Source: Clostridia bacterium (lineage in GTDB: Bacteria; Bacillota; Clostridia; Oscillospirales; Acutalibacteraceae). From it: a stretch of DNA of 64,000 nucleotides. The position numbers and the translations under genes were made by a program. The DNA lies in the NCBI GenBank assembly GCA_017516485.1, contig JAFXCH010000049.1, forward strand, positions 1 through 64,000. The letters are read 5' to 3'. Positions 1 to 64,000 of the stretch are shown piece by piece. The first letter of the stretch is position 1; the number at the start of each line of letters is the position of its first letter. The notes under the pieces are model-generated. The model was not told the origin of the DNA. It saw nothing but the letters and a program-made list of their open reading frames with translations, and made no database searches.

Positions 1-579
1 ATCCTTGAACTGAAACGCCTTGCGATAATGTTACAAAAGGATGAAGCATTGCTTGCTGATATCCTTGAAAAGAAAACTAACAAAGATTTCTATGATGAGA
101 AGAAGTTCCTTGAAGGAGAACTGCAAAAAGCAATAGTCCGTCAGCAAACAGTTGCTGGTCTATATGAGAAACTGTATGAGGATAATGCAACGGGAAAAGT
201 TTCGGATGAATGGTTTACCCATATGTCCCATAAATATGAGGTTGAGAGAGCAGAACTAAAAATTAAGATATTTAACCTGAGAGAACAGGTAGCAAATATG
301 CAGACTGTTCAGCACAGCAAGGATATGTTTATCGGTGCGATAAGAAAGTTCCTTGATATGGATACAGTCACAGCACCACTTATTCACGAGCTTATTGATC
401 ACATTGATGTTTATGAGGCAGAGGGCAAGGGTAAAAACAAGACACAGCGAGTTGTGATTCACTACAACTTTGTAGGATACCTTGAAATACCTGAATCAGA
501 TATGCCTTGCTTCACAGCAGATACCCGTCAGGGAGTAGCAATCGGTTATATTTCAAAACCTACAGAAAAGTCAGCATAA
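1..579 (+). CDS. Large serine recombinase, C-terminal part (5' end outside window)
   Basis: The reading frame is open from base 1, so the gene enters from the left; the first ATG at 28 is internal. About 190 residues are visible: a charged, coiled-coil-like stretch, then a tail with ELIDHIDVYEAEGKGKNK and VVIHYNFVGYLEIP. This matches the C-terminal DUF4368-type region of large serine recombinases of the TnpX/Tn4451 and conjugative-transposon type. The catalytic resolvase domain would lie upstream and cannot be seen. Such enzymes excise and integrate mobile elements. Its position at the window edge beside tRNA-Leu suggests the end of an integrated element to the left, but no att core was identified for it. 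Confidence 0.82.
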   Translation: MLELKRLAIMLQKDEALLADILEKKTNKDFYDEKKFLEGELQKAIVRQQTVAGLYEKLYEDNATGKVSDEWFTHMSHKYEVERAELKIKIFNLREQVANMQTVQHSKDMFIGAIRKFLDMDTVTAPLIHELIDHIDVYEAEGKGKNKTQRVVIHYNFVGYLEIPESDMPCFTADTRQGVAIGYISKPTEKSA

Positions 580-652
580 CAAAAAAGTCGCACTCCGAAA
601 GGAATGCGACGATACATAAAAACAAGAAAATATATATTAAACTCTTTTTTAA

Positions 653-700
653 GTAAAAAAATTGAGTATTCACAGGTCAAATCCCTTATGAATACTCAAT
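653..700 (-). terminator. Terminator of tRNA-Leu
   Basis: A 12-bp perfect inverted repeat (661-672 with 689-700) lies directly after the encoded CCA of tRNA-Leu. On the minus strand it is followed by a run of seven T, the form of an intrinsic terminator. A second weak hairpin at 587-610 after the recombinase lacks a T-run. Confidence 0.75.
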
Positions 701-701
701 A

Positions 702-788
702 TGGTGCGGGTAACAGGACTTGAACCTGCACAGCCTTGCAACTATTAGAACCTGAATCTAACGCGTCTGCCAATTCCGCCATACCCGC
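702..788 (-). tRNA. tRNA-Leu(CAG)
   Basis: An 87-nt class II tRNA with encoded CCA at 702-704. The acceptor strands GCGGGTA and TACCCGC pair. The anticodon arm TTAGA-TTCAGGT-TCTAA gives anticodon CAG (codon CUG). A long variable arm follows, then a T-arm with GTTCAAGTC. The first 22 nt of this tRNA plus 12 nt of 5' flank are duplicated 172 bp upstream (939-972), closer to the promoter, so the primary transcript probably carries a truncated tRNA 5' half ahead of the real tRNA. Confidence 0.95.
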
Positions 789-800
789 ATATTAACTTGT
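767..800. repeat. 34-bp direct repeat, copy 1 (tRNA-Leu 5' end and flank)
   Basis: Identical over 34 bp to 939-972. It covers the first 22 nt of tRNA-Leu and 12 nt of its 5' flank. The two copies bracket a 138-bp insert (801-938). Confidence 0.95.
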
Positions 801-938
801 CTTGTGGTACGGCAGCCGTGTTACGCGTGACTCTTGCGGTGCCCAAAATCGTTTGCTCGCTGTTCGCTCACACGATTTTGACCGCTGCGCCTTTCCTTAT
901 CCTCGCTTCATCCGCCACAGGCGGCACTCGGACGGAAA
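801..938. other. Small module inserted in the tRNA-Leu 5' region
   Basis: This non-coding insert lies between the two 34-bp repeats. It contains TGACTCTTGCGGTGC (828-842), a hairpin of AAAATCGT and ACGATTTT arms (846-879), and a short-loop hairpin CCGCC-ACA-GGCGG (912-924). The same two signature pieces, in the same order and orientation, occur in the insert beside tRNA-Arg (54641-54770). This suggests a small mobile or retro-copied family associated with tRNA genes. No protein is encoded; the ORF at 802-1029 is a by-product. Confidence 0.6.
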
Positions 939-972
939 CTGCCAATTCCGCCATACCCGCATATTAACTTGT
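939..972. repeat. 34-bp direct repeat, copy 2 (truncated tRNA-Leu 5' fragment)
   Basis: Second copy of the tRNA-Leu 5' segment. It includes only the acceptor 5' strand and most of the D-arm before the sequence switches to the insert, so it cannot form a tRNA. It lies between the promoter (994-1022) and the intact tRNA. Confidence 0.95.
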
Positions 973-993
973 GCTGTTCAGACAGCATTAGTT

Positions 994-1022
994 ATTTTAA
1001 TTCATAAATACCTTTTTGTCAA
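994..1022 (-). promoter_or_regulatory. Promoter of tRNA-Leu
   Basis: On the minus strand TTGACA (1017-1022), a 17-bp spacer, and TAAAAT (994-999). This is a near-consensus sigma-A promoter. It sits upstream of the truncated tRNA copy, about 200 bp before the functional tRNA. Confidence 0.75.
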
Positions 1023-1044
1023 GAGATAGTTTGAAATTAATGTA

Positions 1045-2418
1045 TTAATTCATAACCGGTATTTCGAACAGAGAGAGATTGAAAATGTCAAACACATAGA
1101 AAGCCCCGGCGGCTGCAAGGCAAAGCCCGAGGATGATTTTTGATAATTTTGACGGCTTAATATTTGCGAAAAGAACGACGCAAGCCATAACCATAAGTAA
1201 TTCACTGTAGAAAAATACTCTTTTGCCCGAAGCAAATATCGAAGATGAAAAGCCCATCATTATCGCACAACCAAGAGCGGCGCAGCAAATAAGTCCTACA
1301 GTAAGACCTGCTTCGGGACGGATTCTTACAATCAGTATAATCATAACTGCCCAAAGGATAATTACTGCGGCACAGATTGCTGCGGTCAGATAAATCCATA
1401 TATCAAACGTGTCATTCATAAAACACTTTTTAAAATGCACGTCGACAGATTCTTTAACAATCAGACTGTGAAGCAGATTGTATCCCAAAGCTACGAAAGC
1501 TGTTGCGCAGGGTGAAATTATCGCGAGCTTTTTTATTCCTTTACTGCTGTAGCAGTTGCAGACAAGCAGCGACAGTAAACAAGTAAATACAAGTACTGTG
1601 AATACCGAAAAGAAGAATGTGAAGGTGCAGTAATTATAAAAACCGAGAAAAATCTTTTTGACAAATCCGAAACCGTTGAAAGCAGGGAAGGATGCCGCTG
1701 CTTCATATACACCTCTTGCTTTTGAACCGGGAGATATAAGCAGATGAAACGTAGCAAATACTGCAGGAATCAGCGGAAGATATGCTGTAATGCTGATTTT
1801 TTTACGGATTGCCGATACTGCAAAAAGGAAAACAAGTGCTGCACAGGTGCAGACCGCAGCCTGCTCCTGCGAAGCTGCAATTAATGCGAACGGAACAGCG
1901 AGAATTTTTATTGCTGTCGGACATTTTATTCCGAGCACGGAAAAAACGGACGGCGTAAGGGTTATAAGCATAAATCCGCAGGGGATAAGGAATGTGAAAG
2001 AGCCTGCATACCAGAATGCACCTGCATTGAGTACGCCGACAAAAATCATAAATGTTGATGCCGAGCTGAGCATAGCAATTTGTCTTTTGCTGTCGTGAAC
2101 ATCAAAATGTGAAGCAATACTGTAATTGAAATAAATGATATAAATAAAAAGTGAAGCAGAAAGAAGTTTCCAGAAAATAGGATGAATTTGCAGAAATGTC
2201 ATCATAAGTGCTTCGCCGATTGTTCTGCCGGATAAATTGTTATATCTGTATTCCAGCCATTCTTTGAGTGTGAAGCCTTCGTTGGCAAGAATTCCCATAA
2301 AATGACCGTCGTCCATTTTGATTATCAGTTTGGAGCAGAAAAGCCATATGAAAAGCAGAAGAGAAACAGCGACGGCAAAGATGTCAATGTTAGGATATTT
2401 TGATTTGAGCTTATTCAT
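1045..2418 (-). CDS. Polytopic membrane protein, DUF6056-like (GT-C type candidate)
   Basis: A 457-residue protein with about 11-12 hydrophobic segments along its length. After the first membrane helix it carries a KMDDGHF acidic motif, reminiscent of the first-loop acidic motif of GT-C glycosyltransferases, then a WLEYRYNNLSGRTIGE loop that resembles DUF6056-family proteins. Members are often near surface-polymer genes, but the reaction is unknown and the glycosyltransferase reading is inference. The start is ATG with GGAGGT 8 nt upstream. It overlaps the upstream DUF6273 gene by 8 bp, so the two are one operon and probably act together at the envelope. Confidence 0.6.
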   Translation of the reverse strand: MNKLKSKYPNIDIFAVAVSLLLFIWLFCSKLIIKMDDGHFMGILANEGFTLKEWLEYRYNNLSGRTIGEALMMTFLQIHPIFWKLLSASLFIYIIYFNYSIASHFDVHDSKRQIAMLSSASTFMIFVGVLNAGAFWYAGSFTFLIPCGFMLITLTPSVFSVLGIKCPTAIKILAVPFALIAASQEQAAVCTCAALVFLFAVSAIRKKISITAYLPLIPAVFATFHLLISPGSKARGVYEAAASFPAFNGFGFVKKIFLGFYNYCTFTFFFSVFTVLVFTCLLSLLVCNCYSSKGIKKLAIISPCATAFVALGYNLLHSLIVKESVDVHFKKCFMNDTFDIWIYLTAAICAAVIILWAVMIILIVRIRPEAGLTVGLICCAALGCAIMMGFSSSIFASGKRVFFYSELLMVMACVVLFANIKPSKLSKIILGLCLAAAGAFYVFDIFNLSLFEIPVMN

Positions 2419-3241
2419 TGCCGCTTACCTCCGCAGTCAGAATATAAGGTGTAGCGATTGTACCGTTTCCTCCACACACATAAGCCTGTGAACTGTTGAT
2501 ATAAACTACGGGGCAGACACCCATAAGTCCGTCATTTGCAAGGCTCTTATAGTAGCCGCCCGAGGTGGTTACCGCCGTTACGCTTGATGTGTTGGTTGAT
2601 ATGGGCGTACGTGTCCAGTACCAGCAGTATTTTCTGAACTGTATGTAAGTTGAGCAGTCGTTTATAACTGCCTTGGCGGTAGGTGAACGCTGTCTGTCCT
2701 TAAGGCTCATATCTGCAAGCATTGTCGTATCAGGCAGAGATACTTTGTCGCCATCTTTTTTTAGCAAAGAGATTTCGTCGGCGGTGAAATTATCGGGTGA
2801 GAGAAATCCGCCGCTGAATACAAGTGTATCGTTTTTGATTTTGTTTTCTGTACTGCATTCGAATACAAATTCTTTTTTCTCGGTTGAGTTAAGCCACTGC
2901 CTTATAGTAGATGTTTCCCAATTGCTGCTGTCAGCTTCAGGCTTATGACCCGAATCAAAAGGCATAAAGCAAAGTGCACGCTCACTCATAAGCAGGGCAT
3001 GGCCGCTTTTGTTGACAGATATAACCTTCCACAAAATGTTTTCGCCGTTAAATTTGCCGAAGAATATGTAATCGTTCTTTTTTAGTTTTATGCTTTGGAT
3101 TTTGTCAGAAAGCACGTAAGCCGAAATGTTTTCTTTGTATATCAGCTTCGCGGTAATTTTGCCTATGCTGTCTGAAAAAACAGTGCAGGCAATCAGTAAC
3201 GCAAGCACTACCGCGGATATTGCCGTAATCGCTTTTTTCAT
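2411..3241 (-). CDS. Membrane-anchored DUF6273-like protein
   Basis: 276 residues. Residues 6-26 form an N-terminal signal/anchor helix. The extracytoplasmic part has GENILWKVISV, SSNWETSTIRQWLNS, a YWTRTP motif and GVCPVVYI near the C-terminus. This is the pattern of DUF6273 domains, which resemble C-type-lectin/FGE folds and are frequent in secreted Clostridia proteins. Function is unknown. It is first in an operon with the DUF6056-like gene (8-bp overlap). The start ATG has an AGGTGAG Shine-Dalgarno 4 nt upstream. Confidence 0.65.
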   Translation of the reverse strand: MKKAITAISAVVLALLIACTVFSDSIGKITAKLIYKENISAYVLSDKIQSIKLKKNDYIFFGKFNGENILWKVISVNKSGHALLMSERALCFMPFDSGHKPEADSSNWETSTIRQWLNSTEKKEFVFECSTENKIKNDTLVFSGGFLSPDNFTADEISLLKKDGDKVSLPDTTMLADMSLKDRQRSPTAKAVINDCSTYIQFRKYCWYWTRTPISTNTSSVTAVTTSGGYYKSLANDGLMGVCPVVYINSSQAYVCGGNGTIATPYILTAEVSGNE

Positions 3242-3329
3242 GATCTCACCTCGCTATCATTATTGCAAATTGTCGGTGCAAAGTCAACAAAGATAAATAT
3301 AAGTTTTAATAATTTAAGACATTATAATA

Positions 3330-3358
3330 TTGTAATAATATTTTAAAAATGATATAAT
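3330..3358 (+). promoter_or_regulatory. Promoter of the first beta-helix gene
   Basis: TTGTAA (3330-3335), 17-bp spacer, TATAAT (3353-3358). Transcription would start near 3365, which rules out the in-frame GTG at 3361 and supports the ATG at 3391. Confidence 0.6.
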
Positions 3359-3390
3359 TTGTGATAGAAAACAGAAAGAGGTGTATTTCT

Positions 3391-5541
3391 ATGAGTGCTT
3401 TCTTTGCAAAAATTATTGCGTGGTTTGCTTCGATTGCAACTTTATTCAGTGCAATTTTCTGTCAGCCGACAATAGTGCCTGAATATCCTGAGGTCAACAC
3501 GCAGGAGAAAACCGCTTTTGATGAAGGCGAATTTGTTATGGGTGAATATGACCTTGTTGTATCGCCCAACGGTGATGATGCTAACGACGGCTCACTTGAA
3601 AATCCGCTTAAAACTTTTGAAAAAGCAAAAGAACTTGTAAAGAACAGTGCTTCTGACGAAGAGGTTACCGTTTGGTTCAGAGAGGGTACATACTTAATTG
3701 AGAACACTGTTGCTTTTACCGCTGAGGACAAAGGCAACGTTCTTTACCGTTCATATCCCGGTGAAGAAGTTGTTTTCAGCGGTGCCAAGGAAATAAGCGG
3801 CAGCTGGAGTGAAACAACGATCAACGGTGTAAATGCTTTCGTTACCGATATGCCTGTTGAGAGTGATGCCGATTATTTCCGCTCACTTTTCAAGGGTAAT
3901 GTAAGACTTTCACGCTCCTGCTATCCTAAAGAGGGCGTTCTTAAGGTTGCCGCAGAGCCGAATGACAGTGAAAAGACCGTCAGCGAATGGGATTCCAATT
4001 TCTTTGTTTATTCTCCCGTAGTATATGCACATCCTTCGGATATGCTTGATTTTTCCAATGTCAAGGATATTGATGTAAAGCTCATGCATTTCTGGTGTGA
4101 AGATCTTATGCCTGTTTACTCAATCGATAAAGAAACCGGCAGAATCGTAACAAGAAAATCCACCGCAATGAAGACGAGAGTTGACGATAACTATATTCTT
4201 GAAAACGTTAAGGAAGCTCTTTCACTTCCGGGTGAATGGTATCTTGACCGTACCGAAGATAAGCTTTATTACATCCCTGAAGAGGGCGATACCCTTGAAA
4301 ACACTGTGCTTTATGCAGGCTTAACGGAGCAGCTTTTAACCTTTGACGGAGCAAAGAATATTTCTTTCCAGGGTATTAACTTTGAAAAGACCGATTGGGA
4401 CCATGTTGACGGTACGCATACCGGTAACCTTCTCGACCCTTCGGGCGAACTTTACGGTATTATTGAATACGGCACAGAGCATCCTCAGGCCGCATTTGAG
4501 GTACCTTCTGCAATTTATGTTCAGGCATCATCAAACATTGACTTTACCGATTGCCGCTTTGAAAATATTTCTTATTCTGCAGTAAAGTTTGATAAAGGTG
4601 CAGCAGATTGTGATATTACAAGCAGCCTGTTCAATGAAATAGGCGGTAATGCGGTTTTCATTCACGGCGATGATGTTGTTCCTGCGACAACTCAGAGAAT
4701 AAACGTAACGGACTGCCATATAAAATATTACGGCAGAATTTTCAATAATGCTATAGGTATTCTGCTTACCCACGCTTATGATTGTGAACTTTCAAACAAT
4801 GAAATTCACGATGGTTGGTATACAGGTGTTTCCGTTGGTTGGAGATGGGGATATGCAGAGCATCCTACCGATAAAATCAGAATCTGCGACAACCTTATTT
4901 ATAACATCGGTAATGCATGGCTTTCCGATATGGGAGGTATATATACTCTCGGTGTTCAGCCGGGTACCGTTATCAGCGGCAATGAAATTTATAATGTAGG
5001 CTGTGACGAAGGTGCTTACGGCTACGGTGGTTGGGGTATCTACCTCGACGAAGGCTCAAGCTTTATGACTGTTGAAAACAACCTTGTTTACGATTGTTCA
5101 TCCCAGACCTTCCACCAGCACTACGGTCAGGATAATATTGTCCGTAACAATATCTTTGCTTTTGGCGGCGAGGGTGATTTCAGAATTACCAGAAACGAAG
5201 AGCACAATTCATTGTTCCTTGAGAACAACATCTTTGTTACCGATAATGCCGTAATGTATTTCCAGTCAACAGACATGGATTGGTTTGTTGATAACTCAAA
5301 TCTCTATTGGGATTACAAGCACGGCGGTAATGTCTATTCGGGTGATTCAACATCATTTTTCAAAAGAAAGAATATTCCTGCAATGGTTGGAAGAGGCTAT
5401 TACAACAACGGTGTTTTTGCAGACCCGCTGTTCAAGGATGCCGCAAACCGTGATTTTACTCTTGCTACCAACAGCCCTGCACTTGACGCAGGTTTTGTAC
5501 CGTGGGAATACAACGCAGGCACAAAGACACTTATTGATTAA
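3391..5541 (+). CDS. Secreted right-handed beta-helix protein (pectate-lyase-like)
   Basis: 716 residues from the ATG at 3391, which follows GAAAGAGGTG. The N-terminus has a hydrophobic signal/anchor helix. A conserved YDLVVSPNGDDANDGS start of the fold follows, with a PLKTFEKAKE segment, then many N-rich strand-turn repeats (for example ITFEN-, NNEIHDGWY- and NNLVYDC-type turns). This is the right-handed parallel beta-helix fold used by polysaccharide lyases and some glycosidases. Substrate cannot be read from sequence. It resembles the protein at 35136-37442 in its first 150 residues and more loosely the one at 24529-26166. It is monocistronic with its own promoter and a terminator at 5566-5601. 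Confidence 0.75.
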   Translation: MSAFFAKIIAWFASIATLFSAIFCQPTIVPEYPEVNTQEKTAFDEGEFVMGEYDLVVSPNGDDANDGSLENPLKTFEKAKELVKNSASDEEVTVWFREGTYLIENTVAFTAEDKGNVLYRSYPGEEVVFSGAKEISGSWSETTINGVNAFVTDMPVESDADYFRSLFKGNVRLSRSCYPKEGVLKVAAEPNDSEKTVSEWDSNFFVYSPVVYAHPSDMLDFSNVKDIDVKLMHFWCEDLMPVYSIDKETGRIVTRKSTAMKTRVDDNYILENVKEALSLPGEWYLDRTEDKLYYIPEEGDTLENTVLYAGLTEQLLTFDGAKNISFQGINFEKTDWDHVDGTHTGNLLDPSGELYGIIEYGTEHPQAAFEVPSAIYVQASSNIDFTDCRFENISYSAVKFDKGAADCDITSSLFNEIGGNAVFIHGDDVVPATTQRINVTDCHIKYYGRIFNNAIGILLTHAYDCELSNNEIHDGWYTGVSVGWRWGYAEHPTDKIRICDNLIYNIGNAWLSDMGGIYTLGVQPGTVISGNEIYNVGCDEGAYGYGGWGIYLDEGSSFMTVENNLVYDCSSQTFHQHYGQDNIVRNNIFAFGGEGDFRITRNEEHNSLFLENNIFVTDNAVMYFQSTDMDWFVDNSNLYWDYKHGGNVYSGDSTSFFKRKNIPAMVGRGYYNNGVFADPLFKDAANRDFTLATNSPALDAGFVPWEYNAGTKTLID

Positions 5542-5565
5542 GTCAGTTCAGTGAAATATTAATTT

Positions 5566-5601
5566 AATGGCAACTGCTGCTTTACTGCGGCAGTTGCCAT
5601 T
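5566..5601 (+). terminator. Terminator after the beta-helix gene
   Basis: Inverted repeat AATGGCAACTGC / GCAGTTGCCATT with a short loop, then a T-rich stretch. Confidence 0.65.
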
Positions 5602-5699
5602 TCCATTATTTGTGCGTTGACGGTGAATAGCGTCGGATGTTAGTATTTGTTTGTCGAACGAAAGAGTTTCGCACAAAAAATAAGGAAAGGAACAGGTAA

Positions 5700-6458
5700 A
5701 TGAAAATCAGAAAGTTAATTTCAATTCTTCTGGCGGCTGTAATGTGTCTTTCACTGTCATCGGTTGCTTTTGCCGTCAACGGCGAGGAAGAAAGCACAGA
5801 CGAAATTGTCACCGATGAAAGCACAACGGCAGAAGAGCCTACCTCTGAGAATGTAAGCGAAGAGCCCGCACCGGAGGAGAGCACAAGTGAGGAGGCACCC
5901 TCAGAGGAAAATCCGACAGAAAAACCCTCGGAGGAGGAGTCAACCGAGAAACCTTCAGAGGAGGAGTCTACAGAGAAGCCTTCCGAAGAAGAATCTACTC
6001 AGGCTCCCGATGAGGATGATGTAATTTCTCTTATTATCAGTCTTCTCGGTAAAATCGACCTTGAAGAGGTAAAGGATGCATTCAATGATATCAACGAGGC
6101 GCTCGGTCTGCCGAGAATTGAGAGCTATACAGATATCCCTGCTTATGCAGATGCACTTTACGAGAAACTCGAAGAAATGGGTCTCGGCTATGGCGATATT
6201 ATAAATGGCCTTGCTTCAAGTGACCTGCTCGATTGGCTGAATAAGCTCATCTTTGGCGGCGGCTCATCAGCCCCCTCGACAACTGTACCTTCAGAGGACA
6301 GCTCAGATGATTTCTTCGATGAGATTCCCGACTCCGAAGAAAGCCCGATTCCCGATACAGGTGTTTCGTTCGGTGTTGTTGCTGCAGCAGTTGCCGCAAT
6401 GGGTGGCTCAGGTGCACTTGCACTTATACTGCGCAAACGCAATTCCGACGAGGAATAA
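5700..6458 (+). CDS. Cell-wall-anchored acidic repeat protein (IPDTG sorting signal)
   Basis: 252 residues. A signal peptide covers residues 1-25 (ending VAFA). A Glu/Ser/Thr/Pro-rich stalk follows (26-104) with three exact EKPSEEEST repeats at 74-100. A helical domain of about 105-185 contains ESYTDIPAYADALYEKLEE, then a second acidic linker. The C-terminus has IPDTG (217-221), a hydrophobic stretch and an RKRNSDEE tail, the order of a sortase signal with I replacing L. The likely role is a surface-displayed protein. No sortase gene is in the window. The helical domain is not recognised. Confidence 0.7.
   Translation: MKIRKLISILLAAVMCLSLSSVAFAVNGEEESTDEIVTDESTTAEEPTSENVSEEPAPEESTSEEAPSEENPTEKPSEEESTEKPSEEESTEKPSEEESTQAPDEDDVISLIISLLGKIDLEEVKDAFNDINEALGLPRIESYTDIPAYADALYEKLEEMGLGYGDIINGLASSDLLDWLNKLIFGGGSSAPSTTVPSEDSSDDFFDEIPDSEESPIPDTGVSFGVVAAAVAAMGGSGALALILRKRNSDEE
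5919..5999 (+). repeat. 27-bp coding tandem repeat x3
   Basis: Encodes three consecutive EKPSEEEST units in the wall-anchored protein. The DNA copies are slightly diverged, so copy-number change is possible but not shown. Confidence 0.8.
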
Positions 6459-6505
6459 TAAAAGGGTTAATATCAGAAAGGTCAAATATTTGTAGAGTAA
6501 ACGTT

Positions 6506-6540
6506 CACCGCAATTCCATTTATTTGGGGTTGCGGTGTTT
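6506..6540 (+). terminator. Probable terminator of the IPDTG gene
   Basis: Inverted repeat CACCGCAA / TTGCGGTG (6506-6513, 6530-6537) followed by TTTG; weak T-run. Confidence 0.45.
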
Positions 6541-6554
6541 GACTTTTACCCAAA

Positions 6555-6571
6555 GGTCAAAGAAAGTCAAA
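6555..6571 (+). promoter_or_regulatory. CtsR box 1
   Basis: GGTCAAA-GAA-AGTCAAA fits the CtsR operator heptad repeat spaced by three bases. It lies about 170 bp before ctsR. Confidence 0.85.
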
Positions 6572-6641
6572 AATAAAGCAAAATGAAGAAAAACCGAGAA
6601 AATGGAAGCTAATTTCAAAAATTGGCGGAAAACAAAACTGA

Positions 6642-6658
6642 TTTGACCTTTATTGACC
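6642..6658 (-). promoter_or_regulatory. CtsR box 2 (inverted)
   Basis: Minus-strand GGTCAAT-AAA-GGTCAAA, immediately upstream of the -35 element. An additional inverted pair of half sites, TTTGAC and GTCAAA, covers 6659-6676 inside the promoter spacer. Confidence 0.8.
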
Positions 6659-6659
6659 T

Positions 6660-6688
6660 TTGACGACAAAGTCAAAAAGAGTTACAAT
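6660..6688 (+). promoter_or_regulatory. ctsR operon promoter
   Basis: TTGACG (6660-6665), 17-bp spacer, TACAAT (6683-6688). The -35 hexamer is itself part of CtsR half sites, so bound CtsR would block RNA polymerase. Confidence 0.8.
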
Positions 6689-6696
6689 ACAGTCAA

Positions 6697-6713
6697 GGTC
6701 AAGGAAAGTCAAA
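6697..6713 (+). promoter_or_regulatory. CtsR box 3
   Basis: GGTCAAG-GAA-AGTCAAA, followed by a further GTCAAA half site. It lies at about +1 to +20 of the predicted transcript. Confidence 0.8.
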
Positions 6714-6739
6714 GTCAAATTTGAAAGGAAGTGAGCGAA

Positions 6740-7195
6740 GTGAATATCAGTAACACTATCGCAAAACTTATAATGGATATGCTCGAAGCTGACGGCTGTG
6801 CCGAGATGCAGCGAAACGAGCTTGCACAGACGGTAGGCTGTGTGCCCAGCCAGATTAACTACGTTATTGCTTCACGCTTTACGCCCGAGCAGGGCTACAT
6901 TGTTGAAAGCCGACGCGGCGGAGGCGGATATATACGTATCACACGTGCAAACCACAGCTCGCCCGGTGCACTTGTAATGCACGTTATAAATCATATTGGT
7001 GCAGAGATTGATGAAAAAACAGCACGTGCGCATATAATCAATTTGGCGAATGCTGATATAATTCCTATGCAAACAGCCAAAATTATGTTAGCGGCAGTGC
7101 TTGACAGCTGTTACCGTGAGCTTTCGGTACAGCTCAGAGACAGAGTGAGAGCGGCGGTATTCAAACAGATGCTGCTGCAAACCATAAACAGGTGA
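6740..7195 (+). CDS. ctsR: Transcriptional repressor CtsR
   Basis: 151 residues. It represses class III heat-shock genes by binding the heptad repeats seen upstream, so it is autoregulated. The N-terminal helix-turn-helix (NISNTIAKLIMDML, then RNELAQTVGCVPSQINYVI) and the glycine-rich wing SRRGGGGYIRI are diagnostic. The arginine and glycines of the wing match the thermosensing loop of the family. Two GTG codons are in frame (6731, 6740). The AGGAAG Shine-Dalgarno fits only 6740, which also aligns with the family's NIS- start. It is the first gene of ctsR-mcsA-mcsB-clpC. McsB and ClpCP are its known inactivation and degradation machinery. Confidence 0.95.
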   Translation: MNISNTIAKLIMDMLEADGCAEMQRNELAQTVGCVPSQINYVIASRFTPEQGYIVESRRGGGGYIRITRANHSSPGALVMHVINHIGAEIDEKTARAHIINLANADIIPMQTAKIMLAAVLDSCYRELSVQLRDRVRAAVFKQMLLQTINR

Positions 7196-7217
7196 ATTAA
7201 AAGGAGGAGTACTAATT

Positions 7218-7733
7218 ATGGTATGTCAGAATTGCGGTAAAGCACAGGCAACTACACACATCAAGCGTGTCGTAAACGGCGACACAACAGAGCATCACCT
7301 TTGTGCACGCTGTGCAGGTGACCTCGGCTATACGGATATGTTTTCGGGCTTTGCTCCGCTGAGTCTTAGTGATTTCTTCGGAGATCTGCTCGGCGACGTC
7401 AACAAAAAATCACTCGGCACAAAGGTTGTGCGTTGTCCGAAATGCGGTAACTCGTTCAACGACATTGTGCGTGAAAGTCAGGTAGGCTGTGCAGAGTGCT
7501 ACAGGCTTTTCTTTGACAAGCTCGCACCGTCAATTGAGCGTATTCACGGCAGAGCATTGCACTCGGGTAAAAAAATTGAGGTTACCGTTGAAGAAAAGAA
7601 TGAGCCCACAAAAGAGGAGCGTATAGCACAGCTCAAATCGACACTGCAAGATGCAGTTGAAAAGCAGGAGTTTGAGCTTGCCGCAAAGCTCCGCGATGAA
7701 ATCAGAGATATGGAAGGAGGCGAAAACGCATGA
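7218..7733 (+). CDS. mcsA: McsA, zinc-binding activator of McsB
   Basis: 171 residues. Four CxxC pairs are visible: C3/C6 and C29/C32 in the first zinc site, then CPKC and CAEC near residue 75-95. A UVR motif near the C-terminus (ERIAQLKSTLQDAVEKQ, FELAAKLRDEI) is the segment shared with UvrB/UvrC and ClpC. McsA binds and stimulates the arginine kinase McsB and helps control CtsR. It starts with ATG after AAGGAGGAG. Its stop overlaps the mcsB start by 4 bp (ATGA), implying translational coupling. Confidence 0.93.
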   Translation: MVCQNCGKAQATTHIKRVVNGDTTEHHLCARCAGDLGYTDMFSGFAPLSLSDFFGDLLGDVNKKSLGTKVVRCPKCGNSFNDIVRESQVGCAECYRLFFDKLAPSIERIHGRALHSGKKIEVTVEEKNEPTKEERIAQLKSTLQDAVEKQEFELAAKLRDEIRDMEGGENA

Positions 7734-8737
7734 GTAAGTGGTATATAGGAGGTGGCGAAAAGAGTGAGGTCGTAGTCAGCACCCGTATCCGCCTTGCAAG
7801 AAACCTCGAGGATTATCCTTTCCCTGCAAAGCTGAATGCTGCAGGTAAAAAGCAGGTCAATGAGCTTGTGCGTGACGCTCTTCTCGGCGGTTGCGATGAA
7901 GACCTCAGCTATATTGAAATGGAGAGTCTTACCAGAGCACAGGCAATTTCTCTTGCTGAACGCCATCTTATAAGTCCCGAGTTTGCAAGCTCGGTTGGCG
8001 GCAGAGCACTTCTGCTCTCCGATGACGAATCGGTCAGTATTATGCTCTGTGAAGAGGACCACATCCGCCTTCAGGTTATGGAGTCGGGTCTCGCACTTGA
8101 CAGTGCCTATAAGCGTGCAGACAGTATTGATAACGCAATTTCTTCAAAGCTCAAACTTGCGTTTGATGAGCGTATCGGTTTCCTTACACGTTGCCCCACA
8201 AATCTTGGCACTGCAATGAGAGCGTCGGTTATGCTTCATCTGCCGGGTCTTGGCAAAAGCGGTCAGATTACAAAGATTGCCGCAACCGTATCAAAGCTCG
8301 GTCTTATTATCCGTGGTGCATACGGTGAAGGTACATCACCAAGCGGTGATATGTATCAGCTGAGCAATCAGGTTACACTCGGTATCAGTGAAGAAACAGC
8401 ACTCAGTAATCTCAAATCGATTGCACAGCAGCTTGTTGCTCAGGAGCTTGCAATAAGAGCACAGATGCTCCAGAATCCCGTGTGGGAGGATAAGATTTTC
8501 CGTGCACTCGGCATTTTAAGAAGTGCAAGACTTCTCAGCGGTGAAGAATTTATGCAGCTTGCTTCGCTTGTACGTCTGGGTGTAGCTCAGGAAATTATAG
8601 ATGTAAGTATGGAAAAGCTCAGTGAGCTTATGGTTGATATGCAGCCTGCTACAATAAACGCAAGAGAAGGAAGGAATCTTGAGCCGGCTGAAAGAGATGC
8701 AATCAGAGCTAAAGCAGTAAGGGAGGCGTTGGCTTAA
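7730..8737 (+). CDS. mcsB: Protein arginine kinase McsB
   Basis: 335 residues, a phosphagen-kinase-like catalytic domain that phosphorylates protein arginines and marks CtsR and other proteins for ClpCP. Family segments seen are STRIRLARNLEDYPFP at 17-32, the catalytic region FLTRCPTNLGTAMRASVMLH around 151-172, and the IRGAYGEGTSP loop. The length is slightly shorter than the usual 350-360. It overlaps mcsA by 4 bp and is followed after 195 bp by clpC, the protease ATPase that reads the phosphoarginine mark. Confidence 0.95.
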   Translation: MSKWYIGGGEKSEVVVSTRIRLARNLEDYPFPAKLNAAGKKQVNELVRDALLGGCDEDLSYIEMESLTRAQAISLAERHLISPEFASSVGGRALLLSDDESVSIMLCEEDHIRLQVMESGLALDSAYKRADSIDNAISSKLKLAFDERIGFLTRCPTNLGTAMRASVMLHLPGLGKSGQITKIAATVSKLGLIIRGAYGEGTSPSGDMYQLSNQVTLGISEETALSNLKSIAQQLVAQELAIRAQMLQNPVWEDKIFRALGILRSARLLSGEEFMQLASLVRLGVAQEIIDVSMEKLSELMVDMQPATINAREGRNLEPAERDAIRAKAVREALA

Positions 8738-8800
8738 ATTAAGCAATAGAGTAAGATTTTAAAAAGGAAGGTTTTGACGATATATTTACCTGACGGCAAA

Positions 8801-8910
8801 TGCGATATAATCTCATTTTATTCGATTGCGATATAAGCTCGATAAATCTCGCTTGCGATATGATATAAATTCCGTGCGGAATTTATATCGCTGCAGGCTG
8901 TTGAGCCTGC
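8801..8910. repeat. GCGATAT repeat/hairpin cluster in the clpC leader
   Basis: The gap between mcsB and clpC holds three TGCGATAT units about 26-27 bp apart (8801, 8827, 8854), a perfect 13-bp inverted repeat GATATAAATTCCG / CGGAATTTATATC (8862-8889) and a second hairpin GCAGGCT/AGCCTGC (8893-8910). It looks like a miniature dispersed repeat rather than a promoter. Any RNA made here would be strongly folded just before the clpC ribosome site. Confidence 0.7.
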
Positions 8911-8932
8911 AAGGAAGGAGTAGTGATTTTAT

Positions 8933-11377
8933 ATGTACAAATTTACAGGTTTTACAGAAAAGGCAAATGCCGCACTCAACAGTGCTATTGAGGTTGCCGA
9001 GAGTATGGGCCACAGCTATGTTGGCAGTGAGCATCTGCTTGCAGGTTTGCTTCGCAGTGACGGTGGTGCCGCCTGCCTGGCCCTGAATGCAAGGGGTATA
9101 GGCAGTGAGGATGTTGAAAATGTCCTCAAATCAACAATAGGGGTCGGTACACCTACTGTGCTGATTCCTGACGATTTTACACCCAGACTCAAGTATATAA
9201 TCGAGCTTGCAATAGCAGCGGCACGCTCAATGGGTCATAGCTATACGGGTACGGAGCATCTGCTTATGTCGCTAATAAAGGAAGGCTCAAACTGTGCCGT
9301 AAACATTATCGGAAAGCTCGGTGTGTCAGCATCCGATGTGCTGAGTGATACTGTCAAAGCGGTAAACGGCAATAACCCTAAACAGGGTAAGGAAAAGCAC
9401 GGCGAAAAAGGTGGTAAATCCGAAACCCCGACACTTGACCAATTCGGCAGGGAACTAACAAGCCTTGCCGCACAGAATAAGATTGACCCCGTAATCGGCA
9501 GAGAAGAAGAGATAGAAAGAGTAATACAGATTTTGTCACGAAGGACAAAAAACAATCCGTGTCTGATAGGAGAGCCCGGTGTCGGTAAAACCGCAATAGC
9601 AGAGGGACTTGCACTCAAAATTGTCGCAGGCGAAGTGCCTGAAACACTTGCGGATAAGCGAATTGTTTCGCTTGACCTTACGGGCATGGTTGCAGGTACA
9701 AAGTACAGAGGTGACTTTGAGGAGCGTATAAAAGCCGCACTCGAAGAGGTCTCAAAGTGCGGCAATGTGATACTGTTTATTGATGAGCTTCATACGCTCA
9801 TCGGTGCAGGCTCGGCAGAGGGTGCGGTAGATGCTGCAAATATCCTCAAACCCTCACTTGCAAGGGGTGAAATCCAGGTTATCGGTGCGACAACGCTTAC
9901 CGAATACCGCAAGCATATCGAAAAAGATGCCGCACTTGAAAGACGTTTCCAGCCTGTTACCGTAGGTGAGCCGACCGAGGAAGAGGCTATAGAAATTCTT
10001 AAAGGTCTGCGCGATAAATACGAGGCACACCACCGTGTGAGAATCTCGGATGAAGCGATTATTGCTTCTGTCAAGATGTCTGTACGCTATATCGGTGACC
10101 GTTTTCTGCCCGATAAGGCAATCGACCTCGTCGATGAGGCAGGTTCGCGTGTAAGGCTTCGTGCCTTTACAGCTCCGCCCGACTTAAAGGAGCTTGAAGA
10201 AAAGATAAAGTCGCTGTCGGGTGAGATGTCCGATGCAGTGAATTCGCAGGAGTTTGAGCGAGCCGCATCTCTTCGTGACCATAAGCGTGAGCTTGAACTA
10301 AAACTCAGAGAAGAAAAGGATAACTGGCAGCAGAGAAGTTCGGGTACTGCAGGCGAAGTAACCGCAAACGATATAGCTGAAATTGTTTCGGGTTGGACAG
10401 GTATCCCTGTTGTCGAATTAACGCAGGAGGAAAGCCGCAGGCTTCTTAATATGGAGAGCGAGCTTCATGAGCGTATTGTCGGACAGGACGAAGCAGTTAA
10501 AGCAGTGTCACGTGCAATACGCCGCAGCAGAGTAGGGCTCAAAGACCCGAAGCGACCGACGGGCTCATTCATATTCCTAGGACCTACCGGTGTAGGTAAA
10601 ACGGAGCTTTGTAAATCACTTGCCGCATCAATGTTCGGTGATGAAAATGCAATGATAAGGCTCGATATGTCCGAGTATATGGAGAAGCATACGGTGTCCC
10701 GTCTTGTCGGCTCGCCGCCCGGATATGTCGGTTATGATGAGGGCGGTCAGCTTACCGAGCGTGTGCGTCGTAAGCCCTATTCGGTAGTGCTTTTTGACGA
10801 AATTGAGAAAGCTCATCCTGATGTTTTCAATATGCTTCTGCAGATTCTTGATGACGGTATACTAACTGATTCTCAAGGACGCAAGGTCGATTTTAAAAAC
10901 TGTATCATAATTATGACATCGAATATCGGTGCAAAGCAGATTGCGGGCAGCGGTGCATCATCACTCGGTTTCGGCTCTGAAAAAGGTGGCTCAATGAGTG
11001 ATGAGAGAATCAAAGAGGCAGTAATGGGTGAGCTCAAAAACGCTTTCCGTCCCGAGTTCCTCAACAGAGTTGACGATATAATTGTTTTCCGTAAACTTCA
11101 GAAGGAGGATATCGAGCAGATTGCAAAGCGTATGCTTGATTCACTTGCAAAGCGTGTTGCATCAATGCAGGTTACTATCAGTTTTGATGATGCGGCTGTC
11201 AGCAATATTGCCGATGCAGGATTTGACCCCGTCTACGGTGCAAGACCGCTTCGTAGAGCAATACAGTCAAAAATTGAGGATAAGCTCTCGGAAGAAATTC
11301 TTGAGGGCAGAATAAATCCCGGTGATACCTGCGTATGTAAAGCTGACGGTAAAGAGTTTCTTTTTGAAAAGGTATAA
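8933..11377 (+). CDS. clpC: ATP-dependent Clp protease ATP-binding subunit ClpC
   Basis: 814 residues, the usual ClpC length. Two ClpN repeats (about 1-145) are followed by AAA domain 1 with Walker A GEPGVGKTA and Walker B VILFIDELH. A UVR-containing middle domain at about 410-470 carries EFERAASLRDHKREL. AAA domain 2 has GPTGVGKTE and VVLFDEIEKAHPDV. The C-terminal D2-small domain includes GARPLRRAIQ. It unfolds substrates for ClpP, including McsB-phosphorylated proteins. It is the last gene of the ctsR operon, after a repeat-rich 195-bp leader. The start ATG has GGAAGGAG 12 nt upstream. Confidence 0.96.
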   Translation: MYKFTGFTEKANAALNSAIEVAESMGHSYVGSEHLLAGLLRSDGGAACLALNARGIGSEDVENVLKSTIGVGTPTVLIPDDFTPRLKYIIELAIAAARSMGHSYTGTEHLLMSLIKEGSNCAVNIIGKLGVSASDVLSDTVKAVNGNNPKQGKEKHGEKGGKSETPTLDQFGRELTSLAAQNKIDPVIGREEEIERVIQILSRRTKNNPCLIGEPGVGKTAIAEGLALKIVAGEVPETLADKRIVSLDLTGMVAGTKYRGDFEERIKAALEEVSKCGNVILFIDELHTLIGAGSAEGAVDAANILKPSLARGEIQVIGATTLTEYRKHIEKDAALERRFQPVTVGEPTEEEAIEILKGLRDKYEAHHRVRISDEAIIASVKMSVRYIGDRFLPDKAIDLVDEAGSRVRLRAFTAPPDLKELEEKIKSLSGEMSDAVNSQEFERAASLRDHKRELELKLREEKDNWQQRSSGTAGEVTANDIAEIVSGWTGIPVVELTQEESRRLLNMESELHERIVGQDEAVKAVSRAIRRSRVGLKDPKRPTGSFIFLGPTGVGKTELCKSLAASMFGDENAMIRLDMSEYMEKHTVSRLVGSPPGYVGYDEGGQLTERVRRKPYSVVLFDEIEKAHPDVFNMLLQILDDGILTDSQGRKVDFKNCIIIMTSNIGAKQIAGSGASSLGFGSEKGGSMSDERIKEAVMGELKNAFRPEFLNRVDDIIVFRKLQKEDIEQIAKRMLDSLAKRVASMQVTISFDDAAVSNIADAGFDPVYGARPLRRAIQSKIEDKLSEEILEGRINPGDTCVCKADGKEFLFEKV

Positions 11378-11390
11378 GGAGTTAAAATAA

Positions 11391-11426
11391 AAAACTGCAA
11401 GGAATTTTAAAATTCCTTGCAGTTTT
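11391..11426. terminator. Bidirectional terminator between clpC and hslO
   Basis: A perfect palindrome with arms AAAACTGCAAGGAATTTT and its complement; T-rich on both strands. It ends the convergent clpC and hslO transcripts. Confidence 0.85.
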
Positions 11427-11438
11427 GCTTTGCTTATT

Positions 11439-12314
11439 TTATTCGCTTGCTCTTTTTGCGAGGTTGAGCATATCTTTGCTTGTAAAGTTATACACCTTGT
11501 CACAGAAATGGCAGGTTACGCTTGTAACGTCGTCGTTTGCCATATCCTCAAGCTCTGCCTTGCCGGTCGTAATAAGTGCCGCTTCAACACGCTCTCTTGA
11601 GCAGTTGCAGCGGTATTCTGGTGCACTTTCATCGAGCAGGTCAAGCTCGAATTCGGGCAGTGCACGCTTGCAGATTTCTTCAAGTGTCATACCTGCAGAG
11701 AGCATCTGTGTGACTGATGGAAGACCCTCAAGTCCGCGCTCAACAGCGTCTATTGTTTCTTCGCTTGTGAAAGGAAGAAGCTGAATAAGAAATCCGCCTG
11801 CCGCTCTGATAGAAAGGTCAGGGTTGACGAGTACGCCAAGTGCACATACGGTAGGTGTCTGCTCACTTGTTGCGTAGTAGCTTGTTATATCTTCTGCAAT
11901 TTCACCCGATACAAGCTGCATCTGTGCAATGTACGGCTCTTTAAGTCCGAGGTCTTTCATAACAGTGAGTGTGCCGTTACCGATTGCACCCGAAACGTCA
12001 AGCTTTCCTTTGTTGTTGAGCTCAATTTCAACTACGGGGTTTGAAACGTAACCACGGCAGTTACCGCTGCTGTCCGAAACGGCTATAATTGAGCCTGCAG
12101 GGCCGTCGCCGTTGATTCTGAGTGTCAGTGTGTCGTCCTTGCCCTTGAGCATATCGCCCATCATTGATGCGGCGGCAAGCAGCCTGCCGAGTGCCGCAGA
12201 GGTGACAGCGGATGTCTTGTGAATCTGCTGTGCTTTTTCAGCTATGTCTGTTGCGTCAACAGCCATTATCATAACTTCTCCGGTAGTGGAGATGTTTCTT
12301 ATAATTCTACCCAT
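11439..12314 (-). CDS. hslO: 33-kDa redox-regulated chaperone Hsp33
   Basis: 291 residues. It is a holdase activated by oxidative unfolding. The C-terminal zinc site is complete: CNC near residue 234 and CHFC near residue 268. The GDGPAGSIIAVSDSSGNCRG and GFLIQLLP segments match the family core. It starts immediately after the stop of the upstream methyltransferase and is the last gene of a yerC-methyltransferase-hslO unit. The AGGAAAG Shine-Dalgarno supports the start. Placing a redox chaperone opposite the clpC operon groups two protein-quality systems. Confidence 0.95.
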   Translation of the reverse strand: MGRIIRNISTTGEVMIMAVDATDIAEKAQQIHKTSAVTSAALGRLLAAASMMGDMLKGKDDTLTLRINGDGPAGSIIAVSDSSGNCRGYVSNPVVEIELNNKGKLDVSGAIGNGTLTVMKDLGLKEPYIAQMQLVSGEIAEDITSYYATSEQTPTVCALGVLVNPDLSIRAAGGFLIQLLPFTSEETIDAVERGLEGLPSVTQMLSAGMTLEEICKRALPEFELDLLDESAPEYRCNCSRERVEAALITTGKAELEDMANDDVTSVTCHFCDKVYNFTSKDMLNLAKRASE

Positions 12315-13061
12315 TTACTCTTTCCTCGCAATTACAAATAGTCTTTCTGAATTTTCTTGCGGTGCATCGTGGCTCAACTCGTCATATACCGCAACAGTTT
12401 CAAATCCTGCCTTGGTCAGCATCTCTTTTATATCGGATAGGGGATAGGCGCGCTCGCAGAAGCTTTCCTGCATACGCTCGTATATTCCGTCTTCAATCTC
12501 TTCAAAAATATCAAGGTCAATCTGTACCGTATCACTTGATTTGTCAAGCGTATTCTGCCATACGCAGAATACATCGTCGAGGTCATATACAAACGTGTTG
12601 TCGGCAAGTATGTTGCGATGTTTGTATACGGTATTGATGTCAAAAACAAATATGCCGCCCGGCTCTGTAAAGAGGGAAACCTTGTCGAATGCTGCCTGTA
12701 CGTCTTGCTCTTCAGTCAGGTGATTTATGCTGTCGAGAGTGCATATTGCGGCGTTTATTGTGCCGTACAGGTCAAGCTCCTGCATCGTCTGGCACAGAAA
12801 CATAATACTCTGTTCACTCTCTGCGGCATTGTTCATAGCAATGCTGAGCATTTCACCGCTTGCATCTACGCCGATTACCTCATATCCGCGCTTTGACATC
12901 TCAACGCTGAGTGTACCTGTGCCGCAGGCAAGGTCAAGCAAAATGCCGCCCGTAATACCGTTTTCGGCAAGCAGGTCGGCAATGTACTGAGCACGTGCGG
13001 CGTAATTAACATTTTCGGTCAGTGTGTCATAAACGCTTGAAAAAAAGCTGTATCCGTTCAT
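12315..13061 (-). CDS. Class I SAM-dependent methyltransferase
   Basis: 248 residues from ATG at 13061. The frame is open 35 codons further, but that would overlap most of the YerC gene and lacks family similarity. Motif I is LLDLACGTGTLSVEMSKRGY, followed by an acidic strand-2 end (VIGVDAS) and AAICTLDSINHL. The methyl acceptor is unknown; it resembles small-molecule methyltransferases of the YqeM/ubiE-like group found beside Firmicutes housekeeping genes. Its start is 1 bp after the YerC stop, and its stop abuts the hslO start, so it is tightly coupled to both. Confidence 0.8.
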   Translation of the reverse strand: MNGYSFFSSVYDTLTENVNYAARAQYIADLLAENGITGGILLDLACGTGTLSVEMSKRGYEVIGVDASGEMLSIAMNNAAESEQSIMFLCQTMQELDLYGTINAAICTLDSINHLTEEQDVQAAFDKVSLFTEPGGIFVFDINTVYKHRNILADNTFVYDLDDVFCVWQNTLDKSSDTVQIDLDIFEEIEDGIYERMQESFCERAYPLSDIKEMLTKAGFETVAVYDELSHDAPQENSERLFVIARKE

Positions 13062-13062
13062 T

Positions 13063-13365
13063 TTATTTGTCGCCCTTTTCGGCAAGGCGCTTGAAGATTT
13101 CGTCGTAGCCGTTGCAGCCGTAGATGAGTGAGCGATTAACACGGCTGATTGTAGCAGTGCTTGCACCTGTTTCTTTAACGATTTCGCTGTATACTCTCTT
13201 ATCGCGGAGCATCTTTGCTACAACAATGCGCTGTGACATAGACTTAAGCTCTGTCATTGTGCAAAGGTCTTCAAAAAAGTCGTAACCTTCTTCAAGGTCA
13301 CGAAGCTCAAGAATAGCCTCGATAAGGAATTTGATGTTGTCATCTTCTCTGATATTGCGGGGCAT
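13063..13365 (-). CDS. yerC: YerC/YecD family TrpR-related DNA-binding protein
   Basis: 100 residues, typical length. A TrpR-like helix-turn-helix is visible: LKSMSQRIVVAKMLRDKRVY, then SEIVKETGASTATISRVNR. YerC proteins are small putative regulators conserved in Firmicutes; the ligand and targets are unknown. It is first in the operon with the methyltransferase and hslO. The ATG follows GGAGGGATTGTT. Confidence 0.88.
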   Translation of the reverse strand: MPRNIREDDNIKFLIEAILELRDLEEGYDFFEDLCTMTELKSMSQRIVVAKMLRDKRVYSEIVKETGASTATISRVNRSLIYGCNGYDEIFKRLAEKGDK

Positions 13366-13482
13366 AACAATCCCTCCGAAATAATATTTTAAATTATTTT
13401 ACCACATTGAAGTAATAAAATCAATGCAATATTTTAAAAATTTACAGTGTTAAAGCGAGAGAACTTCAGCAAAATGTTTTTC

Positions 13483-13511
13483 TTGACATTAATTGGTCTA
13501 TATTATATAAT
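13483..13511 (+). promoter_or_regulatory. greA-lysS promoter
   Basis: Consensus TTGACA (13483-13488), 17-bp spacer, TATAAT (13506-13511), in an AT-rich 200-bp gap. Confidence 0.85.
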
Positions 13512-13562
13512 ATTATGAATTCTAATATAATTAAAAATCAATTTGAAAGGATTGACGGATAA

Positions 13563-14024
13563 ATGGCACAGGAATTTACCAGAGAGGGCTACGAAAAACT
13601 TGCTGAGGAGCTCGAATATCTCAAAACAGAAGGCAGACATAAAGCTGCCGAAGATATTAAGGAAGCACGTTCACACGGTGACCTTTCCGAAAACGCAGAA
13701 TACGATGAGGCTATGAACGACCAGGGTCGTCTCGAAGCACGTATCACAGAGCTTGAGGGTATCCTCAAGGATGCTATCATTATCAGCGATGCCGAGCTTG
13801 ATGCTGTTCACGTCGGCTCTGTTATCGTTCTTAAAGATATGGATGATGGCGAAGAAGAAGAGTACGTAATCCTTGGTGAAAACGAGTCTTCAAAGGATGA
13901 AAACTACATTTCTGCCGAGTCTCCTGCAGGTAAGGCTATCATGGGCAAAAAAGAGGGCGAAGTTGTTCAGGTTGAAGCACCCGGCGGTGTATTCAGCTAC
14001 CAGATCGCAAAAATCATAAAGTAA
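13563..14024 (+). CDS. greA: Transcription elongation factor GreA
   Basis: 153 residues, typical length. The N-terminal coiled coil (EGYEKLAEELEYLKTEGRHK, then DLSENAEYDEAMNDQ) carries the acidic tip that stimulates RNA cleavage by backtracked polymerase. The C-terminal FKBP-like domain ends with SPAGKAIMGKKEGE. It is followed after 26 bp by lysS, a common Clostridia gene pair, and both share the consensus promoter at 13483-13511. Confidence 0.96.
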   Translation: MAQEFTREGYEKLAEELEYLKTEGRHKAAEDIKEARSHGDLSENAEYDEAMNDQGRLEARITELEGILKDAIIISDAELDAVHVGSVIVLKDMDDGEEEEYVILGENESSKDENYISAESPAGKAIMGKKEGEVVQVEAPGGVFSYQIAKIIK

Positions 14025-14050
14025 GTATTTTACTTGAGAGGATAATCAAA

Positions 14051-15556
14051 ATGGCAGAAGAAAATATCATCCTTACTCCCGAAGAAGAAGTAAAGAGCGA
14101 AAACGAGCAGAGAGCAATCCGCCTCGAAAAGCTTGAAGCACTTCAGCAGGCAGGTAAGGATCCGTTTGAAATAACACTTGCAGAGCAGACAATTACTGCT
14201 GCCGAGATCAATGCAAGATTTGAGGAGCTTGAAAACTCCGAGGTTACAATCTGCGGCCGTATTATGACATGGCGCGATATGGGTAAGGCGAACTTTATCG
14301 ATATCCGTGACCGTTCTGACCGTATGCAGATTTACGTGCGTATTAATGACATCGGCGAAGAGAATTTTGCCGAGTTCAAGAAGTGGGATATCGGCGATAT
14401 TGTCGAGGTCAAAGGCTTTGTTTTCCGCACACGTCGCGGTGAAATCTCTGTCCACGCTCAGCAGATACGTCTTCTCTCCAAGTCACTTCTTCCTCTTGCA
14501 GAGAAATACCACGGCCTTACAGATACCGATACCCGCTACCGTCAGCGTTACCTCGACCTCATTATGAATCCCGAGGTTAAGGATACATTCTACAAGCGTT
14601 CAGCTATCCTTCGTGCAATCCGTAAGTATCTCGATGGCGAGAATTTCATCGAGGTTGAGACTCCTATCCTTGTCAGCAACGCAGGCGGTGCTGCTGCAAG
14701 ACCTTTCATGACTCACCACAACGCTCTTGATGAGGATTTCAAGCTTCGTATTTCACTCGAGCTTTACCTCAAGCGCCTTATTGTCGGCGGTATGGAGCGT
14801 GTTTACGAAATCGGCAGAGTTTTCCGTAACGAGGGTTGCGATACAAGACACAACCCCGAATTTACTCTTATGGAGCTCTATCAGGCATATACAGACTACA
14901 ACGGCATGATGGACCTTACAGAGAATCTTTACCGCTATGTTGCACAGGAAGTTCTCGGTACAACAAAGGTTGTCTACAACGGAGTTGAGATGGATCTCGG
15001 CAAGCCCTTCGAGCGTATCACTATGGTTGACGCTGTTAAGAAGTACGCAGGCGTTGACTGGAACGAGGTCGAGACTCTTGAGCAGGCTCGTGAGCTTGCA
15101 GACAAGCACCATGTCGAGTATGAGAAGCGCCATGGCAAGGGCGATATCCTCGCTCTCTTCTTTGAAGAGTATGCAGAGGAGCACCTTATTCAGCCGACAT
15201 TCGTTATGGATCACCCGATTGAGATTTCTCCGCTCACAAAGAAAAAGCCGGGCAATCCCGACTATGTTGAGCGTTTTGAGTTCTTTATGAATGGTTGGGA
15301 GATGGCAAACGCTTACTCCGAGCTGAACGACCCGATCGACCAGCGTGAGCGTTTCAAGGCTCAGGAAGCACTTCTCGCACAGGGCGACGACGAGGCTAAC
15401 ACAACTGATGAGGACTTCCTCACGGCACTCGAGTACGGTATGCCCCCCACGGGCGGTATCGGCTTCGGTATCGACAGAATGTGTATGCTCCTTACCGATT
15501 CCTCCGCTATCCGCGACGTCCTCCTCTTCCCCACAATGAAACCCCTTTCAGAGTAA
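14051..15556 (+). CDS. lysS: Lysyl-tRNA synthetase, class II
   Basis: 501 residues, the bacterial class II length. The N-terminal OB fold covers about 60-165 (EVTICGRIMTWRDMGKANF). The catalytic domain has motif 1 near RSAILRAIRKYL, motif 2 as FRNEGCDTRHNPEFTLMELY, and motif 3 as GIGFGIDRMCMLLTD. It charges tRNA-Lys. The extreme 3' end contains a 13-bp sequence that recurs beyond the restriction islet (19345-19357), so lysS may have been the insertion target. A terminator follows at 15562. Confidence 0.97.
   Translation: MAEENIILTPEEEVKSENEQRAIRLEKLEALQQAGKDPFEITLAEQTITAAEINARFEELENSEVTICGRIMTWRDMGKANFIDIRDRSDRMQIYVRINDIGEENFAEFKKWDIGDIVEVKGFVFRTRRGEISVHAQQIRLLSKSLLPLAEKYHGLTDTDTRYRQRYLDLIMNPEVKDTFYKRSAILRAIRKYLDGENFIEVETPILVSNAGGAAARPFMTHHNALDEDFKLRISLELYLKRLIVGGMERVYEIGRVFRNEGCDTRHNPEFTLMELYQAYTDYNGMMDLTENLYRYVAQEVLGTTKVVYNGVEMDLGKPFERITMVDAVKKYAGVDWNEVETLEQARELADKHHVEYEKRHGKGDILALFFEEYAEEHLIQPTFVMDHPIEISPLTKKKPGNPDYVERFEFFMNGWEMANAYSELNDPIDQRERFKAQEALLAQGDDEANTTDEDFLTALEYGMPPTGGIGFGIDRMCMLLTDSSAIRDVLLFPTMKPLSE
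15528..15540. repeat. 13-bp direct repeat, left copy (inside lysS 3' end)
   Basis: TCCCCACAATGAA, identical to 19345-19357 on the far side of the R-M genes. A looser match (CTATCC..GC) precedes both copies. This fits left and right junctions of an integrated islet. Confidence 0.6.
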
Positions 15557-15561
15557 TCTTA

Positions 15562-15599
15562 AGCCGAAAGCGCTTATTTCAAGGCGTTTTCGGCTTTTT
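15562..15599 (+). terminator. lysS terminator
   Basis: Hairpin AGCCGAAAGCGC / GGCGTTTTCGGCT then TTTTT; a few mismatches in the stem. Confidence 0.75.
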
Positions 15600-15637
15600 C
15601 TTTATCCAAATTATTGCTTAAAAATGTGATTTACGAC

Positions 15638-15675
15638 AAAACGAGCCATTCGTAAAAAGACGAATGGCTCGTTTT
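15638..15675. terminator. Terminator of the R-M operon
   Basis: Perfect arms AAAACGAGCCATTCG / CGAATGGCTCGTTTT; usable in both directions, located just after the specificity gene stop on the minus strand. Confidence 0.85.
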
Positions 15676-15682
15676 ATTTGTT

Positions 15683-16909
15683 TTAGGATTTGTTTACAAT
15701 TTTTTTGGTTGCTTTGATTTTTGCATCGCTGTACTTAACCACATCTTTTATGGCTAATTTCTTGATTGCAGATATGAAAGTATCCATAAACGCAAAATCA
15801 ATTTTGCCATCCTTTTCGGGTAGTCTGATCTCCTTATGTTTTACAACATTCCATCCACCCAATTTGTTCTTGTAGGAGTAAATCGGCAAATCTGTCACCT
15901 TGTTAATACACATAACCATAAACAAATATTGGTTAGGTGTAGGTTTGTTATATGCCAATTTCCATTGGATAGCATAAGAGTCCGAAAGAACGGTAAAGTC
16001 TCTTGACTGATAATAAGCTCTGTAAACATCGCTGTTAGAAGGGAGAGAAATTACATCGCTTATGACAGTCGCTCCTGCTTTAGGAGCATAATAATTCAAC
16101 CCTTGATTTTGGAAACTGGAGGTAAGACAAGGAAGTACACAATCGTCAGTCGGCTGTTTTGGTAGTTCCTTTGCCTTGTACGGTAATTTCTTTGTCGTTA
16201 CCTTTTCAAAGAGATTACCTACAGTATATGTACCCCAATTATCGTCGCCAAGTTTAGCAAATTTCTGAAGAGTTTTGAGCTCTTCATTCGATAATTTGCA
16301 ATTATCGAATCCGCTTACTTTTAAGTAAGCGGATAGCTCAGCTATCCGCTGAACTTCCAGCTCAGCTATAAAGGATTCCATAAAGTCAAAATCAATTTCA
16401 CCGTTTTTTAAAGGAAGTTTAATTTTATGTTGTTTAATATCTTCTAACTTGTACCCGCCTTGCTGTCCATCATATAACGATACAAATCTTTGGATGTTTG
16501 CAATCATAAAATATGCAATCCTTTTATTCCATTTTTGAAAAATGTTTCTAGGGGAAAGTTTATTTATATTTTGCGAGCAGTAATATTCTTCCGTTTGATA
16601 TTTAACATATTTGTAGTTGCCGATAACAGTTGCAGTTATTGTATATGGTTCATTTGGCTCAAATTCTCTTCTTTGGATTTTTCCTTGTATGCCGTTGTTT
16701 TCAAAAGTTCTTCCTACAAAATTTACACCCGTATCAGTAAAATCGATAGCATTACTGTCAAGAGACTTCGTTCCTGTAATATCAAATAACTGCTGTAGCT
16801 CGTATTCGCCCCACTTAACTGATAGTAGCCTTTTGTTAAGTGAGGCTTCTATTTTCCCAGGCGGTCGTCCTCCGGATTTTGATGTCTTAATAGTGTTGAT
16901 ACTTCCCAA
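15683..16909 (-). CDS. Specificity (S) subunit of a BcgI-like restriction-modification system
   Basis: 408 residues in two similar halves. Each half has a target recognition domain starting with a WGxY(E/T)-x-LF motif (about 33 and 229) and ending with GGxx(K/N)-(V/L) plus an IDF(D/A)FM(E/D)(S/T)FI helix. This is the arrangement of S subunits reading a bipartite DNA site. It would direct the fused nuclease/methylase at 16849. The longest frame starts at a TTG (16909) that overlaps the partner gene by 61 bp and has no clear Shine-Dalgarno, so the exact start is uncertain. Two adjacent palindromes lie in the central spacer (16311-16350). Confidence 0.82.
   Translation of the reverse strand: MGSINTIKTSKSGGRPPGKIEASLNKRLLSVKWGEYELQQLFDITGTKSLDSNAIDFTDTGVNFVGRTFENNGIQGKIQRREFEPNEPYTITATVIGNYKYVKYQTEEYYCSQNINKLSPRNIFQKWNKRIAYFMIANIQRFVSLYDGQQGGYKLEDIKQHKIKLPLKNGEIDFDFMESFIAELEVQRIAELSAYLKVSGFDNCKLSNEELKTLQKFAKLGDDNWGTYTVGNLFEKVTTKKLPYKAKELPKQPTDDCVLPCLTSSFQNQGLNYYAPKAGATVISDVISLPSNSDVYRAYYQSRDFTVLSDSYAIQWKLAYNKPTPNQYLFMVMCINKVTDLPIYSYKNKLGGWNVVKHKEIRLPEKDGKIDFAFMDTFISAIKKLAIKDVVKYSDAKIKATKKIVNKS
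16311..16350. repeat. Two abutting palindromes inside the S gene
   Basis: CCGCTTACTT-TT-AAGTAAGCGG (16311-16332) overlaps AGCGGATAGCT-C-AGCTATCCGCT (16328-16350). Both are perfect and lie in the segment coding for the helix between the two target-recognition domains. AGCTCAGCTAT recurs just after. Confidence 0.8.
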
Positions 16910-18897
16910 GCGAGGTAATCACTTACCGTCTTTTTGAAATCATCTAAATTTGGCTTCGTATCAATAGGCGCAGTTTGATTCCAGTCGTTTCCGTTTTCGG
17001 GATCAATACACCCTTCGTAGTATTCTTTTTCTGTGAAAATTTCAAGCTTTGATTTTCCGAAACGTACTAAATCAACGATTTCTTGATAACGTTCTTTTGC
17101 CCTATCTGTATCAAATAAATTTTGACTTGCTTTTTTGCGATCGGAACGTGTATATCCATCATTTGAAAAATCAATAAATTTAACAATGTCATCTTTCTGA
17201 TGAGCTTCACCAACACGGAATACATACACATTTGTTTGTACGCTCGATTTGCCGATAAACAAATCTATTGGCATTCTAATACTTGCAAGAAGTGTACTGT
17301 GTGTCAGAATACTCTTGTTGTATTCTGTTGCTTTGCCTGAACCTGCGGAATTTTGAATGATAATTGCTGCATAGCCCTTTTCCATCATCGAAAGAGCTTT
17401 TTCAACAAATATCATTCCGTTGCCTTCGGCAGAGTATGGGGGATTCAAAACAAAAGCATCTGCAGGGAACTTTTCGTCAGTCTTGCCAAATCCATAATGA
17501 CCGTCAAAGTTCAAGGAGTCTTTGTTCAAAATGTTTGAGCTACCGTCACCCATCATAATCATATTGAGAACAGCAAGCATATAAACATTTGAAAGAATTT
17601 CCAAACCGAGCAACTGGTTAGCTTTAATCTCTGCTTCTTTAATAGCTAATTTTTCAGGAGACTTTATTGTGTTTTTGGCATCTATCAGCATTTCGTTCAT
17701 AGCGGCAACAAGCAAACCTGCCGAACCCGTTGCAAAGTCCCATACATAAGAGTCTTTATTAACTCTTGCGAGGCGACATAAGAGGGTTGCTACATAAGAA
17801 GGAGTCAGCACAACATCATTAAGCTGATCTTGTGTAAAACCGAGCCAAGAATACATTTCATTGAACAGCTTACCCGTAAAATCAGTTGTCAAACCAATTT
17901 TATAATAAATTCCGAGATCATCAACAATTTTTATAAATACACGCTTTAACTGGCTTTCGCCATCTTCAACTTTGTTGATATTATCCGTAGTGAGCGTATT
18001 TTGGAGAGTTCTTACAATCAAATCTTTCTTATCTTTAGGAAGCTTTTTAGCATTGAGGAAAGAATTGATTTTTCGAATCATAATATCGCCGTCTCTATCA
18101 CCTTCTTCGTCAGAAGATTTCAGCTCAGCTTTGGTCAACGGATATACTTTGTTATCAACATCGCCGAGTGTTGCCATAATTGAAGCGGCAACAAGATAAA
18201 CACGGTCATTTTCGCTAAGTCCTTTTTCACTCTTAAAAATATCATTATTGAGTTTTACGAGGCTTGCCGTAATTTCCTGTTCTCTGCGTTCCTTTAATTT
18301 TTCAATTTCTTCTTGTGGGAGAGATAACTGCTTTACTTTTTCAATAAACGCAGAAAAATGCTCCTTTTTAAGGAAAGAAAGGTCGGTATAATCAGCAACT
18401 TTCTGACCAACACCAAAGTTACTCTTAGAAACATAATAAACGCCAATTTGATGAATAATCTTTCCGTCGGCAGCTTTATGTCCGGTAACACCAATAGCAA
18501 TAACATCTGTATAGCTTGTGTAATGCAATACGGCGTTTGCATAGTGAACAGCACCATTTACTGCATAAGAGTTAATATTCGCAAAATCGGGTTGATTCTT
18601 TGATGTTTTGTTGGCAACATTGCCCTCATCATCCAATTTGACAAGTTTATCTTTATAACCTTTGTACTCAATAAGGATGGGATAATCCTTGCCGTCATTA
18701 GCTTTCAAAATCAGCTTAGCATCAGGACGATTACCGCCTTTGCCACCATTCTTAGAAAAATAGTCATTAAGAGCCTGATCTATCTCCGTGTTCAAAGACT
18801 CTTGCTCCAATTTATAACTTATTTTATATGATTTGAGCCAACCGTTTACTAAATCAGCAATATTAGGCTCGATAGACTGAATTGTATTTTTAGCCAT
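16849..18897 (-). CDS. Fused restriction endonuclease / N6-adenine methyltransferase (BcgI-like)
   Basis: 682 residues. The N-terminal nuclease has P58-D59 and, 18 residues later, E77-Y-K79 in ILIEYKG, a PD-(D/E)xK pattern. The methylase has motif I DFATGSAG at 387-394 and motif IV NPPY at 485-488, the gamma-type adenine methylase signature. A C-terminal segment probably contacts the S subunit. No separate HsdR helicase is present, so it is not classical type I; the architecture fits type IIB/BcgI A subunits. The predicted activity is methylation of a bipartite site and cleavage of unmethylated DNA. It overlaps the small regulator upstream by 8 bp. Confidence 0.85.
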   Translation of the reverse strand: MAKNTIQSIEPNIADLVNGWLKSYKISYKLEQESLNTEIDQALNDYFSKNGGKGGNRPDAKLILKANDGKDYPILIEYKGYKDKLVKLDDEGNVANKTSKNQPDFANINSYAVNGAVHYANAVLHYTSYTDVIAIGVTGHKAADGKIIHQIGVYYVSKSNFGVGQKVADYTDLSFLKKEHFSAFIEKVKQLSLPQEEIEKLKERREQEITASLVKLNNDIFKSEKGLSENDRVYLVAASIMATLGDVDNKVYPLTKAELKSSDEEGDRDGDIMIRKINSFLNAKKLPKDKKDLIVRTLQNTLTTDNINKVEDGESQLKRVFIKIVDDLGIYYKIGLTTDFTGKLFNEMYSWLGFTQDQLNDVVLTPSYVATLLCRLARVNKDSYVWDFATGSAGLLVAAMNEMLIDAKNTIKSPEKLAIKEAEIKANQLLGLEILSNVYMLAVLNMIMMGDGSSNILNKDSLNFDGHYGFGKTDEKFPADAFVLNPPYSAEGNGMIFVEKALSMMEKGYAAIIIQNSAGSGKATEYNKSILTHSTLLASIRMPIDLFIGKSSVQTNVYVFRVGEAHQKDDIVKFIDFSNDGYTRSDRKKASQNLFDTDRAKERYQEIVDLVRFGKSKLEIFTEKEYYEGCIDPENGNDWNQTAPIDTKPNLDDFKKTVSDYLAWEVSTLLRHQNPEDDRLGK

Positions 18898-19081
18898 TTT
18901 CTTTCTCCTTTTTCTGCTTTTTTAAGTATTCATCTGCTGCTTTGTTGAACAAATCGGCCATGCTGTGCATATTGTCGTCTAGGGCAATCGCAGATAGCAA
19001 AAGTTTCACTTTTTCGGGGTCCATTCTAAACTGAACTTGTCGTGTGCGATTTGCTTTATTAGTACAATCCAAAACGCTCAT
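18890..19081 (-). CDS. Ribbon-helix-helix type regulator of the R-M operon
   Basis: About 63 residues. RTRQVQFRMDPEKVKLLLSA fits a beta strand plus helix of a CopG/Arc-like fold, followed by a second helix (SMADLFNKAADEYLKKQ). The longest frame begins at 19147, but this is upstream of the predicted transcript start and runs through the palindrome, so it is rejected. The ATG at 19081 directly abuts AGGAGG; the TTG at 19072 is 9 nt from it and may be the true start. It overlaps the nuclease/methylase gene by 8 bp. Like C proteins of other R-M systems, it probably represses or times the operon by binding 19094-19129. Confidence 0.72.
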   Translation of the reverse strand: MSVLDCTNKANRTRQVQFRMDPEKVKLLLSAIALDDNMHSMADLFNKAADEYLKKQKKEKENG

Positions 19082-19093
19082 CCTCCTATCACA

Positions 19094-19129
19094 AATGATA
19101 TCATTATATCTTGATATAATGATATCATT
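19094..19129. promoter_or_regulatory. 36-bp perfect palindromic operator
   Basis: Two 17-bp arms, AATGATATCATTATATC and its exact complement, separated by TT. It contains repeated GATATCAT-type units suited to several ribbon-helix-helix dimers, and it covers the -10 hexamer of the R-M promoter. Confidence 0.85.
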
Positions 19130-19147
19130 AATTGATGAAATAGTCAA
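19119..19147 (-). promoter_or_regulatory. R-M operon promoter
   Basis: Minus strand TTGACT (19142-19147), 17-bp spacer, TATCAT (19119-19124). The -10 element lies inside the palindrome, so regulator binding would occlude it. Confidence 0.75.
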
Positions 19148-19391
19148 TATTTTTTGATAATTTCGACAGGTGTTTCTTTGCTTGACATAGTAAACACCTT
19201 CAAATTTTTACGACAGATTTTACGACAAATGGGATGAAGTTATGCCGCCTTATGACAGGCTATGTTTTACAATGAAAGCACTTTGGATTAACGAAGTCGG
19301 CAAAAGGCAGGATAAATAAGGGTATAAGATCTATCCCGCCTAAATCCCCACAATGAAGAGCCTGGATAAATAAAATTTCATCACATAAATT
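19148..19391. other. Gene-free right edge of the R-M islet
   Basis: No convincing gene. It contains two TTACGACA-type direct repeats (near 19209 and 19220); a related TTACGACAAAA occurs at the left edge near 15631. These may be remains of recombinase arm sites or a decayed integrase end. The 13-bp lysS-like repeat is at 19345-19357. Confidence 0.45.
19345..19357. repeat. 13-bp direct repeat, right copy
   Basis: TCCCCACAATGAA, matching the end of lysS (15528-15540); about 3.8 kb separates the copies. Confidence 0.6.
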
Positions 19392-19425
19392 AAAAATCCT
19401 GCCTGAATCAACAGGCAGGATTTTT
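19392..19425. terminator. Bidirectional terminator
   Basis: Perfect arms AAAAATCCTGCCTG / CAGGCAGGATTTTT. It terminates the minus-strand alpha/beta hydrolase gene and could once have served lysS. Confidence 0.85.
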
Positions 19426-19433
19426 GTTGTTTA

Positions 19434-21209
19434 TCAGAAATGCTTAAAGAGTATATTCACAGTCTTATTGAGGTATTTGAGTATTACTGTGAATACGTTT
19501 TCAATTGCTGTCGGTGATTCGTCTGCGATTACGCCGGCATTGACAAGTGCCTGCTCAAGCTCGGCATCTGCGGCATTCCATGCAGCCTGGTCAACTATTG
19601 TGTTTGCATACAGTGCCTCAACCTTTGCAACTGCTGCTTCAACTGCGGCGATGTTTTCTGTGCTGATACCGCTCTTGTCAGCTTCTTTCCAAGCCTTGAT
19701 GTTTCCGAGTGCGTTGGCTGTGAGTCTGCCTTCGTTGAACTGCGGGAATGCAGGGTTGGAGTAAACATCCTTCATATTGTTGTCAGCCATAACTCTGATT
19801 GCGAGAGTAAGGGCGACGTCATTCTGCGGCAGCTGCTCGTGAGCCTGAGCCTTGAAGTACCATGTTGTGCAAGGTAGAAGACCTGTTGTTGCGTCTACAA
19901 CACCGTCAGGTGAAAGGTGATTGTGCTCAGGGTTATCGCAGTATGTGCCTGCAGCCTTGTAATCATCACCGAGTGTTGTGCCGAGGTCTGCAAATGTTGC
20001 ACCCATTGAGGGAGATGCAGCGTGAATAACACGGTCAGCATTCTTTGTTTTGTAGTTTTTGCAAAGAGGGAAGAGGTTTACGTCATAGCAAGCAATGTCG
20101 AATACTTCACAGCCTGTTTCACGAAGCTCGTTAAGGTTTTCCTCAAAGTTTGCTCTTGCATTCATAAAGTATTCAACGTCTTCAAGAATACCCGAAAGCT
20201 CGTCTCTGTCTTCAAGCCACATTGCTTTTGCATCTTCATAATATGCGTCGGGGCAGAGAGCCCAAAGCATTGTTGTGCGTACTGCTGCAACCTCTACAAG
20301 ACCGTTTGCAAGTCCGCTGAGAGCAGATTTGAGAACATCGTCGGGGAGAATGCGAAGTACCATATTGAGAAGGTATGCAAGGTATGTATCACCGAGAAGT
20401 GTTACAAGAAGCTCTTCGTAAAGAGTGTCGTCGTCGTAGAAAACGCTGAGGTTGCCTGTGTAAAGGTCGCCGATGATGTCGGAGCCGTCAATAGCAGGAA
20501 TTACGAAAACCATCTTCTTGATAATCTCGTAATCCTCGGGGTACATTTCGAGGTAGTTTACTGCTATTGTACCGCCAAGGCTGATGTGGCAGAGCTTTAC
20601 CTGACCGTTGGGTGACTTGGGAAGTACAACGTCGTGGATGTAGTGGTGAAGCTTCTCTGTTTCGTACATAACATCGCCGAGTGAATCGTAGCCGAAGTAG
20701 TAAACATCATCTTCACCGACGATTTCGCTAAGCTCCTGAATGGGCAGGAAGTTGTAGTACTCTGCTTTTACAGCTTCGGGAAGCTCGCTCATAGGCATTT
20801 CGTAGCAAGGTGTTACAATGTTGTTGATGTACTTGCCGTCGTTATCCTTTTCGATAAGGCTGAGTGCATTGTATGTGCCCTCAAACATAGCCTGAGTCAG
20901 ACCGACATCGCTTCTTGTTACGATTGAAGCGAGCATATTCGGCAGAGCACGCTTGAGAAGCGGCATAACGTCGATTTCGAGCGGCCAGCCTGTAACATAG
21001 CCTGTTTCGTCGGGCACCCAGTTACCTTCCTCGTCAACAAGGTATGTGTTATTCTGACTCATACCGTGTACGATAATAACAGGTGTTTCGGTATCGTAGT
21101 CGGGCGTGTAAGCTGAGCCTGCAACGCTGTCCGGGTCAGCAGCAAAAGCTGTGAAAGAAAACAGCATTGTGAGAACAAGGCATATGCTTATTACTCTTTT
21201 GATTTTCAT
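19434..21209 (-). CDS. Secreted alpha/beta-hydrolase (lipase/esterase-like)
   Basis: 591 residues with a signal peptide (1-23, ending AFAA). TPVIIVHGMSQN near 43-54 is the strand-loop before the oxyanion hole. CHISLGG near 205 is the nucleophile elbow, with serine as nucleophile but histidine in place of the first glycine of GxSxG. A C-terminal helical FIVAR-like segment (about 500-570) has AAVEAAVAKVEALYANTI, common in secreted Clostridia proteins. The substrate is unknown; a lipid or ester is likely. It is monocistronic, with AAAGGGGAT before the ATG. There is no wall anchor, so it is probably released. Confidence 0.7.
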   Translation of the reverse strand: MKIKRVISICLVLTMLFSFTAFAADPDSVAGSAYTPDYDTETPVIIVHGMSQNNTYLVDEEGNWVPDETGYVTGWPLEIDVMPLLKRALPNMLASIVTRSDVGLTQAMFEGTYNALSLIEKDNDGKYINNIVTPCYEMPMSELPEAVKAEYYNFLPIQELSEIVGEDDVYYFGYDSLGDVMYETEKLHHYIHDVVLPKSPNGQVKLCHISLGGTIAVNYLEMYPEDYEIIKKMVFVIPAIDGSDIIGDLYTGNLSVFYDDDTLYEELLVTLLGDTYLAYLLNMVLRILPDDVLKSALSGLANGLVEVAAVRTTMLWALCPDAYYEDAKAMWLEDRDELSGILEDVEYFMNARANFEENLNELRETGCEVFDIACYDVNLFPLCKNYKTKNADRVIHAASPSMGATFADLGTTLGDDYKAAGTYCDNPEHNHLSPDGVVDATTGLLPCTTWYFKAQAHEQLPQNDVALTLAIRVMADNNMKDVYSNPAFPQFNEGRLTANALGNIKAWKEADKSGISTENIAAVEAAVAKVEALYANTIVDQAAWNAADAELEQALVNAGVIADESPTAIENVFTVILKYLNKTVNILFKHF

Positions 21210-21316
21210 AATTATATCCCCTTTATAAGTAATAAAAGGATTTTACCAAATTAATACAAAAAACTCAATGCGATTATATCACAAGGTTTAAGTGTTTTTT
21301 TTGGTGAAATATACAA

Positions 21317-21347
21317 AACGCTGTATATCCTGCGACATACAGCGTTT
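21317..21347 (-). terminator. Terminator of the GH92-side intergenic
   Basis: AAACGCTGTA / TACAGCGTTT stem after the GH92 stop on the minus strand, with TTTG following. Confidence 0.65.
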
Positions 21348-21350
21348 GTT

Positions 21351-23420
21351 TTATCCTTCAATTTCATTCATTATTTCATCATATGTAACTATATTGCCGT
21401 ATTTTGTGAAATCAACCTTCTTGCCGAGGATTCTGATGTTGTCAACCATAGGTCTGCAGTTGGTGTAAATCGGCTTGCCGGGTGAAATTGGGTATATACC
21501 GAGGCAAGAGAAAATATACCACGCAGCCATTGAGCCGTTGTCTTCGTCACCGGGGAAACCGTCATCCTTCCAGGAGAATCCCTCTGCACAAATTTTTTTG
21601 AGCCAATACTCTGTTTTTTCAGGATGTCCGAGATAGGTGTAAATAAACGGAATGTGGAAGCTCGGCTGGTTGGATATTGCGCACTGACCCCAATCGCATG
21701 CCGCCATTTCTGTCATTTCGTGTATTTCGTAGCTGTAGCCGCCGATTCTGTAATCCGCAGGTGTGGCAAAGCATTCGTCAAGCTTCTTTAAAAGTCCTTT
21801 TTTGCCGCCGTAAAGCTCTGCGAGACCTTCGATATCGTGCTGTACGGCAAAACTTGTCTGCCATGCGGAGGCTTCGGTGTAGTCTTTGCCCCAGCTTGTC
21901 GGGTCGAAATCGGGTCTGAAGTTGCCGTTTGAATCCTTTGCACGCATAAAGCCTGTTTCACTGTCGAAGATGTTTTTGTAATTCTTTGTGCGTGCAAGGT
22001 ACATATCACGCTTGTCGGTATAACCGAGTATATCCGCTACGGTTGCAATGCAATCGTCAAAGTATGCCGCATCAAGCGTGAGGTTTACGCTCTCTGAGTA
22101 TTTGTCATAGGGGACATAGCCGAGCTTCAGATATTCTTCACAGCCCTCTCTGCCGTATGCCGCTATTTCAGAGGGCTTGTTTGCGTGAAGCTCCATACCT
22201 TCAAATGCTGTTTCCAGCAGGTCTCTTGATATCAGGTTTCTTGTAGCAACGTCGGCAATAACTGCGTCAATACCTGTGCTTGGCATACAGTTTTTGGCAT
22301 CGCCTGCAGTCCAACGCGGAAGCCAGCCGCCGTCCTTATAATCCTGAATATAGCCCTCGATAATCTCGGGCAGTATATCTTTTGCAACTATAGAATAGAA
22401 CGGATAGTTTGTGCGGTATGTGTCCCAGAATCCGTTGTCTGTGTATCTCACTCCGGGCAGTACTTTGTCTGCACTCGGCGAGTAGTGTATGGGTTTGCCG
22501 CTTTCGTCAGGCTCATATGCCTTATGAGGGTAGAGGAATGTGCGGTACATACAGCTGTAGAAGGTTTTCATAGTATCTTCATCAGCATCAATCTCAATCT
22601 TGCTCAGGTAATCGTTCCAGATACGCTCATTTTCTGCTTTAAGCTCATCAAAACTGTTGTAAAATGAATCGTGCTCAAGGTTTCTTACAGCCTGCTCATA
22701 GCTGATGAATGATGTTGCAACGGTGAAAGTGACATCTTTTTCTTTTAGCGCGATATGTATTCCTGTACCTTCACCGTTTGTCTTAAGGCTGTGCTTGGTG
22801 TCGCAGGTGTTTCTGTGACCTGTGAGGATTCCGTCAACATCAACCGAGTCTTTGTCAAACTGAAATACGTAATATCCTTTTATAATGCCCTTATCGTGCT
22901 CGGCAATGCCGCGGTTACAGTCCGTCATACAGTAAAGTCGGTTTGTTTCGGTGTCATATTCGTATTCGCAGTTGTGGCTGACAGGCAAAACGGAAATATA
23001 ACGCCTTAAATCTTTTTTGAAACTGAGCTTTATGCAAGCACCGTATTCGGTAGGTGTAAGCTCAAATTCGCAGGAAGGTCGCTTGAGATAACAGTTGAGA
23101 TAATGCGGCTGAATTACAGCCTTTTCAGGGTCGTAGCCTGACCAGCAATCCTCAAACTCAACATAAGGGTTATCAACCTGCGGCATCATTGTGAATGCAC
23201 TGTGGTCGCTTATCCACGGACTTGGCTGGCGTGTAAGGCGGATACCCTCAACCGAGCGGTCATCCGGATGATAATACCAGCTTCCTCTTGATGTCTCGGT
23301 CTGCAGGCAGAATGCCGCAAAGCTGAAAGGTCGCTGTACAAGCGGCAGGGTGTTGCCCTGCGAGAATCTGTGTAATGATTTTGAGCCCTGCTTTGTATTG
23401 ACATATTTTATGTAATTCAT
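21351..23420 (-). CDS. GH92 family alpha-mannosidase, cytoplasmic
   Basis: 689 residues. The family is Ca-dependent exo-mannosidases, mostly alpha-1,2. Motifs in order are GNTLPLVQRPFSFA (N-terminal beta domain), GFWDTYRTNYPFYSI, then a GGYSYEIHEMTEMA stretch containing the expected catalytic acid. GFPGDEDNGSMAAWYIFS contains the catalytic-base signature. No signal peptide is present, unlike many Bacteroides GH92 enzymes, so it likely trims imported mannosides inside the cell. No transporter is adjacent. The start is ATG after CAGGTAAAATT. Use on host or yeast glycans is inference from the family. Confidence 0.9.
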   Translation of the reverse strand: MNYIKYVNTKQGSKSLHRFSQGNTLPLVQRPFSFAAFCLQTETSRGSWYYHPDDRSVEGIRLTRQPSPWISDHSAFTMMPQVDNPYVEFEDCWSGYDPEKAVIQPHYLNCYLKRPSCEFELTPTEYGACIKLSFKKDLRRYISVLPVSHNCEYEYDTETNRLYCMTDCNRGIAEHDKGIIKGYYVFQFDKDSVDVDGILTGHRNTCDTKHSLKTNGEGTGIHIALKEKDVTFTVATSFISYEQAVRNLEHDSFYNSFDELKAENERIWNDYLSKIEIDADEDTMKTFYSCMYRTFLYPHKAYEPDESGKPIHYSPSADKVLPGVRYTDNGFWDTYRTNYPFYSIVAKDILPEIIEGYIQDYKDGGWLPRWTAGDAKNCMPSTGIDAVIADVATRNLISRDLLETAFEGMELHANKPSEIAAYGREGCEEYLKLGYVPYDKYSESVNLTLDAAYFDDCIATVADILGYTDKRDMYLARTKNYKNIFDSETGFMRAKDSNGNFRPDFDPTSWGKDYTEASAWQTSFAVQHDIEGLAELYGGKKGLLKKLDECFATPADYRIGGYSYEIHEMTEMAACDWGQCAISNQPSFHIPFIYTYLGHPEKTEYWLKKICAEGFSWKDDGFPGDEDNGSMAAWYIFSCLGIYPISPGKPIYTNCRPMVDNIRILGKKVDFTKYGNIVTYDEIMNEIEG

Positions 23421-23507
23421 AATTTTACCTGCTTTCGCTGATTATGCTGATATGATATCATAATTGTTTTATTTTTTCAATTTTTCCTAAAAAGATTTAT
23501 AAAAAAG

Positions 23508-23540
23508 CAAGACCGTATCCTGCTTAAGGATGCGGTCTTG
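23508..23540 (-). terminator. Terminator of the DUF1295 gene
   Basis: CAAGACCGTATCC / GGATGCGGTCTTG hairpin, then a T6 run on the minus strand. Confidence 0.8.
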
Positions 23541-23552
23541 TGAAATCGTTTA

Positions 23553-24353
23553 TCAGCCTACAAGCCACTTGTACTTTTCTACGCTGTAAAGCGGAATGAA
23601 AGGCACCATAATCGGAACGAATTTTACATATTTCTGATATTCGGGGTCTTTGCCGTAGTTTTTGTTCTGGCGGATTTCAAGACGGCGTGCACCGCTGAAC
23701 ATAACGAAGATGATACCGATGTAGCCTACAGCCACAAGTACCCACTGCCAGCCTGTAACTGCACCGACGGCGGAGATAACTACACCTGTCCAGAATATCA
23801 TTTCACCAAGATAGTTGGGGCAGCGTACAAGGCGGTAAAGACCTGTATCTACAAAGCGTTTGGGATTGATTTTCTTTGCCTTGTTTTTCTGAATATCTGC
23901 AACGGACTCGAGTACAAGACCGAGCAACATAATGCCTGCACCTATGTAAACAGCAATATTGTCCTCAGCTGCGTTGAACATACGGTAGAATACGCCTGAA
24001 ACCTGTGTGACATAAAGCAGTGCGCAGGTAACCCAGATAGCGATTTTAACACCAAAGGGTACGGATTTACCGTCTTTGATTTCGCCCTTCATATTCTTTT
24101 TATAAGAGCTGCTGCCGAATTCGCGTACTGCAAGGTATCCGCCGAGTCTGCAACCGTAAACCATAAACAGCACACAGCATATAATTGTGCCGATTGTGAG
24201 CTGACCTCGGTAAAGAATCATCATCAGCAAGCTTTCGCCTGCTATTGAAAATCCGTAGCCGAGCGAAATAAACCATACATAATTTTTAAAGCCGATAGAG
24301 CTGATAACCATAGCCGCAATAAACAGCCACAAAAGTCCGAGAGTAAAAACCAT
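23553..24353 (-). CDS. DUF1295 / steroid-reductase-like membrane protein
   Basis: 266 residues with about six or seven membrane helices. The C-terminal part VDTGLYRLVRCPNYLGEM, then GARRLEIRQNKNYG and PEYQKYVKFVPIMVPF, is the conserved NADPH/SAM-binding end of DUF1295 and isoprenylcysteine-methyltransferase-like enzymes. The substrate is unknown, and reductase versus methyltransferase activity cannot be decided. It is single-gene with AAAGGAA before ATG. It lies between a carbohydrate gene and a beta-helix gene, giving no operon clue. Confidence 0.8.
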   Translation of the reverse strand: MVFTLGLLWLFIAAMVISSIGFKNYVWFISLGYGFSIAGESLLMMILYRGQLTIGTIICCVLFMVYGCRLGGYLAVREFGSSSYKKNMKGEIKDGKSVPFGVKIAIWVTCALLYVTQVSGVFYRMFNAAEDNIAVYIGAGIMLLGLVLESVADIQKNKAKKINPKRFVDTGLYRLVRCPNYLGEMIFWTGVVISAVGAVTGWQWVLVAVGYIGIIFVMFSGARRLEIRQNKNYGKDPEYQKYVKFVPIMVPFIPLYSVEKYKWLVG

Positions 24354-24461
24354 AATCTTAATTTCCTTTCTTTGATATAATACATACTATACTACATTTT
24401 GAAAATTTATTAATTGTATTTTGGAAATATCATTATATTATCCCATACGCATTTTATATAC

Positions 24462-24490
24462 TTGATTTTAAATATTTTTTTTGATAGAAT
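24462..24490 (+). promoter_or_regulatory. Promoter of the GH28-like gene
   Basis: TTGATT (24462-24467), 17-bp spacer, TAGAAT (24485-24490). It places the transcript start near 24497, excluding the in-frame TTG at 24481. Confidence 0.6.
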
Positions 24491-24528
24491 GTTTTACATG
24501 TAAAAATTTCATCAAGGTGGTTAGACAA

Positions 24529-26166
24529 ATGCAAGAGTTTATAAAATTTCTGTTTACTATTTTTACTACTCTTTCAGTCTTTTTCTCAAATCTGTTAGTC
24601 CCTGCAACGGTGTATCCGGAAAGTGAAAACTTTGATTTTTCATTTCTTCAGTATCCCGATGAAGCGATAATAACACTTGAAGAAGCGGGGCTTACCGAGC
24701 AGGAGCTTGTAGGCCGTGCTTCGGCAGAGCTGCCCGAGTACGTACAGTCGGGCGGATATGATGATATGAACGGAATTACTATTTCACCGTATTATACCGC
24801 AAAGGTCAGCGGCGAGGAAATTCCTGTTTATGCTTCGGTTGTTTTTATCCGTGTAGACGATACCGGCACGCTTCATTCTTTTTCCGAGATTTATGTTGAT
24901 TCAGAAAAAGATTTTTCATTCAATATTGAAATAACGGGTGCCGATGTTGAACTGAAAAATGCAATAGTACTGCCCGAATCACACGGCGTAAAGGCACAGT
25001 GCAAAGATAATACAGTCACCGCATCAATCAACAAAACAGGTGTTTATACATTCCTTTTCAATAACGCAAACCAGTACTACGGCTATACGCTTATGGTGCG
25101 CGAAAAGGTTGACGAGGATGCGGAAATAGCAGCATACATAGAAGAATACGGAGAAGATAGCGTCTGGGTCCTTGATAAAGGTGTTTATAATTACGACTAT
25201 GTCAACCTTGTCGGACACAATAATCTTGTAATCTATCTGCGCGAAGGTGCTTATGTTATGGCAAACCACCTTTACGATATTGACTGTGCAGAGGATGAAA
25301 ACAAATACTTTGAGCCTACTGCACCCGGTGATAACTCAATAGGACTTACGAGATATCCCTTCATCAATTTCTACAACTGCAATAACATAACGCTTGCAGG
25401 CAGGGGTGTTATAGATATGACACGCCTTGACAGAAGAGAACGCAGAGGCGTTGTATTCACCTCATGCAACAACGTAACCGTTCGAGACGTTAAAATTATC
25501 AATTCACCCGAGTGGTCATTTATTTCCTACGGCTGTACGGATGTTGATATTGACAATGTAGATATCATAGGCAACCGCGGCAACTGCGACGGCTTTGCAA
25601 TTTGTAACAGCCATAACGTTACCGTTGACAACTGCTTTGCACGAGTAGCGGACGATACCTTTGAGGTTAAAGCACTCGGCGGCTCGATGGACAGTAAAAA
25701 TATAACCTTCACAAACTGTATAGCATGGGGCGGATATGCAAGATGCTTCGGCATTACGGGTGAAGTAATTAATAAGATTTCCGACGTTACATTCCGCGAC
25801 TGTGCTGTAGTTTACCGTGACGCAATCTGGAATAACGACAGAATAGGTTCACTTGTTGTAGTTGCCGAGATGACCGAAGGCGGCATTGACGGAGTGCTTT
25901 TTGAGAATATCGAGATATTCCGTGATGAAGGCAGACCTATTCTTGTAAAGATTTACGATGAAGAGGCTGAGGATTTTGAGATTAAGAATGTTGTTTTCAG
26001 AAACATTTCTTACACCTCATATATGAGGCCGAAAATTGCAGGTACTGACAGTGATACAAACACGGTGCAGGTCGAGCTTGATGGTATTACCGTCTGCGGA
26101 AAGAAGCAGTCATTCCCCAAAACAATGTTCACTATCGGTAAATACTGTGAAGTAACTTCAAAATAA
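24529..26166 (+). CDS. GH28-like right-handed beta-helix glycosidase, exported
   Basis: 545 residues from the ATG at 24529 (AAGGTGG upstream). An N-terminal hydrophobic helix is followed by a beta-sandwich-like region. The parallel beta-helix has FINFYNCNNITLAGRGVID, SPEWSF, GNRGNCDGFAICNSHNVT and VADDTFEVKA. These correspond to the NxD and DD acidic motifs of GH28/GH49-type enzymes, but the usual GHG-RIK pair is not obvious. The likely function is hydrolysis of a plant or host polysaccharide outside the cell. It is the second of three beta-helix proteins in the window. Confidence 0.75.
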   Translation: MQEFIKFLFTIFTTLSVFFSNLLVPATVYPESENFDFSFLQYPDEAIITLEEAGLTEQELVGRASAELPEYVQSGGYDDMNGITISPYYTAKVSGEEIPVYASVVFIRVDDTGTLHSFSEIYVDSEKDFSFNIEITGADVELKNAIVLPESHGVKAQCKDNTVTASINKTGVYTFLFNNANQYYGYTLMVREKVDEDAEIAAYIEEYGEDSVWVLDKGVYNYDYVNLVGHNNLVIYLREGAYVMANHLYDIDCAEDENKYFEPTAPGDNSIGLTRYPFINFYNCNNITLAGRGVIDMTRLDRRERRGVVFTSCNNVTVRDVKIINSPEWSFISYGCTDVDIDNVDIIGNRGNCDGFAICNSHNVTVDNCFARVADDTFEVKALGGSMDSKNITFTNCIAWGGYARCFGITGEVINKISDVTFRDCAVVYRDAIWNNDRIGSLVVVAEMTEGGIDGVLFENIEIFRDEGRPILVKIYDEEAEDFEIKNVVFRNISYTSYMRPKIAGTDSDTNTVQVELDGITVCGKKQSFPKTMFTIGKYCEVTSK

Positions 26167-26226
26167 AACAAGAGGATTATCAGAGCCGATACTGGATTTT
26201 ATATGTCTCGTTTTTGAAAAAAACTA

Positions 26227-26255
26227 TTGAAATTTTGTAAAATTGAGTGTATAAT
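26227..26255 (+). promoter_or_regulatory. Promoter of the thiamine-uptake operon
   Basis: TTGAAA (26227-26232), 17-bp spacer, TATAAT (26250-26255), 18 bp before the first TPP aptamer. Confidence 0.8.
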
Positions 26256-26272
26256 ACAAAACGAAATAAATA

Positions 26273-26362
26273 CAGGGGAGCTTGTGTGAGCAGGCTGAGA
26301 GGAAGTAATCAAACTTCGACCCTATAACCTGATGCGGATAATGCCGCCGTAGGAAGTCATAC
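26273..26362 (+). promoter_or_regulatory. TPP riboswitch 1 (THI element)
   Basis: AGGGGAGC, CTGAGAGGA, a P3 hairpin arm, GACCCTATAACCTGATGCGG, ATAATGCCG and GTAGGAAG occur in the canonical order of the thiamin pyrophosphate aptamer. It is followed by its own terminator at 26379-26410. Confidence 0.95.
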
Positions 26363-26378
26363 AAATGAGTTTTTACAG

Positions 26379-26410
26379 GAGGCATCCGAAAAGGGTGCCT
26401 CTGTTTTTTT
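26379..26410 (+). terminator. Riboswitch 1 terminator
   Basis: GAGGCATCC-GAAAA-GGGTGCCTC stem then seven T; expected to form when TPP is bound. Confidence 0.85.
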
Positions 26411-26423
26411 ATTTCATAAATTC

Positions 26424-26507
26424 CGGGGAGCCGTTATGGGCGGCTGAGAGGCAGGTGAACCTGCGACCCGCAAACCTGATCCGGATAATGCCGGCGTAGG
26501 AAGCATA
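26424..26507 (+). promoter_or_regulatory. TPP riboswitch 2 (THI element)
   Basis: A second complete aptamer: CGGGGAGCC, GGCTGAGAGG, GCAGGTGAACCTGC P3 hairpin, GACCCGCAAACCTGATCCGG, ATAATGCCGGCGTAGGAAG. It is diverged from copy 1, so it is not a recent duplication. Confidence 0.95.
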
Positions 26508-26548
26508 AAGTATAACAGTAATCTGCAGTAAACTGATATTACTTCAAG

Positions 26549-26586
26549 TTGCCTTCGCCGTTTTCCGGCGGAGGCAATTTTATTTT
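26549..26586 (+). terminator. Riboswitch 2 terminator
   Basis: TTGCCTTCGCCG-TTTT-CGGCGGAGGCAA hairpin, then TTTTATTTT ending at the Shine-Dalgarno GGAGGT of the first gene. A TTG inside the hairpin makes a spurious 17-codon extension of that gene. Confidence 0.85.
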
Positions 26587-26599
26587 GGAGGTAAAATTT

Positions 26600-26902
26600 A
26601 TGAAAGCAAGTATCGCAATCCAGGTTCTTCCCAAGGCAAAAGACGAAGATGAGCTCATTCGCATTGTAGATGAGGTTATCGCATTTATCAGAAGCAGCGG
26701 CTTACACTGCCACGTAGGTCCTTTTGAAACAACGGTTGAAGGCGAAGACTATGATCAACTTATGGATATTGTCAAAGAGTGTCAGCACGTAGCTGTAAGA
26801 GCAGGTGCCGAAAGCGTTTCAGCTTATGTCAGGGTTGTTTACAGACCCGAAGGTGAAATACTGACCATTGACAAAAAAATCAAAAAACATGCCCAAGCGT
26901 AA
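26600..26902 (+). CDS. Thiamine-binding protein (UPF0045 / MTH1187 / YkoF-like)
   Basis: 100 residues from the ATG at 26600 with GGAGGT 7 nt upstream. KASIAIQVLPKAKDEDELI, then HCHVGPFETTVEGEDYDQLM, match the small ferredoxin-like thiamine-binding fold. In the family it binds thiamine or a pyrimidine precursor in the cytoplasm and is often encoded with ThiXYZ. It is the first gene behind two TPP riboswitches and overlaps the permease gene. Confidence 0.88.
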   Translation: MKASIAIQVLPKAKDEDELIRIVDEVIAFIRSSGLHCHVGPFETTVEGEDYDQLMDIVKECQHVAVRAGAESVSAYVRVVYRPEGEILTIDKKIKKHAQA

Positions 26903-27653
26903 TTTACCGTCTGTTGCCGCCGTAGCCGCGTTACTGTTTATATGGCAGCTTGTTTGCTCGTTGGAGTTGGTACCGTCGTTTATGTTGCCGTCACCGATAG
27001 AGGTAATGCAGGCTTTTGTAAGCGAATTTCCTCTGCTGCTTGAGAACTCTGTTATCACTTTGCAGGAGGCATTTATCGGTCTGTTTCTCGGAGTAAGTGT
27101 GGGATTTGCCGTTGCTGTGTTAATGGATACATTCGGTTTGCTTTATAAAGCGTTTTATCCTTTGCTTATTATTACTCAGACAATTCCTTCTGTCGCAATC
27201 GCACCGCTTCTTGTGCTCTGGTTCGGTTACGAAATGACACCGAAGATTGTGTTGATAGTTATATCTACCTTCTTCCCCGTAACCGTCGGACTTCTTGACG
27301 GTTTCAGAAGTGCGGACAAAGATGCAATAGGTTTACTTCGCTCTATGGGTGCGAACCGAATAAAAGTTTTCCGCTATATCAAATTCCCTTCGGCATTACC
27401 TCAGCTTTTTTCGGGTCTGAGAATAGCTGCGGCATACAGCGTTGTCGGAGCAGTCATAAGCGAATGGCTCGGCGGTTTCGGTGGTCTGGGCGTTTATATG
27501 ACACGTGTTAAAAAAGCCTTCGCTTTTGATAAGATGTTTGCCGTAATTTTTCTTATCTCAGCTATTTCTCTTGCACTTATGGCTCTGGTCGGATTTGCGG
27601 AGAAAAAATGTATGCCTTACCGTAACTTAAACAAAAAAGGAGAAAAACTATGA
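26889..27653 (+). CDS. thiX: ABC transporter permease, ThiX-like
   Basis: About 254 residues, six membrane helices. The BPD-transporter loop motif is EAFIGLFLGVSVG... and the coupling segment is LLRSMGANRIKVFRYIKFPSALPQ. It moves the ligand delivered by the ThiY-like lipoprotein, driven by the ThiZ-like ATPase. The frame is open from a TTG at 26868; I prefer the ATG at 26889, though neither has a strong Shine-Dalgarno and translational coupling to the upstream gene is likely. Its stop overlaps the thiY ATG by 4 bp. Confidence 0.88.
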   Translation: MPKRNLPSVAAVAALLFIWQLVCSLELVPSFMLPSPIEVMQAFVSEFPLLLENSVITLQEAFIGLFLGVSVGFAVAVLMDTFGLLYKAFYPLLIITQTIPSVAIAPLLVLWFGYEMTPKIVLIVISTFFPVTVGLLDGFRSADKDAIGLLRSMGANRIKVFRYIKFPSALPQLFSGLRIAAAYSVVGAVISEWLGGFGGLGVYMTRVKKAFAFDKMFAVIFLISAISLALMALVGFAEKKCMPYRNLNKKGEKL

Positions 27654-28633
27654 AAAAAATAATTGCTGTGTTGCTGGCAGTTGCAATAATTCTTTGCTTG
27701 CCTGCCTGCAAGAAAGATGAACCAAACAAAATTACAATAGTTCTTGACTGGACACCCAACACAAACCATACCGGTATATTTGTTGCCCGGGACAAAGGAT
27801 ATTTTAAAGAAGCAGGTCTTGAAGTAGAGATTGTTCAGCCGCCCGAAGGCGGTGCGGAAGCACTTGTAGCATCGGGCAAAGCACAGTTCGGTGTTTCGTT
27901 TCAGGACAGCCTTGCACCTGCTTTTATAGGTGAGAGTGCAATTCCTGTTACTGCAGTTGCCGCAATAATTCAGCATAACACTTCGGGTATTGTTTCACGT
28001 AAAGGTGAAGGAATGCATACCCCCAAGGGTCTTGAAGGCAAGAAATACGCAACATGGGATATGGATGTTGAGAAGGAAACGATCCGTGAGGTAATGAAGG
28101 CTGACGGCGGTAATTTTGACCTTGTTGAGCTTATTCCTTCTACCGTTACGGATGAAGTGTCAGCACTGAAAAGCAGAAGTGTCGATGCAATATGGATTTT
28201 CTACGGCTGGGCAGGTGTAGCCTGCGAAACTGCAGGTCTTGAGACCGATTACTTTGAGTTTGCAGATATAGACCCCGTATTCGATTATTACACGCCCGTT
28301 ATAATAGGCAACAATGCGTGGCTTGAAGAAAATCCCGAAACAGCAAAGGCTTTCGTTGATGCGCTTTCAAAGGGATATACATACGCGGCAGAAAACTCCA
28401 AAGATGCCGCAGATATTCTGATGAATGCGGCACCCGAACTCAAATCAAACAGCGAGCTTGTCTATGCAAGCCAGGAATACCTGGCAAAAGAATATATATC
28501 CGATGCTTCAAAATGGGGAGAGTTTGACCCCGAGCGTTGGTCAGCTTTCTATAATTGGCTGAATGAAAAGAATCTTCTTGAAGAAAAAATCGACCCTGAT
28601 TTCGGCTTCACAAACGAATATCTGCCCGAATGA
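27650..28633 (+). CDS. thiY: Substrate-binding lipoprotein, ThiY-like (NMT1/THI5 domain)
   Basis: 327 residues. A lipoprotein signal peptide ends LPAC (lipid-modified Cys about residue 20). The NMT1/THI5-like fold shows LDWTPNTNHTGIFVARDKGY, EAGLEVEIVQPPEGGAEAL and VASGKAQFGVSFQD. Relatives bind formylaminopyrimidine, HMP or related thiamin precursors for salvage. Linkage to TPP riboswitches and a thiamine-binding protein supports this; the exact ligand cannot be read. Confidence 0.9.
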   Translation: MKKIIAVLLAVAIILCLPACKKDEPNKITIVLDWTPNTNHTGIFVARDKGYFKEAGLEVEIVQPPEGGAEALVASGKAQFGVSFQDSLAPAFIGESAIPVTAVAAIIQHNTSGIVSRKGEGMHTPKGLEGKKYATWDMDVEKETIREVMKADGGNFDLVELIPSTVTDEVSALKSRSVDAIWIFYGWAGVACETAGLETDYFEFADIDPVFDYYTPVIIGNNAWLEENPETAKAFVDALSKGYTYAAENSKDAADILMNAAPELKSNSELVYASQEYLAKEYISDASKWGEFDPERWSAFYNWLNEKNLLEEKIDPDFGFTNEYLPE

Positions 28634-28634
28634 T

Positions 28635-29369
28635 ATGAATAAGTTAGAAGTAAAAAACGTAAGTAAAAGCTTCGACGGTAAACCTGTGCTTAAAGACATT
28701 TCGGTTGAACTTAATCAAGGTGAACTTGTGTGCCTTCTCGGTGTGAGCGGAGGCGGAAAAACAACGCTGTTCAATATTATTTCAGGTCTGCTTACACCTG
28801 ACAGCGGTCAGGTGCTGCTTGACGGAAAGGATATCACCAATCAGCCCGGAAACATAAGCTATATGCTGCAAAAGGATTTGCTGCTGCCTTACAGGACAAT
28901 TGAGGATAATGCCGCATTACCTCTTTTACTGAAAGGAATAAAGAAAAAAGAAGCGCGAAAACAAGTGTCGCCGATGTTTTCACAGTTTGGTCTTGAGGGT
29001 ACGCAGAGGAAATATCCTTCGCAGCTTTCGGGCGGTATGCGTCAGCGTGCGGCATTACTCAGAACATATATGTTTTCAAAGGATGTTGCTCTGCTTGATG
29101 AGCCTTTCTCTGCACTTGATACAATAACGAAAAGTTCAATGCACAAATGGTATCTGAAGGTTATGGGTGAAATTAAGCTTTCAACGCTTTTCATTACTCA
29201 TGATATTGATGAAGCAATACTCATTTCGGACAGAATTTACCTGTTGTCCGGCACACCCGGAAAAATAACGGGCGAAATAATCATCAAAGAACCTAAACCT
29301 CGATGCGAAGATTTTAACCTGACAGCAGAGTTTCTGGAATACAAACGCAGGATTCTTTCACTGCTTTAA
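28635..29369 (+). CDS. thiZ: ABC transporter ATPase, ThiZ-like
   Basis: 244 residues from ATG at 28635, one base after the thiY stop. The longer frame from 28563 lies within thiY and is rejected. Walker A is GVSGGGKTT, the signature is LSGGMRQR, and Walker B is VALLDEPFSALD, with the switch histidine in FITHDIDEA. It powers the ThiX/ThiY importer. It is the last gene of the operon, followed by a terminator at 29388-29427. Confidence 0.92.
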   Translation: MNKLEVKNVSKSFDGKPVLKDISVELNQGELVCLLGVSGGGKTTLFNIISGLLTPDSGQVLLDGKDITNQPGNISYMLQKDLLLPYRTIEDNAALPLLLKGIKKKEARKQVSPMFSQFGLEGTQRKYPSQLSGGMRQRAALLRTYMFSKDVALLDEPFSALDTITKSSMHKWYLKVMGEIKLSTLFITHDIDEAILISDRIYLLSGTPGKITGEIIIKEPKPRCEDFNLTAEFLEYKRRILSLL

Positions 29370-29387
29370 GTGCTGCCGATAAAAATT

Positions 29388-29427
29388 AACTGCCCCTACT
29401 GTACGTATGATACAGCACGGGGCAGTT
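29388..29427. terminator. Bidirectional terminator between thiZ and copA
   Basis: AACTGCCCC..TGTA / TACA..GGGGCAGTT stem serving two convergent genes. Confidence 0.75.
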
Positions 29428-29443
29428 TGATTTTACCGAGTTG

Positions 29444-31894
29444 TTAAATTATTTCTGTTACCTCATATCCGTTGTCGGTTATGAGCTTTGTAAATACATC
29501 GTCCGAAACAGAGGCAGATAAGATTACGACCGCTGTACCCTCTGTATGGCTTACAATTGCCGAGTCAACTCCGTCGGTTTCTTCCAGTATCTTTTTGACT
29601 CGTGCCTCACAGTGCGGACACATCATGCCTTCAATCCTGATTGTTTTTTCCATTGTTTTCTCTTCTTTCTTTGGTTGCTGTTTAATTTTTTTATCTTTCT
29701 TTGCCGAATGAATATTACATAAATTGAGTCTGAGTGCATTTGTTACTACGCAGAAGCTCGAAAGGCTCATTGCCGCCGCACCAATCATCGGATTAAGAGT
29801 CAGCCCTGCCCACACAAAAGCACCTGCTGCTACGGGAATACAGATTACATTATAGCAGAATGCCCAGAAAAGATTCTGATGAATTGTGCGCAGGGTTGCA
29901 CGGCTGAGACGTATAGCTGCAGGCACATCGGAGAGAAAACTGTTTACAAGTACAACGTCTGCCGCATCCAATGCAACGTCGGTGCCTGCACCTATTGCGA
30001 TGCCTGTATCGGCACGGGTGAGGGCAGGGGCGTCGTTGATGCCGTCGCCGACCATTGCAACCTTGCCTTCTTTCTGCAGCTTTCTGATTGCCGCCTCTTT
30101 ACCGTCGGGTTTAACACCCGAAATAACTTCGTCAACGCCAACTTGTTTTCCTATAGCTTCGGCAGTTGTTTGGTTGTCACCCGTAAGCATAACAACACGG
30201 ATTCCCATAGCTTTAAGCTGAGAAACAGCTTCGGCACTGTCTGACTTTATTGTATCTGCAACGGCAATAATACCGAGCACTTTTTTGCCTTTTGCAAAGA
30301 AAATTGCGGTTTTGCCTTCACGCGAAATTCTGTTGGCTTCTTCAAGCAAATCTTTAGTAACACTCGCATACTTGCCGACAAATTCTGCATTACCGCCGCA
30401 TACCTTTTCTCCGTTAATCTCGGCAGTCAATCCGCCGCCGGGAAAAACTCTGAAGTCCGTTGTAGCGGAAGGGGAGATATTATTTTCATCACCGTATCGC
30501 ACAACAGCTTTTGCAAGCGGATGTTCACTTTTTATCTCAAGGCTGTAAGCCGTTTCAATCAGCTCTTTTTCGCCTATAATGTCCGTCACCTCGGGCTCGC
30601 CTTTGGTGATTGTGCCTGTTTTATCTAAGGCAACAATCTGCGTTTTGCCTGCATTCTCAAGGGAAGCGGCAGTTTTGAAAAGAATTCCGCTTTTAGCACC
30701 CTTGCCGTTGCCGACCATAATCGCAACAGGTGTTGCAAGGCCAAGAGCACAAGGGCAACTGATTACAAGCACGGATATTGCTCTTGTAAGTGCAAAGCCT
30801 GTGCTTTTGCCGAGAAGAAGCCATACAGCAAGCACTATAACGGCAATCGCGATAACACACGGTACAAAAATGCCCGACACTTTATCGGCAATCTTTGCAA
30901 TAGGTGCTTTTGTTGCCGCTGCATCACTTACCATTTTTATGATTTGCGAAAGCGTTGTATCTTCGCCGACACGCGTTGCCTTGCATCTGATATAACCCGA
31001 GCTGTTTATTGTAGCACCGCTTACGCTATCGCCGACAGCTTTTTCAACGGGAATGCTTTCACCCGTCAGTGCACTTTCATCAACCGCGCTGTTGCCCTCA
31101 ATAACAACACCGTCAACAGGAATGCTTTCGCCCGGACGGACTGCAAAAATATCGCCCTTGCGTACTTCTTCAATATTAACGCGGATTTCTTTTCCGTTAC
31201 GGATAACCGTTGCCGTTTTCGGTGCAAGATTCATAAGGCTTTTCAGTGCAGAGGTTGTTCTGCCCTTTGAGCGTGCCTCAAGCATTTTTCCGAAGGTAAT
31301 GAGTGCGAGTATCATCGCGGCAGACTCAAAATAAAGTCCGTGAAGAAAATCCGTCGGCATTGTTATAAGCATATAAACACTGTATACAAAAGATACACCC
31401 GAGCCGAGTGCAACAAGTGTATCCATATTCGGTGAGCGATGAATAACACCCTTAAAGCCGTTGATGAAAAACTTTCTGTTAATTATCAATACAATTAAAG
31501 AAAGTATCATCTGCAGGATTCCGATTGCCAAATGATTATGCTCCAAAATCGCAGGCAGAGGAAAGCCCCACATCGTATGTCCCATTGACACATACATCAG
31601 TAACAGAAGGAAAAAGAACGAAGCAACAAGCCTTTTGAAAAGTGCAGGCGTTTCTTTATCGGCAAGAATATCTGACTGCTCAGCTTTATTTTCAGCATCT
31701 TTCTTTGAAGCACCGTAGCCTGCTTTTTCTACTGCGGCAATAATTGCACTCGCATCTGCAGTGCCCTCAACTCCCATTGAGTTTGTAAGCAAGCTGACTG
31801 AGCAAGTTGTAACACCCTTTACACCGAGTACAGCTTTTTCGACTCTTGCGCTGCACGCTGCACAGCTCATTCCGCTTATATTGTACTGCTCCAT
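29444..31894 (-). CDS. copA: Copper-exporting P-type ATPase with C-terminal CopZ-like domain
   Basis: 816 residues. The N-terminal heavy-metal domain has [12 protein letters not shown]1B-ATPase core motifs follow: [16 protein letters not shown] (CPC site in a membrane helix), [20 protein letters not shown] and [12 protein letters not shown]. After the last helices, a Lys-rich linker ([15 protein letters not shown]) leads to a complete second metal-binding domain with [11 protein letters not shown]. That domain looks like a fused CopZ chaperone; it begins with Met and could also be made separately from an internal start. It exports Cu(I). It is monocistronic, with AAAGGAGAG before ATG. Confidence 0.92.
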
Positions 31895-31958
31895 AACGGA
31901 CTCTCCTTTCCTTAAGAAGCTACAATATATATTTTATCATATATTTATAAAAAATTCC

Positions 31959-31994
31959 ACAGCGACAGGAAGAATAATTCTTCTTGCCGCTGTC
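31959..31994 (-). terminator. Terminator of the feo operon
   Basis: ACAGCG-CAGGAAGAA / TTCTTCTTG-CGCTGT near-perfect hairpin just past the small Cys-rich gene. Confidence 0.6.
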
Positions 31995-31997
31995 AGT

Positions 31998-32162
31998 TCA
32001 GTCAGTTTTTTTATCGGAACATCCACAGTTGCATTTATCGCCGCACTGCTTTGCATAAGGGCAACCGATACATTTTTCACCGCGTTTTTTTGCACGGATA
32101 AGGTACCATATTATGCCTGCGGCAATTGCAACCAAAATTAAAATAACAATAATATTTTCCAT
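31998..32162 (-). CDS. FeoB-associated Cys-rich membrane protein
   Basis: 54 residues. An N-terminal membrane helix (about 4-22) is followed by a cytoplasmic Cys-rich tail with CIGCPYAKQCGDKCNCGC (seven cysteines). Proteins of this type occur after feoB in Firmicutes and are thought to assist ferrous iron transport; the mechanism is not established. The ATG is 2 bp after the feoB stop, so it is co-transcribed. It is too short for usual ORF cut-offs. Confidence 0.9.
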   Translation of the reverse strand: MENIIVILILVAIAAGIIWYLIRAKKRGEKCIGCPYAKQCGDKCNCGCSDKKTD

Positions 32163-32164
32163 AA

Positions 32165-34192
32165 TTAATAATCCTGTGATTTAATGGTGATTTTCTTGTT
32201 TTTGCGAGTGTTTATAATCAGGCCGACTACAACCGAAGCCATAGCAGCTACTCCGACAAGGCCGCCGATTGCCGCACCGATATTAAGTGTACCGCCGGTA
32301 ACAAGAGTACCGATTGTATAAATAAAATAAGCTACCGTATAGCCGACTGCAAGCTGGAGACCGATACCGCCAAAGAGCCATTTTTTGCTCTTCATCTCGG
32401 AATTCATAGCACCGATAGCCGCAAAGCAGGGCGGTGAGTAAAGATTGAACATAAGGTATGCGAGTGCTGCAACCTTGCTGATTGCCATTATACCTGCAAC
32501 CTCTGTGCCTGCACCCTCAATCATAGCCAACTCTTCGGTATCAATAAGATTTTCGAGGCCGACGAAGCAAACTGCCAGTGTACCGACGACGTTTTCTTTA
32601 GCGATAAAGCCTGTGATTGCTGCAGCCGCCAATTGCCACGACAAAACACCGACAACGGGTGCAAGCAGATAAGCAAAGGGTGAAGCGATAGAAGCGAGGA
32701 TAGATGAATCTGCACTTTCCGCAACAGTGAATCTCCAGGTAAATGTCTGCATAAGCTGAACTATCATATTGCACAGAAGAATGATTGTTGCAGCCTTAAC
32801 TATGTAAGCCCAACCACGGCTGCACATAGACTTAAATGCACCCCATAAAGAGGGAGCTTTGTACTCGGGAAGCTCTATAATAAAGAATGATTTTCTTGCC
32901 TTGTGGCCTGTAATCAGGTTGATAAGCAGAGCACCAAGGAAAATAAGGGCGATACCTGCAAAATACATCAATGCACTGACCCACCAGGCATTCTCAAAAA
33001 ATGCACCTGCAAACAGTGAAATAACGGGGATTTTTGCACCGCAGGGCATAAACGGAGCAAGCATTGCGGTAGCTCTGCGCTCACGCTCGTTTTTGATTGT
33101 GCGGCTTGCCATAATACCGGGCACTGCACAACCGACAGTTATAACAAACGGAATAACCGATTTACCTGAGAGGCCGACACGCTTGAAAATCGGGTCAAGC
33201 ACAACTGCAGCACGTGACATATATCCGCAATCTTCCAGAATGGCGATAAGGAAATACATTACCATAACAAGGGGAAGGAAACCTACAACCGCAACAACGC
33301 CGCCGATAACACCATCGACAAGAATTGAAGAAATAAGCGGATTGGCATTTTCAAGCAAACCGCCTACCCAAGCCTGGAAGCTCTCGAGAATCGGTACAAG
33401 GCCGGGAATAAACTTTCCGCCGACCTCAACACCCTCAGCAATCCATGCACCGAGTGTGCTTTGCGAGATGTAGAACACAAGGAACATTACAACAGCAAAA
33501 ATCGGCAAGCCGAGCCATTTGTTGGTGAGAATATTATCAATTTTATCGCCGAAGTTTTTATCCTTTGTTAAAACCTTACGCTTTTCAACTTCTTTTACAA
33601 TTTTGTTTACAAACTCAAAACGTTTGCGGTCTGCAGCTTCAACAGCAGCTTTGCTGTTCCGGTCAATATCAGCCTGAATATAAGGTGCTGTCTGCTTTTT
33701 GCCGATAAGACCGATTGCGGATTCAACCAGATTTTTAAGTCCGTCTGCCGAAGTTGAAACAGTTTTTATAACGGGACAGCCAAGTCTTGCGGAAAGAGCT
33801 TTTAAATCAATTCTGTTGCCTTTTTTCTTGCTGATATCAATTTTATTGAGTGCTATTACAACGGGAATACCAAGCTCCATAAGCTGAGTTGTAAAGAAAA
33901 GACTGCGGCTGAGATTATCTGCATCGACAATGTTTATAATTACATCAGGTTTTTCATTTTTTACATATGAGCTTGTAATGCTTTCTTCACTTGTAAAAGG
34001 TGACATTGAATATGCACCCGGGAGGTCAACAACAGTAATCTGTCTGCTGCCTGCATAGGCTTTTTTTAATTTACGTTCTTTTTTATCTACGGTGACACCT
34101 GCCCAGTTACCGACCTTTTCATTACTGCCGGTAAGAGCATTATACATCGTTGTTTTGCCCGAATTCGGGTTGCCTGCCAAAGCAATTCTCAT
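32165..34192 (-). CDS. feoB: Ferrous iron transport protein B
   Basis: 675 residues. The N-terminal GTPase has G1 GNPNSGKTT, G3 DLPGAYSM and G4 NKID. A helical linker at about 170-215 precedes the membrane core with two Gate segments and about ten helices. GCAVPGIMASRT is the conserved cysteine-containing signature. It takes up Fe(II) across the cytoplasmic membrane. It lies between feoA and the Cys-rich partner, with a DtxR-type palindrome in the 69-bp gap after feoA. GGAG precedes the ATG. Confidence 0.96.
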   Translation of the reverse strand: MRIALAGNPNSGKTTMYNALTGSNEKVGNWAGVTVDKKERKLKKAYAGSRQITVVDLPGAYSMSPFTSEESITSSYVKNEKPDVIINIVDADNLSRSLFFTTQLMELGIPVVIALNKIDISKKKGNRIDLKALSARLGCPVIKTVSTSADGLKNLVESAIGLIGKKQTAPYIQADIDRNSKAAVEAADRKRFEFVNKIVKEVEKRKVLTKDKNFGDKIDNILTNKWLGLPIFAVVMFLVFYISQSTLGAWIAEGVEVGGKFIPGLVPILESFQAWVGGLLENANPLISSILVDGVIGGVVAVVGFLPLVMVMYFLIAILEDCGYMSRAAVVLDPIFKRVGLSGKSVIPFVITVGCAVPGIMASRTIKNERERRATAMLAPFMPCGAKIPVISLFAGAFFENAWWVSALMYFAGIALIFLGALLINLITGHKARKSFFIIELPEYKAPSLWGAFKSMCSRGWAYIVKAATIILLCNMIVQLMQTFTWRFTVAESADSSILASIASPFAYLLAPVVGVLSWQLAAAAITGFIAKENVVGTLAVCFVGLENLIDTEELAMIEGAGTEVAGIMAISKVAALAYLMFNLYSPPCFAAIGAMNSEMKSKKWLFGGIGLQLAVGYTVAYFIYTIGTLVTGGTLNIGAAIGGLVGVAAMASVVVGLIINTRKNKKITIKSQDY

Positions 34193-34216
34193 CTTTTTTC
34201 TCCTGTTCTGTATGTG

Positions 34217-34238
34217 TCGGTTAGCTGTAGCTAACCGA
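34217..34238. promoter_or_regulatory. Iron operator copy 3 (between feoA and feoB)
   Basis: TCGGTTAGCT-GT-AGCTAACCGA, perfect 10-bp arms, core GTTAGC-N4-GCTAAC as in the two copies upstream of feoA. It could control an internal promoter or act as a roadblock. Confidence 0.75.
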
Positions 34239-34261
34239 TAGGCAAAAAATACTGAAATATG

Positions 34262-34477
34262 TCAAAAAACAACTATCGCTTCCGCTAACGGATTATCAAT
34301 GCTGTAGCGGCCGTCTTTAATAGAAACCGTGCAGCCGCTTCTGCGGTGCGATATGACCGTAATCGTTTCGCCGCTATAGCAGCCGAGCGAAAACAAAAAC
34401 GCATTCAGCTCTTCATCATTTGTATTGATCTGCTGAATGATATATTCTTTGCCCTCTTCAGCTTGTTTTAAATTCAT
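34262..34477 (-). CDS. feoA: Ferrous iron transport protein A
   Basis: 71 residues, an SH3-like FeoA domain: INTNDEELNAFLFSLGCYSGE, then NPLAEAIVVF. The start is taken at ATG 34477, which has GGTGA at proper spacing; the upstream in-frame ATG at 34498 has none. It is an accessory of FeoB. The operon is preceded by a consensus promoter and two palindromic operators. Confidence 0.9.
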   Translation of the reverse strand: MNLKQAEEGKEYIIQQINTNDEELNAFLFSLGCYSGETITVISHRRSGCTVSIKDGRYSIDNPLAEAIVVF

Positions 34478-34499
34478 AGTTAAATCACCGTATTCCATT

Positions 34500-34519
34500 G
34501 AGTTAGCCGCTGCTAACTC
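34500..34519. promoter_or_regulatory. Iron operator copy 2
   Basis: GAGTTAGC-CGCT-GCTAACTC, perfect 8-bp arms, in the feoA 5' leader. Confidence 0.8.
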
Positions 34520-34533
34520 GAAATTTAAAATAT

Positions 34534-34553
34534 TAGTTAGCTGCTGCTAACTA
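34534..34553. promoter_or_regulatory. Iron operator copy 1
   Basis: TAGTTAGC-TGCT-GCTAACTA, perfect 8-bp arms, immediately downstream of the feoA promoter -10. It is the expected site of the DtxR-family repressor encoded divergently. Confidence 0.82.
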
Positions 34554-34560
34554 CAGTTAA

Positions 34561-34588
34561 ATTATACCTGAATTTTGTTGATTGTCAA
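34561..34588 (-). promoter_or_regulatory. feoA promoter
   Basis: Minus strand TTGACA (34583-34588), 16-bp spacer, TATAAT (34561-34566). Confidence 0.85.
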
Positions 34589-34702
34589 GGGAATTTCTTG
34601 AATTAATAAACATTTGTGAAATCTGCCTTAAGCTTTTGATTGATTTTCGTTTCAGTTTGTGATATTCTATAAACATAAATTAAAACTATTGGAGAGTTGA
34701 TA

Positions 34703-35068
34703 ATGGCACTTAAACCTTCAGGTGAAATGTACCTTGAAACAATATATGTGCTCAGTCAGGAAAAACCGTCTGTGCGTTCTGTAGATATAGCCGAAAAAAT
34801 GAATTTTTCAAAGCCCAGTGTAAGCCGTGCGGTAGGTTTGCTGAAGAATGAAAATTACATTGCAATCGATACTGACGGCAGTATTACTCTTACAGCCGAG
34901 GGTGCGGCACTTGCTCGCAAGATTTATGACCGCCACACCGTGCTGAGCAAAGCACTCACAATGCTCGGTGTTGACGAAGAAACTGCGGCAGAGGATGCCT
35001 GCAAAATCGAGCACGTAATCAGCGATAAAACCTTTGAAGCTATAAAAAAGCTTATGTCCGACAAATAA
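34703..35068 (+). CDS. DtxR-family metal-dependent repressor
   Basis: 121 residues. The winged helix (VRSVDIAEKMNFSKPSVSRAVGLL) is followed by a dimer/metal-binding region with HTVLSKALTMLGVDEETAAEDACKIEHVIS, which contains the conserved E..C..E-H metal ligands. There is no SH3 domain, so it is the short MntR-like form. The start is ATG 34703 with GGAGAG 8 nt upstream, not TTG 34697. It is divergent from feoA and close to three GTTAGC-N4-GCTAAC palindromes, so it probably represses feoAB when iron is sufficient. Confidence 0.88.
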   Translation: MALKPSGEMYLETIYVLSQEKPSVRSVDIAEKMNFSKPSVSRAVGLLKNENYIAIDTDGSITLTAEGAALARKIYDRHTVLSKALTMLGVDEETAAEDACKIEHVISDKTFEAIKKLMSDK

Positions 35069-35089
35069 AAATAATTACTCATAAAACAA

Positions 35090-35123
35090 AACTACCTTGA
35101 CGGAATTTCCGACGAGGTAGTTT
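35090..35123. terminator. Bidirectional terminator
   Basis: AACTACCT..CGGAA / TTCCG..AGGTAGTT stem with T-run, between the DtxR gene and the convergent beta-helix gene. Confidence 0.8.
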
Positions 35124-35135
35124 TTTCTTGAGTAT

Positions 35136-37442
35136 TTACTTTGCTATTCTGCCGATTTTTTCAAGAGGTATGTTTTCGAAATCGGGAATCTTATTAAATA
35201 CTTTTGAATCTTCACGTAAGTTGTAGTTGCCGTTTTGGTAGTCTGCAAATATTGAATCCATTTTATAAAGTGCGTAAATCGGATTTCCTGAAATATCGCT
35301 GTACTTCTTTACTTTTTTATCAATATCGCCGAGATTTAATTTGTTGTAAATTATGATATTGGAGTTGATTTTGCTGTCTGCAGGGTTAGGAATAAAGTCG
35401 GGGTTGTTTGGATCACTGTAATTGAGAGACCAATCAGCCATATATGGGTAAGCTGTTTGCCAAGCCTCACTCTGCCAGGGAGACTCGAGCAGGTGAGTGT
35501 ACATATCAAGCCCTTCACGGCTGTGCTCAAACCAGTAATCGGGGTCCATAGCACCGTTTCTTGAACGTGCGTCATAGAAAAAAGCCTTATCGCAGTTGAT
35601 TATGATGTTGTTGTAAATGTTGAGGTTTCTGCCGCCGCCCAACATAAATGCGTTACCGTTACAGTTAGCTATAATGTTGCCGTAAACTGTGTGACCGCTT
35701 GCGCCGTCATCAAAATATATTCCGTGCGGATAAAAGTCTTCGACACCTACATTGTAAATTGCGTTATAACGTACAATTGTGCCGACTTCGTCCCAGCGTC
35801 TGCCGGTATAGATTGCAGAGCTGTCGCTTGAAAGCAGAACAACATCGTGAATATTATTGTACTCGATTATGTTACTGTTTCCGCCAAACCATATAGCCTG
35901 CTGAGGTGTATTATAAATTTCGTTGTGAGCGCAAATATTGCCTACACCACCGATATTAACACCCTGGCCTTCGGTTATTGAAACCTCGGAAACATCGTGA
36001 ATAATACAGTTCTCAACACGGTTTTCACCTGCGGTCAGAGTTTCTCTGTCACCGCCTCTCAGTTCTACGGCGGTAGCACCTATGTGTGTAAATTCACAGT
36101 CGGTTACAAGGTTGTGGTAGCCGTCAACGGAAACACCGTTACCGGAAAGCTCAGAAATCAGACAGTTTTTTACGGTTACATAATTGCTCTTGATAACAAT
36201 GCCGTTGCTGCGCGTGCCGCGGAATGAAAGTCCGTCAAAGCAGATATATTCCGCATCGGTTACTGTTATAATATTTTTGTCGGAAAGAGAAAGTGTGATT
36301 TCAGCGTTGTTAATATCTTCGGGAGGATACAGATAGAGCATACCGCTTTCGCGGTCAAGATACCATTCACCTGCAGCATCAAGCTCTTCAATAGCATTGA
36401 AAATATAGTAAGTTGAACCGGGTACGGCGCCGAATCTGCTGACATAAGCAGGTTCCAGTGCTTTTGTTGCATAATCAAAGCTTTTTATCGGTACTGTTGT
36501 ATCGGCCCACTCGTATATGAGTGCTGTCCATAGCCACACGTTATCAAGTGAAGAATATGAATTAAGTCTGTCAGCAGTAGCGGGGTCAACCGTAAAAATC
36601 GTTGTTTCGGGGTTGCGCAACTCTTCCCAGCCTTCTCTTTTTACATGCATATTGGCAGCGCTTTCCTCACCCTCTCCTTCACGGATTATTTCAACCGTGT
36701 TCAGGAAGCCCTCGTTAGGGTAGCGTGCGGTTGTAAGGGGATTGCCGTTGAAATAAAGATTGCAGGGGACGGGACCTTCAGTGTCACCGTCATACTTAAA
36801 TTGTGTTCCGTATTTACCTACAGGGTAAAGCTTGCCCCAGTCGTCGGCAGTGAGTCCGAGCTTTGTGAGATCTGTGCAGATGATATTTTTCTCAGCGCCA
36901 TCGGGGAGCTTTGCAAGTACTGCTTCATCCGTAACAGAAGAGAAATTTGAAGACTCAAGGTTTTTACCGCCATTTATCACAACTTTTCCGTTATATGCAC
37001 GATAGGTTATCGGACAGTATGCAGTGCCCGAATCTTCTTTGGTAAACTCAAGGGATGATATGCGGTATTCTCCGCCTTCGATACAAACAGTTATGCCGTT
37101 TTTACCTGTTTTATCGGTGTTTCTTACAGCTTCCATCGCTTTTTCAATTGTGAGAAACGGAGCATCTTTTGTGCCGTTGTTTGTGTCGCTGCCGTTTGTG
37201 CTTACATAAAAGTCACCGTTAATCATTTCATCGTCATCCTCTTTCGTGTATGTTGAAAGGGCAGGTGATGGTGCCTTATAATCAGTGTAAAAATTATTTG
37301 TTATAATTGACTCTGCATATGAAAAAAGCAGTCCCAGAGCAGAAAAGATCGCAATAATTGCTTTTATTATACTTTTGCCGGGAAAACTGTTTTTGCCAAT
37401 CGATGAAAAAACAGTCTTGATTATTTTCTCAAAGTCTGCCAT
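35136..37442 (-). CDS. Exported right-handed beta-helix protein
   Basis: 768 residues from ATG 37442 (AGGTGG 7 nt upstream). The N-terminal segment has a hydrophobic helix at about 22-45. The fold entry GDFYVSTNGSDTNNGTKDAP and FLTIEKAMEAVRNTDKTGK closely mirrors YDLVVSPNGDDANDGS / PLKTFEKAKELV of the protein at 3391. A DUF1565-like start and repeated N-containing coils follow (NNIIINCDKAFFYD, IIEYNNIHDV). The substrate is unknown; polysaccharide lyase or hydrolase activity is likely. The shared amino-terminus suggests a paralogous family dispersed on this chromosome. Confidence 0.75.
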   Translation of the reverse strand: MADFEKIIKTVFSSIGKNSFPGKSIIKAIIAIFSALGLLFSYAESIITNNFYTDYKAPSPALSTYTKEDDDEMINGDFYVSTNGSDTNNGTKDAPFLTIEKAMEAVRNTDKTGKNGITVCIEGGEYRISSLEFTKEDSGTAYCPITYRAYNGKVVINGGKNLESSNFSSVTDEAVLAKLPDGAEKNIICTDLTKLGLTADDWGKLYPVGKYGTQFKYDGDTEGPVPCNLYFNGNPLTTARYPNEGFLNTVEIIREGEGEESAANMHVKREGWEELRNPETTIFTVDPATADRLNSYSSLDNVWLWTALIYEWADTTVPIKSFDYATKALEPAYVSRFGAVPGSTYYIFNAIEELDAAGEWYLDRESGMLYLYPPEDINNAEITLSLSDKNIITVTDAEYICFDGLSFRGTRSNGIVIKSNYVTVKNCLISELSGNGVSVDGYHNLVTDCEFTHIGATAVELRGGDRETLTAGENRVENCIIHDVSEVSITEGQGVNIGGVGNICAHNEIYNTPQQAIWFGGNSNIIEYNNIHDVVLLSSDSSAIYTGRRWDEVGTIVRYNAIYNVGVEDFYPHGIYFDDGASGHTVYGNIIANCNGNAFMLGGGRNLNIYNNIIINCDKAFFYDARSRNGAMDPDYWFEHSREGLDMYTHLLESPWQSEAWQTAYPYMADWSLNYSDPNNPDFIPNPADSKINSNIIIYNKLNLGDIDKKVKKYSDISGNPIYALYKMDSIFADYQNGNYNLREDSKVFNKIPDFENIPLEKIGRIAK

Positions 37443-37542
37443 AATTGACCACCTATACTGATTTATTGTTATATATAATACTATCATATTTTTATGTGCA
37501 ATTCAAATAAATTTAATCAAAATTTTGTGTTGCATAAACAAA

Positions 37543-37572
37543 AAAGTCAACGCTTTAGCTAGCGTTGACTTT
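37543..37572 (-). terminator. Terminator of the AI-2E family gene
   Basis: AAAGTCAACGCT / AGCGTTGACTTT hairpin with T-run on the minus strand. Confidence 0.8.
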
Positions 37573-37576
37573 CGGA

Positions 37577-38809
37577 TTATTCGGTCACTTGAACGGTTTC
37601 CTGAACCTGTTCATCTGTGTTTTCGTTTGTTTCGGTTTTTTCTTTTTGGATTCCGGGTTTAGGCGTGTTTACATACGCTTTGAGAAGTCTGTATGCTGCT
37701 GCTGTAAGAGGTACACCTATTATCATACCTGCTATGCCCATTACTCCGCCGCCTACAGTAACAGCTGCAAGCACCCAGATTCCGGGTAGCCCGAGCGATT
37801 GACCGACAACCTTCGGATATATAATGTTGCCTTCAATCTGCTGAAGGATGATAACAAAAATAATAAATACTAGTGCTTTAACAGGTGAACCGTCTACAAG
37901 TATAAGGAATGCGCCGATTCCGGCACCGATAAGACCGCCTACAATGGGGATAAGCGCCGTAAAGCCCATAAGTGCACCTATCATCGGAGCATAGGGAATC
38001 TGAAGTATAAGCATACCGAGTGTGCAAAGAACGCCGAGTATTACCGCTTCAGTACACTGGCCTACAATAAAATCGCGGAAACAGTCGCATATTTCAAGCC
38101 AGATGTAAGTAATCTTATGAGTTTTTTCTTCAGGAAAAATGCGGTTGAGAAGACGCTTGCACTGTGATATGATTTTGTCTTTTTCCAGAAGCAGGTAAAC
38201 AGCGAAGATAATACCGATTACAAAATTGATAAGGGCGGTAATGATTGTTTTAATCGCACCGTAAGCAAGGTTGAATGCACCGCCAAGACCTTCCGTGACC
38301 GTAGAAACAACACTTTCGATGCGTTCCTGAGAAAAGAATTCACTCAGACGTGCCTTCCAGTTTATGGAATATATTGAATCCATAATATTATCAGGTACTA
38401 TTCCTTTTTCCTGAAGTTTTACAAGGATTTTCTGAAGTTTGGGAAGAGTATAATCAATTGCGGCAGGTATCTTTGATATGAGAGTTTCTATACATTCTAT
38501 AAGCTGCGGTGCAACAAGGCCGATTATGAGTGCTATTATGCCGAGTAATGTTATAAGCGCACTGAGCATACATACCGGCCTGCGTGTTTTGATAACAGCC
38601 TTCTTTTTCGAATTCGGAAAGTAAAACTTTTCATAAAAACTCATGAGTATATTTACAGCGTAAGCAACTACTATACCCATTATTATCGGTGCGGAGGCAG
38701 TACGGATTTTTGACATTAAATCTGATATACCCGGCCAGTAGTGTATGCAAAGATATATACAGAGAATAATTGCAATAATTTTTGCAACAGTTTTCCATTT
38801 GATTCTCAA
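37577..38809 (-). CDS. AI-2E family (YdiK/TqsA-like) membrane protein
   Basis: About 410 residues with eight membrane helices. The long amphipathic central section and the end GFTALIPIVGGLIGAGIGAFL, then GLPGIWVLAAVTVGGGVMG, are typical. The family includes proposed autoinducer exporters and Na+/H+ antiporters, so the substrate is open. The longest frame starts at GTG 38821, but GGGGTG there is better read as the Shine-Dalgarno for TTG 38809. It is monocistronic. A second, distant paralogue is at 47905. Confidence 0.82.
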   Translation of the reverse strand: MRIKWKTVAKIIAIILCIYLCIHYWPGISDLMSKIRTASAPIIMGIVVAYAVNILMSFYEKFYFPNSKKKAVIKTRRPVCMLSALITLLGIIALIIGLVAPQLIECIETLISKIPAAIDYTLPKLQKILVKLQEKGIVPDNIMDSIYSINWKARLSEFFSQERIESVVSTVTEGLGGAFNLAYGAIKTIITALINFVIGIIFAVYLLLEKDKIISQCKRLLNRIFPEEKTHKITYIWLEICDCFRDFIVGQCTEAVILGVLCTLGMLILQIPYAPMIGALMGFTALIPIVGGLIGAGIGAFLILVDGSPVKALVFIIFVIILQQIEGNIIYPKVVGQSLGLPGIWVLAAVTVGGGVMGIAGMIIGVPLTAAAYRLLKAYVNTPKPGIQKEKTETNENTDEQVQETVQVTE

Positions 38810-38902
38810 GATTGATTTCACCCCAATAATTTGAAATAACGTATAGTTATTATATAATATTTGCAGAAAATGTAAAGAGCAATTTGATATTTATATAGTC
38901 AG

Positions 38903-38931
38903 TTGACCTTTAAGTTTATATGATTTATAAT
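38903..38931 (+). promoter_or_regulatory. Promoter of the MacB/FtsX-type ABC gene
   Basis: TTGACC (38903-38908), 17-bp spacer, TATAAT (38926-38931). Confidence 0.8.
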
Positions 38932-38953
38932 ATAAAAAACGGAGGAATGAAAA

Positions 38954-41392
38954 ATGTTAGAGTTAAAAAGTATTACGAAATGCTATAAAACCGGCAACAG
39001 TGAGGTTTTTGCTCTCAATAATGTCAGTATCAGCTTTCGTAACAGTGAATTTGTTGCAATTCTCGGACCGTCAGGCTCGGGTAAGACAACATTGTTGAAT
39101 ATTATAGGCGGTCTTGACCGATACGATTCGGGCGACCTTGTAATCAACTCCCGCTCCACAAAGCAATATAAGGATAAGGATTGGGACGGCTATCGTAATC
39201 ATTCAATAGGTTTTGTTTTTCAGAATTACAACCTTATACCGCACCAGACAGTGCTCTCAAATGTTGAGCTTGCGCTTACTCTTTCGGGTGTAAGTAAACG
39301 CGAAAGACGCCGCCGTGCAAAGGAAGTGCTTGAAAAAGTCGGTCTCGGTGACCAGCTGAATAAAAAGCCTACCCAGATGTCGGGCGGTCAGATGCAGCGT
39401 GTAGCAATAGCGCGTGCACTTATAAATGACCCCGATATTCTGCTTGCCGATGAGCCTACGGGTGCACTCGATTCGGGTACAAGTGAGCAGATAATGGAGC
39501 TTATCCGTGAAATATCAAAGGACAGGCTCGTTATTATGGTTACTCATAATCCCGAGATTGCAGAAGAATATGCCAACCGAATAATAAATATCAAAGACGG
39601 TAAAATTTGTAACGATTCTAATCCTTATACGGTTTCCGTATCCGAAGAATCTGAAAAAAGAAAGAAAGAAAAGAACGATAAGCAAAGAACTTCGATGGAT
39701 TTTGGTACTGCGCTGTCACTGAGTTTCAATAATCTGCTTACCAAAAAAGGCAGGACGTTGATTACCTCGTTTGCAGGCAGTATAGGTATTATCGGTATTG
39801 CACTTATTCTCTCGCTTTCAAACGGTATGCAGGCTTATATCAGCTCGGTCGAGCGTGATACACTTGCATCTTACCCGATTACGATTGAGGCAGAAACCTA
39901 TGATATTATGCAGCTGCTCGGAGCTACAGTTGACTCGGATTTGAATATAGCCGAGCACGGCTCTGATAAGATATATAAGCGTCCTATGTTGCAGAATTCC
40001 GCTGCAGACCTTCAGTTTAAGGCACAGCAGAATGATATGGGCAGATTCAAGCAGTATATCGAGCAGAACAGTGATGTGTTCAAGCCGCTTTGTACTGATA
40101 TAAAATACGGTTACGATATAGATTTGCAGATTTTTAAATCTGATACAAGTCAGAGCGTTACCCGTCTCAGACCAAACGATTCTCTCGAGAAATTCGGACT
40201 TACAACGGATACCGATGTATGGGAAGAAGTTATCGGCGATGCTGAACTTCTTGATGCTCAGTATGATATACTTGCAGGCGAATGGCCGCAGAATTATAAT
40301 GAGCTTGTGCTTTTCCTTGATGAGAATAATGAAATTGACGATATAACCCTCTATGCACTCGGCCTTGCAGATGTAAGAGAACTGAATTACGCACAGAGTG
40401 ATGTATCGCAGAATACCCAGGCTGCTATTGAACTTGAGAGCTACGGATACGATGAATTTCTTGGTCTTAAATTCAAGCTTGTTCCGTCATCGTATTATTA
40501 TCATAAAAACGGCGATGTATGGGATGATATGAGCAAAGATGAAGTGTATATGAAAGGTATTGTCGATGCTTCACAAGAGCTTGAAATTGTTGCAATCGCA
40601 CGACCCAAGTCAACTGCAAAATCTGTTGTTGAGGCAGGCACAGTAGGCTATATGAGCGGCCTGACCGAATATATAATGAGTGTTGCAAACAGAAGCGAAA
40701 TAGTTAAACAGCAGATAGCAAACACAGAGGTTGATGTCTTTACAGGTCTCGCTTTTGAAGAAACCGATACGACCTATGAAGATAATATGAAATTGCTCGG
40801 TGCGGCCGATTCTGATGCACCTGCAACCATATCGCTTTATCCGCGTGATTTTGCTTCAAAGGAAAGAATTGTTGAAATAATAGAAGAGTACAACGAAGTT
40901 CAGATTAATGAAGGCAGAGAAGAGGCTACCATAACCTATACCGATTATGTTAACCTTATTATGAGCTCCTTGACACAGTTCATTGATATTATTAAATACG
41001 GACTTATGGCTTTCGTTTCTATTTCACTTGTTGTTTCGTCAATAATGATAGGAATTATCACCTATATTTCCGTGCTTGAGCGTACAAAGGAGATTGGAAT
41101 TCTCCGTTCAATCGGTGCTTCAAAGAAGGATATTTCCCGCGTGTTCAACTCCGAAACAATTATTATAGGTCTGGCGTCAGGTTTAATGGGTATAATTGCA
41201 ACGCTGCTGATAAATATACCGATAAATATAATTGTCAAAGCTGTTCTGGATATTCCTAATCTTGCCGCACTACCTTTCCTTGGTGCTGTTATACTGATTG
41301 GTATAAGCGTTGGTCTTACTCTTATTGCAGGCTTTATACCTTCCCGTGTAGCCGCAAAGAAAGACCCTGTACAAGCACTCAGAAGTGAATAA
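38954..41392 (+). CDS. MacB-type ABC transporter, fused ATPase and FtsX permease
   Basis: 812 residues. The ATPase (1-225) has Walker A GPSGSGKTT, signature MSGGQMQR and Walker B ILLADEPTGALD. A first membrane helix near 270 precedes a large extracytoplasmic domain (about 300-660). Three helices in an FtsX domain follow, with ERTKEIGILRSIGASKKDI. Such mechanotransmission transporters export peptides or act in lipoprotein or bacteriocin defence; the cargo is unknown. It is monocistronic, with ACGGAGG before ATG and a terminator at 41397. Confidence 0.88.
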   Translation: MLELKSITKCYKTGNSEVFALNNVSISFRNSEFVAILGPSGSGKTTLLNIIGGLDRYDSGDLVINSRSTKQYKDKDWDGYRNHSIGFVFQNYNLIPHQTVLSNVELALTLSGVSKRERRRRAKEVLEKVGLGDQLNKKPTQMSGGQMQRVAIARALINDPDILLADEPTGALDSGTSEQIMELIREISKDRLVIMVTHNPEIAEEYANRIINIKDGKICNDSNPYTVSVSEESEKRKKEKNDKQRTSMDFGTALSLSFNNLLTKKGRTLITSFAGSIGIIGIALILSLSNGMQAYISSVERDTLASYPITIEAETYDIMQLLGATVDSDLNIAEHGSDKIYKRPMLQNSAADLQFKAQQNDMGRFKQYIEQNSDVFKPLCTDIKYGYDIDLQIFKSDTSQSVTRLRPNDSLEKFGLTTDTDVWEEVIGDAELLDAQYDILAGEWPQNYNELVLFLDENNEIDDITLYALGLADVRELNYAQSDVSQNTQAAIELESYGYDEFLGLKFKLVPSSYYYHKNGDVWDDMSKDEVYMKGIVDASQELEIVAIARPKSTAKSVVEAGTVGYMSGLTEYIMSVANRSEIVKQQIANTEVDVFTGLAFEETDTTYEDNMKLLGAADSDAPATISLYPRDFASKERIVEIIEEYNEVQINEGREEATITYTDYVNLIMSSLTQFIDIIKYGLMAFVSISLVVSSIMIGIITYISVLERTKEIGILRSIGASKKDISRVFNSETIIIGLASGLMGIIATLLINIPINIIVKAVLDIPNLAALPFLGAVILIGISVGLTLIAGFIPSRVAAKKDPVQALRSE

Positions 41393-41396
41393 AAGC

Positions 41397-41436
41397 AACA
41401 CAGCCGCATCCACTACAGATGCGGCTGTGTTTTTAT
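41397..41436 (+). terminator. Terminator of the ABC gene
   Basis: AACACAGCCGCATC / GATGCGGCTGTGTT stem followed by TTTT. A second stem, AACCCACCTG / CAGGTGGGTT at 41439-41470, lies after the convergent M20 gene. Confidence 0.85.
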
Positions 41437-41476
41437 TTAACCCACCTGAAGAAAAATCGACAGGTGGGTTTGTTAA

Positions 41477-42928
41477 TTACTTATGATTCTTGATGTAGTG
41501 CTTATAGAATTTTACGCAATGTGCAACTTCGCTTACGCCTATGCTTTCGTTAGCTGCGTGCATTGCGGCAAGCTGTTCATTACTCATTTTAATCGGGCAG
41601 AATCGCAGGCAGTTGTCGGCGATTGCCTCGTAATGACGGCAGTCTGTACCACCTGTCATAAGGTAGGGGATAACGCCTGCATCGGGGTAACATTCGTTGA
41701 TACACTTTGTAAGATACTTGAATTCTTCACCTTTGTAGTCAACACAGTTTGAAGCACTTCTTGCGTGAATTACTTCGAGCTCAAGGTCATACTTGTCAGC
41801 GTACTTCTGAAGTACTGCAAGTGACTGCTCTGCATTCTGGTGGGGTGATGGACGAAGGTTGCACACTACATAAGCCTCGGTCGGTATAACGTTGGGTGTC
41901 TGTGAGCCTTCAGCCATTGTGCAGGCAAATGTTGTTTTAACGAATGCTTTACACATCGGGCTTACAACGGGAAGCACCTTGGTAAGCAGACCTTTGAAAA
42001 GCCACATATTGCCGAGTACCATTCTCAGCGGAAATCCGAGATAAGGAGCAGCCTCTTTAAGCATTGCATAAACGGAGCCTGAAATTTCAGCCTTGAAGGG
42101 CTGGTCGTTTTCGATATCGGCGACAAATTTTGCAAGCCTTGTCATAGGTGTGTTTTTGGGAGGAGTGGAGGAGTGACCTCCCTTACCCTTAGCCTTGATT
42201 TTGACGTCGATATAACCTTTTTCGAGTATACCGATTGCGGCACACCAGCCGTCCATTGTAGGAAGCTGACCTTTAAGGATTGCACCGCCTTCATCCATAG
42301 CTACATCAAGGTGTACACCCTTTGACTTGAGGTAATCAACAAGCATCGGAGCACCGCCGCCTGAAATCTCTTCATCGACTGCGGTTGCAAGGTAGATATC
42401 GCAAGGGGGCTCATAACCCTCTGCAAGCAGCTCTTCAATAGCCTGAAACTCTGAGAAAACCGTTGACTTGCAGTCCATAGAGCCTCTGCCGTGAATGTTG
42501 CCGTCAGCGATTTCACCGGAGAAGGGCTCTCTTGTCCAAGTAGGCTCATCAGCGGTAACAACATCCTGATGACCCATAAGAAGTAAACCGTTACGCTTCG
42601 GGTCTTTACCGGGCCAGCGGAAAAGCAAATTGCCTTCGATTTCCGTACATTCAAGTTTTTCAAAAATGAGCGGGAAATTCTGCTTCATTACCTCGTGCAG
42701 CTTATAAAACTGTGAAAGGTCTGTGTTTCCTCTGAGTGAAATGGTGGGCACTTTAATCATTTCGCTGAGCTTTTCAGCGTAATCAAGTGCTTCTTCATCA
42801 GTGGGCTTGATAGCGGGTTCGTTTGTGTTGGGTTTTGCTTTGAGCATTACGGCTCTTATTGCGGCAACGGCAATCAATGCGACAATCAGACCGAGAACGC
42901 AAAGCAGAACAATTCCTATAGGTCCCAT
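41477..42928 (-). CDS. M20 family metallopeptidase, membrane-anchored (PM20D1-like)
   Basis: 483 residues from ATG 42928, with a single N-terminal membrane helix (about 4-26). Metal-binding motifs are LLLMGHQDVV (His and Asp ligands) and GRGSMDCKS. TAVDEEISGGGAPM has the catalytic Glu pair, and MTGGTDCRHY has the last His. This is the M20 carboxypeptidase/aminoacylase pattern, closest by eye to the PM20D1-type subgroup that handles N-acyl amino acids. It is the last gene of the seven-gene minus-strand operon and follows a lysoplasmalogenase-like gene after 25 bp. The role in the operon is inference. Confidence 0.85.
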   Translation of the reverse strand: MGPIGIVLLCVLGLIVALIAVAAIRAVMLKAKPNTNEPAIKPTDEEALDYAEKLSEMIKVPTISLRGNTDLSQFYKLHEVMKQNFPLIFEKLECTEIEGNLLFRWPGKDPKRNGLLLMGHQDVVTADEPTWTREPFSGEIADGNIHGRGSMDCKSTVFSEFQAIEELLAEGYEPPCDIYLATAVDEEISGGGAPMLVDYLKSKGVHLDVAMDEGGAILKGQLPTMDGWCAAIGILEKGYIDVKIKAKGKGGHSSTPPKNTPMTRLAKFVADIENDQPFKAEISGSVYAMLKEAAPYLGFPLRMVLGNMWLFKGLLTKVLPVVSPMCKAFVKTTFACTMAEGSQTPNVIPTEAYVVCNLRPSPHQNAEQSLAVLQKYADKYDLELEVIHARSASNCVDYKGEEFKYLTKCINECYPDAGVIPYLMTGGTDCRHYEAIADNCLRFCPIKMSNEQLAAMHAANESIGVSEVAHCVKFYKHYIKNHK

Positions 42929-42953
42929 AATTTTAAAATCCTCCCGGATAAAT

Positions 42954-43685
42954 TTATACAAAGTAAAGTATTGACAGTGCAAGGCAAATCTGTGCACCGA
43001 AGTATGTGACTATATTGAATACTTTGAGTTTGAATTTTTTGTAACGCGTATCAAATGAAATAAGTGCAAGTGAGCCGTCTGACAAAAAGAAGCAGATGCC
43101 GCCGATAAGCAGAAGTAATGCAGGTACTGTCATATCGTCAGCGTTGCTTGCAAGCAATCTTATTCCCAGCAATGATGATTTTATCATCATCATTGTAACA
43201 AGGATTCCGTATACGGCACAAGGTACAAGCATTGAGCCGAAGCTTACTTTCTTGATAAGGCATACAGTAAGGAATACGGCAACAATCAAAACTGCCGTCA
43301 ATAATTCCTGCCACGCAACAGCAGTGGTTGCAGGGAAGAATGAAAGCTGTACGCCAATAAATGCAAGGCAATAGAATATATGAGCGGCACCGAAAAATAC
43401 CATGCCTATACAAAAGAAAACCTTTGTAGGCTTCGGGATGTGAAGCATAAGGTCACCCAACCAGGATGCAACAAAGCCTATAATCATCATCAGCGGATAT
43501 CTGCCGAAGGTTCCCGCTGAATATGTTATAACAGCTGCGAGGGCGACATATGCACTTGCGCATACCATTTTATAGCCGAGTGAATGCCAATTCTTTGTCG
43601 GCCACATTTTTTTTAGATACAGCGGCACAAATATTATTTCAAGCACTATAAGTGCTGTGCAAACAAAACAGGTAAAAGTGGTCAT
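42954..43685 (-). CDS. Lysoplasmalogenase-like (YhhN/TMEM86) membrane protein
   Basis: 243 residues with eight membrane helices. Family motifs are SWLGDLML near 80 and GGICFFLSDGSLA near 195, carrying the conserved aspartates. In characterised members the enzyme hydrolyses the vinyl-ether bond of lysoplasmalogens. Anaerobic Clostridia make plasmalogens, so the role is plausible. It is sandwiched between a serine hydrolase and an M20 peptidase in one operon. GGAGAAA lies 10 nt before ATG. Confidence 0.85.
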   Translation of the reverse strand: MTTFTCFVCTALIVLEIIFVPLYLKKMWPTKNWHSLGYKMVCASAYVALAAVITYSAGTFGRYPLMMIIGFVASWLGDLMLHIPKPTKVFFCIGMVFFGAAHIFYCLAFIGVQLSFFPATTAVAWQELLTAVLIVAVFLTVCLIKKVSFGSMLVPCAVYGILVTMMMIKSSLLGIRLLASNADDMTVPALLLLIGGICFFLSDGSLALISFDTRYKKFKLKVFNIVTYFGAQICLALSILYFV

Positions 43686-43715
43686 TGTCTGCGTTTCTCC
43701 GTTTGTAAATATTGT

Positions 43716-45296
43716 TTATTTGTTTGTGAGTTTTCCTTGATAGGGTGCATCGACAAGCTTGGGGCTGCTGAGCAGAAATTTGCTGAACGCTTTGTAAGCT
43801 GTCGGATTTGGAATCATATTGCTTATTGAGGGTAATAGTTTTTCTGCTATGTAGCTGAGCTCGGGATTTGATGACGGCTTTAGCGTTACGGTATCACCGT
43901 CAAAAATAAATCTGAACTTGCGCTGGCTTATTGACTCGAGCGGTCTTATCCATACCTCGAGTGTATTTTTGTTAAGCCATGCAGCAGATGAACTTGCAGT
44001 GTAATTGATTTTTCCGAGAGTGATTTTGCTTTTTCTCGGGTTACCGTCAAGTCCGATATGTATGATGTTGCTTTCGTTGCCTTCAGTCCAGTACATTGTA
44101 CATTCATTTTCGTAGAAGCTGAATCTGAAATTATCAACAGGACCGGGCTTTATGGCAGACATATATACTGCAGGAAATGTCAGTGCACTCAGCGGATAGC
44201 CGAGTAACTTGTATGCTGCAGCAGGTTTGAATTTTATTGTTCTGCCCGAAACAGCTTTTTCGGTTTCGGGCTGTCTGGGCATAGGCAGAATTTCTTCGAG
44301 CGGAGTAAATTCCGGTATTTCAACCGTGGGTGGATTTACGTTGTCAAAAAAAGCATCGGGGAAATAGCGACGGAAACATTCAACTGCTTTTGCTTCGCTG
44401 ATTTCGTTGTTTGTAAGTACAACAACCGCGTCGTATTCTTTATAAATATATGCGAATTGAGAAAACATACCGTCAAAGCGGAATGTCTGCTCGGTGTCAC
44501 AGCCCCATATCGAGTATCCGTAGCCGTCAACAGGTGAATTCGGAATACCTTGCGTAATATCCGAGGTTGCAAGGTCAAGCCACTCTTTTGGTATTATCTG
44601 TTTGCCGTCGTAAACACCGTCATTAAGACAGCACAGTGCAATCTTTGCCAGGTCTTCAGTTTTGAGATAGAGACCCCAACCGCCTGTTTCGACGCCCGTG
44701 TGGTCACACTCCCACTGATAGTTTGTGATTCCGAGCGGCTCGTAAAGACGGGGCTTGAGGAAATCGGTAACACTCATTCCCGTAGTCTTTGCTATCATGG
44801 CGGATACGCAGTATGTGTTTTCGTTTACGTATGACCAGCCTTCACCGGGCTCATAAGTCTGCTTTACTTTCATAAAATCGCGAACCCAGTGGTACGATGT
44901 TTTATCAGCAAGCAAACTGACATTTTTGCCTGCGGTCATCGTAAGCAGATGATGGAGTGTAATCTTTTCCAGTGATTCGTCGGGCTTTTCGGGCTTGCAT
45001 TCGGGGAATATGTCTACCAGCCTTGTTTCGGGAGTTAAATACCCCTCGGTTACGGCAAAGCCTGCAGCAATTGACATAATGCTTTTGCTGACCGAATACA
45101 GGGTGTGAGGAATATCTGCTGCATAAGGTTTTCGATATGATTCGTAGGCAACCTTGCCGTGACGGATAACCATCAATGAATGGCTTTCGATACCGCTTTC
45201 TTCAATGTCACGCACATATTCCGCTATTGCAGCAGAAGAAACGCCGACTTCTTCGGGCCTGCCGGCTCTGGGTATGCTTGCATTGTTGCTGTTCAT
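43716..45296 (-). CDS. Serine hydrolase, class C beta-lactamase fold
   Basis: 526 residues, no signal peptide. SVSK near residue 68 is the SxxK nucleophile motif and YVN near 155 the YxN motif. A WGCDTEQTF region occupies the usual third-motif position without a clear KTG. The C-terminal part (about 340-526) is a beta-rich lipocalin-like extension. The family includes esterases, peptidases and transferases; this one is not a typical beta-lactamase. It is in the operon between a GDPD-like protein (34 bp) and the lysoplasmalogenase-like gene (30 bp). Confidence 0.83.
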   Translation of the reverse strand: MNSNNASIPRAGRPEEVGVSSAAIAEYVRDIEESGIESHSLMVIRHGKVAYESYRKPYAADIPHTLYSVSKSIMSIAAGFAVTEGYLTPETRLVDIFPECKPEKPDESLEKITLHHLLTMTAGKNVSLLADKTSYHWVRDFMKVKQTYEPGEGWSYVNENTYCVSAMIAKTTGMSVTDFLKPRLYEPLGITNYQWECDHTGVETGGWGLYLKTEDLAKIALCCLNDGVYDGKQIIPKEWLDLATSDITQGIPNSPVDGYGYSIWGCDTEQTFRFDGMFSQFAYIYKEYDAVVVLTNNEISEAKAVECFRRYFPDAFFDNVNPPTVEIPEFTPLEEILPMPRQPETEKAVSGRTIKFKPAAAYKLLGYPLSALTFPAVYMSAIKPGPVDNFRFSFYENECTMYWTEGNESNIIHIGLDGNPRKSKITLGKINYTASSSAAWLNKNTLEVWIRPLESISQRKFRFIFDGDTVTLKPSSNPELSYIAEKLLPSISNMIPNPTAYKAFSKFLLSSPKLVDAPYQGKLTNK

Positions 45297-45330
45297 GATA
45301 TCCCTCTTTTGCTTTTAAATTAAAATTTTA

Positions 45331-46335
45331 TTAAGATTTAGCCCAACGCTTACGGAAAAAGATTTGCCAGCTGAGCACAAGTGCAATACCGAAAAGAGCC
45401 CAGCCGATTCTGGCGGGTGTGAATTTAAGGTCGCCCTTGATTTGTGAGCCGTCCTGAATTGTTATGTTGGCAACTGCTTCATCAAGTATTGCGCGTGCAT
45501 CGGCCATAGCGTATGTAGCAGAGCTGCCGTCACTGAGCAGGGCTTGAGCTTTTTCAAGAGCTGATTTGTAGTCTGATACTCTGTTGGGTGAGCAGCCCTC
45601 TGTTTTTGTCGCAAGTGCCGCATTTACGCTGTCGGTGAGTTTCTGTCTTTCAGCTGTGTTGTCTTCAAGATAGTCTGCAAAATCGGCAGGGTAGGCGGTT
45701 TCGATTATTGTATAACCTCTTGCAATAAGGTCGTCCCAGCTTCTTTCGCTGTCTGTACGTTTTGCACTGCGTGTTGAATCGACAAATGAAAACATACCGT
45801 ATGCACCGCGTTTGGCAAAGCTTGAGGTAACGGAATTGTGCAGAATAACACCGTCCTGATTATTGGTCTGCATCTGAATTATTGCACCTTTTGAAGCCTT
45901 GCCGTATGAGTTGATTGCTCCGACGGCAATAGGGTAAATATTACCTTTATAGTATCCGATTATTTTGGCGTTTTTACCCTGTGCCCAGGATGTTGCTTTG
46001 CTTGCACCTATGTTTATTCTGTAGTAAACGTCACCTTTTGCACCAAGTGAAGTGAATTCGGAATACTTCGCATCAGCTTGATCAATGCTGTCGGCATCAA
46101 TAATGATTGCAGCTTTTCCGTCAACAGCCTTTACGGCATCTGCGAGGGTGAGAGTGCCGCCGATCGATACAAATGATGCACCTGATTCAACTGCTTTGAT
46201 TACATCTGCTTGAGTTTTACAGTAAGCGGAAAATTTAACTTCTTGCTCTGCGGCATCAAATGCTGATACCTGTAGTGAAAAAGAAAGAATTGCTGCAATG
46301 GCAACAAAAATAATTACTTTTAAATACTTATGCAT
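45331..46335 (-). CDS. Exported GDPD-like TIM-barrel protein, apparently lacking catalytic residues
   Basis: 334 residues: signal peptide 1-25, a barrel-like region at about 35-230, a helical FIVAR-like segment at 235-290, and a C-terminal membrane helix then RKRWAKS. TQADVIKAVESGASFVSIGGTLTLAD follows the shape of glycerophosphodiester phosphodiesterases (xNTxxAixxAxxxGAdxIExDvxlTxD), but the HRG and ExD catalytic residues are missing. It is probably a surface, membrane-tethered binding protein rather than an active enzyme. Assignment is tentative. It lies 12 bp after the ABC permease gene. Confidence 0.55.
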   Translation of the reverse strand: MHKYLKVIIFVAIAAILSFSLQVSAFDAAEQEVKFSAYCKTQADVIKAVESGASFVSIGGTLTLADAVKAVDGKAAIIIDADSIDQADAKYSEFTSLGAKGDVYYRINIGASKATSWAQGKNAKIIGYYKGNIYPIAVGAINSYGKASKGAIIQMQTNNQDGVILHNSVTSSFAKRGAYGMFSFVDSTRSAKRTDSERSWDDLIARGYTIIETAYPADFADYLEDNTAERQKLTDSVNAALATKTEGCSPNRVSDYKSALEKAQALLSDGSSATYAMADARAILDEAVANITIQDGSQIKGDLKFTPARIGWALFGIALVLSWQIFFRKRWAKS

Positions 46336-46347
46336 ACTAACTCCGAT

Positions 46348-47217
46348 TTATTTAAGGTTAATTTTGTGTTTCATAAACCATGATGTCATAAAGAAGAAGA
46401 AAACTGTTGCGATGACAGGAAATACAAGGTCACCTATACCGAATAACATTGTTTTTGTCGGGTCAAGTACTGAAAAGTCAGCGACGGTTTCTACACCTGT
46501 GAGACCGATTTTCAGTCCGAAGGGAATGGAGGAATTGATAATTGTCGAGATTATGGAAGTGCTTGCCCAAACTATAAAATAGATACCTATTGTTGAAAAC
46601 ATACCGAATTTGTCTAACGGACGTATATTGGAAAGAGAAACGGAGAAATAAATCTGAGAAACTGTGTGCAGAGTTGTAATGAAGAGATAAATTACAGCAA
46701 AAATAACTATGCTGATTATTGCGGAAAGTATATCTGCGAGGTTGGTCCAGGGTAAATTAACAACACCTGACAACATATTTATAATCAGATCTGCTGTGAT
46801 TTCAATATTCTCTGCATCGTATTTTTCCATCAGCTTAAACATCATAGAGAAAAAGGCACCGGCTAAAAGCGCGAGAGTGATGATGTAGCTGAGAAGTATC
46901 CATAAGAAAGAGCAGAGTGCTTTGGAGAAAAGTAACTGATTGCTTGTGACCGGAAGGGTGAACGTAAGGTAACCCTGGTCTTTGAACATTGATTTGTTGA
47001 AGTTGGAAATTACTGAGATTATAGTGCATAAGAAAACGCAAATACATACAAAACCGATTCCTAATATCAGCAAACCTGCCTGCGGTGCATTTTCTGTTTC
47101 AGCAGCTTTGCCAAGGAGAATATAGAGTAAAGCGGAAATTACTGCTGTGACAATATAGATAGGGGCCATAAAATGAAGCCCTGCTTTGAGCTCGTTTTTT
47201 ATAAGCTTACCAACCAA
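46348..47217 (-). CDS. ABC-2 type permease
   Basis: 289 residues, six predicted membrane helices starting with ELKAGLHFMAPIYIV. I place the start at TTG 47217, which has GGAGGT 8 nt upstream; the longer frame to 47277 would overlap the ATPase by 71 bp with no ribosome site. It overlaps the ATPase gene by 11 bp and is its obvious membrane partner. The cargo is unknown; the shape resembles BcrB/YtrC-type exporters induced by envelope stress. Confidence 0.75.
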   Translation of the reverse strand: MVGKLIKNELKAGLHFMAPIYIVTAVISALLYILLGKAAETENAPQAGLLILGIGFVCICVFLCTIISVISNFNKSMFKDQGYLTFTLPVTSNQLLFSKALCSFLWILLSYIITLALLAGAFFSMMFKLMEKYDAENIEITADLIINMLSGVVNLPWTNLADILSAIISIVIFAVIYLFITTLHTVSQIYFSVSLSNIRPLDKFGMFSTIGIYFIVWASTSIISTIINSSIPFGLKIGLTGVETVADFSVLDPTKTMLFGIGDLVFPVIATVFFFFMTSWFMKHKINLK

Positions 47218-47908
47218 AGCTGAACACCTCCTTGAATATTTCTTCGACGCTTCTGCCACTTTCGCGTATTTCATCAATGCTTGAGTCGAGCTTTACCTTG
47301 CCTTCGCCTATCATAAGTACGGAGTTGAAAATACGTTCAACATCGTTGATAAGGTGAGTTGAGATAAGAACTGTTGATTTTTCGGCGTAGTTATTCATAA
47401 TTACATCAAGTATGGCGCTTCTTGTTGCAGGGTCAACACCGCCAAGAGGCTCGTCAAGGCAGTAGAGCTTTGAAGCACGGCTCATAACTATGAGCAGCTG
47501 AAGCTTTTCCTGCATACCTTTTGACATTGTCTTGATTTTCTGATTGGGGTCAAGACGAAAACGGTTGAGCATCTCTGTTGCCTTAACCTTGTCGAAATCT
47601 TTAAAGAAATCGTTGAAATAGCTGATTGCATCTTTAGCCTTCATCCATTCGGGAAGGTAGGTGCGCTCAGGCAGATATGCTGTGATTGACTTTGTGTATA
47701 CACCGGGCTCTTTGCCGTCAATAAGTACGGTGCCGTTGTAGTCGTGAATAAGACCTGTGAGAATTTTGATAAGTGAAGTTTTGCCGCATCCGTTAGGACC
47801 GAGCAGACCTATAATCTGGCCTTCTTCAAAGTTCAGGTCAATGCCGCGCAGAACCTGCTTGCGGCCGTAGGATTTTTCAAGTCCTTTGACCTCGATGATT
47901 TTACTCAT
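47207..47908 (-). CDS. ABC transporter ATP-binding protein
   Basis: 233 residues. Walker A is GPNGCGKTS, the signature region is TMSKGMQEKLQ (degenerate LSGGQ), Walker B is LYCLDEPLGGVDP, and the switch His is in STHLINDVE. The YtrB/BcrA-like pattern with an SKG signature is common for ABC-2 exporters. It overlaps the AI-2E gene by 4 bp and the permease by 11 bp. Confidence 0.9.
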   Translation of the reverse strand: MSKIIEVKGLEKSYGRKQVLRGIDLNFEEGQIIGLLGPNGCGKTSLIKILTGLIHDYNGTVLIDGKEPGVYTKSITAYLPERTYLPEWMKAKDAISYFNDFFKDFDKVKATEMLNRFRLDPNQKIKTMSKGMQEKLQLLIVMSRASKLYCLDEPLGGVDPATRSAILDVIMNNYAEKSTVLISTHLINDVERIFNSVLMIGEGKVKLDSSIDEIRESGRSVEEIFKEVFSFGW

Positions 47909-49131
47909 TTTGTTTTACTTCCTTTCGTTTTCTTTTTTATTCCGGGTTCAGATGAAACTGCAGAGTTTTTGTTTTTGTCGGATGGTTTCCACAGGTGTAT
48001 TACACCGTCATCATTGAGTACTTTTAAGATTGTTAAAGTCAACGGCAATAAGAATATGCCTAACACACCAAAAATTTTAAGACCCAGATACATAGCAATA
48101 AGTGTTGCTGCAGGGGGCAGACCAAGCTGACCCGCAACGAGCTTCGGCTCAATGTACTGACGCAGTACGGTGATAATAATATACATTACGAGCAAGCCTA
48201 TACCTAAACCGTAGTTGCCCGTCAGTAGCGAAATTATTCCCCAAGGAATAAGTATCGTACCTGAACCGAGTATAGGGAAAATATCAACTATTGCGATACA
48301 CATTGATATTACTACCTTGTATCTTCCGGAGAAAACTCCGAAAAGATCAAGGGCTGACAGACCGATAAGTATTTCCGTAAAAGTGATACAGATAATGAGG
48401 AAATAGGCTTTTGCCATTTTGCCGAGCGTTGAGAGTGCAAGTGTTTTTGTTTTCGACAGCGCATCTCTTCTGCCTTCGGGTAATTGACGCTTTAAGAATA
48501 AAACGATTCTGTCATAATCGACTGTTATGAAGAAAGTTGCAATAAAAAATACAATTATCGCTATGAGGATTCCGGGAATCTTGCTTGCTGTAGATATAAC
48601 ACCGGAAAGCGGAGTCACGATAGCGGAAATGTTCATTTCGCTTTCGATTTTGCCTGAGGTAATAATTGAAAGATCCTGCTGATTGTATGCTTCAAGCAGT
48701 TTGTATGAAAGATTGTTTACAGAGTCGGCAACGGAACTTTCGATAGAATCGGGCAAAGGCTCAATGAAATCTAAAGTCCATATTTGTGCTTTCAAGATAA
48801 AATCAGGTATACTTGTGAAAGTTTGAGAAATTTTATCGAAAAGCTCTTTAAGTTCATCGAAAACCGATTTACCTATAACCGTAACCAGAGCAGCAAACAA
48901 TAACGTGATTATCAGTACTGCTGCAAAAGATAAAAAAGGCTTGTTGAAAGGTGTATGCTTTTCTATGGAGCGTATAGGCTTTTGCAGAAGCATTGCAATA
49001 AAAAATGCAAATATAAACGGTGAAAGTGTCCAGAAGGCGTAGCGCATAAATAAATAGAATGCACAAATCAGCAGAGCGAAATAAGCTACATTTATGAGTG
49101 TTGCCCGCCTTTTCTCAATGGTTGGGTTCAA
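47905..49131 (-). CDS. AI-2E family membrane protein (operon leader)
   Basis: 408 residues, eight membrane helices. The conserved end has DIFPILGSGTILIPWGIISL, then IEPKLVAGQLGLPPAATLIAMYLG. It starts at TTG 49131 with AAGGAG 9 nt upstream. It is first in the seven-gene operon and translationally coupled to the ABC ATPase (ATGA overlap). The IEPK-x(7)-GL signature matches the YtvI-like sporulation subgroup as well as general AI-2E proteins. Confidence 0.83.
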   Translation of the reverse strand: MNPTIEKRRATLINVAYFALLICAFYLFMRYAFWTLSPFIFAFFIAMLLQKPIRSIEKHTPFNKPFLSFAAVLIITLLFAALVTVIGKSVFDELKELFDKISQTFTSIPDFILKAQIWTLDFIEPLPDSIESSVADSVNNLSYKLLEAYNQQDLSIITSGKIESEMNISAIVTPLSGVISTASKIPGILIAIIVFFIATFFITVDYDRIVLFLKRQLPEGRRDALSKTKTLALSTLGKMAKAYFLIICITFTEILIGLSALDLFGVFSGRYKVVISMCIAIVDIFPILGSGTILIPWGIISLLTGNYGLGIGLLVMYIIITVLRQYIEPKLVAGQLGLPPAATLIAMYLGLKIFGVLGIFLLPLTLTILKVLNDDGVIHLWKPSDKNKNSAVSSEPGIKKKTKGSKTK

Positions 49132-49701
49132 TGCTTATTACTCCTTCCAAAAACGAAAATATAATAAATATTATTATAATACAAAGCTATAAAAAAAACA
49201 ACAATTAATTAAATAAAATTATTATTGATTGATGTTTATTTGTTTGCATCAGAGAATAACAGTAAATATAAAAACGTAAAGCAACTTGACTTTACAAAAA
49301 CATTCGGTTTTGAGCAGTTGACAGAGATTTATTTTGAATTGTTAAAAACATTGAAACTGCGTGGGTTTACAACTTTAAAACTTTTCGGCTGTACGGTGAT
49401 ATTGGGCAAATGTAAAGCGCGCAAGCTTTACTTGTGCAATGTGCGTTTTACGTGATCTGTGCATTCTTGTTTGAGCGAAGTCGTTAATATTCACGCTTTT
49501 GCTTCAAAAAGCGAATTTATTTTTCGGAAGATTAAAATACCTGTTTGAAATTTAGCTTGTTATATGTTATAATAAATCGAAATAATAATGGCGGTACGAT
49601 ATATGTGCTCTTTGCCGTCTTTGCTTTACGGTTAAGAGTTATACTTTATTTCCCAAAGAAATGCTCGGAAGATTTATTAAAACTGAAAGGTTGATTTTGC
49701 A
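49132..49701. other. 570-bp gene-free divergent region
   Basis: AT-rich at both ends. An open frame at 49225-49455 (76 codons) has no Shine-Dalgarno, no recognisable motif and unusual Leu/Lys/Phe-rich composition, so I do not call it. Around 49411-49455 there are nested inverted repeats (GTAAAGC-GCGCAA-GCTTTAC). A small RNA or decayed gene is possible; nothing definite is seen. Confidence 0.4.
49545..49573 (+). promoter_or_regulatory. mutS2 promoter
   Basis: TTGAAA (49545-49550), 17-bp spacer, TATAAT (49568-49573), leaving an untranslated leader of about 120 nt. Confidence 0.75.
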
Positions 49702-52086
49702 GTGAATAAGCATTTGCTTGCACTCGAATTTGATAAGATACTTGAAAAGCTTGCTGAGTATACCTGCTGTGATGACAGCCGTGAGCTTGCCCTTGCTCTG
49801 CGTCCGGTGCACAGGCTTGATGAAGCACAGGCACTTATGAATCAGACGAGGGATGCTCATATGCTCCTTGCCCGCTTCGGCGGTCCATCCTTCGGTGGAC
49901 TGAAAAATGTCAATAATGCACTTCACCGTGCTGATGCAGGCTCTACGCTTTCAATGCGTGAGCTGCTTGATATTGCAGAAACCTTGCGTGTTATCCGCTC
50001 TCTTGTCCAGTGGAGAAGCACCAACGCAGGTGTTGAAAGCTGTCTCGACGTGTTTTTCGGTGCACTTACACCTAATAAATATCTTGAGGATGCCATAAAT
50101 ACAGCTATAATCAGCGATGAAGAAATGTCGGATAACGCTTCACCTGAGCTTGCGTCTATCCGACGTAAAATACGCGTGCAGGAGTCGAAGGTGCGTGAGC
50201 AGCTCGACAAAATGACACGCTCTTCAAAGTATAAGGATATTCTTCAGGAAAGTATCGTCACGATGCGTAACGGCAGATATGTTTTGCCCGTTAAGAATGA
50301 GCACCGCAGTGCAGTGCCTGGTCTTGTGCATGATACATCTGCCAGCGGTGCAACCGTATTTATAGAGCCGGTTGCAGTAGTTGAAGCAAATAATGAAATT
50401 AAAGTTCTGCTTTCAAAAGAACGCGACGAAATTGACCGTATTCTTTCTGCTCTTTCGGTTGAGGCAGGCAGTTTTGCCGCCTCCGTTAAGAGCAGCTTTG
50501 AGTGTGCGGTTGAAATCAATATAATTTTTGCCAAGGCACAGCTTGCCTACAATATGAATGCGGCGTCACCGTCACTTAATGACGAGGGTAGAATTGAGCT
50601 TAAAAACGCCCGTCATCCTTTGCTTGACAAGAAAAAGGCTGTACCGATAAATATCAGCCTCGGCAAAGATTTTGATACGCTTGTTATCACAGGCCCAAAT
50701 ACGGGCGGTAAGACTGTTTCAATCAAAACAGTAGGCCTGCTCAGTATAATGGCTTCGTGCGGTCTTATGATTCCGGTAAGCGAGCTGAGCGAAATATCTG
50801 TTTTTGATAAAATACTTGCCGATATAGGCGATGAGCAGTCTATTGAGCAGTCGCTTTCGACTTTCTCTGCTCACATGGTAAATATAATCGATATTCTTTC
50901 CGTTGCTGATGACCGAAGCCTTGTGCTTATAGATGAGCTCGGTGCAGGCACAGACCCCGTTGAGGGTGCGGCACTTGCAATGGCAATACTCGAATCTCTT
51001 GCACTCAAGGGTGCAAAAATTGCAGCAACAACTCACTATGCCGAGCTTAAAGCATATGCATTGCAGACTCCGAGAGTTGAAAACGGATGCTGCGAGTTTG
51101 ATGTTGCAACGCTTCGTCCTACATACCGTCTGCTTATCGGTATGCCGGGCAGATCAAATGCTTTTGCAATTTCCGAGCGACTGGGTATGGATAAAGATAT
51201 TGTTGCCCGTGCGGCAGAGCTTGTGTCTGCCGAAAACTCACAGTTTGAAGATGTAATCGAAAGCCTTGAATCAAGCCGAAAAGCTCTCGAAAAAGAAAAA
51301 CAGGCTGCTTATGAGCAGACCCGCCTTGCCGAAAAAACACGTCTTGAAGCTGAAGAGAGAAAAGCAAAGGTTGAGCAACAGCGTCAAAAAGAAATTGACG
51401 ATGCAAAAGCTCAGGCAACCCGTATTGTCGAGCAGGCAAAGCGTGAAGCGTATGCATTGCTGGGTGAAATAGAAAAGCTGAAAAAAGAAAAGGACAAAGC
51501 CAAGGATATGGCTGAGCTTGCACGCCGTGCAAGAGCAACTGTCAAAAAAGGCGTAGAGGCTATGGATGAAGCTGCTGACCCGGTAGAAGGATATGAGGAT
51601 GACGGCAATTATGTGCTCCCGAGACCTCTTAAGGTCGGTGACAATGTCCTTATAGTCGGAATCAATAAGCAGGCAACCGTGCTTGCACTTGAAAAAGGCA
51701 ACAATGTACAGGTAATGGCAGGTACAGCAAAGATGCGTGTGAAGGTTGAAAATCTTCGTCTGCTCAGCGAAAAGCAGAAACAGCCTCAATCCAACGCACC
51801 GCGTAAGAAAGGCGACAGCCTTGAGGGCAGAGGTACACTTGCCGCAGAGACGAGGCTTGACCTTCGCGGTATGATGGTAGATGATGCGCTTATCGAAATC
51901 GACCGATTTATTGACAGCGGATTGCGTACGGGACTGAGTGAATTTACGATAATACACGGTAAGGGCACAGGCGCACTCCGTGCGGCAACTCACAACTATC
52001 TTCGCAAGTGCATTTTTGTTAAATCTTTCCGCCTCGGTGTTTACGGTGAGGGTGAGACAGGCGTTACAATTGTAATCTTAAAATAA
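49702..52086 (+). CDS. mutS2: Endonuclease MutS2
   Basis: 794 residues, GTG start. Core and lever domains are followed by the ATPase: Walker A GPNTGGKTVS, Walker B VLIDELGAGTDP, and TTHYAELK. A long coiled coil covers about 515-625, and the C-terminal Smr nuclease domain has LDLRG and HGKGTGALR. MutS2 lacks the mismatch-recognition domain. It acts in limiting recombination and in rescue of collided ribosomes in Firmicutes. It is monocistronic, ending at a strong terminator. Confidence 0.96.
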   Translation: MNKHLLALEFDKILEKLAEYTCCDDSRELALALRPVHRLDEAQALMNQTRDAHMLLARFGGPSFGGLKNVNNALHRADAGSTLSMRELLDIAETLRVIRSLVQWRSTNAGVESCLDVFFGALTPNKYLEDAINTAIISDEEMSDNASPELASIRRKIRVQESKVREQLDKMTRSSKYKDILQESIVTMRNGRYVLPVKNEHRSAVPGLVHDTSASGATVFIEPVAVVEANNEIKVLLSKERDEIDRILSALSVEAGSFAASVKSSFECAVEINIIFAKAQLAYNMNAASPSLNDEGRIELKNARHPLLDKKKAVPINISLGKDFDTLVITGPNTGGKTVSIKTVGLLSIMASCGLMIPVSELSEISVFDKILADIGDEQSIEQSLSTFSAHMVNIIDILSVADDRSLVLIDELGAGTDPVEGAALAMAILESLALKGAKIAATTHYAELKAYALQTPRVENGCCEFDVATLRPTYRLLIGMPGRSNAFAISERLGMDKDIVARAAELVSAENSQFEDVIESLESSRKALEKEKQAAYEQTRLAEKTRLEAEERKAKVEQQRQKEIDDAKAQATRIVEQAKREAYALLGEIEKLKKEKDKAKDMAELARRARATVKKGVEAMDEAADPVEGYEDDGNYVLPRPLKVGDNVLIVGINKQATVLALEKGNNVQVMAGTAKMRVKVENLRLLSEKQKQPQSNAPRKKGDSLEGRGTLAAETRLDLRGMMVDDALIEIDRFIDSGLRTGLSEFTIIHGKGTGALRAATHNYLRKCIFVKSFRLGVYGEGETGVTIVILK

Positions 52087-52089
52087 ATA

Positions 52090-52123
52090 AAATGGCTTGT
52101 ATCAGATATGATACAAGCCATTT
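52090..52123. terminator. Bidirectional terminator after mutS2
   Basis: Perfect 15-bp arms AAATGGCTTGTATCA / TGATACAAGCCATTT then T-run; shared with the convergent CapA-like gene. Confidence 0.9.
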
Positions 52124-52124
52124 T

Positions 52125-53288
52125 TTACATTTGCTCTAAAATATATTGCTTTACATCTTCGAGTTTGCTTTGTTGCCATTCGTTGCTGTCAGCCTTTTCT
52201 GCAAGCGGACAGAGGATAAAGAAGTCGAGCGTTTCGCCCGGTACACGACCGGTTCTGAGCGGCTCTGCAAAGTGCTCTGCCCATTCTTCTTCGGTTGCAA
52301 TCCTAAATCGAGTTGGGTTAAGGAAAGTCATCTGTCTTTTTGTTGCGGCTATGTGCATTTTTGCCGATAAGGGAGAGAGAAGGTTGAACTCCTCCTCCTG
52401 CACATCGGTGAAAATTCTCGGCAGAGGCGATTTTATGATATGTTCATCACCGCGTATTATTTCAAGGCCCATAGGTTCCCACGTGAAATCGGTTTCGGTG
52501 AAATTCAGTTTAACAATCAGACCGAATTCGGTATTGTACTGTGAACGCTGATAATCGGTATCAAATATAAAGTTGCCGAGTGAATAAAAAATCACCTTGT
52601 CGCCAACGATTTCGTAGTTCATTGGTACGTGCGGATGGTGGCCTACAACAATGTCTGCGCCCATTTCAAGATACAGACGGTATCTTTCTCTTGTATAAGG
52701 TGAGGGCAGAGGAGTGAATTCTTCTCCTGCGTGTGCAACAACAATACACCAGCGGCAAGTCTTTTTTATTTCGTTTATTGTTTTCTGAATTTCATCAAGG
52801 TCACTCCAGCTGTAACAGCCTGCCTTGTTTTCGTCTGCCTTGCGGCACGCACGCTGGTAACCTACGCCGAACATTCCGATTCCGCCTGCTTCGTCGAGGA
52901 TTACAGGCTTTCTTGCCTCGTGAATATTCATACCTGCGCCGATTGTTTTCACACCGTTAGCTTCGGCGATTTCAAGTGTACTTCTGATTCCGTATTCGCC
53001 TGCATCCATAATATGGTTGTTGCAGATATTCCATATATCGGCGTGCATATTGTTAAGCACTTTTACAGCCTTCGGGTCGATAGTGTGAAGTAATTGCTGT
53101 GCACCCTCGGTTGTTGTGTTTTGCTCAGCGACTGCAACGGGGCCTTCAACATTTGCAATAACGTGGTCTGCACTGTGAAGAAATCCGAGTATCTCGTCGG
53201 AAATAAGCTCGCTGTCATCCCATTTGCCGTACATATATCTGTCAAAGCCTATGTCGCCTGTAAAAACAAGTGTGGATTTGTTTTTCAT
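52125..53288 (-). CDS. CapA family (PgsA-like) metallophosphatase-fold protein
   Basis: 387 residues from ATG 53288 (AAAGGGA 9 nt upstream; the earlier ATG at 53312 has none). TLVFTGDIGFDRYM, ANVEGPV, CNNHIMDAGEYG, VVAHAGEE and GHHPHVP are the CapA/PGA-synthesis motifs with metal-type ligands. Relatives take part in polyglutamate capsule or envelope polymer metabolism. No capB/capC genes are near, and there is no signal peptide here, so a cytoplasmic stand-alone role is likely. Confidence 0.85.
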   Translation of the reverse strand: MKNKSTLVFTGDIGFDRYMYGKWDDSELISDEILGFLHSADHVIANVEGPVAVAEQNTTTEGAQQLLHTIDPKAVKVLNNMHADIWNICNNHIMDAGEYGIRSTLEIAEANGVKTIGAGMNIHEARKPVILDEAGGIGMFGVGYQRACRKADENKAGCYSWSDLDEIQKTINEIKKTCRWCIVVAHAGEEFTPLPSPYTRERYRLYLEMGADIVVGHHPHVPMNYEIVGDKVIFYSLGNFIFDTDYQRSQYNTEFGLIVKLNFTETDFTWEPMGLEIIRGDEHIIKSPLPRIFTDVQEEEFNLLSPLSAKMHIAATKRQMTFLNPTRFRIATEEEWAEHFAEPLRTGRVPGETLDFFILCPLAEKADSNEWQQSKLEDVKQYILEQM

Positions 53289-53351
53289 ATTATAAATCCC
53301 TTTCGGTTTCATATCTGTTTTTATTATACAGCAAAGAGATAAAAAAGCAAG

Positions 53352-53879
53352 TTATATACCGTAATTGCCTGTTGACATATCCATAAACAGCGGTATTTCC
53401 GGCTGAACGAAAGTCAGGATAACGAACAGCAGCGCAATCATACATAATATAATAAAAGCAATACAAGGTGTTTTGAAAATCTCTGCCTGATTTTTTAAAA
53501 GCAAGGTTTCGACATAATATGATGTGCCTGCCGCGATAAAGAAGATAACTACATTGAACCAGTCTGCGATAACACCCAATGCACCCGTATAAGTGTAGAA
53601 TAATACGGGTATCAAAAGCAACCCCGATAATGCACCTGTAAGTTTTGCACACCAAAAATTTTCATAATCTTTCCCGATATATGTGTACTCAATTGCGGCA
53701 AATGCAAATGTCGGGAAGAAAAGGAGCTTCATATGCTCCCATATCGATTCATTTACTGCCGAAAACGGTGCAACAATTATGCTGCCGTTTGTCAGGTCAT
53801 AAAGAAAATGCAACAAGACTCCAGCTATGCCTGTAAAAATAAAACCGCCGATTTGCCATAGTTTCAATGATCTATTCAA
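53352..53879 (-). CDS. DUF6512 family membrane protein
   Basis: 175 residues, about five membrane helices. The AVNESIWEHMKLLFFPTF motif is characteristic of this Clostridia family of unknown function. The start is TTG 53879 with GGGGTGAT 6 nt upstream; the longer frame to 53945 lacks a ribosome site. It may be co-transcribed with the CapA-like gene 63 bp downstream. Confidence 0.7.
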   Translation of the reverse strand: MNRSLKLWQIGGFIFTGIAGVLLHFLYDLTNGSIIVAPFSAVNESIWEHMKLLFFPTFAFAAIEYTYIGKDYENFWCAKLTGALSGLLLIPVLFYTYTGALGVIADWFNVVIFFIAAGTSYYVETLLLKNQAEIFKTPCIAFIILCMIALLFVILTFVQPEIPLFMDMSTGNYGI

Positions 53880-53939
53880 ATATATCACCCCAAGGTAATA
53901 TATGCAGACTAAGTTGGTTGAATCCGCGATTAAAACAAA

Positions 53940-53966
53940 AAGCATCGGACATTTTATCCGATGCTT
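53940..53966 (-). terminator. Terminator of the hypothetical gene at 53982
   Basis: AAGCATCGGA / TCCGATGCTT hairpin followed by a T-rich tract on the minus strand. Confidence 0.75.
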
Positions 53967-53981
53967 GGCATTTATATGAGT

Positions 53982-54404
53982 TTACATCCAACTTTCAATT
54001 ATGTCTTTCAGATAATTCAGTTTCAGCTCTTTTTTATGGTCGGATTCCTGCCAGTAAACAAATTCACTTGCAATTCGTGCCAACGAGTTGTTAAAGTCTG
54101 AGGTATGTTTCGGGGCAAGTTCTGAAAGATAATCAGTGACAGCTTTATTATTAAGGATTTTAAAAAAACTGCGCAAAAATGATTTGGATGCTCTGTTTTC
54201 AAAAGCAATTTCTATTATCTCTGTTAATGTGTTCAGGAATGAGCGGTAAATTTTATTTTCGGATATACCTTCGTAATCTCCTGTTACAAAATCTGAAAAT
54301 ACCGCAAATAAGCTGTCAGTCAGTTGCTCACTTTGAGGAAAGTTTTGTGTGAGTTCAGTTTTTACACTCGTCAAATATGACAAGCATTCGGATTCAACAC
54401 TCAT
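53982..54404 (-). CDS. Hypothetical helical protein
   Basis: 140 residues from ATG 54404, where GGAGGT lies 7 nt upstream. It is predicted soluble and all-helical, with repeated ~35-residue segments (SDFVTGDYEGISENK, NTLTEIIEIAFENRASKSF, ARIASEFVYWQESDH). I do not recognise the family. It is monocistronic with its own terminator. It is close to the tRNA-Arg repeat region, so a lineage-specific or acquired gene is possible. Confidence 0.65.
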   Translation of the reverse strand: MSVESECLSYLTSVKTELTQNFPQSEQLTDSLFAVFSDFVTGDYEGISENKIYRSFLNTLTEIIEIAFENRASKSFLRSFFKILNNKAVTDYLSELAPKHTSDFNNSLARIASEFVYWQESDHKKELKLNYLKDIIESWM

Positions 54405-54419
54405 TTTGCATACCTCCAT

Positions 54420-54586
54420 TGTATTTTGAATTATAACAGAGATTTCAGATTAAATCAATTGTTCATCTGTCTTGTCTATTGGCAGTGCCGATACATAAAC
54501 TTCTTCACTATTCATTATTACTTACTACCTAATCGACAAGTTTCATTAGAGAAGAGTGAAAAGTGAAGAGTTAAGAGTGAAAATGT
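54420..54586. other. Gene-free segment with purine-rich repeats
   Basis: Contains GAAGAGTGAAAAGTGAAGAG followed by TTAAGAGTGA (54551-54580), a run of imperfect GAAGAGTGA units, and a rough complement TTCTTCACTATTCATTATTAC at 54499-54519. It looks like a fragment of a dispersed repeat; no gene is seen. Confidence 0.5.
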
Positions 54587-54622
54587 AAAATCGACAAGTA
54601 TCACGCGAAACTTGTCGATTTT
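54587..54622 (-). terminator. Terminator after the tRNA-Arg-derived block
   Basis: AAAATCGACAAG / CTTGTCGATTTT stem directly after the duplicated tRNA 3' end on the minus strand. Probably the original tRNA-Arg terminator before the insertion. Confidence 0.75.
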
Positions 54623-54640
54623 GGCCCGCCCGAAGGGATT
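54620..54640. repeat. 21-bp direct repeat, copy 1 (tRNA-Arg 3' end)
   Basis: Identical to 54771-54791. It includes the encoded CCA and 3' acceptor/T-arm strand of tRNA-Arg. Confidence 0.95.
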
Positions 54641-54770
54641 TGACTCTCGCACTGCGGTGCTCGGTCATTCGCGGCTCTCGGTGTCCACAGGACACCGATT
54701 CACTACCGCTCCTACTTCGAATCCCTCGCACCGAAAAAAAGCAGCCCACGCAAAAGCGTGAACTGCTTTA
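54641..54770. other. Small module inserted at the tRNA-Arg 3' end
   Basis: Begins TGACTCTCGCACTGCGGTGC and contains the hairpin CGGTGTCC-ACA-GGACACCG (54679-54697), then CTTCGAATCCCTCGCACC, which is itself like a T-arm and acceptor. The TGACTCT..TGCGGTGC motif and an ACA-loop hairpin are shared with the tRNA-Leu module (801-938). No protein is encoded. Confidence 0.6.
54733..54769 (-). terminator. Terminator directly after tRNA-Arg
   Basis: GCAG..CACG / CGTG..CTGC hairpin then T7 on the minus strand. It lies inside the insert, so the insert brought its own terminator. Confidence 0.75.
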
Positions 54771-54791
54771 TTTGGCCCGCCCGAAGGGATT
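54771..54791. repeat. 21-bp direct repeat, copy 2 (inside tRNA-Arg)
   Basis: Functional copy at the 3' end of tRNA-Arg; 151 bp from copy 1. Confidence 0.95.
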
Positions 54792-54849
54792 CGAACCCCC
54801 GGCCTTCAGAATCGGAATCTGCTGCGATATCCAGCTTCGCTACGGGCGG
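54773..54849 (-). tRNA. tRNA-Arg(CCG)
   Basis: 77 nt with encoded CCA at 54773-54775. Acceptor strands CCGCCCG and CGGGCGG pair. D-arm is GCG..CGC, anticodon loop TTCCGAT gives CCG (codon CGG), and the T-loop is TTCGAAT. Its 3' 18 nt are duplicated downstream at 54620-54640. Confidence 0.94.
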
Positions 54850-55002
54850 AAATCAATCAACATTATAAACATAAACAGCTGAAAAATCAAGTCTGAAAAT
54901 GGCGGATGTTATTTTAAAATTACAACTTGTCTGCTGTTGGTTGCTTTATTTATATAATTTTGATATAATAACTTTAACTATCCGTTTTTAGTGAGGTAGA
55001 AA

Positions 55003-56769
55003 ATGAAAAAGATTCTTACAAGCTGTTTTGAAATTGATAAGCTCATACAGCGCTTTATTGCCGCCTGGTGCGGTCTCAATGTTTTTGTGATGCATCAAAA
55101 TCCTATACCTTTTACGGATATTGAGTACGCATTCAATGTTGATGTTATAGATTACGCAATAGTTCTTTTTGGTTTATTCGGTTTCCTTTCGGTTGTACAA
55201 ATTGCTTTCCCGAAAAGAAATACCGATTCGTGGGCTATGTCAATATTATTTGCACTTTTCAGCTCGTATTTGCTTACGGTAAGGCAGGATTTCTGGTTTT
55301 GTCTTAGTCTTATAATACTTGCTGCAATAATGCTTGTTTTTCTTCTTAAAGATGACAAGCTGTCTCTCGGCAAAATAAAAATCGGCAATAAGCTTACTGT
55401 TGCGATAGTTGCAGTGATGGCATTTGTTGTATTTTCGGTTATTGCTTTGCTTACCTGCCTCAGATATGCTACTTACAGCTCCCCTAATTTTGACTTTGGT
55501 CTGTTTGTAAATATGTTTCATCATATGAAGGAAACGGGTCTGCCTATAACTTCGAGTGAGCGTGACAAGCTGCTTTCGCATTTTGCTGTTCACATTTCAC
55601 CGATATATTATTTGCTTTTACCGCTCTATTTTATTTTTCCGTCACCTTATACTCTGCAGATAAGCCAGGCACTTGTGCTTGCAGGCGGTATGCTGCCACT
55701 TTATCTGCTTGCAAAACATAAGGGGCTCAGCAATAAGATAATAATTCTCTTGTCTGTTGCATACGCATTCAGCCCCATAATCATCTGCGGTACAAGCTAC
55801 GATATTCACGAAAACTGTTTCCTTGTGCCTCTTCTTCTTTGGGTATTCTATTTCTTTGAGCGCGAAAAATATCTTTTTATGTATATTGCGACATTCTTTG
55901 TTTTTTGCATTAAAGAAGATGCCTGCCTGTTCATTTTCTTCTTCGGACTTTTTGCTGTGCTTTCACGTAAGAAGTATCTGCACGGAATCATACTTGCTGT
56001 AGTTTCTGTCGTGTATTTTGTTGCTGCGGTTTCATTGCTGACACATTTTGGAGACGGTGTGCTTTCAAATCATTACCAGAATTATATGTACGAGGAAAAC
56101 GGCCTTATAGGTATGGTGCGTATAATTCTCATAAACCCTGCCTATGTTTTTGACCAGACTCTCAAGGTTGAAAAGCTGAATTATATTGTGTATATGTTGC
56201 TTCCTCTCGGCTTTATGCCGCTTGCAACGAGGAAGGTTTCACACTTTATACTTTTACTTCCCTTTATGCTTTTCAATCTTATGACGAGCTATGTTTATCA
56301 GTATTCAATTGATTTTCAGTACAATTACGGTGCTATCACCTGTATGCTCTATCTTTTCATTATAAACGCATCGGAACTTGGTGAAAGACCAAGACGATAT
56401 ATTTCGAGTCTTGCAGCTGTAGCTGCTGTAATGTGCAGCTTTGTTACGTCAGGCACGAAACTGGGTGCGTATATCACTCGTTACAACGAATCTGATATCA
56501 GCTTTGCGGTTATGGACAGTGTTCTTGCAACTATCCCTGACGATGCTTCTGTCAAAGCAAGCACCTTCCTTGTGCCGCATATTGCAGACCGTCACGAGAT
56601 TTACGAGGTCAATTCCAAAAATGAGACCGATTATGTTGTCTTTGATATGCGACCTTCACTTGTACACGAAACAGACCAGCTCAGAGAGTATTACTTTGAA
56701 ATGGGCTATGAGGTCTATGAAGAGGCGGAGAATCACGTGCTGATTCTTAAAAAACCTGTATCGGAATAA
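55003..56769 (+). CDS. DUF2079 polytopic membrane protein (GT-C-like)
   Basis: 588 residues, about 12-14 membrane helices. Its signature region is FDFGLFVNMFHHMKETG, then SHFAVHISPIYYLLLPLYFI. The first acidic loop and the DxH spacing resemble GT-C glycosyltransferases, and DUF2079 is placed in that clan. A soluble C-terminal tail (about 500-588) carries IPDDASVKASTFLVPHIADR. The donor and acceptor are unknown. It is followed 13 bp later by an HD nucleotidase, probably just co-transcribed. GAGGT precedes ATG. Confidence 0.82.
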   Translation: MKKILTSCFEIDKLIQRFIAAWCGLNVFVMHQNPIPFTDIEYAFNVDVIDYAIVLFGLFGFLSVVQIAFPKRNTDSWAMSILFALFSSYLLTVRQDFWFCLSLIILAAIMLVFLLKDDKLSLGKIKIGNKLTVAIVAVMAFVVFSVIALLTCLRYATYSSPNFDFGLFVNMFHHMKETGLPITSSERDKLLSHFAVHISPIYYLLLPLYFIFPSPYTLQISQALVLAGGMLPLYLLAKHKGLSNKIIILLSVAYAFSPIIICGTSYDIHENCFLVPLLLWVFYFFEREKYLFMYIATFFVFCIKEDACLFIFFFGLFAVLSRKKYLHGIILAVVSVVYFVAAVSLLTHFGDGVLSNHYQNYMYEENGLIGMVRIILINPAYVFDQTLKVEKLNYIVYMLLPLGFMPLATRKVSHFILLLPFMLFNLMTSYVYQYSIDFQYNYGAITCMLYLFIINASELGERPRRYISSLAAVAAVMCSFVTSGTKLGAYITRYNESDISFAVMDSVLATIPDDASVKASTFLVPHIADRHEIYEVNSKNETDYVVFDMRPSLVHETDQLREYYFEMGYEVYEEAENHVLILKKPVSE

Positions 56770-56782
56770 AGGAGCAATAACA

Positions 56783-57373
56783 ATGTCATACAGTTTTTTT
56801 GCAATGTTTTCACGAATGAAATATATCGACCGCTGGGCACTTATGCGTAACACACGTAAGGAGAATCTCAGTGAACATACTCTTGAGGTTGCGGCAATAG
56901 CACACGCTCTTGCCGTGATATCAAATGAAAAGTACGGTGCATCGCTCAACGCAGAGCGTGCCGCACTGCTGGGTATTTATCACGATATGCCCGAGATAAT
57001 TACAGGCGATATGCCTACACCAATCAAATACGGCAACCCTCAGCTCAAGCAGGCTTACAAGGCTGTTGAGCGTGAGACTGCGGCTCATCTTGTTTCAATG
57101 TTGCCTGAGTATATGCAGGATAGCTACAAGGGCTTCTTTGTGAAGGATGATGCGGATTCAGAGCTCTGGAAGCTTGTGAAGGCTGCCGATAAAATCTCTG
57201 CATATATCAAGTGTATCGAGGAAGAAAAGGCAGGTAACACCGAGTTTAACAGTGCAAAAAAAGCAACCTTTGCCTTGATTTCACAGCTTGATATTCCTGC
57301 AGCGCAGACGTTTATTGACGAGTTTATTACTGCTTATAACCTCGATTTAGACGAATTACAGCAAAAAAGCTAA
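56783..57373 (+). CDS. yfbR: YfbR-like 5'-deoxynucleotidase (HD domain)
   Basis: 196 residues. HD motifs are NLSEHTLEVA (first His), GIYHDMPEIITGD (HD pair), and VKAADKISAYIKC (last Asp). NPQLKQAYKAVERET and the N-terminal DRWALMRNTRKEN complete the YfbR pattern. It dephosphorylates deoxynucleoside 5'-monophosphates, for example dUMP formation or salvage. AAAGGAGC lies 8 nt before ATG. Confidence 0.9.
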   Translation: MSYSFFAMFSRMKYIDRWALMRNTRKENLSEHTLEVAAIAHALAVISNEKYGASLNAERAALLGIYHDMPEIITGDMPTPIKYGNPQLKQAYKAVERETAAHLVSMLPEYMQDSYKGFFVKDDADSELWKLVKAADKISAYIKCIEEEKAGNTEFNSAKKATFALISQLDIPAAQTFIDEFITAYNLDLDELQQKS

Positions 57374-57444
57374 TAGTTTTCGACAATTTTTCATCGCAGT
57401 TGTAAAAAATGTATAAATTTTTGCAAATTTATCGATAAAATCTA

Positions 57445-57473
57445 TTGACAAATATTATTTTATAAAGTATTAT
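57445..57473 (+). promoter_or_regulatory. Promoter of the SigH-like gene
   Basis: TTGACA (57445-57450), 17-bp spacer, TATTAT (57468-57473). Confidence 0.75.
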
Positions 57474-57510
57474 AACTGTACTTGTCCCGATGAAAGTGAG
57501 GCACTGCAGC

Positions 57511-58065
57511 TTGAACGAAGCTCTTTTAAAAGAATTATCCGACGAAGAGCTTGTTGTTATGGCACGAGCTGACAGCTCAAGCGGTGCTGTAATTGAATTG
57601 ATGAGCCGTATTTCCGGCTTTGTCAGCTATAAGGCAGCGCAGTTTGCAGGCTTCGATTCTCAGGACAAGCAGGACTTTCAGCAGCAGGGGTTAATCGGTG
57701 TTCTCTATGCCATCCGCTCATACGATGCGGATAACGGTGCTAAGTTTTCAACCTATGCTTGTCGCTCGGCTATAAACAGTATGATTGCGCTTTACAAGCA
57801 GCAGAATAAGCGCAGTGTCCCTACAGTCACTCTCGAGAGCCTTTATTCGACAGAGTACGGTACATATGACGAGTTGAGTTCATACGAAGCTGTTGAAGAG
57901 ATTTCCGAAAAAATCAGAATCCGCCTTTCAGATTTTGAGAGGACGGTGCTTGCAATGTATCTGCGTGGCGGCAGCTATGCACAGATTGCAACACAGACAG
58001 GCAAATCCGTCAAATCAATCGATAATGCTGTGCAACGTATACGCCGCAAGCTCAAGGCTGATTGA
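57511..58065 (+). CDS. SigH-like RNA polymerase sigma factor
   Basis: 184 residues. Region 2 has KQDFQQQGLIGVLYAIRSYD and FSTYACRSAINSMI. Region 4 has FERTVLAMYLRGGSYAQIA and SVKSIDNAVQRIRRKL. This is the Spo0H/SigH subfamily, which directs early-sporulation, competence or stationary genes. ATG 57490 lacks a ribosome site and sits close to the predicted transcript start (about 57480). GTGAGG is placed 8 nt before TTG 57511, which I therefore prefer. Spore formation by the organism is not shown by this alone. Confidence 0.85.
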   Translation: MNEALLKELSDEELVVMARADSSSGAVIELMSRISGFVSYKAAQFAGFDSQDKQDFQQQGLIGVLYAIRSYDADNGAKFSTYACRSAINSMIALYKQQNKRSVPTVTLESLYSTEYGTYDELSSYEAVEEISEKIRIRLSDFERTVLAMYLRGGSYAQIATQTGKSVKSIDNAVQRIRRKLKAD

Positions 58066-58079
58066 CGAGTAAGCATATA

Positions 58080-58147
58080 TGCCCATGTAGCTCAAAAAGA
58101 GCGTGTTATTTAACAAGATGGCGGTGTGAGTCCGCCCGGGGTGTCAA
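58080..58147 (+). ncRNA. Degenerate tRNA-like sequence
   Basis: GCCCATGTAGCTC resembles a tRNA 5' end. The D-stem GCTC/GAGC (58090-58102) has a 5-nt loop, and a perfect T-arm-like stem GGCGG-TGTGAGT-CCGCC covers 58120-58136. The anticodon arm is shortened by about six bases (TGTT-ATTT-AACA) and acceptor pairing is poor. A functional tRNA is unlikely; it may be a tRNA pseudogene or a structured leader of the zinc-ribbon gene 30 bp downstream. Confidence 0.45.
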
Positions 58148-58176
58148 CAAATATTTTTTTAGCGAGGTAGACCAAA

Positions 58177-58455
58177 ATGTACGAAGACAAGACTCTCATC
58201 TGTAAGGAATGCGGCAACGAATTTGTTTTCACAGCCGGTGAGCAGGAGTTCTATGCTGCAAAGGGCTTTGAAAACGAGCCTCAGCGCTGCAAGTCCTGCC
58301 GTGATGCACGCAAGAACGCAAATAAGCCCGAGCGCGAGATGTTCGACGCTGTTTGTGCAAGCTGCGGCGCAGAATGCAAGGTTCCCTTCAGACCCCGTGA
58401 GGATCGCCCTGTATACTGCAGCGAGTGCTTTGCAAAGATGAGAGAAGAAGCATAA
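58177..58455 (+). CDS. Small zinc-ribbon protein
   Basis: 92 residues. Two probable zinc sites: C9-x2-C12 with C38-x2-C41 (CKEC, CKSC), and CASC with CSEC. FYAAKGFENEPQRCKSCR is typical of the CxxC-zinc-ribbon family often located near translation or stress genes in Clostridia. The function is unknown; nucleic-acid binding is plausible. GAGGT precedes ATG; the terminator is at 58494. Confidence 0.85.
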   Translation: MYEDKTLICKECGNEFVFTAGEQEFYAAKGFENEPQRCKSCRDARKNANKPEREMFDAVCASCGAECKVPFRPREDRPVYCSECFAKMREEA

Positions 58456-58493
58456 TTATATAAATTCTTTTTTTCTATTCTTATGCACAAAAA

Positions 58494-58528
58494 ATCAGCC
58501 GTTCTCTTCGGAGGGCGGCTGTTTTTTT
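58494..58528 (+). terminator. Terminator of the zinc-ribbon gene
   Basis: CAGCCGTTCTC / GAGGGCGGCTG hairpin followed by T7. Confidence 0.85.
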
Positions 58529-58567
58529 ACTTTTTGGGCATATTAAACCTTGAAAGGCGATGATAAT

Positions 58568-59542
58568 ATGTGCACTGCGGTTACTTATAAAACAGACTGT
58601 TTTTATTTCGGCAGAACTCTTGATAACGATTTTTCATATAACGAGCAGGTTACGGTAACTCCGCGTATTTTTTCATTTGTATTCAGAAACGGCAGGGTGA
58701 TTGAAGCCCACTATGCGATAATTGGTATGGCTTACGTTGTCGGTAATTATCCGTTATATTACGATGCGATGAATGAAAAAGGGCTTTGCATGGCAGGGCT
58801 CAATTTTGTAGGCAACGCACATTATTTTCAGCCTGCTGATAACAAAGATAATATAGCACAGTTTGAGCTTATACCTTGGGTGCTTTCGCAGTGTGAGAGT
58901 GTAAATCAGGCAAAAGTATTGCTCGGCAGAATTAATATAACGGGTGAAGCTTTCAATGAAGATTTACCTGTATCGCAGCTTCATTGGATTATAGCAGACA
59001 AAGAGCAGGCGATAACCGTTGAGTCGGTTAAAGACGGGCTGAAAATTTACGATAACCTTGCAGGTGTGCTGACAAATAATCCGCCGTTTAATATGCAGAT
59101 GTTTAATTTAAATAATTATATGACCCTTTCACCTATGCCGCCACGCAATACTTTTGCACCTAATATTGAGCTTAATTCTTACAGCAGGGGAATGGGTGCA
59201 ATCGGTCTGCCGGGTGACCTTTCGTCACAGTCGAGGTTTGTGCGTGCGGCTTTTACAAAGCTCAACAGCGTAAGTGACCCGGATGAAAAATCGAGCGTAG
59301 GGCAGTTCTTTCATATTCTCGGCAGTGTGGAGCAGACGAGGGGATGCTGTGCACTTGAAAACGGCGGCTATGAGATAACAGTTTACACTTCCTGCTGTAA
59401 TGCCGACAAGGGGATATATTACTACACAACCTACAATAACCGACAGATAATAGCGGTAAATATGCACCGCACAGACCTTGATTCAAATGAGCTGATAATG
59501 TATCCGCTTGTTGATGAAGAGCAGATTGTGTATATAAATTAA
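58568..59542 (+). CDS. Choloylglycine hydrolase family: bile salt hydrolase
   Basis: 324 residues. The start is fixed by biochemistry: Cys2 must become the N-terminal nucleophile after Met removal, so ATG 58568 (MCTA) is correct, not 58550. Expected active-site residues are present: C2, R16 and D19 in FGRTLDND, N79 in AGLNF, N171 in LTNNPPF, and R223 in SRFVRAAF. It is an Ntn-hydrolase that deconjugates bile salts or cleaves related amides. The pattern fits Gram-positive bile salt hydrolases better than penicillin V acylases, but substrate choice needs assay. It is cytoplasmic and monocistronic. Confidence 0.88.
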   Translation: MCTAVTYKTDCFYFGRTLDNDFSYNEQVTVTPRIFSFVFRNGRVIEAHYAIIGMAYVVGNYPLYYDAMNEKGLCMAGLNFVGNAHYFQPADNKDNIAQFELIPWVLSQCESVNQAKVLLGRINITGEAFNEDLPVSQLHWIIADKEQAITVESVKDGLKIYDNLAGVLTNNPPFNMQMFNLNNYMTLSPMPPRNTFAPNIELNSYSRGMGAIGLPGDLSSQSRFVRAAFTKLNSVSDPDEKSSVGQFFHILGSVEQTRGCCALENGGYEITVYTSCCNADKGIYYYTTYNNRQIIAVNMHRTDLDSNELIMYPLVDEEQIVYIN

Positions 59543-59569
59543 AAAGGCTCCGTGAGGAGCCTTTTTTTA
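59541..59569. terminator. Bidirectional terminator
   Basis: AAAAGGCTCC / GGAGCCTTTT with T-run, between the bile salt hydrolase and the convergent phosphoesterase. Confidence 0.88.
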
Positions 59570-60727
59570 TTACAGATAATTTCTGTTATATCTCGGGTTG
59601 ATTTTGAATGTGCCGTCGGGTGCGATATCTGTCATAGTGACACCTTGTACCCATTTTTCTTCGCCCCAGCCTGTTTTCTCTTCGAGAGTATAGGTTTCGT
59701 AACCGCCGCACTGGTTGTATACGAGGTAAACGCCATCATATATAGCACAGAAGTCGTTTACGTGGTCGTGTCCGCTGAACAAAGCTTCGGTGCTGTCAAG
59801 CTTCTTTATGAGGGCAAAAAGGCCGCTGTTATGCTTAGAACAGCCTACGGATTCGTATACGCCGCCATAGAGTATCTCGCACTTGTCTGTGAAACCGAAT
59901 TTATTGTTTTCATCCTGAATTACAGCGTATTCGTACTCGGGAATCGGAATATGCATATACATAAACGATTTTACTTCGCCGTATTTTTTCTCGAGCGATT
60001 TTATTTTGTTTTCGTACCAATTCATCTGGTTGTTTTTGATGAAGTCGTATGATCCGTACTCCCACGGACAGCCGTGCTCGTCACGGTATTCGTCGATTAT
60101 ATCTCTGCCCGAGTCAAACATAAACAGAGTTTTGAGAATTTCGGTTTCACTCTTAAGAATATTGATGCAGTAGTTGCAAAGACCGAAAAGCTCTTTTTTA
60201 CCCTGACGCGCAAGGCAGTGGGGAAAGGTGGTCTGACATTTCATAAGCAGCTCCTTGAAGCGGCCTTTTTCTTCTCTTGCCTCGTGGTTGCCGAAGGTGA
60301 ATGCCCAGTAAACGCCGATTTTTTCCATAAACTGTGCAAACTGAACTGCGTCAAAGTGCTGATATTTGCCGAGAATTATATCACCTGTGAGCACAACAAG
60401 GTCTGGCTTTGTGTCGGCAATATGGCGCATAAGCATACCCATACATTTGTCACGCAGTACGGGGTCATCACCGAAATGCAGGTCGGTTGTTGAGAGAATA
60501 CGGAAGCCATTATCGAGAATCTTACCGTTTTCGTCAAACTTTGCAATCGTTACGCTGTCCTCATCTTCGCTGATGATTTTAACGTCTGTGCCGACATTTG
60601 GAATATCAAGGCTTGCAGTAAACATAATCTTTGCAAGCTTGCCGCCGCTGATACCGTAAACGCCTCTGCCCACGCTGAGCAGAGCCTTGTCAATTCCTAT
60701 TCGTAGTTTTTCGTAGATAATGTTCAT
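59570..60727 (-). CDS. Calcineurin-like metallophosphoesterase
   Basis: 385 residues. Metal-ligand motifs in order are STTDLHFGD, VVLTGDIILG, TFGNHEAR, MYMHIPIPEY and FSGHDHVND, the five blocks of a calcineurin-like phosphoesterase. The N-terminal 80 residues form an extra beta-rich cap. There is no signal peptide; the substrate is unknown. The subgroup resembles DCR2/purple-acid-like phosphatases. It is a single gene with a shared downstream terminator. Confidence 0.87.
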   Translation of the reverse strand: MNIIYEKLRIGIDKALLSVGRGVYGISGGKLAKIMFTASLDIPNVGTDVKIISEDEDSVTIAKFDENGKILDNGFRILSTTDLHFGDDPVLRDKCMGMLMRHIADTKPDLVVLTGDIILGKYQHFDAVQFAQFMEKIGVYWAFTFGNHEAREEKGRFKELLMKCQTTFPHCLARQGKKELFGLCNYCINILKSETEILKTLFMFDSGRDIIDEYRDEHGCPWEYGSYDFIKNNQMNWYENKIKSLEKKYGEVKSFMYMHIPIPEYEYAVIQDENNKFGFTDKCEILYGGVYESVGCSKHNSGLFALIKKLDSTEALFSGHDHVNDFCAIYDGVYLVYNQCGGYETYTLEEKTGWGEEKWVQGVTMTDIAPDGTFKINPRYNRNYL

Positions 60728-60771
60728 TTAAGTCACCTTTGATTATATAAATTGTTTTTTGCATATACAGG

Positions 60772-60844
60772 GTAGGGCAGGGGCTTGCCCCTGCCGTTCT
60801 TGTCATATCTCTTTTATGGCGGCAGAGGCAAGCCTCTGCCCTAC
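60772..60844. repeat. Inverted repeat, GC-rich, dispersed-type
   Basis: GTAGGGCAGGGGCTTGCCC... (60772-60796) and ...CGGCAGAGGCAAGCCTCTGCC (from 60820) form ~25-bp imperfect arms. Each arm also contains its own small palindrome. GC content is well above the surroundings; it is typical of dispersed intergenic repeats in gut Clostridia. Confidence 0.75.
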
Positions 60845-61017
60845 ATTCCCAACTCAATCAGGGTGTCAGATAATTTTATAAAGTGAAACAACAAATAGTT
60901 ATTTCATCCATTTTCTATGTTAAAATGATATCACATTAAACCGACGGTTTCAATAAAAATAATTGTTTTGTCACCGATTGCCGACTTCATTCGTTTTATA
61001 AGTGAAAGGAGGAAGTT

Positions 61018-61503
61018 ATGAAAGCCCGGGACTTTGAAAAAGAATTTGAAGAAAAGTATAACAGCTACGGCTCAATGCTGTATAAAATAGCTTTTTTATA
61101 CCTTAACAGTGCAAGCGACGCCGAAGATGTATTGCAGGAGGTTTTTTCCAAGTATCTGCTGACAAGGAAGGATTTTAATAACAAAGAGCACGAGAAGGCG
61201 TGGTTTATAAGAATAACGCAGAATTACTGCCTCGATGTGCTCCGAAAACATGAAAGAAAAAACCTTGATATAGATGATTTGCCCGTAATGACACAGCCCG
61301 ATAATGACACACAGCAGGATGTAGAGCGGAGCATTATTGCTTTGCCACCAAAATATAAAATGGTAATATTCCTGCATTATTACAGCGGATACTCTGTTGA
61401 AGAAATTTCCGCAATACTTAAAATCGGAAAATCTGCCGTAAAAAAGCGCTTGCAACGCGGCCGCGAAATGTTGAAACTCAGATTGGAGGATTATGAAATT
61501 TGA
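61018..61503 (+). CDS. ECF-type RNA polymerase sigma factor
   Basis: 161 residues. Sigma region 2 has YLNSASDAEDVLQEVFSKYL and WFIRITQNYCLDVLR. Region 4 has LPPKYKMVIFLHYYSGYSVEEIS and SAVKKRLQRGREML. AAAGGAGG lies 5 nt before ATG. Its stop overlaps the next start by 4 bp (TTGA), pairing it with a membrane anti-sigma candidate. It probably responds to an envelope signal. Confidence 0.93.
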   Translation: MKARDFEKEFEEKYNSYGSMLYKIAFLYLNSASDAEDVLQEVFSKYLLTRKDFNNKEHEKAWFIRITQNYCLDVLRKHERKNLDIDDLPVMTQPDNDTQQDVERSIIALPPKYKMVIFLHYYSGYSVEEISAILKIGKSAVKKRLQRGREMLKLRLEDYEI

Positions 61504-62399
61504 AAAAGGAAGATTTAGTAAAATATATAGACGGTATTCAGCCGGATTTATATATGGAAACAAGGTTGAAAGCAAAAATTGCCGACAGTAAAAAAAGCAC
61601 ATTTAAGCTGAAAAAATTCATCAGTTCTGTTACTGCACTGTGTATTGTTGCCGCACTTGTTGTCGGAGCAGGATTTTACGGTAAGGTAACGGATAATGTT
61701 GACGACAGTAAAGCCAATACGATAGGTAATGGTATAATGTCCGATATTATGGAAGCGTTTATTATTGTGGCAAGTGCAGAAGATTTTAAAGGAGAAGCCA
61801 CCGTTGTAACCAAAACGCTTGAAGTGGATGAGTCGTATCCGTACGGCGTTTATTTTAAAACTTATGATGTGGACGGGATGAGTGAAAATGATAAAAAAGA
61901 TCTGCTCCACAAAATGAATGAGGAACTGAACACCTATGCAGACAAAGAGGATTTCTCTTTCGGCAGAAGCAGTATAGTTGCTACGGATAAGCTATATATG
62001 GTTATATGCTCGGTGAACGAATTTAGGTTTGTTATACAGCAGGATAAAACATTAAAGAGCATAAATGTCAAAAACACTTCACCCTATGGGCAGATGGTTT
62101 ATTCTTCGGGTAAGCGTGAGTTTTCAGCACCTTTGCACGGCGACGATATAACCGTAAACGGTGAAGAGTTTGACCCGACTACAGCAGGCTTTTATTGGGA
62201 TTACACTGACGAACTTATAAGTGCTTTTGAGGAAAATCCCGAGACATCGTTTTCGACTTTTAATGACGTGATTACTTTTACGCTTGAATATACCGACGGC
62301 TCAAAATCTGTGGGAGTAGTAGAGCTTAATTTTGATACCCACGGCAATGCCGCAGCCGTATGTAAAAAGTATGCGAATCAGAAGGCAGGTAGTAAATAA
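61500..62399 (+). CDS. Membrane anti-sigma factor candidate
   Basis: 299 residues from TTG 61500, which has GGAGG 10 nt upstream. A short cytoplasmic N-terminus (1-37) precedes one membrane helix (about 38-60) and an extracytoplasmic domain containing DVDGMSENDKKDLLHKMNEE. The DUF4179-like N-terminal pattern and 4-bp coupling to the ECF sigma gene support an anti-sigma role. No zinc-binding HxxxCxxC motif is seen, so it is not a ZAS-type factor. Confidence 0.75.
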   Translation: MKKEDLVKYIDGIQPDLYMETRLKAKIADSKKSTFKLKKFISSVTALCIVAALVVGAGFYGKVTDNVDDSKANTIGNGIMSDIMEAFIIVASAEDFKGEATVVTKTLEVDESYPYGVYFKTYDVDGMSENDKKDLLHKMNEELNTYADKEDFSFGRSSIVATDKLYMVICSVNEFRFVIQQDKTLKSINVKNTSPYGQMVYSSGKREFSAPLHGDDITVNGEEFDPTTAGFYWDYTDELISAFEENPETSFSTFNDVITFTLEYTDGSKSVGVVELNFDTHGNAAAVCKKYANQKAGSK

Positions 62400-62422
62400 A
62401 AAATATAACAAGGCATAAATAC

Positions 62423-62457
62423 AGGGCAGAACAAAGGTGGGATTGTTCTGCCCTTTT
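62423..62457. terminator. Bidirectional terminator
   Basis: AGGGCAGAACAA / TTGTTCTGCCCT stem followed by TTTT, between the ECF pair and the convergent HEYGH gene. Confidence 0.85.
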
Positions 62458-62462
62458 AAAGT

Positions 62463-62951
62463 TTACTCTTTCACCATTTCCATTTTTGTTGCTTTCTGTC
62501 CCCAGGTGTTTGCCCAGCTTTCGCAGTAGAGCTTATAGTAAGAAACGTTGTTTTTCTTACGGTAGCCTGCGAAGAAGTTGCACCAAATTGCCGAAGGGAT
62601 TGCAATTACAATATAGTAAAGCGGGCCGAGCAGCAGACACTGCCAGGTGTGGCCGTATTCGTGGATACGTGTGTTGTAAGTCCATTTTTTGCTCTTATGT
62701 TGGTCTTTCATAAATATAAATAAGCCCAGTGACAGTCCGCCTGATTTCCACGGGAGATAGACTATATACGAGTAACCGAAGCGCTGATAACGGCGCTTTT
62801 TTATTTTTGTGCAGATAAGGAAGGCTATACCGCCAACTAAGTTTACGGGCAGACCCCAGGTCCACTGCACGAGATAAAACAGGAAATCAGCCAAAGAATT
62901 TTTGAAGTTCTTTTCTTTTTTGTCGGGATGTTTTTTGGTTATATCAATCAT
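62463..62951 (-). CDS. Membrane protein with HEYGH motif
   Basis: 162 residues, two or three membrane helices. TRIHEYGHTWQCLLLGPLYY contains an HExxH zinc-protease-type motif at a membrane boundary, and a YCESWANTWG Glu-containing segment lies downstream. These are features of small intramembrane or peripheral metallopeptidase-like proteins. Activity is unproved. It overlaps the transporter gene upstream by 8 bp and is co-transcribed with it. Confidence 0.65.
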   Translation of the reverse strand: MIDITKKHPDKKEKNFKNSLADFLFYLVQWTWGLPVNLVGGIAFLICTKIKKRRYQRFGYSYIVYLPWKSGGLSLGLFIFMKDQHKSKKWTYNTRIHEYGHTWQCLLLGPLYYIVIAIPSAIWCNFFAGYRKKNNVSYYKLYCESWANTWGQKATKMEMVKE

Positions 62952-64000
62952 TTAAGTTTGCCTCCTTCTCCATTTTTAACTCAAGGAGTATAAGGTAGTT
63001 GCCGTTACTGTCGGTGTCAAGACAGTGCGGTATTGTATCTTCTTTATCCGTTACCTGACCGAGCCATGTGTTTTCAAACTTCTGACCCGAAACAAGCTCA
63101 CAACGCTGTTTCTGCTCGTCTGTCAGGGTTACGCTGCCGTATTTGTGCTTTGTGGCAATTGCCGCACGAATCATTGTGTGGTCTTCTTTTGTCATACGGA
63201 ATCGTTTGAGAAGAATAAGCGAAATAATTGCCGCAACAATCGGAATTACGGCTACACATATTCTGACACCGGTTACTGCGTTGGCAGTTTGCTCAAACAT
63301 TGTGTTGTGCATTTTTTCGTATTCGGAAACCTTATCGCCTGTAACAAGTCCGAAGCCCTGAAGCGTAAATCCTACCAAAGCCGCCATAACACCGCTGATA
63401 CTTTTTTTGATAAGCGTGCTGAAGGTGGAGATAACACCCTCTCTGCGTCTGCCGGTAATCATTTCGTCGACGTCGGTGAGGTCGGGGAATATGTTGGTTG
63501 AAACAAAGCCGAGACCCGACATACCGAAGGGATAGAGTATCATACTGAGCATCATCAGTGCAGTCCAGAAAATTGAGCCGCCCGACTGCATAATAAGACC
63601 GATTGCAAGGCCTGCAACCATAAGGGGAGTGACGATGTTGCCGCATTTTTTCTTGCCGTGCTTCATTGTAAGAGCATAGTTGAGCGGGAAAGCTGCCGCT
63701 TCTGCAACACCTGCAACGGCATTGAAAACAGCATAGGTCTTGTACTGGTTTGCAAGGTATTTTATGTAGTAAACCTTTGAGTTAGCGTAGAAACCGGTTG
63801 CAAACTGGTAAGCAAGGCTCATGAAGAAATACTGCCTGAATGAGCGGTTTTTGAATACGAGTACATATTCGCGTATAATGTATTTTATATCCAGCTTTTC
63901 GTTTTTGTTATTAAGCGAGCTCGGCTCTCGTGTCTTGGCATAGGTCATAAATACGGCAAAGCCGAAGAAGACGGAGAGCGTAATTCCTATAACAAGAAAA
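62944..64000 (-). CDS. Transporter of the MFS/GPH type, C-terminal part (5' end outside window)
   Basis: The frame stays open from 63948 to the right edge and encodes a further membrane helix (ITLSVFFGFAVFMTYAK), so the ATG at 63948 is internal. At least 350 residues are visible, with about eight helices. The inter-domain loop EPSSLNNKNEKLDIKYI and PFGMSGLGFVSTNIFPDL fit glycoside-pentoside-hexuronide/cation symporters, the MelB relatives. The substrate is unknown. It overlaps the HEYGH gene by 8 bp. Confidence 0.8.
   Translation of the reverse strand, partial: FLVIGITLSVFFGFAVFMTYAKTREPSSLNNKNEKLDIKYIIREYVLVFKNRSFRQYFFMSLAYQFATGFYANSKVYYIKYLANQYKTYAVFNAVAGVAEAAAFPLNYALTMKHGKKKCGNIVTPLMVAGLAIGLIMQSGGSIFWTALMMLSMILYPFGMSGLGFVSTNIFPDLTDVDEMITGRRREGVISTFSTLIKKSISGVMAALVGFTLQGFGLVTGDKVSEYEKMHNTMFEQTANAVTGVRICVAVIPIVAAIISLILLKRFRMTKEDHTMIRAAIATKHKYGSVTLTDEQKQRCELVSGQKFENTWLGQVTDKEDTIPHCLDTDSNGNYLILLELKMEKEANLND

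Follow-up and report, generated by a model that had tools for sequence, protein, structure and literature searches.

Among gut Clostridia there are at least two kinds of tiny hairpin elements that encode no protein and are often located within a broken additional tRNA copy, next to the intact gene. Two such inserts are present in the 64,000 nt of a Clostridia bacterium genome analysed here (the window; GenBank assembly GCA_017516485.1, contig JAFXCH010000049.1, positions 1 to 64,000), and they belong to two different element families, E and B. The original prediction had described the two inserts from the sequence, and its structural parts were confirmed: the inserts lie at a tRNA-Leu(CAG) gene (702-788) and a tRNA-Arg(CCG) gene (54773-54849), both on the minus strand and both recognised by ARAGORN and Rfam, and the two hairpins with an ACA loop that it had listed are present, CCGCC-ACA-GGCGG at 911-923 and GGTGTCC-ACA-GGACACC at 54680-54696. 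When the whole window was compared with Rfam at the gathering cut-off, neither insert matched a family. Elsewhere the window holds a tandem pair of TPP riboswitches (26264-26519).

At the tRNA-Leu gene all the parts are on the minus strand. A promoter-like TTGACA-17-TAAAAT (994-1022; 11 of 12 consensus matches, recognised by pattern only) lies 5' of the broken tRNA-Leu copy (939-972), which consists of the leader and tRNA nt 1-22 and ends in the D loop (GGCAG|), as the exact repeat and the comparison within the genus indicate. Element E with its hairpins 1 and 2 follows at 831-938; the covariance model R1, built from 48 E copies, matched 831-942 with 98.6 bits, the last 4 nt of the match being tRNA. 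A tail at 801-830 separates the element from the intact tRNA-Leu, whose own nt 1-22 and 12 nt of leader (767-800) form the other copy of the predicted exact 34-bp repeat. The tail was defined by its sequence and by comparison with the same-genus loci of G001, G003 and G009: it begins TCACGCG, after the junction the tRNA-Leu itself runs on as ACGCG, and the tail recurs at the same tRNA in other copies and is, by eye, absent at other tRNAs. On the other side of the tRNA-Leu gene, positions 1-576 encode the end of a protein with DUF4368 (E-value 1.4e-18), which we take to be a domain of large serine recombinases.

At the tRNA-Arg gene, again on the minus strand, a terminator-like hairpin (54738-54769, pattern only) lies between the intact gene and element B. 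The left flank of B is GAGGGATTCGAA (54716-54727), an inverted copy of the 3' strand of the T loop and T stem, with 10 pairs before the second mismatch (row L384). Element B itself (54644-54718) comprises a covarying hairpin, whose NGU loop is closed by GCGG/CCGC, and then a small hairpin with a CGCA loop (alignment A2); the covariance model R2, built from 19 B copies, matched it with 83.4 bits, the first 3 nt of the match being T-loop sequence. A second tRNA-Arg 3' part (54620-54643), from the T loop to the 3' end (tRNA-Arg nt 59-77 in the same row), completes the arrangement. The repeat 54620-54643/54771-54794 has 24 nt with one mismatch, 21 of them exact as predicted. Just past this second piece, at 54531-54622, AATCGACAAGTTTC occurs in direct and inverted repeats.

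The proposal that both inserts share one small module did not hold, since their similarity is at chance level: in the shuffle test proposed beforehand, 371 of 1000 dinucleotide shuffles scored as high. The best local alignment joins TGACTCT and TGCGGTGC over a 5-nt gap with a score of 17, which was also reached by 344 of 1000 shuffles with the insert trimmed to 95 nt and by 70 of the 484 tiles of the window (a few tiles over the Arg insert were left unscored). In E, the common GCACCGC provides the 3' side of a long stem, and in B it is part of a short hairpin of its own. Furthermore, at an E-value of 1 or less in the window, R1 misses the B insert and R2 misses the E insert. A single family for both inserts was rejected on the shuffles and tiles together with the lack of cross-matches between the covariance models. 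The claim that both inserts have the same order and orientation relative to their tRNAs needs qualifying, because E is 5' of the intact tRNA-Leu and B is 3' of the intact tRNA-Arg, behind the terminator-like hairpin.

Read in the RNA sense, the first part of E runs from a variable arm x through GA(G/C)CG or similar, an inner stem with an NGU loop and A..CAG(C/G)GAG to arm x', and the second part consists of GGCGC(A/C)GCGGTC, a variable stem and GGGCACCGCAAGAG. The x/x' arms and the inner stem with its NGU loop form hairpin 1, and GCGGTC...GGGCACCGCAAGAG forms hairpin 2. Regarding the ends, alignment A1 has a constant, sharply conserved right end, CGCAAGAG, and a variable left end (the x arm). 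The fold is conserved, with changes on both sides at 7 of the 19 predicted pairs. The x/x' arms, which are outside this 19-pair model, have at least 9 of their 10 positions paired in 48 of 74 distinct copies (from 83 matches), compared with a mean of 7.4 and a maximum of 12 copies in 100 partner shuffles; mean pairing was 8.58 of 10 positions within copies and 7.07 after shuffling.

Element E is widely dispersed. A search with 801-938 gave matches in 21 of 59 genomes, outside the genus mainly to query nt 31-131, and R1 matched 43 of 120 genomes of the family, with up to 31 matches in one genome, and 36 of 291 genomes of the class, across 15 numbered families. All three counts include the source genome, and those made with R1 are lower bounds because the filters were strict. 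A pattern scan of named genomes gave at least 119 stretches, 80 of which were analysed, with titles such as Clostridia, Oscillospiraceae and Ruminococcus; almost all of the named records are metagenome assemblies, and most other genomes consist of tens to hundreds of contigs. The E pattern had no match in phage records, it was found in 5 viral contigs, all 5 of them matched by R1, and a single match came from plasmid records. This is L301 in Vescimonas fastidiosa pMM35_01, an annotated 861-kb replicon record, where E lies between SufD-family and GntR-family genes with the flanks GGCCGATG and CATCGGCC. When five further E loci were compared with Rfam at an E-value of 1 or less, the sole matches were to tRNA and, once and below threshold, to Gut-1, the latter outside E.

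E sits beside tRNA fragments far above chance. An ARAGORN tRNA lies within 500 bp of 41 of the 83 E pattern matches, as against 9.1% for random positions in the same loci. A tRNA piece is present in the 60-nt flank of 65 of 113 distinct E copies from 110 loci (120 found, minus repeats and copies less than 20 nt from a locus end) and in 1 of 565 control windows. A separately drawn sample, made up of 35 copies from the class search and the plasmid copy (one of the 37 matches, at a locus start, was omitted) and with none of its loci within those of the first, gave 22 of 36 against 4 of 180 controls. In 50 of the 65 tRNA-flanked copies there is an intact tRNA gene for the same amino acid within 500 bp, and 10 of the other 15 are within 500 nt of a locus end. 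Four other hairpin-repeat patterns from the same loci had tRNA pieces in 0 of 34, 0 of 12, 0 of 7 and 0 of 2 cases (the 7 and the 12 overlap partly).

These pieces are arranged in a regular way. Right-hand tRNA pieces, including the start of the intact gene, are all on the E strand (43 of 43 in the first sample and 12 of 12 in the second), and the left-hand pieces comprise 35 direct and 8 inverted ones in the first sample and 7 direct and 8 inverted ones in the second. The junctions are mostly in D, anticodon or T loops: 24 of the 33 direct left pieces that reach the E junction end at tRNA nt 22-23 or 37, and 22 of the 30 right pieces that start inside the tRNA near the junction begin at nt 36-61. 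For instance, E splits a tRNA-Ser at 18|20 in L313, and in L316 one tRNA-Met copy has two E insertions, one in the D loop (19|21) and one after nt 48. Direct repeats across E with a score of at least 18 were found in 44 of 56 tRNA-flanked copies, 11 of 46 other copies and 1 of 306 controls, 11 E copies with short flanks being unscored, and their length ranges from about 18 to 200 nt. Inverted repeats closing on E were not above control (3 of 56 tRNA-flanked and 0 of 46 other copies, against 4 of 306 controls).

At the tRNA-Leu(CAG) site, presence of E varies within the genus. It is present in G000, G001, G003 and G009, no E was seen in this stretch of G002, G005, G006, G007 and G010, G004 has an apparent deletion scar, and the contig of G008 stops too early to be scored. 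Such variation, together with the number of matches in the richest genome, makes it very unlikely that the elements are functional RNAs or attenuators of tRNA operons, maintained for a regulatory role and not by selfish spread. The conserved fold would agree with that function, as would the position of E between a promoter-like site and tRNA-Leu and that of B behind a terminator-like hairpin; against it, E also occurs in protein genes, in 5S-like sequence (by eye) and in other repeats. Many copies of E, 48 of the 113 of the first sample and 14 of the 36 of the second, have no tRNA piece. Among ten stretches viewed, the reading frame stays open through E in an aldo/keto-reductase-like gene (L103) and a phage-like gene (L078, L278), the genes being named by reading, and in L062 and L136 E is, by eye, inside an antisense 5S rRNA-like piece, its opposite flank being an inverted piece of 5S. 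In G100, the genome with 31 matches, no ARAGORN tRNA was found in the 20 stretches read, where E is mostly embedded in another palindromic repeat.

Element B is dispersed as well. A search with the Arg insert gave matches in 7 of 59 genomes, the source genome included; they lie at the tRNAs for Arg, Leu(GAG) and Gly, close to Trp and, in G038, in other repeats. With the tRNA-Trp region of the source genome as query, 10 of 11 genomes of the genus were matched, several of them through the tRNA alone, and the B part was matched in six (G000, G002, G003, G006, G008 and G010). Of 13 B copies placed behind tRNA genes (Trp, Leu, Pro, Arg, Ala and Ser) in the stretches that were read, three were assigned by eye where the sequence was too short for ARAGORN. 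R2 matched 15 of the 120 family genomes. A tRNA piece is present at 26 of 43 B copies (45 matches, two of them read twice) and at 3 of 200 controls, and at 13 of 27 when the copies used for building the model and their equals are excluded; the 17 copies lacking one include several in other palindromic repeats. Taken together with the results for E, this upholds the view of the original prediction that these are protein-free, tRNA-targeting mini-elements, whose covariance-model matches cluster at tRNA pieces with variable flanking duplications, as that prediction had named in advance as supportive.

The flanks of B have a pattern of their own. At tRNAs the right flank mostly starts in the T loop, at TCRA. 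The left flank repeats that T-loop and T-stem strand as its inverted complement. At least 7 pairs between these arms were counted in 18 of 20 rows chosen as tRNA-associated (L353 and L377 are offset and low), and five at most in six rows away from tRNAs. In the source genome, an identical 77-nt B copy is found at tRNA-Trp and at tRNA-Leu(GAG), flanked in each case by direct and inverted pieces of that tRNA's own sequence. A fixed attP would not yield such locus-specific pieces around identical copies, and this speaks against the elements being attachment-site leftovers of integrase-driven islands that integrated at tRNAs and then lost their genes. The 3' ends and loops of tRNAs are classic integrase targets, and the DUF4368 protein end adjoining tRNA-Leu would fit such an origin; nevertheless the fold conserved by covariation is unlike that of remnants, and we regard leftovers of this kind as very unlikely.

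Further element types were observed in the source genome. A direct exact self-piece of at least 17 nt lies within 400 bp of 6 of its 28 tRNA genes examined, namely Trp, Pro TGG, Gln CTG, Leu GAG, Arg CCG and Leu CAG. Near tRNA-Pro(TGG), a type that recurs in L331, L330 and L039 interrupts a broken tRNA-Pro copy at its D loop (L016); its hairpin 1 is E-like, with weak R1 matches, and its second half is different (GGAAGAAATACAGAGC...). On the 3' side of tRNA-Gln(CTG), L017 has a hairpin element bordered on one side by an exact copy of the T arm in inverted orientation (GAATAGGGATTCGAA) and on the other by a second 3' end of tRNA-Gln. By eye, TCTGAGCGTTAAGAAAACAGTTCGGTGAACTG... is common to L016, on the 3' side of tRNA-Pro, and to L034, downstream of tRNA-Leu in G009, and in these two species the element adjoins inverted pieces of the T arm, from a different tRNA in each.

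For the dispersal, conserved fold, tRNA association, junction positions, strand bias, duplications and identical B copies observed here, we consider the following explanation a fairly probable one: E and B are non-autonomous dispersed DNA hairpin elements of two sequence families, which prefer loop positions of folded tRNA genes and whose target is repeated by copying. The element would be copied into a loop of the folded tRNA gene, and the copying would duplicate the target in direct orientation, starting at the junction and running outward to include either the tRNA 5' part and leader or the 3' part and trailer; in B it would also leave an inverted copy of the 3' strand of the T arm. The end state would be a broken tRNA copy holding the element beside an intact gene, and the presence of this intact gene would explain the survival of the host. 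The mobile form is presumably DNA and not RNA, the target appears to be read as a folded single strand, the repeats would result from snap-back copying, and an enzyme supplied in trans is probably involved. This reading is weakened by the many copies that lack a tRNA piece (48 of 113 and 14 of 36 for E, 17 of 43 for B) and by the G100 stretches, by the closing inverted repeat not being general, by the gene search described below, and by the metagenomic or fragmented state of most of the genomes.

Two observations make us prefer a mechanism in which the element is copied into a folded loop of DNA and snap-back repair follows. Firstly, on one contig of G005 a broken unit of tRNA-Trp (L054) and the corresponding intact gene (L339) are 3.6 kb apart and have 174 nt in common, 152 of them identical; this duplicate extends from the T loop to past a terminator-like hairpin, and its identity is weakest at the far end. 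Secondly, G-U pairs are scarce in hairpin 2 of E (378 Watson-Crick, 5 G-U and 9 mismatched cells of 392), compared with tRNA acceptor stems (1137, 60 and 14, respectively, preselected for at least 6 of 7 pairs); this argument is limited to hairpin 2, as G-U had counted as a pair when the x/x' helix was chosen and the pattern for the inner stem of hairpin 1 was poor. Both observations count against a route through RNA, in which element RNA would join a pre-tRNA at a loop and, after reverse transcription, the copy would recombine beside the gene. The strand of the right-hand tRNA pieces (all on that of E in both samples), the loop junctions and the duplication of both leader and trailer would agree with this route, which we nevertheless judge very unlikely, since the inverted target copy in B also argues against it. 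As to the earlier suggestion of reverse transcription primed by tRNA, we found no positive evidence, and the duplication well past the terminator and the G-U scarcity in one stem speak against it.

The main rival to a DNA hairpin element moved in trans differs from it solely in having no dedicated enzyme: template switching between hairpins during replication, guided by short homology to tRNA loops (TTCRA, T loop), would spread repeats among tRNA genes. The target-specific inverted copies at B and the match of B ends to the T-loop consensus would follow from such a process, and the tandem arrays, the variable duplication lengths and the negative gene search are also consistent with it. On the other hand, the junctions are regular, the right end of E is sharply conserved, and 15 numbered families seem much for a passive process, so we hold template switching to be possible rather than likely. 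Regarding the gene search, no mobilising gene was found: R1 had 0 matches when 20 stretches surrounding Y1 transposase genes were scanned, of which 16 belonged to E-bearing genomes. Half-elements bracketing a gene were not seen by eye in a weak scan, which had L061-L099 outside it and a hairpin-1 pattern so strict that many whole copies were listed as half. A Y1 transposase is present in 23 of 43 E-positive and 30 of 77 E-negative genomes, by a hand count that assumes the same 120 genomes in both scans. We set RAYT/Y1 transposases aside as movers of E, there being no proximity in the 20 stretches and no clear co-occurrence; 'divergent' Y1 genes alone seemed enriched, and this subset, picked post hoc, was dropped.

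Among known systems, the nearest in habit are the Rickettsia palindromic elements (RPEs), protein-free palindromes of about 150 bp that are widespread and often in frame inside genes, as described in the part of PMC10969869 available to us; the comparison is by described habit and not by sequence. E resembles them in being read open through the genes of L103 and L078/L278, as RPEs inserted in frame are. However, E and B favour tRNA loops, copy their target and live in other hosts, whereas the available part of PMC10969869 names no tRNA targeting, with 0 occurrences of 'tRNA'. MITEs are likewise short, non-autonomous and present in many copies, but E has no terminal inverted repeats (alignment A1, by inspection) and no short target duplication of fixed length, its repeats ranging as given above. 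REP/REPIN sequences are hairpin repeats moved in trans by the RAYT (TnpA-REP) transposase; unlike these, E was not found near Y1 genes in the 20 stretches, and other hairpin repeats of the same loci are away from tRNAs. Integron attC cassettes were also considered, since attC sites conserve fold rather than sequence.

tRNA-integrating islands and tycheposons use tRNA genes and leave an intact gene. E and B share this use of tRNA genes and the remaining intact gene with tRNA-integrating islands and IMEs, but they carry no integrase, for which elements of about 75-108 nt have no room, and they have no fixed attachment sequence, the flanking tRNA piece being copied from each target. The retrotransposons of Dictyostelium and yeast that target tRNA genes bear genes. 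As far as the parts of PMC5911963 and PMC5006619 that we consulted describe them, they resemble E and B in using tRNA genes as sites; E and B, in contrast, are gene-less and lie inside the tRNA sequence. Our literature search, which had most subscription journals outside it and is weak evidence, gave no account of hairpin elements in broken tRNA copies.

More tentatively, there may be a guild of unrelated tiny hairpin elements, including E, B and the others at tRNA-Pro and tRNA-Gln, which would land by the fold of tRNA genes. In such a guild single-stranded hairpins would be read, the D, anticodon and T loops would set the placement, the intact tRNA would be rebuilt by direct and inverted copying, and one machinery in trans would serve all; we regard this as possible rather than likely.

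tRNA genes are essential, yet six of the 28 examined here have pieces of themselves nearby. Elements that enter tRNA loops and spare the intact gene would show how DNA without genes can exploit a target that is universal, structured and indispensable. This would account for fragments of tRNAs, and for unusual leaders and trailers, in Clostridia, and the elements would be natural assays for hairpin-guided DNA insertion. Furthermore, the systematic pseudo-tRNAs that they leave are a warning for tRNA annotation.
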